Below the pieces are notes generated by a model. That model saw nothing but the letters and a program-made list of their open reading frames with translations. It did not search any database and was not told the DNA's origin. Source: Methanoregulaceae archaeon (lineage in GTDB: Archaea > Halobacteriota > Methanomicrobia > Methanomicrobiales > Methanospirillaceae). From it: DNA of 34,050 bases. The DNA lies in contig JAHDSI010000080.1 of NCBI GenBank assembly GCA_018432765.1, positions 1 to 34,050 of the forward strand, in the 5' to 3' direction. Of the stretch, positions 1-34,050 are shown piece after piece. The number at the start of each line of letters is the position of its first letter. Position 1 is the first letter of the stretch. Made by a program: the position numbers and the translations under genes.

Positions 1-72
1 CGCAGGCTCATGCCCGTGGTCGTGGAGGGGATGCTCCTTGACCGGGTCCCTCATGAAGTGACATGGGAGTGA
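1..72 (+). CDS. C-terminal end of an unidentified protein (partial)
   Basis: The first 72 bases are an open frame that enters from outside the window and stops at TGA 70-72. It gives the last 23 residues of a protein ending in VPHEVTWE. Third codon positions are GC-rich, as in the neighbouring genes, which supports coding. The fragment is too short to assign to a family, and the other two forward frames also close early, so the reading is tentative. Confidence 0.4.
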   Translation, partial: RRLMPVVVEGMLLDRVPHEVTWE

Positions 73-216
73 GACGATCCGGATATTCCCGAAAAACAAC
101 TCTCTTTTCCGGACACTGGATACGAACGGGTGAAAATAACACCTGAATGTCGCGATTGCGCACCCACTCTCTTTTGAGGAAAACACCAGGTCCGTACGTG
201 GTAATAAAAGCGCGTA

Positions 217-288
217 TGGACCCAGCGGGAATCGAACCCGCGTCCTTGGGTCCGAAGCCCAAGAGGATATCCGCTACCCTATGGATCC
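217..288 (-). tRNA. tRNA-Arg (anticodon UCG)
   Basis: Read on the minus strand, the 72 bases fold as a tRNA. The 7-bp acceptor stem pairs GGATCCA with TGGGTCC, followed by discriminator A. A T arm GCGGG-TTCGATT-CCCGC is present, and the anticodon stem TTGGG/CCCAA closes the loop CTTCGGA, so the anticodon is TCG (arginine, CGA codons). The D arm fits GGGT/ATCC. The CCA end is not encoded, which is common in archaea, and there is no intron. A TATA-like element lies about 25 bases upstream on the minus strand (309-320). Confidence 0.93.
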
Positions 289-308
289 TTCCCGACATTT
301 GGAATCAT

Positions 309-320
309 AAGATATTAAGC
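309..320. promoter_or_regulatory. shared divergent TATA element for tRNA-Arg and dut
   Basis: The AT-rich element aagatattaagc sits about 25 bases from the tRNA 5' end (288, minus strand) and about 26 bases from the dut ATG at 345 (plus strand). Its near symmetry would let it serve both directions. No ribosome binding site lies just before the dut ATG, so dut would be leaderless if this element is used. Confidence 0.45.
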
Positions 321-344
321 ATTTTCGAAGGTACTTATCTTACC

Positions 345-782
345 ATGATACTATCGTCCAGGGAGATACTCTGTCGACTGGGTGAAGACAGCCTCGAGGG
401 AGACCTGGTGATCAGACCGTACGCACAGGAATGCCAGCAGCCCGCCTCGTACGATCTCCGGATCGCCGAAGACATCATACTCCCTCCCGCGCTATGCACA
501 CTGGTCCACAGCCTGGAATGGGTCGAACTGCCTGCGAACCTTGCAGCCACGCTCAGGTGCCGCTCGTCGTTCGGGCGGAGAGGGGTTCTCGTCACAGCAG
601 GGTACGTGGACCCGGGTTTCCGGGGCCAGCTCACCCTCGGTCTTATCAACATGGGCACGGATCATATTGCATTGCGAAAGAATGACCGCGTGGTCCAGGT
701 AATCTTTCACGAGGTCTGTGAAGGCGCCGGGATCTACGAGGGAAGGTACCAGGACAGCAGCGGTGCAGTGGAAGCGAGATGA
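345..782 (+). CDS. dut: dUTPase of the dCTP-deaminase family (archaeal dUTPase type)
   Basis: The protein has 145 residues. It should hydrolyse dUTP to dUMP and pyrophosphate, keeping uracil out of DNA and feeding dTMP synthesis. The family signature RSSFGRRG is at residues 73-80, followed by AGYVDPGFRG (85-94) and a C-terminal glycine/serine-rich arm (YEGRYQDSSG). The Asp of VDPGF (D89) matches the dUTPase catalytic Asp. The Glu that dCTP deaminases carry ten residues later is Gly (G99), so deaminase activity is not expected. The frame is open further upstream, through the tRNA, but the ATG at 345 gives the family N-terminus (MILSSREI). The end overlaps the next gene by ATGA, suggesting co-transcription. 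Confidence 0.85.
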   Translation: MILSSREILCRLGEDSLEGDLVIRPYAQECQQPASYDLRIAEDIILPPALCTLVHSLEWVELPANLAATLRCRSSFGRRGVLVTAGYVDPGFRGQLTLGLINMGTDHIALRKNDRVVQVIFHEVCEGAGIYEGRYQDSSGAVEAR

Positions 783-1735
783 ACATGATCCGGACGGAAA
801 GAAAGTACATCGAGATACTCCGCATATTGAATGAGCACCAGGAACCGATGGGTGCGAAGAGACTGTCGGAACTGATGGCAGAACGGGGTTTTGTGCTCAG
901 TGACCGGGCGGTGCAGTACTACCTGCAGTACCTGGACGAGATGGGTTTTACCGAAAAAGTGGGGAATATGGGCAGGGTGCTGACCGCAGAAGGCAGGGCC
1001 GAGACAGAGAGTGCCCTTGTTGGAGACAGGATCGGATTCATCATCTCAAAACTTGAACGACTGGCGTTCCGGAGTACGTTTGATCCACAGACAGACACCG
1101 GCGATGTCGCGTACAACCTCTCGATCGTTCCCGACGACGCGATCGATTGCGTCCTTGCAGGGTTTGATGAGGTGATCGAGGCCCAGTGCGGTTTCTTCTC
1201 TTCGTACCGGGTGATCGAGAACGATCCCAGGGTTCCTCCCGGCAATACCGGCATCATGACGATATGCAGTATCACGATGGACGGCGTCTTCCAGAGGCGC
1301 GGGATTCCGGTCAGGATGGCCTATGGCGGGCGCCTGGCTGTCGAACACGGCCAGCCGGTTACGTTCCTCGACCTTATCGGTTACCGGGGGACGACTATCG
1401 ATCCGCTGCAGCTCTTCATATCTGCAGGCCTGACGACACTCACATCGCTCGTCTCCACCGGTACCGGCACTGCGCTTGCAAATATCCGGGAGGTTCCGGC
1501 ATCCTCGGAGACGAAGGTGAGGGAGATCATTGCGGAGATGAAGAGATGCGGTTTCGTCTATCCTGTGACGATGGGAACGTCCGTATTCAACCTCAAATCC
1601 GATCCGTACAGGCTCTCGATAGTATCTTTCTCGGGAATGAACTTTGTGGCCAACATATTCGAGAAAGGGATCGATATCAGGACGGAGATTGGTGCGGGGA
1701 ACATCCCGTTTTCAAAGATAGTCTCCAAGAATTAG
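779..1735 (+). CDS. nrpR: NrpR-type transcriptional repressor (winged helix plus one DUF128 domain)
   Basis: The protein has 318 residues. The first 65 or so form a winged-helix DNA-binding domain (RKYIEILRILNEH...MGAKRLSELM...LSDRAVQYYLQYLDEMG). From about residue 85 to the end it matches the DUF128/NrpR effector domain, with glycine-rich PPGNTGIMTICSITMDG and FSGMNFVANIFEKG. NrpR represses nitrogen-fixation and ammonia-assimilation genes in methanogens and is released by 2-oxoglutarate. This copy has one effector domain, like NrpRI of Methanosarcina, rather than the two of Methanococcus. The ATG overlaps the dut stop. No nif or gln genes are visible here, so its targets lie elsewhere. Confidence 0.87.
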   Translation: MNMIRTERKYIEILRILNEHQEPMGAKRLSELMAERGFVLSDRAVQYYLQYLDEMGFTEKVGNMGRVLTAEGRAETESALVGDRIGFIISKLERLAFRSTFDPQTDTGDVAYNLSIVPDDAIDCVLAGFDEVIEAQCGFFSSYRVIENDPRVPPGNTGIMTICSITMDGVFQRRGIPVRMAYGGRLAVEHGQPVTFLDLIGYRGTTIDPLQLFISAGLTTLTSLVSTGTGTALANIREVPASSETKVREIIAEMKRCGFVYPVTMGTSVFNLKSDPYRLSIVSFSGMNFVANIFEKGIDIRTEIGAGNIPFSKIVSKN

Positions 1736-1746
1736 GGAGAAGAGGC

Positions 1747-1777
1747 AGGAATCCGGAATAATTTCAATCATATTCCT
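1747..1777. terminator. possible bidirectional terminator hairpin
   Basis: The inverted repeat AGGAAT (1747-1752) and ATTCCT (1772-1777) lies in the 72-base gap between the convergent nrpR and tubulin-like genes. The loop is long (19 bases) and AT-rich. The hairpin alone is weak; the convergent position is the main support. Confidence 0.3.
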
Positions 1778-1807
1778 GCAATATTCCCTTCAAATGCCCC
1801 GAATCCC

Positions 1808-3040
1808 TCATGACTCCGGCAGGATCTTCGTATCTTCACCAGGGATCTCTTTGCCTGATTCATGAACCTCCTGTGACTGTTCAAAATATGCTTTCAGTTC
1901 ATCAAGCCGTGGGATCTCTTCAACCCCGGCGAGAATGATTATTATTGCCAGGTAGCCGGAGGAATGGACAGGATAGTCTCCTGAACGGACCTCAAGGCCC
2001 CTGATACTTTTATCGATCCATCTCCTGACGGTCATGAAGCCTTTCATGCTCATCTCGTGGGACGGCCCTGCGATGAGAATAAGCGCCTTTGCCGCAGTCC
2101 CGAGATCGCACGGAGTGGAATTTTCTTCATATATTGCCCTTTTTGCGATATCAACAACCCGTGAAGCTTTTTTATGGTCCTCCTCCACGGAAGGGGTGCC
2201 GGGCGCCAGCCGGTTGATGAGATCGAACTGGCTCTTTTCGATGGGAGTCATCGCATACCCGATCGTGATGAATCCCATCCCCCTGATGGTGTTTAAAACC
2301 TCACCGGCATCAAGCACCACTTCAGCGATCTCCATAGACCCCCTCTCGTTGAACTCGCCTGCTCTCAGTATGAGGCCTATTCTTCGGGCAATCAGGTCAT
2401 TGATAATATTATAGGCCTTTTTCCGCCTGTCCACGGGCTCCGGTTGCTTCCTGGATAAGAGTTGCTTGTAATCGGATGTGAGAATGTGCAGATAATCAGG
2501 GGCCTCCTCCGGGGCATCGAGCTGTTCCTGGATCCTGTGAAGCCATGTCTCGTTATCAAACAGGATTATTCCTTCAAGGAGTGGCTTGTGTGCAACAACC
2601 TGCTCATATGCCTTTGCCGCCCGGGGAGCGCCGTCACGTGCACATGGAAGGATGTAGAGGCCAAACACGGGTTCGACCATCGATCTCTTTATCGCCGGCA
2701 CCAGCTCGGGGACGATATCCGGTATATCTCCACCCAGTGCCGAGCAGATAATGATGGCATCGATGTCACCTGAATCGAGGCTTTCGAGTTTTGCAACGAT
2801 CTCTTCAACCGGTGGGTGCGAGGGGGATTCATCCTGGTTTCCGGGATAGAGGGGCATATAATAGATCCTCTGTTCGTTTGGCACGTTTGCCAGACCGTTT
2901 AAGGTGTCTGCATCACCATCCACTGCGATTCCTGATAAGCAGTTGATGGAGCCGAACCGCCGGTCGTGGGCATACAGCGTGTCAAGCAACCTGCAGCCCC
3001 CTCCGCCAAGCCCGACAATCAATACCCGCATACTCGTCAC
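1808..3040 (-). CDS. divergent tubulin/FtsZ-superfamily protein
   Basis: The protein has 410 residues. The N-terminus MRVLIVGLGGGGCRLLDTL resembles the tubulin/FtsZ nucleotide-binding start. A later stretch (GTAAKALILIAGPSHEM, about residue 315 on) resembles the second-domain strand of FtsZ and CetZ. The classic GTP loop GGGTGTG is absent; the corresponding region reads SALGGDIPDIV. Nucleotide binding is plausible, but canonical GTPase polymerisation is doubtful. The GTG at 3038-3040 is preceded by AGGAG at good spacing; the ATG three codons later is the alternative start. The gene stands alone and converges with nrpR. Its role is unknown; it may be cytoskeletal or concerned with cell shape. 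Confidence 0.65.
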   Translation of the reverse strand: MTSMRVLIVGLGGGGCRLLDTLYAHDRRFGSINCLSGIAVDGDADTLNGLANVPNEQRIYYMPLYPGNQDESPSHPPVEEIVAKLESLDSGDIDAIIICSALGGDIPDIVPELVPAIKRSMVEPVFGLYILPCARDGAPRAAKAYEQVVAHKPLLEGIILFDNETWLHRIQEQLDAPEEAPDYLHILTSDYKQLLSRKQPEPVDRRKKAYNIINDLIARRIGLILRAGEFNERGSMEIAEVVLDAGEVLNTIRGMGFITIGYAMTPIEKSQFDLINRLAPGTPSVEEDHKKASRVVDIAKRAIYEENSTPCDLGTAAKALILIAGPSHEMSMKGFMTVRRWIDKSIRGLEVRSGDYPVHSSGYLAIIIILAGVEEIPRLDELKAYFEQSQEVHESGKEIPGEDTKILPES

Positions 3041-3100
3041 ATCACTCCTGTCATTTCAGTCCGCATTGCTGGAAACACACCCTTTGCCGGAAATATTGGA

Positions 3101-3125
3101 ATAGTATATATCCCGGATATCCGGG
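3101..3125 (-). promoter_or_regulatory. promoter and palindromic operator candidate of the tubulin-like gene
   Basis: On the minus strand a TATA-like element (tatatactat, 3101-3110) lies about 60 bases before the start codon. Directly upstream of it is a perfect 14-bp palindrome, CCCGGATATCCGGG (3112-3125), placed where it would overlap the BRE. That is a usual position for an archaeal activator or repressor site. Confidence 0.4.
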
Positions 3126-3451
3126 GATTTCTGGAATCCGGTAATCGGACCGCATTGTATTGATTCAGATATTGTACTCCATGGATATAAAGAAGTGATG
3201 GAATATAGTGTTTCTCATGATTTTCCCTGGTTTGAAGAGGTTATTTCCCGACCCGTTTCCGGGAAGTGGCCGCACCTGACACTGACCAGCAACTTCTGCA
3301 GATGTCCAATGGCGAACAATCCAAACCTCTCATGCGGAAATCTCATTGCGTTCTCGCTGAAATCATGCGTCGCTTTCAGAGAAAAACGAATAATTGCAGT
3401 ATTTTCTCATGAATCACGATAATTTTCATGAAAAATCCAGTAAAAAATCAT
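3126..3451. other. intergenic stretch upstream of mer without a convincing gene
   Basis: No reliable coding region is seen. A 75-codon frame at 3198-3422 has no family resemblance and only a weak start context. The stretch is AT-rich and holds recurring TCTCATGA-type motifs (around 3214 and 3408) and a near-palindromic TTTTCATGAAAA at 3423-3434. These could be regulatory for mer. Confidence 0.4.
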
Positions 3452-3491
3452 AAATTATTTAATTGTCTGTTCAATATTAGACACTGAGGTG
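3452..3491 (+). promoter_or_regulatory. mer promoter and ribosome binding site
   Basis: A TATA-like aaattattta (3452-3461) would place the transcript start near 3482. The short leader contains GAGGTG (3486-3491), about nine bases before the TTG start at 3500. Confidence 0.6.
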
Positions 3492-3499
3492 AATGTACC

Positions 3500-4489
3500 T
3501 TGACAACCTATGGAATAGAATTTGTACCAGGAAACGTTAATGTCAAGCAGGTAGTTAATTACTGCAAGCTTGCAGAATCCAAGGATATCGATTATGCCTG
3601 GATCACCAACCACTACAACAACAGGCACTGCTACCCGACTCTTGCAATGATTGCCGCGAACACCACCAGTCTCAAGATGGGTCCGGGAATCATGAACACC
3701 TTCACTGACACCCCCGCGGCAATTGCGTCCTTCATGGCTACCTTAAATGAGATCTCGGACGGCCGTGCGGTTCTGGGTATTGGTCCCGGCGACCTTTCAA
3801 CCCTGCCCAAGCTCGCAATCCAGGGCGAAAAGCCTGTTGCACGCCTGAAAGAGGGTGTCTCTGTTATCCGCGAGCTCCTTACCGGCGCTGAAGTCAAGAA
3901 GTCCGGAAGGACCTTCTTCGACTATGACGGTGCAAAGCTGACTGGTGTCACGCTGCCGGGCAAGAATGGTATCCCTGTATACATCGGTGCCCAGGGACCG
4001 AAGATGCTCGAGCTCGCCGGCATGGATGGCGACGGGTCACTGATCAACGCATCCAACCCCAAGGACTTCCAGGCGGCAATCCCGATCATCAAGCAGGCCA
4101 TGGAGAAAGCCGGAAGGAAGAAGCACGACGTCGGTGCGTACACAGCAATGTCGATCGACTCGGACGAGAAGAAGGCACGCAATGCGGCAAAGATTGTTGC
4201 AGCATTCATCGCAGCCGGCTCACCGCCACCGCTGCTGCAGCGTCACGGGCTTGACATGGGCAACGTGGCAAAGATCAAAGAGGCGCTTTCCCGGTTTGAC
4301 TTCAAGACCGTCGGCGGTCTCGTTGGCGATGCAGAAATCGATGCATTCACCATTGCCGGAACTCCCGACACGGTGAAGCAGAAGTGTGATGACCTGGCAA
4401 AGGCCGGTGTCACCCAGATCATCTTCGGATCCCCGCTTGGTCCGGACATGACCAACTCGATCCGCCTGCTCGGCAAGTATATCGTATAA
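3500..4489 (+). CDS. mer: F420-dependent methylenetetrahydromethanopterin reductase
   Basis: The protein has 329 residues, full length for the family. It reduces methylene-H4MPT to methyl-H4MPT with reduced F420 in the cytoplasm, the step before methyl transfer by Mtr. The N-terminus TYGIEFVPGN, the conserved ITNHYNNR stretch near residue 36 and the GIGPGD segment (about residue 95) are typical of Mer in the bacterial luciferase-like TIM-barrel superfamily. TTG is the start because it restores the conserved N-terminus and is preceded by GAGGTG; the nearby ATG at 3493 is in another frame. The gene appears monocistronic, with its own TATA element and a following T-rich tract. Confidence 0.96.
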   Translation: MTTYGIEFVPGNVNVKQVVNYCKLAESKDIDYAWITNHYNNRHCYPTLAMIAANTTSLKMGPGIMNTFTDTPAAIASFMATLNEISDGRAVLGIGPGDLSTLPKLAIQGEKPVARLKEGVSVIRELLTGAEVKKSGRTFFDYDGAKLTGVTLPGKNGIPVYIGAQGPKMLELAGMDGDGSLINASNPKDFQAAIPIIKQAMEKAGRKKHDVGAYTAMSIDSDEKKARNAAKIVAAFIAAGSPPPLLQRHGLDMGNVAKIKEALSRFDFKTVGGLVGDAEIDAFTIAGTPDTVKQKCDDLAKAGVTQIIFGSPLGPDMTNSIRLLGKYIV

Positions 4490-4511
4490 GTGCAGTTGAG
4501 CACCACGGATC

Positions 4512-4523
4512 TCTTCTTTTTTC
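4512..4523 (+). terminator. T-rich terminator tract after mer
   Basis: A pyrimidine-rich run with six consecutive T (4517-4522) begins 23 bases after the mer stop. Archaeal termination commonly uses such T tracts without a hairpin. Confidence 0.5.
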
Positions 4524-4528
4524 CCATC

Positions 4529-4540
4529 ATTTTAATAGAT
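4529..4540 (+). promoter_or_regulatory. promoter of the GalT-like gene
   Basis: A TATA-like attttaatag element ends about 32 bases before the ATG at 4572. The predicted transcript start leaves a leader of about ten bases, and no clear ribosome binding site is seen. Confidence 0.4.
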
Positions 4541-4571
4541 ACGATTCTGAAATAGACTTGATCGAACCAGC

Positions 4572-5495
4572 ATGTTTACCGTGACAGAGGTCGCTTGCGG
4601 CAAAAAGACCCTGCAGGTGAGGGAAGAGCATCTCACCGGGCTCCGTTGCAAGATATCCCCCGAGCGTATCAACCGTCGGATCAACACCGAATATTTGCCC
4701 GGGGCTTCGGCTGACCCTGCATGCCCGTTCTGTGAAGACTCGGTCCATTCCAGTACACCGACCTTTACAGACGGCAGCAGGATTGTGGTTGGAGAGAGCG
4801 TCACATTTCCAAATCTCTTCCCGTATGCCGAATGGCATACCGTCACCGTCATCTCACCAAGACACCAGGTGGACCGGTTCACTCAAAAAGAGCTCATGGA
4901 TGCCTTCTCCGGCCAGGTACAGTCATTTTCGGGGATTTCCGGATACCCCAGCATCAACTGGAACTTCCTCCACTCTTCAGGGGCAAGCATTGCCCATCCC
5001 CACCTCCAGGGAATGGCGGACAGGAGGCCGCCGGTTCTCGCCGACAGATACATGCAGGGTTGTTTCCGGTACTACACGCGGCACGGCACCAGGTACTGGA
5101 ATGACCTGGTCTCTCTTGAACTGGGGGGAGAGCGGTACCTGTTCGGAGACGAGATCACCTGGCTTGCCCATTCGGTCCCCGTTGGTGAGAGGGAGATCAG
5201 GGCAATACTTCCTGTATCGACACCGGGAGACTTCGAACCATACCTCGATCTCTTTGTCAGGGGTCTCCTCGAGGTGATAGATTTTTACCGCCTACTCGGA
5301 ACCCACGCATTCAACGTCTCGATTTTTTTTGACAGGGATACGAATAACAGGACTTTTTCCGCATTTTGCTCAATAATTGCAAGGATTAACCCGAATGTCC
5401 GATGCATCAGTGATTCGGCGTTCATGGAACGGGTACACCTTGAGCCGGTGATCCTGACACTTCCCGAAGATCTGCGAACGATGTGGCAGAAATAA
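4572..5495 (+). CDS. GalT-like nucleotidyltransferase (HIT superfamily)
   Basis: The protein has 307 residues and resembles galactose-1-phosphate uridylyltransferase, which exchanges a nucleotide between a sugar phosphate and UDP-glucose through a uridylylated histidine. Visible features are a zinc-ligand pair CPFC at 51-54, the GalT-like NLFPY (81-85) and the active-site segment ending HPHLQ (142-146). The second histidine of HPH is the nucleophile in the family. The true substrate may be another hexose-1-phosphate or ADP-sugar. It stands between mer and mtd without an obvious pathway link and converges on mtd with 17 bases between the stops. Confidence 0.75.
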   Translation: MFTVTEVACGKKTLQVREEHLTGLRCKISPERINRRINTEYLPGASADPACPFCEDSVHSSTPTFTDGSRIVVGESVTFPNLFPYAEWHTVTVISPRHQVDRFTQKELMDAFSGQVQSFSGISGYPSINWNFLHSSGASIAHPHLQGMADRRPPVLADRYMQGCFRYYTRHGTRYWNDLVSLELGGERYLFGDEITWLAHSVPVGEREIRAILPVSTPGDFEPYLDLFVRGLLEVIDFYRLLGTHAFNVSIFFDRDTNNRTFSAFCSIIARINPNVRCISDSAFMERVHLEPVILTLPEDLRTMWQK

Positions 5496-5508
5496 AAAAA
5501 GATTTTTT
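5494..5508. terminator. bidirectional A/T-run terminator
   Basis: AAAAAAAGATTTTTT lies between the convergent stops of the GalT-like gene and mtd. It provides a T run to transcripts coming from either side. Confidence 0.55.
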
Positions 5509-5512
5509 GGGT

Positions 5513-6352
5513 TTACTCGGGCTTGCTGATGAGTTTTGTCTTGGAGACGAGAGTCCCGTCGTTCTTGTGGGGTTTCCTGATAACTGCATCGCAGCCCTTC
5601 TCAATCTCGCGGGCCTCGTCACAGAGTACAGTTGCGGCCCTCATCATCTCGTGAGCGCTTGCGACGATCGGGACGTAGTTCTCGAATCCCTTTGTCATGA
5701 AGCATCCCTTCACATTCACCATCGCGACAGCCGCGGCGATCTCGAATGCCGCACGCGCCTTTGCGTATGCATAGGGATTGGAGAATTCGCCTGCGACAGC
5801 CTTGTCAGACGTGACGACGAGTTTCGGAAGCACAAGGTCCGCACCCTTCTTTCCGGCTTTCACCTGGTCGATGACCTTGTCGAGTTCGAGCTGCATCTTG
5901 CGGAATGCGCCGGTGACAGAGAGGACCTTGACCAGGTTTCCGTTGTAGTCCGCCATCTCGATGGGATCGAGGAATTCGCGGCGGGCACCGATCATTGCGT
6001 CTGCTTTCTGGATGATGTAGCCGAATTTGCTCTCTTTGAGGTCGGCCCACTCTTTCTTGGTGGTGACATCGTCGGTAATTACAACGACAGGAATTCCTGC
6101 AGCTGCAAGGGCCTCACGTGCACCGGTGGGTCCGGGAAGGACTCCGTTCGGCGATACAACGATAGCGAAATCGGGTCCGTATGCAATCAGGTTCTTGACC
6201 ACCCTGTCGACATCCTCCGGCTGGAGCTTGGTGCCGCTGGTGGCCATAAATGTCTGCATGTCCTCACGGTCTGCACGTTCGTCGAGAAGCAGCTCGACCA
6301 TTACACCACTCGCAATGTTGCCCAGTTTGGCAACTCCAACTTTTACAACCAT
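5513..6352 (-). CDS. mtd: F420-dependent methylenetetrahydromethanopterin dehydrogenase
   Basis: The protein has 279 residues, the usual length. It converts methenyl-H4MPT to methylene-H4MPT with reduced F420, the step before Mer. The N-terminus [17 protein letters not shown], the segment [16 protein letters not shown] (about 68-83) and the C-terminal half with [13 protein letters not shown] are characteristic of Mtd. The ATG is preceded on the minus strand by AGAGGTG at good spacing. The gene is divergent from the Tfx-type regulator, with a 215-base AT-rich region between. Confidence 0.97.
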
Positions 6353-6358
6353 TTATAC

Positions 6359-6409
6359 ACCTCTTTTTTGTTATAACAGGTTACTATCTGCCGGTGCAAA
6401 TATAAACAT
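6359..6409 (-). promoter_or_regulatory. mtd promoter and ribosome binding site
   Basis: On the minus strand a TATA-like TGTTTATATTTG (about 6397-6408) predicts a transcript start near 6377. The leader of about 25 bases contains AGAGGTG just before the ATG. Confidence 0.55.
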
Positions 6410-6538
6410 TTTGAAATTTGATTTGAATTTAAAAATTTCGCCCAAAATGCGTTTGTTCTCTAAAAGAGAATGGGGAATCCAATTTTATCGGGTATTTGCC
6501 CGGCCGGTACCTGATGACGGGCATGTTAACGAAAAGTG

Positions 6539-6546
6539 TTTAAGTA
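6539..6546 (+). promoter_or_regulatory. promoter of the Tfx-type gene (leaderless)
   Basis: TATA-like TTTAAGTA is centred about 26 bases before the ATG at 6568, and no ribosome binding site is present. The mRNA is therefore probably leaderless. Confidence 0.5.
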
Positions 6547-6567
6547 TCAGTTGCCTAAAAAGTTAAT

Positions 6568-6972
6568 ATGAAGGATGGGCTGCTGACCGATCGTCAGAAA
6601 GAAGTTCTGAGATACCGGAAGCAGGGATTGACCCAGCAGCAGATCGCCGATATTATATCCACGTCAAAGGCCAATGTCTGTACCATTGAAAAATCAGCGA
6701 TGGAAAATATCAGAAGGGCAAGGGATACGCTGGAATTTCTCTACACTCTGGACGCAAAGCATCTCTGCACAATCCAGGCAGGCATGGATCTTCTCGATGT
6801 TGCGCCGTTCATCTACAGCGAGGCGGAAAAGATCGGAACCAAGGTGAAATATGACACCATCTCCCTGATCAACAAGATCCGGGAATCTTCGCCGGACAGG
6901 TTCAAGGCCCGCCACGTCAGGGATACCATTGAGGTGTACATCAACGACGAGGGCGATCTCTATTTTGGCTGA
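6568..6972 (+). CDS. tfx: Tfx-family DNA-binding protein
   Basis: The protein has 134 residues. The N-terminal helix-turn-helix (LTDRQKEVLRYRKQGLTQQQ followed by IADIISTSKANVCTIEKSA, residues 5-43) resembles sigma-70 region 4/LuxR-type helices and is typical of archaeal Tfx. Tfx of Methanothermobacter binds downstream of the fmdECB (molybdenum formylmethanofuran dehydrogenase) promoter. The remaining residues form the Tfx C-terminal domain. No fmd genes are in the window. The gene is divergent from mtd, so control of mtd or of itself is a reasonable guess but not shown. Confidence 0.85.
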   Translation: MKDGLLTDRQKEVLRYRKQGLTQQQIADIISTSKANVCTIEKSAMENIRRARDTLEFLYTLDAKHLCTIQAGMDLLDVAPFIYSEAEKIGTKVKYDTISLINKIRESSPDRFKARHVRDTIEVYINDEGDLYFG

Positions 6973-7029
6973 AGAGGGATCTCGTTTTATTATTGAAGTT
7001 TTTTCAGAAGAATTGCAGACGTCCTGGCA

Positions 7030-7042
7030 TAGATTTATATTC
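7030..7042 (+). promoter_or_regulatory. TATA element before a non-coding structured region
   Basis: The element tagatttatatt (about 7029-7041) is a good archaeal TATA box with an A-rich BRE side. Its predicted start near 7062 is not followed by a credible gene for more than 500 bases. Confidence 0.5.
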
Positions 7043-7061
7043 AATTTTACCCTATAATAAT

Positions 7062-7515
7062 GGAAGCCTCTATGGATTCTCCGGCAGGTGCATGTCTGTG
7101 ATTCCCCTTATGGGGGGATATCCCGAACTTCTCCTGCCCGTAACTGAGATTCATGAAAGGCGGACTCCTCTCAACTGGGAGGATGAGCCGAGAAGGAGTT
7201 GTGAAGATCACAACGGGCTGACATGGTAGATCTGAAGCGATTGCATGGGTGGACGTCCAAAAAAGACGAGCCCGATCCGTCCCATACGTGACGGACGCAT
7301 CAAGATCAGGATCTGTTCGTGAGACTGGTAGGCTGATACCAGACCCCCGGTTGATCTCCGGGTGGTCTCGATGGAGAGACGCCGCCATATCCTGCCTGAC
7401 GGGATGGTTGATGGCATGATTGCCAGGCCAGTATCCCGGGGTTGTTCAGCGAGAGATGGATACACTCAATCTCGGGTTCCCCGCAGACGATGGTTTCGGG
7501 GAGCAACTTCAATCG
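7062..7515 (+). ncRNA. candidate large structured RNA of unknown family
   Basis: No credible protein frame exists here, but inverted repeats are dense. Examples are GGCAGG/CCTGCC (7083-7088/7133-7138), TCCTC/GAGGA (7166-7183), GTTGTG/CACAAC (7198-7214), CCGTC/GACGG (7276-7293), CGGGAT/ATCCCG (7400-7405/7433-7438) enclosing GGCA/TGCC, and GTTGTTC/GAGCAAC (7441-7447/7501-7507) enclosing CGAGA/TCTCG and CCCG/CGGG. At 7321-7369, GAGA/TCTC closes two hairpins, CTGGT/ACCAG and CCCGG/CCGGG, forming a three-way junction. The SRP RNA helix 8 signature and the conserved RNase P RNA P4 sequences are not present. It may be an independent RNA or a very long L3 leader. Confidence 0.5.
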
Positions 7516-7524
7516 AATTGATCA

Positions 7525-7566
7525 AATTTTGGGTTTTCCCAAAAGAACCAGGATCTTTTGGTCCTG
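7525..7566 (+). promoter_or_regulatory. two hairpins in the L3 leader
   Basis: TTTTGGG-TTTT-CCCAAAA (about 7527-7544) and CAGGA/TCCTG (about 7549-7566) lie between the structured region and the L3 gene. They could be the 3' end or terminator of the upstream RNA, or an autoregulatory leader of the ribosomal operon. Confidence 0.35.
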
Positions 7567-7607
7567 TAGACAGATGAGACATCATTTAAGCAAGGATTGA
7601 TTGAAAC

Positions 7608-8621
7608 ATGCCAAAGATAAACAGGCCACGAAGAGGGTCTCTTGCATTCAGTCCCAGAAAGCGTGCCAAGAGCCAGGTGCCCAAGTACAAGTCCTGGCCG
7701 GAGTACGAAGGGGAACCGATGCTGCAGGGATTCGCAGGGTACAAGGTGGGTATGACGCATGTTGTCATGGTCGACGACCACAAGAACAGCCCCACCGAGG
7801 GGCGCGACATCATGGTCCCGGTCACCGTTCTGGAGGTACCTGCCATGAAGGTTGCAGCAGTCCGCGCCTACATTCGCGATACCAACGGAAAACGGCCTAT
7901 GACAGAGGTGTGGGCGGAGACGCTTGAACCCGCCCTGGCAAAACGGATCACACTTCCCAAGAAGTACAATGGCGAGAAGACACAGACCGCCATAACAGAA
8001 GGGATCGAGTCCGGCAGGGTCATGGATATCTACGCACTCATGCACACCATGCCTGAAGTGGTGAGCGGTATCCCAAAGAAAGTGCCTGAACTCATGGAGA
8101 TCCGAATCGGCGGAGGCACAATCATGCAGAGATTCGAGTTTGCCCTCGGTCTCCTGAACAACGAGGTCACCCTCAAGAACGTGGTCAAGTCAGGCGCTTA
8201 CGCCGACATCACAGCCGTAACCACCGGGAAAGGGACACAGGGCCCTGTCAAGCGCTGGGGAATCTCGATTCGGAAGAGAAAGCACTCGAGGGGCGGGAAA
8301 AAGCGACATATCGGCAACCTCGGTCCCTGGCACCCGCACCACGTGCGCTGGCAGGTCCCGCAGATGGGCCAGATGGGTTACCAGCAGCGAACCGAGTTCA
8401 ACAAACGGATTCTCATGTTCGGTGACAACGGGGCAGATATAACCCCTGCAGGGGGTTTCCTGCATTACGGGGTTGTCAGAAACCCGTATGTTCTCATCAA
8501 GGGTTCAATCCCGGGACCGGCCAAGAGGCTGGTCAGGATACGGCCTGCCGTCAGGCAGGGTGAACACGTGGAGCGCCAGCCCGCCATCGAGCATGTGAGC
8601 GTCCAGAGCAAGCAGGGGTGA
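7608..8621 (+). CDS. rpl3: 50S ribosomal protein L3
   Basis: The protein has 337 residues, archaeal/eukaryotic-type uL3 of the large subunit, which reaches toward the peptidyl transferase centre. The basic N-terminus [20 protein letters not shown], the [13 protein letters not shown] motif (about 40-52) and the C-terminal [18 protein letters not shown] are diagnostic. It is the first gene of the long ribosomal operon. Only a weak ribosome binding site (ggattga) precedes the ATG. The stop overlaps the GGGGTGA that serves the next gene. Confidence 0.97.
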
Positions 8622-8628
8622 AAAGACG

Positions 8629-9375
8629 ATGAAAGTAGAGGTAAAGGCACTCGACGGCTCAATTGCCGGAGATTTGGAACTTCCTGAAGTCTTCTCCGAG
8701 GAGTACCGACCGGATCTCATCAAAAAGGCGGTTATCTCGCTCCAGAGCACCCGCCGACAGCCCCACGGGACATATCCCTATGCCGGGATAAACTCTTCCG
8801 CGGTCAGCTGGGGGAGCGGCAGAGGTGTCGCACAGTTGCCGCGCATCAAGGGCGGTTCACGTGCGGCTAAGATACCCCAGGCAAAAGGTGGAAGAGCGGC
8901 ACATCCGCCTGTCACGGACAAGATACTTGTCAGGCAGATCAACAAGAAAGAGAAGCAGAAGGCCATCAGGTCGGCACTTGCGGCAACCGTATGCGAGGAG
9001 CTTGTCCGGGCACGGGGGCATCTCTTCGAAGGCGGGGTTCCGGTTGTTCTCGAGGACCAGTTCGAAGATCTGGTCCGCACGAACGACGTGATCGCCGCAC
9101 TTACCGCTGCAGGCGTCTATGCAGATGTCGAGCGGGCGAAGTCGAGCAAAAAGGTACGCGCGGGACGCGGCAAGATGCGTGGAAGGCGTTACAAGCAGAG
9201 AAAGAGCCTCCTTATCGTGACAGGAGACTCCCCGCTGAAGGCCGCCAAGAACCTGCCCGGCGTGGATGTGGTTACTACCGGACAGCTGAATGCTGAACTT
9301 CTTGCGCCCGGGACTCAGGCCGGACGCCTGACAGTCTGGACAAAGAAGGCAATCATGAGACTGGAGGAGAGGTAG
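8629..9375 (+). CDS. rpl4: 50S ribosomal protein L4
   Basis: The protein has 248 residues, archaeal uL4 (L4/L1e) of the large subunit, which lines the exit tunnel. Its internal loop contains GRGVAQLPRIKGGSRAAKIP, and the conserved GKMRGRRYKQRKSLLIV lies near residue 182. GGGGTGA is placed before the ATG, and the stop directly abuts the L23 start, indicating tight translational coupling. Confidence 0.97.
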   Translation: MKVEVKALDGSIAGDLELPEVFSEEYRPDLIKKAVISLQSTRRQPHGTYPYAGINSSAVSWGSGRGVAQLPRIKGGSRAAKIPQAKGGRAAHPPVTDKILVRQINKKEKQKAIRSALAATVCEELVRARGHLFEGGVPVVLEDQFEDLVRTNDVIAALTAAGVYADVERAKSSKKVRAGRGKMRGRRYKQRKSLLIVTGDSPLKAAKNLPGVDVVTTGQLNAELLAPGTQAGRLTVWTKKAIMRLEER

Positions 9376-9624
9376 ATGGTTCTGAAATATCCGTTTGTGA
9401 CGGAAAAGGCCATGATGGTACTGGAAAACCAGAACAAACTCCAGTTCCTGGTTGACAGGAATGCCACAAAGCCCCAGATCAAGCAGGAGATCGAGAAGGC
9501 TTTCGACCAGGAAGTGACTTCCGTCTCCACGATCATGACCATGAAAGGTCAGAAGAAGGCTATAGTGAGTTTTTCCAACGAGAAGGCTGCAGAGGAGATA
9601 TTGAGCAGACTGGGTATCATGTAG
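9376..9624 (+). CDS. rpl23: 50S ribosomal protein L23
   Basis: The protein has 82 residues, a short archaeal uL23, which sits at the tunnel exit and docks SRP and the translocon. The N-terminal YPFVTEKAM and C-terminal TIMTMKGQKKAIVSF motifs are conserved. The ATG follows the L4 stop immediately, and GGAGAGG in the L4 end serves as its ribosome binding site. Confidence 0.96.
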   Translation: MVLKYPFVTEKAMMVLENQNKLQFLVDRNATKPQIKQEIEKAFDQEVTSVSTIMTMKGQKKAIVSFSNEKAAEEILSRLGIM

Positions 9625-9634
9625 GTGGAAGATC

Positions 9635-10351
9635 ATGGGACATAGAATTACAACACAGAACAGGGGGAGAGGAGGGCCGACATACCGCGCGCCTTCTCAC
9701 CGGTACAAGGCGGCATTGCGGCATTCCGGCTCAGGCGAGACCACGGTCAGAGGAAAGGTCATCGATATCGAGCACGATCCCGCACGGCATTCTCCTATCG
9801 CCCTCGTACGGCTGGAAGATGGATCGAAGACCTACATGCTTGTCACAGAGGGAATCGGCGTTGACGACGAGATTGTATGGGGGCCTCTTGCAGAAGTGAG
9901 AAACGGCAATACGCTTCCTCTCAAATCGATCCCGACAGGTGCGTATGTCTGCAATATCGAAGCCCGTCCAAACGACGGCGGAAAATTTGTCCGCTCGAGT
10001 GGAGTCCAGGCCATTGTCGTGGACAAGACCGAGGAGAAAGTGGGCGTGCAGATGCCAAGCGGCCAGACGAAGTGGTTCAATGCGCGCTGCCGTGCGACCG
10101 TCGGTATCGTAGCCGGTGGAGGACGCGGCGAGAAACCGTTCGTCAAGGCAGGGAACAAGTATCACAAGATGAAAAATTCGGCATCGAACTGGCCGAGGGT
10201 CCGTGGTGTGGCCATGAACGTCATCGACCATCCCTTCGGAGGCGGTGGACACCAGCACGCAGGCAGGCCCAAGACCGTTGCCAGAGGAACATCCCCGGGA
10301 AGGGCAGTCGGACATATGGCGGCCAGGAAGACCGGCCGGGGCAAGAAGTGA
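9635..10351 (+). CDS. rpl2: 50S ribosomal protein L2
   Basis: The protein has 238 residues, uL2 of the large subunit, needed for subunit association and peptidyl transfer. The C-terminal HPFGGGGHQHAGRPKTV (from about residue 197) contains the universally conserved histidine-bearing loop. GGTGG precedes the ATG by several bases. Confidence 0.97.
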   Translation: MGHRITTQNRGRGGPTYRAPSHRYKAALRHSGSGETTVRGKVIDIEHDPARHSPIALVRLEDGSKTYMLVTEGIGVDDEIVWGPLAEVRNGNTLPLKSIPTGAYVCNIEARPNDGGKFVRSSGVQAIVVDKTEEKVGVQMPSGQTKWFNARCRATVGIVAGGGRGEKPFVKAGNKYHKMKNSASNWPRVRGVAMNVIDHPFGGGGHQHAGRPKTVARGTSPGRAVGHMAARKTGRGKK

Positions 10352-10361
10352 GGGGTAATTT

Positions 10362-10775
10362 ATGGCAAAGAAGACACAGAAGAGGCTACCAAGGCGGCGT
10401 GAGGAATTCACCTATCACGGTTTCAGGCTCGATGATCTGAAGAAGATGGGAATAACCGAACTCGTGCCCTTGATGCCAGCCCGTGCCCGCCGGAAGATAA
10501 ACCGCGGAATGACCCGGGGCGAGGAGAATCTCCTCTCCAGGTTCAGAGCTGGCGACACACGGATCCGTACCCATCTCCGCGACATGATCATCATGCCCGA
10601 GATGGTGGGAAGGGAAGTGGAGATCTACAACGGCAAGGAGTACATCAAAGTCGAGATCCAGCCCGAAGCCGTCTTCCACTACCTTGGAGAATTCGCACCG
10701 ACCAGGAGACGGGTAGCTCACGGGAGCGCTGGAATTGGTGCGACCAGGTCGAGTAAATACGTACCGCTGAAGTGA
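10362..10775 (+). CDS. rps19: 30S ribosomal protein S19
   Basis: The protein has 137 residues, archaeal uS19 of the small-subunit head, contacting the A-site tRNA region. [15 protein letters not shown] is in the N-terminal half, and the uS19 signature [18 protein letters not shown] is near the end. Its stop overlaps the start region of the L22 gene. Confidence 0.96.
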
Positions 10776-10780
10776 TGATC

Positions 10781-11242
10781 ATGGCAAGAACGAAATATTC
10801 GCAGAAGATTGAGGGCGAAAACATGGCAAGGGGGAAGGTGAACGAAGTTCCCGTCTCTCCCAAGCATGCCATCGAGATTGCCGATTTCATCAAGAACAAG
10901 CGCGCCGGGGAGGCCGTCGCATACCTCGAGGATGTTGTGGCCGGAAAGAAGGCGATACCGTTCCGGAAGTTCAACCGGAACGTGGCTCACAAGAGAGGGC
11001 TTTCTGGTTGGGATGCGGGAAGATACCCGAAGAAGGCATCCGAAGCCTACATCCGCCTCCTCCATTCCGTTACCCGGAATGCCGAGTATATCGGCCTTGA
11101 TGCGGAGAAGCTACAAATCGTTCACGTATCAGCCAACCGGGGCCGCGGTTTACGGGGTTTCTTCCCCCGTGCGATGGGGAGGTCCACACCGAAGAGGCGC
11201 GAGACGGTAAATATCGAGATCATCGTCAGGGAGGTTGAGTAA
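10781..11242 (+). CDS. rpl22: 50S ribosomal protein L22
   Basis: The protein has 153 residues, archaeal uL22, lining the exit tunnel. The start at 10781 gives the conserved MARTKYSQK; an ATG at 10775 (two codons earlier, overlapping the S19 stop) is possible. The C-terminal [20 protein letters not shown] is the uL22 tunnel hairpin region. The S3 gene follows without a gap. Confidence 0.95.
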
Positions 11243-11968
11243 ATGGCAGTTGAGAGAAAGTTCGTGGCCGAAGGCGCCCGGAAGGCCAGGGTTGAAAAAT
11301 TCCTCATAAAAGAGCTCAAACGGGCAGGCTACGGAGGCATGGACCTCCAGCGGACTCCCCTCGGCACTCAGGTCACCATCTTTGCCGAAAAACCGGGGAT
11401 CGTCATCGGGAAAGGCGGCAAAGTGGTCAGGCAGCTCACACAGGACCTGGCTACGGATTTCGGTGTGGAGTCGCCGCAGATAGAGGTCCAGCAGGTTCAG
11501 AACCCCAATTTCAATGCCCAGATAATGGCAGAGAGGCTTGCCAATGCCCTGGAACGCGGCTGGTATTTCCGGAAAGCGGGATCGAGCATAATACGCCGTG
11601 TCATGGAAGCAGGGGCCCTTGGTTGTGAAGTGGTCATGGCCGGCAAGCTGACCGGTTCCCGTGCCAGGGTCCAGAAATTCACCGAGGGCTATATCAAGCA
11701 CTGCGGTGAGCCGGTGAACACCATCGTAGAGAAAGGCTATGCAGTTGCGATCAAGAAGCTCGGAGTCATCGGTGTCCAGGTACGGATCATTCCCCCGGGT
11801 GCCCGGCTTCCCGATCACTTCGAGATGATCGCTCCCAAGGAGCAGCCTGCACAAAGACCCGAGTTGAGCGTAACCGAAGTCGGCGAGGACCTTGATAGCG
11901 AACTCGAGGAAGACCTCATAGAGGATATCGAGGACTATTCAGAAGAAGAGTTCGTGGAGGAGAGTTAG
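11243..11968 (+). CDS. rps3: 30S ribosomal protein S3
   Basis: The protein has 241 residues, uS3 of the small subunit at the mRNA entry channel. A KH-domain GXXG-type segment IVIGKGGKVVRQL lies at about 53-65. The last 40 residues are very acidic (many D and E), a tail seen in many archaeal S3 proteins. The start abuts the L22 stop, and the stop abuts L29. Confidence 0.96.
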   Translation: MAVERKFVAEGARKARVEKFLIKELKRAGYGGMDLQRTPLGTQVTIFAEKPGIVIGKGGKVVRQLTQDLATDFGVESPQIEVQQVQNPNFNAQIMAERLANALERGWYFRKAGSSIIRRVMEAGALGCEVVMAGKLTGSRARVQKFTEGYIKHCGEPVNTIVEKGYAVAIKKLGVIGVQVRIIPPGARLPDHFEMIAPKEQPAQRPELSVTEVGEDLDSELEEDLIEDIEDYSEEEFVEES

Positions 11969-12172
11969 ATGGCAATACTTCGCGCCCAGGATGTCAGGCA
12001 ACTGTCAGACGTCGAGCTCGTGGAGCAGATGGAGAAGCTGCGTATGGAACTCATCCAGAACTACGGAAAGGTGAGCGCCGGAGGTTCCACTGAGAACCCG
12101 GGCCGCATTCACGAAATCCGGAAGACCATAGCGCGGATGAAGACAGAGCAGAATCAGCGGAGCAGGTCATGA
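11969..12172 (+). CDS. rpl29: 50S ribosomal protein L29
   Basis: The protein has 67 residues, uL29, a two-helix protein near the tunnel exit. The helical LSDVELVEQMEKLRMELIQN and ENPGRIHEIRKTIARMKTE are typical. A GGAGGAGAG tract before the ATG is its ribosome binding site. The gene ends in an ATGA overlap with rnp1. The SUI1 gene often found after L29 in euryarchaea is absent. Confidence 0.95.
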   Translation: MAILRAQDVRQLSDVELVEQMEKLRMELIQNYGKVSAGGSTENPGRIHEIRKTIARMKTEQNQRSRS

Positions 12173-12453
12173 TCTCTTCCCAGAACGTCCTTCGCCATGA
12201 ACTGATAGGCCTGGACGTTCTGGTCGTCAGCGCCAGCAACCCCACCCAGGTGGGTATATCGGGCCGGATCATCGATGAAACCCGGAACACGCTGGTCATC
12301 CTGGGAGTGGGAGGCCAATTGAGGGTTCAAAAAAGGTTCAGCATATTCAGGCTGACCCTTCCCGGGGGTGTCCGGGTCGAGATTGACGGTTCCGTGCTGG
12401 TAATGCCACCTGAGAGACGGATCAACATGTATTGGAAGAATAGAGGGAAATAA
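12169..12453 (+). CDS. rnp1: ribonuclease P protein component 1 (Rpp29/Pop4 type)
   Basis: The protein has 94 residues, the archaeal RNase P subunit homologous to Pop4/Rpp29, which with the RNA subunit matures tRNA 5' ends. The Sm-like barrel segments [20 protein letters not shown] and [13 protein letters not shown] are visible, and the C-terminus is basic. The ATGA overlap with L29 and TAATG overlap with S17 show that it is embedded in the ribosomal operon, its usual place in archaea. Confidence 0.94.
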
Positions 12454-12779
12454 TGGCAAAAAATATAGGATTGAGCGTCAGCGAGCCAGAAGAGCTCTGT
12501 GATGACGCAAACTGTCCGTTTCACGGCACTTTACCGGTGCGCGGCCAGGTGATCACCGGCAAAGTCGTGAGCGATCGCATGATGGAGACGGTTGTTGTGG
12601 AACGGAAATACCTGCATTACGTGGGTAAGTACAATCGGTATGAGAAACGCAATTCCCGAATCCATGCTCATAACCCGCCCTGCATCAGTGCAAAAACGGG
12701 CGATATGGTGAAGATTGCGGAATGCAGACCACTCTCGAAGACCACGAAGTTCGTGGTTGTGGAGGTGGCCCGGTCATGA
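12453..12779 (+). CDS. rps17: 30S ribosomal protein S17
   Basis: The protein has 108 residues, archaeal uS17. [20 protein letters not shown] is in the N-terminal third, and the later [19 protein letters not shown] is the uS17 OB-fold region. The start overlaps the rnp1 stop (TAATG), and the stop overlaps the L14 start (ATGA). Confidence 0.95.
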
Positions 12780-13174
12780 AGGCGAAGCAGTCAAAAACTC
12801 CACGAGCGCTCGCCACCGGTACCAGGATGCCCTGTGCCGATAACACCGGTGCCCGTGAAGTGGAGATAGTGTCGGTTTTCGGCTACCACGGTGTCCGCCG
12901 TCGTCAACCCAAGATGGGTCTTGGGGATATCGCGACGGTGAGCGTCAAGAAAGGCACTCCCGATATGAGGAAAAAGCTCGTGAGAGCGGTTGTCATCCGG
13001 CAGAAAAAAGAGATACGGCGACCGAACGGGATGAGAGTCTCATTCGAGGACAACGCGGTTGTGGTTGTGGACGAGAGAAACGAGCCTCGCGGAACCGAGA
13101 TCAAAGGGCCTGTAGCGAGGGAAGTCGCAGAGCGGTTTCCAAAGATCGGATCCATGGCCACAATCATCGTGTAA
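12776..13174 (+). CDS. rpl14: 50S ribosomal protein L14
   Basis: The protein has 132 residues, uL14 at the subunit interface. The conserved [15 protein letters not shown] and a C-terminal region ending [10 protein letters not shown] are clear. The frame is open further upstream, but the ATG at 12776 overlaps the S17 stop as ATGA and gives the normal archaeal length, so it is taken as the start. Confidence 0.96.
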
Positions 13175-13184
13175 GGTGTGAAAA

Positions 13185-13553
13185 ATGGTACGTATAGAAA
13201 GCAAACAGCCAAGAAAACAGAGGAAGGCGCGCTATACCGCTCCGGCACACCTGCGCAACAGGTTCCTGCATGCCCCGCTGGAATCATCTCTTCGGGAAGA
13301 GTACAAGACTCGGAGCGCCCGTGTCGTCAAGGGTGACACGGTCAAGGTCATGCGGGGTGAAGCTGCCGGCACGGAGGGAGTCGTGGATCTTGTGGACACG
13401 AAAAGATGCAAGATCGTTGTCCAGGGTGTCTCGATTCCCAAAGCGGACGGAACCGAGATGCCCCGACCTGTCGACCCATCCAACGTGCAGATTACAAAAC
13501 TAAACCTCAAGAACGATCCCGAAAGGGCAGATCGGGTTGGAGGGAACAGGTAA
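13185..13553 (+). CDS. rpl24: 50S ribosomal protein L24
   Basis: The protein has 122 residues, archaeal uL24, an assembly-initiator protein. The basic N-terminus (KQPRKQRKARYTAPAHLR) precedes a KOW motif, VVKGDTVKVMRGEAAGTEG (about 46-64). AAGGTGTG is the ribosome binding site. The stop overlaps the S4e start as TAATG. Confidence 0.96.
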   Translation: MVRIESKQPRKQRKARYTAPAHLRNRFLHAPLESSLREEYKTRSARVVKGDTVKVMRGEAAGTEGVVDLVDTKRCKIVVQGVSIPKADGTEMPRPVDPSNVQITKLNLKNDPERADRVGGNR

Positions 13554-14278
13554 TGTCAGATCACCTTAAACGACTCGTGGCACCCGACTCCTGGAATATT
13601 TCCAAGAAGACCGACAAGTTTGTCGCAAAGACAGCCCCGGGCCCTCACAACGCAAACGCCATGCCTGTTGTCGTATGGATGCGGGATCACATGGGTTTTG
13701 CCAGGAACTTGAAAGAAGTAAAAGAGATACTTGGCAGAAAAGAGGTCATAGTCAACGGGCAGCCGTGCAGGGATCCGAAGATGGGAATCGGTATCTTCGA
13801 TATCATCTCGCTCCCAAAGATCGGGAAGCATTATCGAATCCTCCGCGACAAGAACGGGCGGCACAAGACGATCGAGATCGATGAAGAATCGTCCAGATCG
13901 CGGCTGGCCAAGATCAGGAACAAGACCGTGGTCAGCGGAGGAAAGGTCCAGCTCAACCTGCGCTACGGTGCAAACGTCATCGGGGAGAACACGTACAAGC
14001 CGGGAGATTCGGTTGTCATATCTCTTGACCCGGAGACGCGGTTTGCGATACTCGATCATTTCCCGTATGCGCCAGGGAACATGGCCATGGTAATCGGAGG
14101 AAAACATTCCGGCAGGGTCGCCCGCATCGTCGATATCGTAAAGGTTGCAGGCAGCGTCCCCAACAGGGTAATCCTCGAAGACGACGGTGAGAAGATCCGG
14201 TTCGAGACGATCGATGACTACATCTACATGGTGGGCAGGGAGGCTCCGGCTCTCGCAGTGTGGGGGATTGAAGAATGA
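13553..14278 (+). CDS. rps4e: 30S ribosomal protein S4e
   Basis: The protein has 241 residues, archaeal/eukaryotic eS4, which is absent from bacteria. HLKRLVAPDSWNI opens the protein; an S4-like RNA-binding segment (LKEVKEILGRKEVIVNGQP) follows, and a KOW-like GGKHSGRVARIVDI lies near residue 180. The long frame extends upstream inside L24, but the ATG at 13553 overlapping the L24 stop gives the correct N-terminus. Confidence 0.96.
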   Translation: MSDHLKRLVAPDSWNISKKTDKFVAKTAPGPHNANAMPVVVWMRDHMGFARNLKEVKEILGRKEVIVNGQPCRDPKMGIGIFDIISLPKIGKHYRILRDKNGRHKTIEIDEESSRSRLAKIRNKTVVSGGKVQLNLRYGANVIGENTYKPGDSVVISLDPETRFAILDHFPYAPGNMAMVIGGKHSGRVARIVDIVKVAGSVPNRVILEDDGEKIRFETIDDYIYMVGREAPALAVWGIEE

Positions 14279-14781
14279 ACCCAATGCGGGAGCTCTTCGT
14301 GGAAAAGGTCGTCGTCCATATGGGTGTCGGTGAAGCCGGAGAGAAACTCACAAAAGCCGAAGAGATCATGAAGACCATCACGGGAAACACCCCTGTCCGG
14401 AGTATTGCCAAGAAAACCCAGCCGGCTTTCGGTATCCGCAAGGGCGGTGCAATAGGCTGCCGCGTTACCCTTCGGGGCGAGAAGGCGGAGAATTTCCTGA
14501 ATACGGCGCTTGGTATTGTCGAGAGGAAGATCTACCGCAGTCAATTCGACAGGAGCGGCAATTTTTCATTTGGAATCGAGGAACACACGGATTTCCCGGG
14601 AATGTCGTACGATCCGCAGATCGGAATTTACGGCATGGATGTCAACGTGGTTCTTGCACGAAAGGGAATCAGGATCACACGGAGACATGCACAGCAGAAG
14701 AAGCTTCCAGAAAAACAGGTAGTACGGCCCGACGACGCCGTCTCATTTCTGGAGGCGAAATTCCAGGCGGAGGTGGACTGA
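14275..14781 (+). CDS. rpl5: 50S ribosomal protein L5
   Basis: The protein has 168 residues, archaeal uL5, which binds 5S rRNA and contacts P-site tRNA. The conserved [15 protein letters not shown] and [17 protein letters not shown] are visible, as is [20 protein letters not shown]. The start overlaps the S4e stop (ATGA), and the stop shares a base with the S14 start. Confidence 0.96.
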
Positions 14782-14936
14782 TGGGTGGAGAAAAGACCAA
14801 GAAGTTTGGCCGCGGTGCACATGAATGCCAGATGTGCGGCCGGAAGCAGGGACTGGTACGCAGGTACCATATCATGTTCTGCCGCCAGTGTTTCCGCGAG
14901 TGGGCCCAGAGGATGGGCTTTAAAAAGATGAATTAG
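14781..14936 (+). CDS. rps14: 30S ribosomal protein S14 (zinc type)
   Basis: The protein has only 51 residues. It starts [20 protein letters not shown] and ends MGFKKMN. Four cysteines at 16, 19, 34 and 37 form a CXXC...CXXC zinc site typical of archaeal uS14. It lies between L5 and S8, where uS14 is expected. The TGATG overlap with L5 couples translation. Confidence 0.96.
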
Positions 14937-14949
14937 AGGTGAGTACACA

Positions 14950-15342
14950 ATGTCGAGATTAAATACCATTGCCGACGGCATGAGCACACTCAAGAATGCG
15001 GCTGACGGTGGAAAACCCAATGTCATCATCGAACCGGCCAGCAAACTCCTCGGTGCCATGTTTCGGATCATGCAGGAATCCGGCTACATCAGCGGCTTTG
15101 AATTTGTCGATGATGGCCGGGGAGGCCAGTTCCTGGTCCAGCTCAGTGGAAGGATCAACAAGTGTGGTGCGATTACACCGCGCTATTCGGTAAAGATGGC
15201 CGACCTGGAATACTGGGAGACCCAGTACCTTCCGGGCAAGAACTTCGGGATACTGATCCTGTCCACGTCGAAGGGTGTCATGACACATGAACAGGCCCGC
15301 AGGGAGAACGTGGGCGGCGAGTTGATCGGGTACGTCTATTGA
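14950..15342 (+). CDS. rps8: 30S ribosomal protein S8
   Basis: The protein has 130 residues, archaeal uS8, which binds the central domain of 16S rRNA. The N-terminal [17 protein letters not shown] and C-terminal [20 protein letters not shown] are diagnostic. GAGGTGAG lies at good distance before the ATG. Confidence 0.96.
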
Positions 15343-15351
15343 GGTGTGAAG

Positions 15352-15876
15352 ATGGCAGCAACAAGAACAGTCGCTATCCCGGAAGGCGCATCCGTCGAGA
15401 TGGACGGGTACGTGCTGAAAGTGAAGGGACCGAAAGGCCAGCTTGAGCGCAACATGAGATTCCCCCAGATCAAGATAGAAGTCCTGGAGAACGAAGTTGA
15501 AGTCTCGACTTCGTCGGACAGGAAGCGCACCATGGCCATGGTGGGAACATTCGCTGCACATGCCAACAATATGTGCATCGGGGTCACCGAAGGCTTTGAG
15601 TACCGGCTCAAAGTGGTGTACAGCCACTTTCCCATTCAACTGAAGATGTCAGGAGATAAGCTTGAGATCGTCAATTTCCTGGGAGAGAAAAAGTCAAGGT
15701 ACGCCACCATCGACGAACGTGTCAAGGCAAATATCGGAAATGACGAGATAGTCCTCACGGGCATCGATAAAGAAATGCTTGGCAACAGTTCGGCAAATAT
15801 CGAGCACGCCACAAAGATTCGAAAGCGTGACCCGAGGACATTCCAGGACGGGATATATATCGTTCAGAAGGGGTGA
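15352..15876 (+). CDS. rpl6: 50S ribosomal protein L6
   Basis: The protein has 174 residues, archaeal uL6 near the factor-binding site. Two repeated alpha/beta domains are expected; MDGYVLKVKGPKGQLERNM and FEYRLKVVYSHFPIQLK are visible. The ATG at 15352 follows GAGGTG with correct spacing. A GTG two codons earlier overlaps that site and is less likely. Confidence 0.95.
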   Translation: MAATRTVAIPEGASVEMDGYVLKVKGPKGQLERNMRFPQIKIEVLENEVEVSTSSDRKRTMAMVGTFAAHANNMCIGVTEGFEYRLKVVYSHFPIQLKMSGDKLEIVNFLGEKKSRYATIDERVKANIGNDEIVLTGIDKEMLGNSSANIEHATKIRKRDPRTFQDGIYIVQKG

Positions 15877-15881
15877 GGAAG

Positions 15882-16292
15882 ATGGCAGACGAAAAGAAGA
15901 GACTGATACGTGTCCGCACCCAGAAATCGGCGAATTTCTCCCGCGACGGGGAAGGAAAGAAGAAGAAGCTGAAGAAAACCTGGAGGCGGCCGAGGGGGCT
16001 TCACAACAAGCAGCGTCTCCAGAAGAAGGCCAAGGGCCCTCTCCCGACTCCGGGATATGGCAGTCCCGTGGCGGTCAGGGGAATGCATCCCAGCGGATTC
16101 CGTGACATCCTGGTCTTCAACCCCGGAGATCTTGATGCCCTCGACCCCGACCAGGACGCGATACGCATCGGCGGGTCGGTAGGGGACAGGAAGAGAGCTC
16201 TGATCCAGGAAAAGGCCGTCTCTGCCGGCCTCAAGATCCTGAATCCAAAAGAGGTAAGAAGAGCTGTCGAGGAGGATGCCGAAGATGACTGA
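15882..16292 (+). CDS. rpl32e: 50S ribosomal protein L32e
   Basis: The protein has 136 residues, archaeal/eukaryotic eL32. A basic stretch KKKLKKTWRRPRGLHNKQR is followed by PTPGYGSPVAVRGMHPSG, the conserved L32e core. The start at 15882 is preceded by GGGGTGAGGAAG. The acidic C-terminus overlaps the L19e start. Confidence 0.95.
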   Translation: MADEKKRLIRVRTQKSANFSRDGEGKKKKLKKTWRRPRGLHNKQRLQKKAKGPLPTPGYGSPVAVRGMHPSGFRDILVFNPGDLDALDPDQDAIRIGGSVGDRKRALIQEKAVSAGLKILNPKEVRRAVEEDAEDD

Positions 16293-16737
16293 TGTCTCAA
16301 ACCAGAAGAGGATCTCGGCATCACTGCTCAAGTGCGGAGTAAACCGGGTATGGTTTGATCCGGAACGTATCCCGGATATCCAGAACGCGATCTCGCGGGA
16401 TGATATCAGGGAGCTTATCGACGATGGCGCGATACGGGCCCACCAGGTCAAAGGCGTGAGCAGGGGCCGGGCACGGGTCAAGATAGCGAAGAGGGCGTAT
16501 GGGCACTGCAAGGGCCCTGGAAGGCACCGCGGTGCGAAAGGAGCCAGGAATCCGCGAAAGAGGCAGTGGATCCAGAAGATCCGGGCTATCAGAAAGACGC
16601 TTGTCGAGTTACGTGACTCGGGCGAGATAGACCGCCATATGTACCGAATGCTTTACCGGAAGGCGGCAGGCGGACAGTTCAGAAATGTCGCGCACCTGCG
16701 TGCCCAACTGGAAATAATGTCAGGGAGGATGAAATAA
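16285..16737 (+). CDS. rpl19e: 50S ribosomal protein L19e
   Basis: The protein has 150 residues, archaeal/eukaryotic eL19, forming an intersubunit bridge. The conserved GVNRVWFDPER and GPGRHRGAKGARNPRKRQW are present. GGAGG at 16270-16275 is about nine bases before the ATG at 16285 but directly touches the ATG at 16276, so 16285 is chosen. Confidence 0.95.
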   Translation: MTDVSNQKRISASLLKCGVNRVWFDPERIPDIQNAISRDDIRELIDDGAIRAHQVKGVSRGRARVKIAKRAYGHCKGPGRHRGAKGARNPRKRQWIQKIRAIRKTLVELRDSGEIDRHMYRMLYRKAAGGQFRNVAHLRAQLEIMSGRMK

Positions 16738-17265
16738 ATGGCTTCAGGAGCGCGATATTTTGTTCCTTTCAGGCGGAGAAAAGAGGGAAAGACCGATTAT
16801 TACCAGCGGACCAGACTGGTCGTGTCTGACCGTCCACGGATGGTTGTCCGGAGGACAAACAGGTATATCATCATCCAGCTGGTATCTGCAGCGCTCGAGG
16901 GGGACAAGACGCTCGTTGCGGTAAATTCGAAAGAACTTGCGCGCTTCGGGTACACGGGATCCACCTCGAGCACACCTGCGGCGTATCTGACAGGAATGCT
17001 TTTTGCGGTCAGGGCCCTGAATACCGACTATCAACAGGCAATCCTGGATATAGGGCTGAACCGGGCGACACCGGGTGCCAGGGTATTCGCCGCGCTGAAA
17101 GGCGCTGTCACCGCAGGTCTTGACATCCCGCACGGCGAGGCCGTTCTTCCTGATGAAGATCGGGTAAAAGGTGTCCATATCGCAGAATATGCACCTGACC
17201 GAGCAGGGGACCTGGTCCAGAATGTTGAAGAGACGATTGATGCGATCATGAAGGAGCTCAAGTAA
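16738..17265 (+). CDS. rpl18: 50S ribosomal protein L18
   Basis: The protein has 175 residues, archaeal uL18, which binds 5S rRNA with L5. The N-terminal [20 protein letters not shown] and [19 protein letters not shown] are characteristic. The start abuts the L19e stop, with GGGAGGATG as ribosome binding site. Confidence 0.95.
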
Positions 17266-17266
17266 C

Positions 17267-17884
17267 ATGGCGTACGAGAAAGAAGAATGGGTTCCCCTCA
17301 CCGGAATTGGAAAGGCGGTGGCCTCAGGCCAGATCACCAGTATCGACCAGGTCCTGGAGAGCGGACATCCCATCAAGGAACCGGAGATCGTCGATGCCTT
17401 CCTGCCGGACCTCGAAGACGAGGTCCTGGACATAGAGATGGTGCAACGCATGACCGACTCGGGGCGCCGTGTGAAGTTCCGGGCGGTGGTCGTGGTTGGA
17501 AACAGGGACGGATACATCGGATTCGGCCAGGGAAAGGATGCCCAGGTCGGCGATGCTATACGAAAGGCGATCGTCAATGCAAAGACGAATGTGATCAAGG
17601 TAAAAAGGGGCTGCGGCAGCTGGGAATGCGGGTGCGGTGCAGCCCATTCCCTGCCAATGCAGGTTGAAGGATCGGCCGGAAGCGTGAGGGTGACATTGAA
17701 ACCTGCCCCCCAGGGGATAGGGCTTGTTACCGGGGATATCAGCAAGAAAGTGCTGGAACTCGCTGGAATCAAGGATGCCTGGACATTCTCGCGCGGACAG
17801 ACCCGGACAACCATCAATTTCGCGAAAGCAACCTTCAATGCACTCAAGGCGACCAACATGGTCAGGACAGGGGGGGCAGAGTGA
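17267..17884 (+). CDS. rps5: 30S ribosomal protein S5
   Basis: The protein has 205 residues, archaeal uS5, which takes part in decoding accuracy. The double-stranded RNA-binding-like [20 protein letters not shown] motif and the glycine-rich [18 protein letters not shown] loop are typical of archaeal S5. The stop overlaps the L30 start (TGATG). Confidence 0.96.
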
Positions 17885-18345
17885 TGTACGCGATTGTCCA
17901 GGTCAAGGGGGTAGTAAATACCCGGCGTGATATCAAGGATACGCTCCGGATGCTCCGCCTGCACCATATCAACCACTGCGTCCTGGTGCCCGACACACCC
18001 GAATATCTTGGAATGATTCGGAAGGTGAAGGATTTCGTTGCGTACGGCGAGGTCGATGCACAGACGATAGAGACGATCCTTCGCACCAGGGGACGGGTTA
18101 TCGGAGATCATCCCCTCACCGACGAGTATGTGAAGGCGAACTCAAGTTTTGGAGGGATCACGGAGTTTTCTCAGGCACTGGCGTCAGGAGATGTCAGGCT
18201 CCCCGATATGCCGGGATTGAAACCGGTACTCCGTCTGCACCCTCCAAGGAAGGGATACAAGACCATCAAGAGAACATATCTCCAGGGTGGTGCCCTCGGA
18301 TATTATGGGAAGGAGATCAATGCTCTCCTCTACAAGATGAGGTGA
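17884..18345 (+). CDS. rpl30: 50S ribosomal protein L30
   Basis: The protein has 153 residues, long archaeal uL30. [20 protein letters not shown] and RLHHINHCVLVPDTPEYLGM are diagnostic; the C-terminal HPPRKGYKTIKRTYLQGG is the archaeal extension. The ATG at 17884 overlaps the S5 stop; a GTG one codon earlier is possible. Confidence 0.95.
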   Translation: MYAIVQVKGVVNTRRDIKDTLRMLRLHHINHCVLVPDTPEYLGMIRKVKDFVAYGEVDAQTIETILRTRGRVIGDHPLTDEYVKANSSFGGITEFSQALASGDVRLPDMPGLKPVLRLHPPRKGYKTIKRTYLQGGALGYYGKEINALLYKMR

Positions 18346-18351
18346 GATGAT

Positions 18352-18777
18352 ATGCCAGTCAATAAACGATCCAAGTTCCGCGGTTCGCGAACCTGCGGTG
18401 GTGGCACTCACAAGAACCGCCGTGGAGCCGGGAACCGTGGAGGAAGAGGCAGGGCGGGTCACCGTGACCACCGTTTCTCACATTACCTGCTTTATGGAGA
18501 GATCCATAACGGGAAGCACGGTTTTGTGAACCAGACCTCACAGAGAGAAAAGGCACTCTCTGTCGGTGTCCTGGACCAGATGGCAGGGACTCTTGTCGAT
18601 GAAGGCAAGGCCTCCCGGGAGGGTGATGTCATAGTCATCAATGCCGAACAGATCGGTATTGATAAGATACTTGGCAGCGGAAAAGTCACTCAGAAGATGA
18701 ATATCTCTGCCAGATCTTTTTCAGAGCAGGCAAAAGTGAAAATTGAGGCGCTGGGTGGCCAGGTCCTGGTTATCTAA
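18352..18777 (+). CDS. rpl15: 50S ribosomal protein L15
   Basis: The protein has 141 residues, archaeal uL15, with the basic, glycine-rich N-terminal segment (RGSRTCGGGTHKNRRGAGN, then RGGRGRAGHRDHRFSHY) that extends into 23S rRNA. GAGGTGAG lies nine bases before the ATG. It is the last ribosomal gene before secY. Confidence 0.96.
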   Translation: MPVNKRSKFRGSRTCGGGTHKNRRGAGNRGGRGRAGHRDHRFSHYLLYGEIHNGKHGFVNQTSQREKALSVGVLDQMAGTLVDEGKASREGDVIVINAEQIGIDKILGSGKVTQKMNISARSFSEQAKVKIEALGGQVLVI

Positions 18778-18797
18778 CCTCTTTTCAAGGTGAAAGA

Positions 18798-20231
18798 ATG
18801 GGAACCCTGTTGGACCGAATGGAACCGCTGCTGGCAGCGATGCCTTCAGTCAAGAGTCCTGAAGGCCACGTCCATTTCAAGAACAAGCTCTTGTGGACGG
18901 CCGGCATCCTGATACTCTATTTTGTACTGACCAATATCCCGCTATGGGGGCTGGACCCCAATTCACAGGATCTCTTCCTGTACTGGAGGGCTCTCCTCGC
19001 CGGAGCGAGCGGCTCACTTGTCCAGCTCGGTATCGGGCCGATTGTTACGGCGTCTATCGTGCTGCAGCTCCTGAAGGGTGCGGATATCCTGCATATCGAT
19101 ACTGCCGATGTGCGTGGCCAGGTCATCTACATGGGGCTGCAGAAGCTGCTCATCTTCGTGATGATCATCATCGAAGCTGCGCCGAACCTTGTAGGAGGTT
19201 TCCTCCTGCCCGATCCGGCCATCGCCGATGCGTTCTTTGGAGGAAATCTCTTCGCAGTCTCGCTCTTGATCTTCCTCCAGGTGTGTATCGGGGGTGTCCT
19301 TATCGTATTCATGGATGAGGTGGTCACCAAGTGGGGGATCGGTTCCGGAGTGGGACTTTTCATCATAGCCGGAATATCCCAGGCACTCATCAACGGGTTC
19401 ATCAACTGGTCCCCGTTGAATGACCAGTATCCGGTCGGTTTCTTCCCGCGCCTGGTGGCCGTAATAGCCGACGGGGCGAATTTCCTGCAGTACATGGGCA
19501 TCGAGATGCTCGCACTTATCGCAACGGTTGTGATATTCCTCATAATCGTGTACGTGGAGTCCACCCGGATCGAGATTCCCCTTGCCCACGCGCAGGTCCG
19601 CGGGGCCAGGGCACGGTTCCCGGTGAAGCTGATCTATGCCAGTGTCCTGCCCATGATCCTTGTCAGGGTGCTGCAGGCCAATATCCAGATGATCGGACTC
19701 TTCCTAAACAACGTGGGGATCACAATCCTTGGCACGTTCCAGAACCAGTCGCCGGTCAGCGGGCTGATGTATTACTTGAACCCGGTGAACGGGCCGTCTG
19801 ACTGGATGTGGTGGATCTACGATCTCGGCCATGCGCCCTGGCAGATTCTCACGAGGCTTGGCATCGATACCATCATCATGGTGGTCGGCGGTGCAATATT
19901 TGCCCTCTTCTGGATCAAGACCGCAGGCCTGGATTCGAAAGATGTGGCCCGCCAGATCCAGCTGAGTGGAATGTCAATTCCCGGCTACCGGCGGAATCCG
20001 CAGGTCCTCGAGAAATATCTCGACAGGTACATCCCCCGGGTGACCGTGATTGGCGGTGTATTTATCGGACTGCTCTCTGTCGGTGCCAACCTGTTTGGTG
20101 TTATCGGAGCAGTGAGCGGGACGGGTCTTTTACTGACGGTGAGTATCACGTATCGTCTGTACGAGGAGATTGCAAGCCAGCAGATCATGGAGATGTACCC
20201 GTTCATGCGGACGTTCTTTGGGAAGGAGTGA
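18798..20231 (+). CDS. secY: preprotein translocase subunit SecY
   Basis: The protein has 477 residues, the pore of the archaeal Sec translocon in the cytoplasmic membrane. About ten hydrophobic segments are visible, beginning with LLWTAGILILYFVLTNIPLWG. The plug region follows, with conserved GSLVQLGIGPIVTASIVLQL. The cytoplasmic loop contains ARFPVKLIYASVLPMILV. AAGGTGA precedes the ATG. Its place between L15 and adkA is conserved in euryarchaea. Confidence 0.97.
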   Translation: MGTLLDRMEPLLAAMPSVKSPEGHVHFKNKLLWTAGILILYFVLTNIPLWGLDPNSQDLFLYWRALLAGASGSLVQLGIGPIVTASIVLQLLKGADILHIDTADVRGQVIYMGLQKLLIFVMIIIEAAPNLVGGFLLPDPAIADAFFGGNLFAVSLLIFLQVCIGGVLIVFMDEVVTKWGIGSGVGLFIIAGISQALINGFINWSPLNDQYPVGFFPRLVAVIADGANFLQYMGIEMLALIATVVIFLIIVYVESTRIEIPLAHAQVRGARARFPVKLIYASVLPMILVRVLQANIQMIGLFLNNVGITILGTFQNQSPVSGLMYYLNPVNGPSDWMWWIYDLGHAPWQILTRLGIDTIIMVVGGAIFALFWIKTAGLDSKDVARQIQLSGMSIPGYRRNPQVLEKYLDRYIPRVTVIGGVFIGLLSVGANLFGVIGAVSGTGLLLTVSITYRLYEEIASQQIMEMYPFMRTFFGKE

Positions 20232-20233
20232 GT

Positions 20234-20806
20234 ATGACAGACAGGAGAGTAATCATTACCGGCGTGCCCGGGGTTGGCAAGACCACGGTGGTCAACGGGG
20301 CCTTAAAAATCCTGGAAGATGAGGGGATTACCTACAAATCCCTCAACTTCGGCACGTATATGTTCGAAGTCGCCAGGAAGGACGGAATCGTGAAAGACCG
20401 CGACGAGATGAGAAGGCTGGATCGCGATGTGCAGAAGGAGCTCCAGAGGGCTGCCGCCAAAGCGATGGCCCTGGAAAAGGGAAATATTCTCATCGACACG
20501 CACGCGTCGGTGAAGACTCCCCGGGGATATCTTGCCGGACTGCCCGAATGGGTGCTGCGGGAACTGATGCCCGATACGATCGTTTTGGTGGAGACCGACG
20601 AAGACCAGATCCTTCTCCGCAGGTTGACCGACGAGACCCGGTCAAGGGACATGGAGGGATCCGCAGGGATTGGGCAGCACCAGCAGTTCAACCGGTCCAT
20701 TGCGGCATCGTATGCCATGATAACGGGCGCAACCATCAAGATCGTCGTGAATGCAGATCATCTCCTTGACAAGGCAGCAGAGGATTTGGCGCAGACGCTC
20801 GGGTGA
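20234..20806 (+). CDS. adkA: archaeal-type adenylate kinase
   Basis: The protein has 190 residues, the AdkA family specific to archaea and unrelated in detail to bacterial Adk. It interconverts AMP and ATP with two ADP. The P-loop GVPGVGKTT is at residues 10-18. The LNFGTYMFEVA segment and DTHASVKTPRGYLAGLP follow the family pattern. AAGGAGTGAG precedes the ATG at 20234. The frame is open upstream inside secY, but that part is a shadow. Confidence 0.95.
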   Translation: MTDRRVIITGVPGVGKTTVVNGALKILEDEGITYKSLNFGTYMFEVARKDGIVKDRDEMRRLDRDVQKELQRAAAKAMALEKGNILIDTHASVKTPRGYLAGLPEWVLRELMPDTIVLVETDEDQILLRRLTDETRSRDMEGSAGIGQHQQFNRSIAASYAMITGATIKIVVNADHLLDKAAEDLAQTLG

Positions 20807-20812
20807 AATGGT

Positions 20813-21406
20813 ATGGATATGAAGAAATATGGAGGATTCATCCCCCTTATCGTGGCAATGCTGCTCATCTTCTCCTACAGCGTACCGGCGATCAGGGACG
20901 GCGTGGGGAGTTTTCTCGACACGGTACTGGGCCCGCTTGCGAATATGGTCCCGTTCTATGTCCTGATCGTTATCCTTTCAACGGCTACCGCATTGTATTC
21001 CTCCATAATCCAGAAATATACCATTGACTATGAGCACATGCAGGATGTCCAGGCCAGGATGAAAGTCTTCCAGAAAGAATACCGGGAAGCCCAGCTTTCC
21101 GGAGATGAGAAACGTCTCAAGAAACTGAATGCAAAGAAGGACAGGATGATGAAGGAACAGATGGAGATGTCCCAGAACCAGTTCAAGCCCATGGCATACA
21201 TCCTGATCATAACGGTCCCAATCTTCTTCTGGCTGATATTCAGGTTAAACAGCGCGGAGGGGGCGATCATCATGCCCTTCTTTGGTCTGCACACCCTGAC
21301 TGATTTCGTGCTTGGTCCGATACCGGCCTGGATACTCTGGTACATGATGTGCTCTCTGACCATCAGCCAGGTTGTCCGAAAGTCCCTCAATATCGGGGGA
21401 ATATAA
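20813..21406 (+). CDS. DUF106 (EMC3/TMCO1-like) membrane insertase-related protein
   Basis: The protein has 197 residues with hydrophobic segments at about 9-26, 44-63, 128-145 and 168-186, and a charged coiled-coil-like cytosolic stretch between (about 73-120, rich in K, E and M). This is the plan of archaeal DUF106 proteins, relatives of the YidC/Oxa1/EMC3/TMCO1 insertases, which help insert membrane proteins with SecY. GGGTGA precedes the ATG. It sits directly between adkA and cmk and overlaps cmk by TAATG. Confidence 0.85.
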   Translation: MDMKKYGGFIPLIVAMLLIFSYSVPAIRDGVGSFLDTVLGPLANMVPFYVLIVILSTATALYSSIIQKYTIDYEHMQDVQARMKVFQKEYREAQLSGDEKRLKKLNAKKDRMMKEQMEMSQNQFKPMAYILIITVPIFFWLIFRLNSAEGAIIMPFFGLHTLTDFVLGPIPAWILWYMMCSLTISQVVRKSLNIGGI

Positions 21407-21963
21407 TGAGAATCACGGTGAGTGGTCTGCCGGGAAGCGGGACCACCTCACTCGCCAGGACAATAGCTTCCCGGAGAGATTACCAGATCATCTCTGCAGG
21501 AGAGGTGTTCCGCCAGATGGCAAGCGAGAGAGGCATGGGTCTTGCCGATTTTGGAGAGCTGGCACGGAAGGACCCTTCTTTTGACCGGCTTATCGATGAA
21601 AGGCAGCGGGAGATTGCCCTGTCCCATGAAGACATAATCGTCGAGGGCAGGCTCTCTGGCTGGTTTGTCAGGGAAGCCGACCTGAAAGTCTGGCTCATGG
21701 CATCCCTGGAATGCAGGGTGGAGAGGATCTTTGAACGTGATCGTGTCTCTGATCACGAGACTGCACTGAATCTTACCCGCGACCGCGAGGAGTGCGAAGC
21801 TGAGCGTTACCGGACGTATTATGATATCGACATCGATGACCTGTTACCATATGACATTATCCTCAATTCGGAACGTTTCGATGTAGAGGAACTTGCCGCG
21901 ATCGTCGAGACCTCAATCTCCGTCATTGAGGCCCGCTCACCGGAAAGCAACAATATTCATTGA
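21406..21963 (+). CDS. cmk: cytidylate kinase, archaeal type
   Basis: The protein has 185 residues and phosphorylates CMP and dCMP with ATP. The P-loop GLPGSGTTSLA begins at residue 7. ISAGEVFRQMASERGM and EGRLSGWF are the nucleotide-binding and lid-side motifs of archaeal Cmk. The end overlaps nothing; it appears to be the last gene of the ribosomal operon. L14e and cbf5, often next, are not present. Confidence 0.93.
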   Translation: MRITVSGLPGSGTTSLARTIASRRDYQIISAGEVFRQMASERGMGLADFGELARKDPSFDRLIDERQREIALSHEDIIVEGRLSGWFVREADLKVWLMASLECRVERIFERDRVSDHETALNLTRDREECEAERYRTYYDIDIDDLLPYDIILNSERFDVEELAAIVETSISVIEARSPESNNIH

Positions 21964-21987
21964 AACACCCGACACTCATCTCTATCA

Positions 21988-22012
21988 GCCGGATTCCGGG
22001 AACTCTTTTTAT
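21988..22012 (+). terminator. terminator after the ribosomal operon
   Basis: A short inverted repeat CCGG-ATT-CCGG is followed within a few bases by TTTTT, 25-50 bases after the cmk stop. It is a plausible end of the long operon. Confidence 0.45.
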
Positions 22013-22150
22013 GGCTCTTCGCTACCTGGCGTGTGCAGGATTGATGAACCGGATACAAATTGTAGAGGCTACCCGCCCCCACACCCCCCATGTGCGATGC
22101 ATGCCGCCACCCCCGAAAAATACCGCGAGGCTGATTCGCCCTCGACCCGG

Positions 22151-22188
22151 GGTGACCTGCGGTCACCTTCAGATTAACAGTTAAAATT
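22151..22188 (+). promoter_or_regulatory. perfect palindrome and TATA element before a small RNA candidate
   Basis: GGTGACC-TGC-GGTCACC (22151-22167) is a perfect 7-bp inverted repeat. It is followed by a TATA-like ttaaaatttg (22181-22190). The predicted transcript start near 22209 coincides with the base of the next hairpin. The palindrome could be an operator or a terminator of upstream transcription. Confidence 0.4.
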
Positions 22189-22208
22189 TGAGCAATTGGT
22201 ATGAGTTA

Positions 22209-22313
22209 TGTGTGGACGCCCCGGCGGCGGTTCAGTGACTGATTTGGTATGTGGATAACAAATCGATTCAGACTCCCCACACAAAACAGCGAGGAGGCCT
22301 TTTTATTCAGGCC
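22209..22313 (+). ncRNA. candidate small structured RNA
   Basis: TGTGTGG (22209-22215) pairs with CCACACA (22277-22283), enclosing a second stem GATTTG/CAAATC (22241-22246/22259-22264). The internal loop between them is large, and an ACA lies three bases after the basal stem (22286-22288). This general plan (hairpin, pocket-like loop, ACA) recalls archaeal H/ACA guide RNAs, but a kink-turn and target match were not established. GGCCT/AGGCC (22296-22313) with an internal T run may end the transcript. No protein frame is convincing in 21964-22357. Confidence 0.4.
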
Positions 22314-22357
22314 AGCCCGGGAACCGCGGGAAAGCGATTGATCTCTGGTCTATCCGT

Positions 22358-23059
22358 TCAGACCATGTGAAAGAGCAGTATGAGGTCAGAGAAGTCAATC
22401 TCACCGTTTCCATTGTAATCGAATGCACTGACGGGTTCATTCTCAGCTATCCAGTTCATTTGATTGAAATACAGCACCACATCTGCGAAATCACATCTTC
22501 CGTTGCCATTGAGATCTTCGTACAGGCCATCGTTATCGGGATCTGTAGGGAGGAGAGCGGCATCGGAGGTATCTGCGTTGTCCGCCTGGGAAGAATCAGT
22601 CAGTGGTATCGCCCTGACGAAGGGACACGGTTCCCCTGAAGCAGATCCGTCACCGTCGAACGGAGTGACATCACCGGAGGTTGACCCATCACCGTCGAAT
22701 GGACACGGTTCCCCTGAAGCAGATCCGTCACCGTCGAACGGAGTGACCTCGCCGGAGGTTGACCCATCACCGTCGAAGGGACACGGTTCCCCTGAAGCAG
22801 ATCCGTCACCGTCGAACGGAGTGACCTCGTCGGAGGTTGACCCATCACCGTCGAAGGGACACGGTTCCCCTGAAGCAGATCCGTCATCGTCGAAGGGAGT
22901 TATATCCCCGGAAGAAGGCCCTGAATCGGGGAAGGGACTGATTTGTCCGGGTGATATCCCGGTATCAGTGAATGGAGATGGGCTCGCAGCTGAAACAGAG
23001 TTTGTAAAAGCCAAAAACGCCAGTGCTACCGCTAGCAAAAATACATATTTCTTACTCAT
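22358..23059 (-). CDS. secreted 13-residue-repeat protein with dockerin-like EF-hand end
   Basis: The protein has 233 residues. A signal peptide (KKYVFLLAVALAFLAFTNS, likely cleaved after SVSAA) is followed by nine tandem 13-residue units starting with PF (residues 29-145). The core is PFDGDGSASGEPC alternating with PFDGDGSTSGEVT, so every second core unit carries a cysteine. Residues 173-233 hold two calcium-loop motifs (DPDNDGLYEDLNGNGRCDF and FDYNGNGEIDF), each followed by a helix, as in the dockerin-like ends of many methanogen surface proteins. DGDGS resembles calcium-binding loops, so a calcium-stabilised extracellular stalk is likely. GGTGG precedes the ATG. A long antisense frame is an artefact of the repeats. 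Confidence 0.8.
   Translation of the reverse strand: MSKKYVFLLAVALAFLAFTNSVSAASPSPFTDTGISPGQISPFPDSGPSSGDITPFDDDGSASGEPCPFDGDGSTSDEVTPFDGDGSASGEPCPFDGDGSTSGEVTPFDGDGSASGEPCPFDGDGSTSGDVTPFDGDGSASGEPCPFVRAIPLTDSSQADNADTSDAALLPTDPDNDGLYEDLNGNGRCDFADVVLYFNQMNWIAENEPVSAFDYNGNGEIDFSDLILLFHMV
22625..22975 (-). repeat. 39/78-base tandem repeats coding the PF units
   Basis: The coding repeats have a higher-order period of 78 bases: the ggttcccctgaagcagatcc block recurs at 22629, 22707, 22785 and 22863. Each 78-base unit holds two related 39-base halves. The central copies are almost identical, while the two units nearest the signal peptide are diverged. The near identity points to recent expansion or homogenisation by recombination or slippage. 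Confidence 0.93.
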
Positions 23060-23163
23060 CCGCCACCTTGATTGCAGTTTTTACCAAGTCAGGAGAGATA
23101 CCTCATCATCCTGCACCACAGGTATCGATCCCCTCTTTCCTGATACACGATATCTCACCTCCG

Positions 23164-23175
23164 CTGTATATAAAC
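23164..23175. promoter_or_regulatory. TATA element between the repeat-protein gene and the GNAT gene
   Basis: The sequence tgtatataaacc reads as a good TATA box on the minus strand (ggtttatataca), giving a leader of about 80 bases for the repeat-protein gene. On the plus strand it would serve the GNAT gene with a longer leader. The minus reading is preferred. Confidence 0.45.
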
Positions 23176-23327
23176 CTGATTCAGGCGGATGTGATGGAGA
23201 AAATTCATGGATAATTATCCTTTATCTTTCTAAATGCAAGGAAGAATGCGAGAATTTTTACCGGATGAACTGGTAACAGTGAAGGAGTAGACCGGAACCG
23301 GGTTCGAACCGGGACAGGGAGAGATTG

Positions 23328-23762
23328 ATGAACCAGGATGATGATGAATACACGGTAAAAATCGTGAAAGAATGGGATGAAGAGTCTCTTCTCACACTTT
23401 TTCGGGCAGGTGGCTGGTGGAGAGAAGAATGGGACCCTGCCCACATCGCGGACCTCGTACAGGCGAGTTTCGCATTCGCGGTTGCCATACATGTCGCCGA
23501 CAGTGTCACTGCCGGGATGGGCCGGCTGATATCTGACGGAACATCGGATGCATATATCCAGGACCTGGTTATCCTCCCGGAGTACAGGGGAAGGGGCATT
23601 GGTGCAGGAATTGTCCGCGCTCTTGTAGATCATTGCATGAGCAACAACATTACCTGGATTGCACTGGTCGCAGAACCGGGGACCGAAGACTTTTACGGCA
23701 CGCTCGGCTTTTCCAGGATGAGCGGGTATGTCCCAATGCTTTTTACAGGAGGAAGTTCGTGA
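23328..23762 (+). CDS. GNAT-family N-acetyltransferase
   Basis: The protein has 144 residues. The acetyl-CoA binding motif VILPEYRGRGIGAGIVRAL lies at about 82-100. The C-terminal PGTEDFYGTLGFSRM is the usual GNAT motif B region, so it transfers an acetyl group to an unknown amine. ATG 23328 is preceded by GGGAGAG; a TTG one codon upstream is possible. The stop overlaps the next gene (GTGA), so the pair is co-translated and probably acts in one process. Confidence 0.85.
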   Translation: MNQDDDEYTVKIVKEWDEESLLTLFRAGGWWREEWDPAHIADLVQASFAFAVAIHVADSVTAGMGRLISDGTSDAYIQDLVILPEYRGRGIGAGIVRALVDHCMSNNITWIALVAEPGTEDFYGTLGFSRMSGYVPMLFTGGSS

Positions 23763-24682
23763 GCATCACGTTCGGGGATTTCAAGCCTGTCACTCTTGAC
23801 GATAAAGAGATGTTCCTCTCGCAGTTCTCCAGGTTTCCACCGGGTCACAGCGACAACTCATTTATCAACATGATCTGCTGGAATCATTTTGCACATTACC
23901 GGTATGCAAAGATTGGTGACAGTATCCTCATATCCAGTACGATTGGAGAAAATACAAAATTCCGACCACCCATCGGTCCGAAGAACCCCGATCTCATGAG
24001 AGACCTGTTCCGGACCGCTGTCGCGTATGGCGACGAGAAGCCTGTCGTCCTCATAGAAAAGGATACCAGAGACTGGATACTGGAACAATACCCGGCACTT
24101 CCCCTGTATGCTGACCGGAACTATTTCGAATATGTGTACCATACTGACGACCTCGCGGATCTTCCCGGACAGAAATACCAGAATATTCGCCGTCATCTGA
24201 ACAGGTTCCAGCGCAACTGCAATCCGGCCGTCGAACTGATAGATGATGGCAATCTCCTCGAGGTTCAGGAATTTCTTCTTGAGTGGTGTGAATGGAGGGA
24301 CTGCGACTCCGAACCGTTTCTCCTGTACGAAAAAGAGGCTATACTCTTTGCCATCTCACATTTTGGAGAACTTGGACTTTCAGGTCTCCTGATCCGGGTT
24401 TCGGGAAAGATAGGTGCCATCGCGCTCTTCGAGATACTGAGTCAGGATACCGCGGTGGTACATTTTGAGAAGGGTCTTCCTGACTGCGAAGGCATATACA
24501 AGGCGATCAATGCCGAGACAGCGCGCTTCCTGAAAGGACGGGTAAAATTCATCAATCGTGAGAGTGACATGGGAGTCGCCGGACTGCGAACGGCAAAAAC
24601 CAGGTATCGTCCCCACCACATGGTTGAGGTCTACTATGCACAAAAGGAGGATCTGATACAGATTCTACAGGATGGTTCTTGA
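23759..24682 (+). CDS. DUF2156 (phosphatidylglycerol lysyltransferase C-terminal-like) protein
   Basis: The protein has 307 residues. The pattern FKPVTLDDKEMFLSQFSRFP, a central YQNIRRHLNRF and a C-terminal INRESDMGVAGLRTAKTRYR resembles DUF2156 proteins, a double-GNAT fold related to aminoacyl-tRNA-dependent lipid lysyltransferases. No membrane domain is present, so a soluble acyl- or aminoacyl-transferase is likely. GTG is the start, overlapping the GNAT stop, with GGAGG about seven bases before it. The exact substrate is unknown. Confidence 0.75.
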   Translation: MSITFGDFKPVTLDDKEMFLSQFSRFPPGHSDNSFINMICWNHFAHYRYAKIGDSILISSTIGENTKFRPPIGPKNPDLMRDLFRTAVAYGDEKPVVLIEKDTRDWILEQYPALPLYADRNYFEYVYHTDDLADLPGQKYQNIRRHLNRFQRNCNPAVELIDDGNLLEVQEFLLEWCEWRDCDSEPFLLYEKEAILFAISHFGELGLSGLLIRVSGKIGAIALFEILSQDTAVVHFEKGLPDCEGIYKAINAETARFLKGRVKFINRESDMGVAGLRTAKTRYRPHHMVEVYYAQKEDLIQILQDGS

Positions 24683-24695
24683 ATTTTTAAAAATT
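24682..24695. terminator. A/T palindrome after the DUF2156 gene
   Basis: AATTTTTAAAAATT begins at the last base of the stop codon and supplies a T run on either strand. It may end the two-gene transcript. The 240 bases that follow hold no recognisable gene. Confidence 0.4.
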
Positions 24696-24913
24696 TTGCA
24701 TCGGGAACACCTTTTCGAATCCAGTATGGTGCCTTCTTTAGGATTCATTCTGCCGGCCGTCCGATATGGTACGTATCAAAAGTGCCTCCATGGATGTGGC
24801 CTTCTCTAATTTTTCTCTCTCTCGCCTGGATTGTTTGGATCGCATCAGGGCAGGGTTTGCCGATATTCCCGGCCTGAAAGCGGGCTTTTGCCTGCAATTG
24901 GCCATTATCCGAA

Positions 24914-24921
24914 GTTTATTC
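24914..24921 (+). promoter_or_regulatory. promoter of the radical SAM gene
   Basis: A TATA-like gtttattc is centred about 20-28 bases before the two candidate ATGs (24937 and 24946). Only a weak GAAGGG precedes them, so the mRNA may be nearly leaderless. Confidence 0.35.
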
Positions 24922-24936
24922 TCTGATGAAGGGAAA

Positions 24937-26100
24937 ATGAATATCATGAAGACTCCCTTCCACCTGATGCTCGTTCCAACTCTTGGCTGCCCTGCACGAT
25001 GCAGGTATTGCTGGAGTTCGGAGGAAGGGTCACCCACTATGAGCATCGAGACTGTCAAGGATGTTGTCAGGTGGATGCGGGATTTCCAGGATAATCCGGT
25101 GACGATAACGTTTCACGGGGGGGAGCCTCTCCTTGCGGGGGCAGAATTCTTCCGCACGGCGCTCCCCCTTCTCTCCGAAGGTTTATCCCGCCTGTCGCCG
25201 TCTTTTGCCATACAGACCAACCTGTGGAGAATGACACCTGAAATTGCCGAAATACTGGCTGAATACTCGGTTCCTGTCGGTTCAAGCATAGACGGCCCTG
25301 AACACATCAATGACCGGCAGAGAGGCACAGGCTATTTTAAAAAGACCCTGCGGGGATATGAAATTGCCAGGGCACACGGGCTCGACGTGCGGTTCATCTG
25401 CACGTTCACATCGCAGTCTGTCGAAGCAAAGGAAGAGATCTTCAATTTCTTCCTCAAGAACAATCTTACACTCAAGCTGCACCCGGCATTACCATCCCTG
25501 AGAGATGATAAACCGGAAGAATGGGCTCTATCACCGGAAAAGTACGGCGAATTGCTGCTTTATCTCCTGGACAAGTCCCTGGACCACATACACGAGATCG
25601 AGGTCATGAATATCAATGATCTCTGCAGGTGCGTGTTTACCCGCCATGGAAATGTCTGTACATTTGCCGATTGCATGGGTTATACGTTCGCAGTCGGGCC
25701 GGACGGAGATATATATCCCTGTTACCGGTTCATTGGAATGGCCGAGTATGCAATGGGAAACGTGGCCGACAACCCGGGGATAGAGGAACTGGCAGAATCT
25801 CCGGCATGGAAGCTCATGCACCGGTTCAGGGACTATGTTGATGAAGAATGCAAAGAATGCCGGCATATCAGGTACTGTCGCGGGGGGTGCCCGTATAATG
25901 CAATCACACCTGCAAAAGGAGAGATTAAAGGTGTCGATCCCCACTGTCCGGCATACAAGATGATATTTGATGAGATCTCGGAGCGCCTGGACGCGGAGAT
26001 GTTCGAATCTCCCATGATGGAAATGGGAGGATTCGGCGCGAAAAGGGAGCGGATGAAACCCGGGATTATGTCTCTTGTACACAAGATGGTTTCGGGATAA
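24937..26100 (+). CDS. radical SAM/SPASM protein-modifying enzyme (anSME-like)
   Basis: The protein has 387 residues. The radical SAM cluster motif is C18-x3-C22-x2-C25 (GCPARCRYC), and HGGEPLL near residue 67 is the SAM-binding GGE motif. The C-terminal part carries a SPASM-type cysteine set (CTFADCMGYTFAVGPDGDIY, CKECRHIRYCRGGCPYN, HCPAY) for two extra Fe-S clusters, as in sulfatase maturases and peptide-modifying enzymes. It resembles the peptide-modifying enzymes described in methanogens, but no small cysteine-rich precursor gene was found nearby. The frame is open upstream to 24766; that extension lacks family features. The gene appears monocistronic. Confidence 0.85.
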   Translation: MNIMKTPFHLMLVPTLGCPARCRYCWSSEEGSPTMSIETVKDVVRWMRDFQDNPVTITFHGGEPLLAGAEFFRTALPLLSEGLSRLSPSFAIQTNLWRMTPEIAEILAEYSVPVGSSIDGPEHINDRQRGTGYFKKTLRGYEIARAHGLDVRFICTFTSQSVEAKEEIFNFFLKNNLTLKLHPALPSLRDDKPEEWALSPEKYGELLLYLLDKSLDHIHEIEVMNINDLCRCVFTRHGNVCTFADCMGYTFAVGPDGDIYPCYRFIGMAEYAMGNVADNPGIEELAESPAWKLMHRFRDYVDEECKECRHIRYCRGGCPYNAITPAKGEIKGVDPHCPAYKMIFDEISERLDAEMFESPMMEMGGFGAKRERMKPGIMSLVHKMVSG

Positions 26101-26356
26101 TCCTTTTTCCCGCATAAAACCGGAGGCAGATTCCCGCCCGCGTCAGGGTATTTTTTTGGATTCACAGGGTTGGACGAAAAGTCTAAAAAACCGGGTTTGA
26201 AGAGCTCTCCTCTCACCCGGTGCGCGTCAGAAAAAAACGAATAATCTGTGCCCAATTCCAAATAAGGCAGATTTTGGCTCAAATTTCCGGAAAAGACAAT
26301 TAATGAGGCGATAATATTGAAAAAGGCGGTCAAATATCCTTTGGAATGATACAAAA
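26101..26356. other. intergenic stretch between radical SAM and AdoMetDC-like genes
   Basis: This stretch holds no recognisable gene. It is AT-rich toward its right end, where the promoter of the next gene begins. An A7 run (26231-26237) is the only notable local sequence. Confidence 0.4.
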
Positions 26357-26364
26357 GTTTAAAT
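26357..26364 (+). promoter_or_regulatory. promoter of the AdoMetDC-like gene
   Basis: A TATA-like gtttaaat predicts a transcript start near 26386. The leader ends in GGAGAG just before the ATG at 26418. Confidence 0.5.
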
Positions 26365-26417
26365 CCGGGAGATCAAACCTCTAAGAAATAGTTCGTGAGA
26401 ACTAGCGTTGGAGAGAG

Positions 26418-26846
26418 ATGATGCTCGAGATGAAACACAAGAAGATCGTCCGCCCTGGAAAGGACGAAGACGTTGTACAGAAGTTTAGAAAAGAGAATGC
26501 CTGGGGTTTGTGCACAAGTGTTGACCTCAAGGACTGCAATCCGGAGACGATACGAAACCCGGAAAAGATCCGGGAGTTTATCATTGAGCTCTGCGATCTT
26601 ATCGAGATGAAGAGATTCGGGGAACCTACAATTGTCCATTTCGGACCAAACGAGAGGGTGGCAGGGTATTCAATGACACAGCTCATTGAGACATCGCTCA
26701 TATCCGGGCACTTTGCCAATGAAACCGATTCCGCGTACCTGGATATCTTCAGCTGCAAGGAGTATCACCCGGAACAGGCGGCGGAGTTCTGCAGGAAGTT
26801 TTTTGAAGCCGGATCTGAAAAGCACACAGTCCTGTTCAGGTACTGA
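26418..26846 (+). CDS. S-adenosylmethionine decarboxylase-like protein with altered processing motif
   Basis: The protein has 142 residues, close to prokaryotic SpeD/SpeH proenzymes. These cut themselves at Glu-Ser to form a pyruvoyl group and decarboxylate AdoMet for polyamine synthesis. The equivalent stretch reads ETSLISGHFANE: Ser93, His98 and Glu102 match positions of the canonical SHISIHTWPE, but the residue before Ser is Thr and the His after it is Leu. LDIFSCK (Cys113) matches the catalytic Cys region. It may be an active variant or a repurposed relative. A second ATG follows immediately (26421). No other polyamine genes are nearby. Confidence 0.7.
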   Translation: MMLEMKHKKIVRPGKDEDVVQKFRKENAWGLCTSVDLKDCNPETIRNPEKIREFIIELCDLIEMKRFGEPTIVHFGPNERVAGYSMTQLIETSLISGHFANETDSAYLDIFSCKEYHPEQAAEFCRKFFEAGSEKHTVLFRY

Positions 26847-26872
26847 GGAGAGACCTCCTCACGTGGATTTTT
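26844..26872 (+). terminator. hairpin terminator of the AdoMetDC-like gene
   Basis: TGAGGAG-AGAC-CTCCTCA (26844-26861) is a perfect 7-bp stem that starts in the stop codon. It is followed by a short T run (about 26868-26872). Confidence 0.6.
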
Positions 26873-27411
26873 CATAGAATTACTCATACGTACTCTTTGC
26901 CCTGGGGGTGGCGATAGATGGAGGGGTGTCGATATCCCCAAGAATCGTTTCATTCCCCTTTTTCGTTGATATAAGCCATTTTGGAAAAATCGCGCTTATT
27001 ATACCGAAATTATCTCAATACCTATCGATCAAGGGCATATCCCACGAAGATATGCGTTGACGATCCTGGTCGGATTTGGATATTGGATCCTTCCCCGAGA
27101 TATTCTCCCGGGTGATGTATGCCGAATGCCACAGGAGACCGGCCGGGATGATCATCCCTGGAGCAAACAGATCGATTCACTATCAGAAAACTCTGTCTCC
27201 TGCAAAAATGGGGGTGCTCCTGATATTTGATCACCTGATCGATAGGGGGGGTTGATGCCAGATTCTGGGGGTGTCCGGCAAAATGAAAAAACCAGGTGAC
27301 ATATCAAAGAGCACTATAGATTGTCATCTTTCTGGTTAAAAAATTTTCATATTAGTGTCTGCCTGATTGGCTCATAACGGACAAAAATACCTCTCTTCAG
27401 GAGGATTTTTT
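26873..27411. other. gene-poor intergenic region
   Basis: No convincing gene or RNA is seen. Short G runs (27246-27252 and around 27268) and an AT-rich tract (aaaaaattttcatatt, about 27340-27355) are present. The AT tract could be a promoter for the tiny reading frame that follows. Confidence 0.35.
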
Positions 27412-27561
27412 TTGATCGCAGGAAACCCGCCGGTCTCGACGATTACGTGGTTTGCATCAACCGGTTCATGGGGATGTGCAGGAGGTGAAATGAGGGAATT
27501 TTTTTACGAGGGCAGTTCACGCCTGTCTACCAGTCTCTTTGGGCGACCTTTGGTGCGGTGA
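27412..27561 (+). CDS. possible small protein (49 residues), doubtful
   Basis: A TTG at 27412 is preceded by AGGAGG at ideal distance. A second, in-frame ATG at 27490 follows a near-perfect AGGAGGTGA. The product is 49 residues from the TTG (MIAGNPPVSTITWF...) or 23 from the ATG (MREFFYEGSS...). The last third overlaps the end of the ligase gene on the other strand. No family is recognised. The two strong ribosome binding sites are the only reason to list it. Confidence 0.2.
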   Translation: MIAGNPPVSTITWFASTGSWGCAGGEMREFFYEGSSRLSTSLFGRPLVR

Positions 27562-28868
27562 AGTTCAAGCCCTCCTGGAGGAGCGATATGGAAGACTATA
27601 TCAAAATTCTCCCCGTATGCATCTGCAAGGCGTGGCTTGAAAGAGAAGAAAGACTCGAGAAAACGATCCTGTATCAACGTGCTGTCAATTGTGCCGGGAT
27701 CCATGCATTCCATGCTGACTCTGAGTACTGCGCTCTCTTCATCCTCCTGCTGGTAGACGAAGGCTTCGTATTCCCCGGTGAGATAATCCATGTTATCCCT
27801 CTGGAAGACCCCTCTCTCGATATCCACCCGGTTGACAGGGGTTTCAAGTACCCATACCGTCTCCGCTTCACGCTCCGGGGAGAAGATCTTCATATGGGTT
27901 CTTCCGCACGGGCATCTCTCCCGTGTCAGCACCACGGTGGTATCTTCTGTATCGTAATTCAGGAGCAATGTCCCGCACCGTTCTCCGACAGGGATGAGGG
28001 TCGTCAATACGGCACGCCCGCATTCCCCGTCTTTTACGAAAGACTTCAAACCGGGATCATATACATCAAGGTGGACCAGGTCTTCAGGGACATGAAGGCC
28101 GTCCGTCTCCGCACATTCGCCGCACATGGTCCCTTCGGTGCTCCCATACGTGTTGTATACATCCAGCTGCCATAATTCAGCGAGATATGAACGGGATTCT
28201 TTTGCAAAACTCTCTCCTCCAACCACCAGGCGCTCTAACGAGGTCTCTTCCGGAGAGATACCCTCCTTCTCAAGCCTTCTCGCAAGTTTCAACAGCTTGA
28301 ACACGCTGCCGACTATCGCGGTGGGTTTATACGACGAGATCATCCTGACGGGGAAGTTGCACTTTCCGGTAGGGATTATGGTCATTCCAATCTCCCGTGC
28401 TGCAAGTGTCATCGTGTTCGCACCAACATTCATTCCATATGATGCGCAGATGATCACCCGATCCCCCGTTCCAATGCCCTGCGAGAAGAAGATACGTGCG
28501 TATTTCTCTGCGTATCGTGTCCAGTCCTGCCAGGTAAGAAAGAAACTCTTTGGAACTCCGGAAGTTCCGCTCGTCTCATGAATGGTATAAACATCCTCCC
28601 AGTCGACACTTTTGAACATGAACTCCCCGGTCACCGGGGGCTGGTTTCTCCTGATCGAAGCACTTGAGATGAGGGGAAGTTCGAGGAGATCGCCATGTTC
28701 CCGTATATCTCCCGGATCAACATGATTCTTGTTGAACCACTTGCGATAAAACGGGGAATGATCGTATGCATACCTGACCGTGTAACGGAGACGCTCGTCG
28801 ATACACGCATCGAGATCGGATCGCGGCATTGTCTCAATCGCCGGATTGAATATTTTTGGAATATCCAT
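27504..28868 (-). CDS. ftsA: coenzyme F390 synthetase-like adenylate-forming ligase
   Basis: The protein has 454 residues from the chosen ATG (MDIPKIFNPAIETMPRSDLD). It belongs to the phenylacetate-CoA ligase/F390 synthetase family, with the adenylate-binding loop TSGTSGVPK at 99-107 and YNTYGSTEG in the middle. F390 synthetase adenylylates F420 when methanogens meet oxygen or lack hydrogen. A cysteine set (MCGECAE and RCPCGRTH) suggests a bound metal. The frame continues upstream to an ATG at 28970, but the extra 34 residues look unrelated to the family; no strong ribosome binding site marks either start. It is divergent from a double rubredoxin. A different acyl or aryl substrate remains possible. 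Confidence 0.75.
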   Translation of the reverse strand: MDIPKIFNPAIETMPRSDLDACIDERLRYTVRYAYDHSPFYRKWFNKNHVDPGDIREHGDLLELPLISSASIRRNQPPVTGEFMFKSVDWEDVYTIHETSGTSGVPKSFFLTWQDWTRYAEKYARIFFSQGIGTGDRVIICASYGMNVGANTMTLAAREIGMTIIPTGKCNFPVRMISSYKPTAIVGSVFKLLKLARRLEKEGISPEETSLERLVVGGESFAKESRSYLAELWQLDVYNTYGSTEGTMCGECAETDGLHVPEDLVHLDVYDPGLKSFVKDGECGRAVLTTLIPVGERCGTLLLNYDTEDTTVVLTRERCPCGRTHMKIFSPEREAETVWVLETPVNRVDIERGVFQRDNMDYLTGEYEAFVYQQEDEESAVLRVSMECMDPGTIDSTLIQDRFLESFFSFKPRLADAYGENFDIVFHIAPPGGLELHRTKGRPKRLVDRRELPS

Positions 28869-29082
28869 TGAGGAGTGTGTATCGATATCGCGCATGTAAA
28901 ACATTTGTATTCGGGCTGTATGCCCTTGACCATAACGGCTGGAGATGTTTGTTTCACCGTGTATCCGCATGAAAGATCGGAGTATTCAGCTGAAACGAGC
29001 CAGTCCGGAATTGAAATCTCCGTGTCTGAAGATTACGGAACCGGGTACGTGCCATATCGTGAATGAATGGTTCCGAGAGAGA

Positions 29083-29097
29083 TATCTATAAATTTTA
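29083..29097. promoter_or_regulatory. promoter of the double rubredoxin gene (possibly shared)
   Basis: The sequence tctataaattttatcc reads as a TATA element on the plus strand, with a predicted start near 29118, just before the ATG at 29132. Its reverse also resembles a TATA box facing the ligase gene, with a leader of about 190 bases. Confidence 0.5.
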
Positions 29098-29131
29098 TCC
29101 GAGAAAACAACCTGTTGCCAGTGGTGTGTGA

Positions 29132-29515
29132 ATGACAAAGCAAACCCGTTATAAATGCAAGATCTGCGGCTACATCTATTCGCCGCTGAGAGGTGAACCG
29201 CATAACGGAATACCCGCGGGAACTGCGTTTGAGGATCTCCCGGAGAGCTATGTATGCCCTATCTGCGGTATGCAGGGAAAAGGCAAAATTGGCAAGTGGG
29301 GATTTGATGAGTGGGTTCCCACGCGGTATCTCTGCTCCGTGTGTGGGTATGTGTATGATCAGAAGCGTGGTGAACCACATCGGGGAATAAGAGCAGGCAC
29401 AGCGTTCGAGGATCTTCCGGACGATTATACCTGCCCCATATGTGCACTCGACCCAAAAATTGCCAAGGAATTTGGGAAGGTGTTCAAACAGGGATTCGAA
29501 CCCCTGGATATTTGA
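29132..29515 (+). CDS. double-domain rubredoxin
   Basis: The protein has 127 residues and two rubredoxin domains in tandem. The first has cysteines at 9, 12, 42 and 45 (CKICGY...CPICG), the second at 68, 71, 101 and 104 (CSVCGY...CPICA). Each set of four binds one iron, giving a two-centre electron carrier. The domains share [15 protein letters not shown], indicating internal duplication. Rubredoxins in anaerobes feed oxygen- and superoxide-reducing enzymes. A partner enzyme is not in the window, but the divergent F390 synthetase-like gene fits an oxygen-response context. Confidence 0.92.
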
Positions 29516-30019
29516 TAATACCTCTTTTTCTTCCCCCACATCTGGTCTGGAAAGGATGAATGAACCAGATGCATCTTCTGGGTGCTGCCCTCCGCAACAC
29601 CCCCTCGCGGTCTAGTGGGCTACCTGCATCGCCGCTTCCAAAGGACGCTCCTGCGTCGGTTGGAGTGTCCCAATCGGGATGAAGGCAATCACTCCGTCTG
29701 TTCTCTCTCCTCACACGATCGCGAAGAGGTTTTCCAACGAATAATTGAGAATTTGCCGCCGGACCAGGACACCTGGTATTTCTCGATTTGTCATGGTCCC
29801 AATCCTTGTTCCACACAGGTAATCTGGAGATTGCGAATTGGCCGTTTTGTATATCGCATCATACGGTTCATGCTGTTTATTCTGCATATTTTCAAGTCAA
29901 AAAGCGATACCAGTCCCGGGAATTTTCATCGTTGCCGATAACGACCAGCAACACGGGACACCCTGCCTTCGTCTATTCCTGAATCGGTCCCCGAAGGTTC
30001 TCAAAATTTTTGAGATTAT
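29516..30019. other. intergenic region with a possible decayed hairpin repeat
   Basis: No convincing gene is seen. On the minus strand around 29575-29615 the sequence has the layout G-run, GGAGGGCAGCACCC, then GATGCAT. This recalls the hairpin repeats at 32.0-32.5 kb and may be an old copy. The rest is AT-rich and featureless. Confidence 0.3.
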
Positions 30020-30029
30020 GCTATATATC
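30020..30029 (+). promoter_or_regulatory. promoter of the Usp-GNAT fusion gene
   Basis: The TATA-like gctatatatc is followed about 25 bases later by the likely transcript start near 30050. That leaves a leader of about 20 bases before the ATG at 30070. Confidence 0.5.
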
Positions 30030-30069
30030 TTCATGACAGAATGTAGAATACGGCAGCGTGAAGTGCGAA

Positions 30070-31404
30070 ATGTTTGAAAAGGTATTGTTACCAACAGATT
30101 TTTCTCTGGATGCCAACAGGACCCTGGAATACGTTCATGAGATTCCTGGAGTACGGGAAGCAATTCTGCTGCATGTGACAGAAGAGGTCCGTTCGGACGG
30201 GAAAGCCTGGATTGCAGGGAAGGATTCCGTCTCCCCGGCAGATCGTGCATGGAGATCACTCCAGAAAGAGAGGGAATTTTTGGCGGCGAGAGATCTTCAT
30301 GCTGTCACGAAGATGGTGGGCATGGAGAGCGGGGATATAGCAGGGGCCATACTCGCATACGCTGAGAATGAAGAAGTATCGCTCATCATGATGGGATCAC
30401 GGGGAAAAGGCATTGTCGGGGGGTTTATCCTTGGAAGTGTATCGGCAAAGGTACTCCGCAATGCACGGACACATGTCCTCATCACCCAGCACCGCCAATC
30501 AACCAAAAAAAACATCGGAAAATGGGGTGATCCCCAAAAAGAGCAGCAACCGGGGCCTCTGTTCCGGAAGATTCTCATCCCGGTCGATTTCTCGCGGTTG
30601 TCCACCGAGGTTATCGAGTTTGCAGGGGATATTGAAGGGATCGAAGAGATCGTCCTGCTTCATGTCATCTCCCATGGCGAGAGCAGGAAGGAACTGGAGA
30701 CGAGGATGAAAGATTCATACAACAGGCTCCAGTACCTCTCGGGCAAGCTCGATTATGACCTCACGGTCAGGATCCATATCCGGTTTGGCAGTCCCGCCGA
30801 AGAGATCTGCACCCTCGCCGAAGAAGAGGGGGTTGGCATGATCATGTTCTCCCGGTTTGGGGTGACCGGAGAGATCAGGGAGATCCTGATAGGGGGCACG
30901 GTACTGGAAGTTGCGAAAAAGGCGAACAGGCCGGTTTTTGTGAAATATCCTGCCTTCTCACCGGTACTGATGGCAAGGGAGCTGCAGCCGGCCGAATACC
31001 CCCTCGCAGAGGAGATCTGGACACAGTTTCGCCGGCAACAGGCGGATCAAAAGACCGACAGGATATTTGGTCTCTTTATCGGGGAGACTCTCGTATCCGT
31101 GGCGCGGTGCAGGCGCTACCCGGGTGGCCTGGCGGTGGACGGTGTCTTTACCCGCGACGAGTTCCGGGGGAAGGGGTACGCCACACGGGTTATGGACCGG
31201 CTTGTCGCATCCTGCGGGAAAGAGACGTTATACCTGCACTCTCCACAGAAGCTTGTGAAATTCCACGAATTGTACGGATTCGGAACAATCGGTATGCATG
31301 AGATCCCGGAATCTGTCAGGAATGGAAGTATTCTCATCATTGGAGAGAGCGCACTGGCCAATCTTCAGCCCATGAAACGGGAACCCGGACCGCCCGTAGC
31401 ATAG
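30070..31404 (+). CDS. UspA-UspA-GNAT three-domain fusion protein
   Basis: The protein has 444 residues. Residues 1-140 are a universal stress protein domain that starts FEKVLLPTDFS and ends with the ATP-binding GSRGKGIVGGFILGSVS (109-125). Residues 165-300 are a second Usp domain (FRKILIPVDFS...), whose ATP loop is altered (FSRFGVTGEIREILIGGT). Residues 305-430 are a GNAT acetyltransferase with FRGKGYATRVMDRL as acetyl-CoA loop. This suggests nucleotide-controlled acetylation during stress, which is inference. The ATG at 30070 gives the normal Usp N-terminus; a GTG four codons earlier is possible. It stands alone. Confidence 0.85.
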   Translation: MFEKVLLPTDFSLDANRTLEYVHEIPGVREAILLHVTEEVRSDGKAWIAGKDSVSPADRAWRSLQKEREFLAARDLHAVTKMVGMESGDIAGAILAYAENEEVSLIMMGSRGKGIVGGFILGSVSAKVLRNARTHVLITQHRQSTKKNIGKWGDPQKEQQPGPLFRKILIPVDFSRLSTEVIEFAGDIEGIEEIVLLHVISHGESRKELETRMKDSYNRLQYLSGKLDYDLTVRIHIRFGSPAEEICTLAEEEGVGMIMFSRFGVTGEIREILIGGTVLEVAKKANRPVFVKYPAFSPVLMARELQPAEYPLAEEIWTQFRRQQADQKTDRIFGLFIGETLVSVARCRRYPGGLAVDGVFTRDEFRGKGYATRVMDRLVASCGKETLYLHSPQKLVKFHELYGFGTIGMHEIPESVRNGSILIIGESALANLQPMKREPGPPVA

Positions 31405-31511
31405 GTGGTCCGGATCTCAATACGTGAAGAGCTCCTGGATATGGCCGGTGCCGGATGTCCGGACAACCAAACAGGGACGATTCACACCTGCTTTCTCTCG
31501 AAGGACGGGGT

Positions 31512-31757
31512 TCATCTCCCTGATCTGTATCCCTGCTCCATTCTCTTCATCATCTCTATGAGCACGGCAAAGACCGCCGCTTCGAGGGGGTCTTTCATCA
31601 TTGCCATGTCGTCGTCTTCGTGCATGCGTATCATGCCAACAAGCTCTTCGGCATAGTCCCGGTCAGCTGCATGCAGGGCTCTTCTCGCCCTCATCCAGCG
31701 ATCGGCGGTAACGAGGAGGTCGTTATGCCCTATGCGGTTATTTCCGGGATCAACCAT
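31512..31757 (-). CDS. small hypothetical protein
   Basis: The protein has 81 residues, acidic and mostly helical in appearance, with methionine-rich stretches (DDDMAMMKDPLEAAVFAVLIE). No family is recognised. Codon use resembles that of the surrounding genes, and no frame on the other strand is better. A ribosome binding site is not obvious before the ATG. It converges with the Usp-GNAT gene. Confidence 0.5.
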   Translation of the reverse strand: MVDPGNNRIGHNDLLVTADRWMRARRALHAADRDYAEELVGMIRMHEDDDMAMMKDPLEAAVFAVLIEMMKRMEQGYRSGR

Positions 31758-31904
31758 AATCCATCAGCCTGATGTTTATCAGGACAAGGATTAACCCGGT
31801 GCCGGGCGGGGCGAAAGTGGCTCTTCGTGAAGGCATTTCCGGCGGAAAACGGGAGTTTTTCCCATTCATACTTTTATTAGATGTTTTCGAGAACCTGCGA
31901 CGCT

Positions 31905-32605
31905 CCCTGGGACTACGCTTCGCCTGCTCCTGTCGCTGCGGCGAACCCCAAAAGGCGATAGGGACTGTAATGGGGCAGAGATGATCAACCCTACACTACC
32001 CCGATCCCCCCTGCCCACAGAATATCGCCTGCGGGGGGTCGGGGGGTGCAACCCCCCCGTCTTCATGTAAAAAACTTTAACCACGTTGCGCTTACCACTG
32101 CCACTCTTCCCACCTGACATCGTCTGCGGGGGCCAGGAGGTGCAGCTCCCCTTCAGCATGCACTTTTATCCGCCCCAGGGGCTAGGCTTCGCTTGCCCCT
32201 GCCACCCTGCGGGTGCCCGGACTACGTCCTACTTGCGGCGAACCCCAAAAACGTGATAGGGACTGTAATGGGGCAGAGATGATCAACCCTACAGTACCCC
32301 GGTCAACCCTGCCTGCCAGATATCGCCTGCAGGGGTTCAGGGGGCGGCAGCCCCCTGTCTGCATGAAAATGAGATTGTTCTCTTCTCTAAAACGAGAAGA
32401 TTCACAAACAGGTAATCAATTACCTCACAGCCCCGGGAAACCCTGTCCACAGGATATCGCCTGCAGAGGGTTCAGAGGGGGGTGCAGCCCCCCGTCAGCA
32501 CGTAAAACTTTACCCACGCTTCGCTTGCCCCTTCTCCTCCGGAGCCCCGGACTTGCGTCCTATCGTTGCGTCGAACCCCAAACTGCGATAGGGCCCGGAC
32601 TGGTT
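31905..32605. repeat. block of composite interspersed repeats, no genes
   Basis: Two modules recur. Module X (about 31911-31968, 32185-32265 and 32516-32600) has cttcgcctg...gcggcgaaccccaaa...gataggg. The first two X copies continue into a nearly identical 40-base tail (ctgtaatggggcagagatga, then tcaaccctac). Module Y (about 32014-32068, 32111-32160, 32312-32368 and 32441-32503) has atatcgcctgc, a G-run, a strong hairpin and gcatg or similar. Small frames on either strand share repeat-derived residues and are not taken as genes. Confidence 0.85.
32041..32057. repeat. hairpin of repeat module Y, copy 1
   Basis: GGGGGGTGCAACCCCCC forms a 6-bp G/C stem with a small loop, inside module Y. The same design recurs at 32338-32356 (cagggggcggcagccccctg) and 32477-32493 (ggggggtgcagcccccc), and in weaker form near 32136-32150. 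Confidence 0.8.
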
Positions 32606-32660
32606 GATAGATAGTCTGATTCCTATAATCGTCGGTCTAATCGAGGGTAGTAACAGCGCC

Positions 32661-32671
32661 TGAAAAAAAAG
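32661..32671 (-). terminator. T-run terminator after mtrH
   Basis: On the minus strand a run of eight T (32663-32670 as A on the plus strand) begins two bases after the mtrH stop. This suits an archaeal T-tract terminator for the mtr operon. Confidence 0.6.
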
Positions 32672-33709
32672 TTAGATGAGTTTGTAGAATGGGTGGCTCT
32701 CAGCAATGCACTGGACGCCAAGCTGTTGGGCTGCCTCAAGTACGGCGATGTCGGTATAGGCCTGCGCAGTGATCATGGCCTCTACATTCTCGATTGGCCC
32801 ATACATGATCAGGTCGGCACCGAGTGTGCTGGCGATCATGTTGCAGCCGATATCGGGTGCGGACCACGCTGCCTGGATGACACCGTCCATTCCGCCCTTG
32901 TAGTGGTGGAAGAGCTGGGCTGTGTACTTGTCCTTGCCCTTCAGGCCTTCTGCCAGTGCCGACGGGTTCTTCTTGGTACCCTTCCAGCGCTTGAGCCAGG
33001 TCCAGGAGACCGTCATGTTGTGGTACGCACCACCGGTGGGGTAGCCGTGGATGGCCTTGCAGGCCAGGATCTCACGGTATGCTCCACCGGAGCCGATTCC
33101 AAGGGGAGTAGCTGCGGTATCGAGGATCGGGCGTGTAATTCCTGCCTCTTCCGCAATCTGCAGCATTCCCTTCTCCTGCCCGGCAACACCACCCTCGACC
33201 AGGACCTTCTCCCTGCCGACCACTGATGGGTCACCGGGGTTGAAGGCCAGGACGATAGCTGCATTCACATCGCTGTTCTTGATGGCCTCGATGTTCTCAG
33301 GCGGAATTGACCCGTTAATCGAGTTGTAGATCGCACGGTCGGCAAGCCCGACTTCTGTCGTATACTTGCAGGCATGTGCGAGTGCTGCCGGAACTGATGA
33401 GTCCATCAAAAATGCGGTCTTGTTGTCGATACTGTCGAACCAGGTAAAGTAGCTCTCAAAGGCCTCGGGATATTCCGCGATAATCTGGATAAAGTGAGGA
33501 AGGCCGGTCAGGTCTGAAAGCTCCTGGCACCTGTTCCAGAGGGCCTCTGCTGTTTCTTTGTCTATCTTTCCGGTCTTGTCGTCAAGCACCACTTCATGCT
33601 TGTTGTAAAAGATAGAAGCGGCAAGTACTGTCGGGTATTCGCCTGGCTGTCCTCCGATCATGGTGCCGTTGAAATCCCAGACACTTTGCTCTTTTTCGAA
33701 TCTGAACAT
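32672..33709 (-). CDS. mtrH: tetrahydromethanopterin S-methyltransferase subunit H
   Basis: The protein has 345 residues. MtrH is the cytosolic subunit that moves the methyl group from methyl-H4MPT to the corrinoid of MtrA; the membrane Mtr complex then passes it to coenzyme M and exports sodium ions. FRFEKEQ...GGQPGEYPTV at the start, IYNSINGSIPPENIEAIKNS and the C-terminal ESHPFYKLI are typical. The family is usually near 310-320 residues, so some internal stretches are longer. GGAGGTG precedes the ATG, and the gene follows the preceding mtr gene by 17 bases. It is the last gene of the operon, with a T-run terminator. Confidence 0.96.
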   Translation of the reverse strand: MFRFEKEQSVWDFNGTMIGGQPGEYPTVLAASIFYNKHEVVLDDKTGKIDKETAEALWNRCQELSDLTGLPHFIQIIAEYPEAFESYFTWFDSIDNKTAFLMDSSVPAALAHACKYTTEVGLADRAIYNSINGSIPPENIEAIKNSDVNAAIVLAFNPGDPSVVGREKVLVEGGVAGQEKGMLQIAEEAGITRPILDTAATPLGIGSGGAYREILACKAIHGYPTGGAYHNMTVSWTWLKRWKGTKKNPSALAEGLKGKDKYTAQLFHHYKGGMDGVIQAAWSAPDIGCNMIASTLGADLIMYGPIENVEAMITAQAYTDIAVLEAAQQLGVQCIAESHPFYKLI

Positions 33710-33726
33710 ATGTTTTCACACCTCCA

Positions 33727-34050
33727 TTACATAATGACGTTTAACTTCGGGAGCAGCACAAGCAGCATGACAAATACTGTAAGTCCTGCTACAAGTCCAT
33801 AGAGGATACCAATATCCCGACCGATTTTCCTGCCCACGCGCTGGGCAATCTCTGCATCCGTAAACTCGATCTGGCTCTCAATCTTGTCCAGCCTCTTCTC
33901 GATCTCGAGAAACTGCGGGTTTACGCCTGCAGCTGCGACTTCGATACCGCCTTCGGCCTCCTTGACCTCGACGACCATTGGATCGGCTGCGAATGCGCCC
34001 GGGTCCTTGCCCGTGAGTTCATCGATCTTTGCCTTGATGGCGCCCATATC
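33727..34050 (-). CDS. mtrA: MtrA-MtrG fusion subunit of the methyltransferase complex (partial)
   Basis: The frame runs to the window edge without a stop. The part nearest the edge (MGAIKAKIDELTGKDPGAFA, then ADPMVVEV) matches the end of the corrinoid domain of MtrA, so the ATG at 34045-34047 is probably internal. After a short linker the protein continues as MtrG: FLEIEKRLDKIESQIEF, AEIAQRVGRKIGRDIGILYG and one membrane helix (LVAGLTVFVMLLVLL). MtrA normally ends in its own different membrane helix. If correct, MtrA and MtrG are one polypeptide here. mtrF is not between them. The alternative is an MtrG with an MtrA-like N-terminal extension; the edge prevents a decision. Confidence 0.7.
   Translation of the reverse strand, partial: DMGAIKAKIDELTGKDPGAFAADPMVVEVKEAEGGIEVAAAGVNPQFLEIEKRLDKIESQIEFTDAEIAQRVGRKIGRDIGILYGLVAGLTVFVMLLVLLPKLNVIM

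Follow-up and report, generated by a model that had tools for sequence, protein, structure and literature searches.

Comparison of the region upstream of rpl3 in the window (the whole 34,050-nucleotide stretch of Methanoregulaceae archaeon DNA analysed here, contig JAHDSI010000080.1) with related genomes makes it very probable that a regulatory RNA resides within a conserved protein gene in many Halobacteriota, where it is under dual selection, and that it was set free as a leader by loss of the gene, probably repeatedly, in Methanomicrobiales. An RNA inside a reading frame is usually hard to prove because constraint on the protein mimics conservation of the RNA; here a natural control is available, in that the protein gene has gone and the RNA is still there. 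The formerly dual-coded and now freed element is probably a ribosomal-protein leader that acts in cis from the untranslated 5′ part of the rpl3-rpl4-rpl23-rpl2 mRNA, as judged from sequence comparison. The results strengthen and extend a borderline Rfam family, RF03135, and give it a wide range in Archaea. If our reading is true, RF03135 is a dual-coding element, and the window would exemplify, in Archaea, a piece of coding sequence that survives purely as regulatory RNA.

In the window, the Tfx gene (6568–6972) is followed by a gap of ~635 bases and then by rpl3 (L3; 7608–8621, plus strand; PF00297, 5.6e-93), the first gene of the operon behind the leader, rpl4 (L4; 8629–9375, plus strand; PF00573, 5.1e-38), the presumed ligand gene of RF03135, and more ribosomal-protein genes. 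The initial annotation of this DNA had reported that the gap holds no credible gene and is headed by a good TATA box. Both points were borne out: reading frames and protein profiles revealed no credible gene between Tfx and rpl3 in the window, and the promoter is conserved in 51 relatives. The TATA box, TTTATATT, lies at 7034–7041 (plus strand), and a stack of the 51 relatives showed that TTTATAT (7034–7040 in the window) is kept ~25 nt ahead of a conserved AATAATTAtGGAAGCC, making a transcription start near 7060 likely. At 7055–7074 (plus strand; blastn block 7024–7074), where transcription presumably starts and the beginning of the transcript is conserved, the stacked upstream regions of the relatives read GGAAGCC...ATATGAGG. 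Across the window's family, the initial ~30 nt of the putative transcript, GGAAGCC[G/T]ATATGAGG.TATCC (7062–7074 in the window), are kept, which gives the leader another small conserved motif at its 5′ end. At the other end, the ribosome-binding region of rpl3, AAGGATTGATTGAAAC (7592–7607, plus strand), is conserved in most relatives (blastn block 7592–7636).

An Rfam covariance search matched the full model (positions 1–85) of RF03135, the L4-Archaeoglobi ribosomal-protein leader, at 7232–7309 of the plus strand with 36.3 bits, above the gathering cut-off of 34.5. The core is already a named family, known yet poorly characterised, and this significant match counts against the description of the RNA as unnamed in the initial annotation. 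A real structured RNA is present, though it differs from the one drawn in that annotation, and its conserved extent is ~150–180 nt instead of 450. RF03135 comes from the work of Eckert and Weinberg in 2020, in which it is assigned to Archaeoglobi, ahead of rplC, rplD, rplW, and rplB, and rated '?', borderline; the L4 label was given by analogy with a different, bacterial leader that has L4 as its ligand (PMC7247131). The structure was later revised in Rfam 15 (PMC11701678). In the window and likewise in its relatives, the match lies upstream of rplC/rplD/rplW/rplB on the same strand, and it consists of a closing helix and two hairpins, all backed by covariation. The Rfam scan of the window matched no other leader family. 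It also bore out the initial annotation in seeing neither SRP RNA nor RNase P RNA, with no match to either in the window and none at E ≤ 10 in 6700–7900. The best C/D box sRNA family, sR7, reached 21.6 bits (E 0.025) over the 5′ hairpin, where 37 are needed, and was rejected.

For comparison, 162 distinct rpl3-upstream regions were collected from Methanomicrobiales. In blastn, the similarity of the window to the other 161 regions was found in the promoter, at about 7165–7342, and in the last 16–20 bases before rpl3, with just scattered matches of <20 bases in 7345–7587. Covariance model R1 (149 positions; its E-values are rough) matched the complete conserved element at 7183–7328 of the plus strand (117.6 bits, model positions 1–149), and it matched 145 of 159 Methanomicrobiales genomes, weakly (25–45 bits) in the most distant families. 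Some Methanomicrobiales of good completeness gave no R1 match (G006, G018, G090, and G092) and could show a replacement of the RNA. A second copy in G099 was discounted, as the match sits at the extreme tip of a contig and probably reflects one locus duplicated by overlapping assembly. The element was present upstream of rpl3, on the rpl3 strand, in 71 of the 72 scanned rpl3 loci, with its 3′ end 172–450 nt (median 251) ahead of the gene. In the nearest relative, Methanolinea sp. SDB (L209), contig LKUF01000319 starts within rpl3, and the leader was not matched in either same-genus genome.

Across the 71 loci, 93.0% of the cells form standard pairs, and 26 of the 35 pairs have changed on both sides. 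Double-change cells numbered 366, against 95.5 ± 10 in shuffled and 45–68 in slid controls; the fitting of alignments A2 and A3 to the structure inflates these pair counts, and relatedness among the sequences was ignored here as in the codon tests described below. The support for a structured RNA nevertheless appears to stand, given the large gap to the controls. A conserved small protein was sought, and no frame was open in more than 20 of the 71 elements. A 113-codon antisense frame runs through the element (7047–7388, minus strand); it is probably not a gene, since no more than 20 of the 71 relatives have an open minus frame. The leader region is non-coding and carries a real structured RNA.

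The core of this RNA consists of a 5′ hairpin, a three-way junction closed by 7229–7235/7306–7313, and a conserved tail, all features lying on the plus strand. Directly 5′ of the core, the minimum-free-energy fold contains a hairpin, TCCTCTC/GGGAGGA (7166–7183), whose place is kept and whose letters vary among relatives; the 45-nt 5′ flank folds with a mean z of −1.73 in 71 relatives, compared to −0.64 for a control flank. The P0 hairpin (7187–7218) pairs GTTGTGA with TCACAAC (7198–7204/7208–7214) and has a conserved internal loop, CCGAGAAGGAG...GGCTGAC. All seven of its inner pairs show changes on both sides, and 95.9% of the cells are paired. P1 (7229–7313), the junction-closing helix, pairs GATC-TGA (7229–7235) with TCA-G-GATC (7306–7313) in alignment A1, and its inner part, P1b (7239–7244/7297–7301), has five pairs, all with double changes. 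Within the junction, P2 (7247–7273) is made up of GGGT/GCCC (7247–7250/7270–7273), whose outer pairs are nearly invariant, and CGTC/GACG (7254–7257/7265–7268), the inner pairs covarying strongly. P3 (7276–7295), TCCGTC/GACGGA, varies in sequence and length, with double changes in all five pairs and 89.1% of the cells paired. Most double changes fall in P1b, P3, and inner P2, each with several pair types. The single-stranded tail (7314–7324) reads TGTTCGTGAGA in the window and TNTTCGCGAGA in relatives. The P4 hairpin, CTGGTA/TACCAG (7325–7342), comes from the minimum-free-energy fold and is often CCGGTGCACRCCGG in relatives, and its flank folds weakly (z only −0.78). The window shares with RF03135 the full 85-position model, the place ahead of rpl3-rpl4-rpl23-rpl2, and the junction with P2 and P3. 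The conserved element of the window has almost double the length, adding the 5′ hairpin P0 and the 3′ tail, and is order-wide in Methanomicrobiales, whereas RF03135 was published for Archaeoglobi (PMC7247131).

The inverted repeats named in the initial annotation are present (GAGAC/GTCTC, 7321–7325/7365–7369; GTTGTTC/GAGCAAC, 7441–7447/7501–7507), but their mere presence is weak evidence, and the 7441/7501 helix has no counterpart in relatives. Alignment of relatives and the search for compensatory changes upheld the core at 7183–7328 and not the region beyond 7345. A three-way junction had been placed at 7321–7369. The repeat exists there, and 17 of the 54 relatives have its closing helix, where chance alone would give 9.2; the junction that is conserved and shows compensatory change lies elsewhere, at 7229–7313. 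The leader as a whole (7062–7600) has a more stable fold than any of 100 dinucleotide-shuffled versions (z −3.07). The segment 7345–7600, which has no recognisable relative, also folds far better than shuffles (z −2.91), and its structure may be lineage-specific.

A search of the phylum found the element at a rough E-value of ≤ 1 in 265 of 393 genomes. Twenty outgroup matches were taken for a detailed look. All 20 lie 333–462 nt before rpl3, and all 20 translate in frame as REGVV...VGSD..WVDIG..PVPL...KGERVTVRIFSR. The one outgroup protein that was scanned is PF02598, a SPOUT RNA methyltransferase (3.4e-63); by profile search, the PF02598 gene occurs in 129 of 256 phylum genomes. RF03135 itself matches 33 of 40 tested gene-bearing loci, with up to 74 bits, indicating that the Rfam family sits within the PF02598 gene there. 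The control genome, Haloferax volcanii, has both the RNA and the PF02598 gene. The main text of the founding paper of RF03135 (PMC7247131) does not mention an overlap with PF02598. A literature search, the supplement of that paper aside, found no description of the overlap, nor of the extended form and history of RF03135 as a dual-coding element.

In gene-bearing genomes, the coding sequence is constrained beyond the protein. Synonymous likeness was measured against gene-specific codon use in 65 genes, nearly all from outgroups. Synonymous conservation was higher inside the element than outside, both in the 38 genes with GC <60% (mean z 8.31 versus 1.13, p 6e-8) and in the 27 GC-rich genes (5.15 versus 2.67, p 1.5e-4). 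The frozen codons TCG, AGG, xCT, and GTC are the letters retained in gene-less Methanomicrobiales, and the tail letters are the frozen codons AGG-RTC-TNT-TCG-CGA of the gene-bearing relatives. Outgroup P2 forms the same hairpin from unrelated inner helices (TGTCG/CGACA, ACTCG/CGAGT, and TTGC/GCAA). In 45 outgroup sequences, 88.1% of the cells were paired, and 195 double-change cells were counted against 70 ± 7.7 in shuffled and 21–63 in slid controls. Co-change of the Ser/Pro and Ile/Val codons in P1 of the outgroups is directed toward base pairing (only p 0.03, uncorrected for relatedness).

Within Methanomicrobiales, 78 of 80 genomes lack PF02598, and its profile had no match across the window's own assembly (86% complete). 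PF02598 motifs are kept in just three of the 162 rpl3-upstream regions; elsewhere only two short motifs were found, coinciding with the element in some loci. The three loci, L031 (G123), L166 (G194), and L032 (G114), have open frames, ...YREGVVLSHNGMIDVGSDECAWVDVGATSPLPLD...AGRRITVRIYSRDG, that enclose the whole RNA including P0. P0 is an insertion relative to the outgroup proteins, which dates its origin to a time when the gene was intact. The RNA within the gene in relatives, together with the three loci that have both, points to double encoding, with the RNA outliving the gene. In gene-less loci, the P1 arms are separated by lengths that fall into all three frames (26/23/18), and the old frame contains a stop in 47 of 61 elements; in loci with the gene, the length is divisible by three in 45 of 46 cases, the exception, L032 with its open frame, being taken for a mis-picked motif. 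On the L3 protein tree, gene presence requires three changes in the bootstrap trees (range 3–3), and the well-supported branches alone force two, the backbone being poorly resolved. If the gene was not regained, this pattern would mean that it was lost several times and that the RNA was retained each time.

The suggestion in the initial annotation that the region could be a leader regulating ribosomal protein synthesis gains support from the RF03135 match, the fixed place upstream of rpl3, and the covariation; nothing in the analysis points to its alternative of a stable RNA. The rpl3-rpl4-rpl23-rpl2 operon is the constant partner of the element, and we infer autogenous control by one of the operon's proteins that binds rRNA. 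When such a protein is in excess over rRNA, it would bind the leader RNA, and operon expression would fall. The ligand would be L4 according to the naming in Rfam, with L3 equally possible. Direct masking of the L3 ribosome-binding site is the less likely mode, because the element ends about 250 nt (median 251) before the rpl3 start. This distance and the lack of an enriched U-tract terminator downstream (T-runs after the element in 7 loci versus 6.0 expected) favour an influence on how the transcript is elongated, processed or degraded, or on initiation from a distance. With regard to mimicry of 23S rRNA, R1 had no match in three 23S regions, and shared 9–11-mers were about as many as in shuffled elements. 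Control of this major archaeal ribosomal-protein operon is directly testable in Haloferax.

The conserved block is homologous to a PF02598 coding segment and occupies the place of the gene in relatives, as would be expected if it were a mere decaying remnant of a recently lost gene with its structure as a by-product. We consider this very improbable, because ~150 nt of a ~800-nt gene are recognisable in nearly all 162 loci even though the L3 proteins of those genomes are just 61–80% identical to that of the window, because double changes preserve the pairing and the frame is not preserved, and because the outgroup genes show the same nucleotide-level constraint. Equally improbable is a conserved signal at the DNA level, such as an internal promoter or a protein site: short words like GTCAGGATCTnTTCGCGA are indeed very conserved, but helices changed in a compensatory manner in two separate alignments, and a good promoter already exists ~150 nt upstream of the element.

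There is little to recommend the SPOUT methyltransferase as the ligand, recognising in its own mRNA a structure that imitates the rRNA on which it acts. The element does lie within that gene in most Halobacteriota having the gene, and its homologues in yeast, Upa1/Upa2, belong to the very early pre-60S factors (PMC8994135); however, genomes that lack PF02598 still have the RNA, with covariation, which argues against the enzyme as a needed ligand. It could have been an ancestral second ligand. A separate trans-acting stable RNA, cut from the leader or sharing its promoter, is unlikely, if slightly less so. It would suit the region's own promoter, the compact fold, and the weak C/D-box-like sR7 score over the 5′ hairpin; that score falls short of the 37 bits needed, the scored sequence pairs as a covarying hairpin, and in every examined locus the element is on the rpl3 strand ahead of rpl3.

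The proposed cis-acting leader is comparable in its placement to the bacterial S10-operon L4 leader, which likewise heads an operon with rpl3-rpl4-rpl23-rpl2 and is presumed to mediate autogenous control by L4; the archaeal element differs from it in lacking an enriched terminator-like T-run downstream. The archaeal S15 and eL15 leaders (Eckert and Weinberg 2020) and the L7Ae k-turn targets (PMC5539422) are also mRNA elements and presumed targets of ribosomal proteins; they belong to a different operon. Near the ribosomal-protein operon, the window also carries genes of methanogenesis, namely that for Mtd (PF01993; 5513–6352, minus strand) and one for a luciferase-like reductase that is probably Mer (PF00296; 3500–4489, plus strand).
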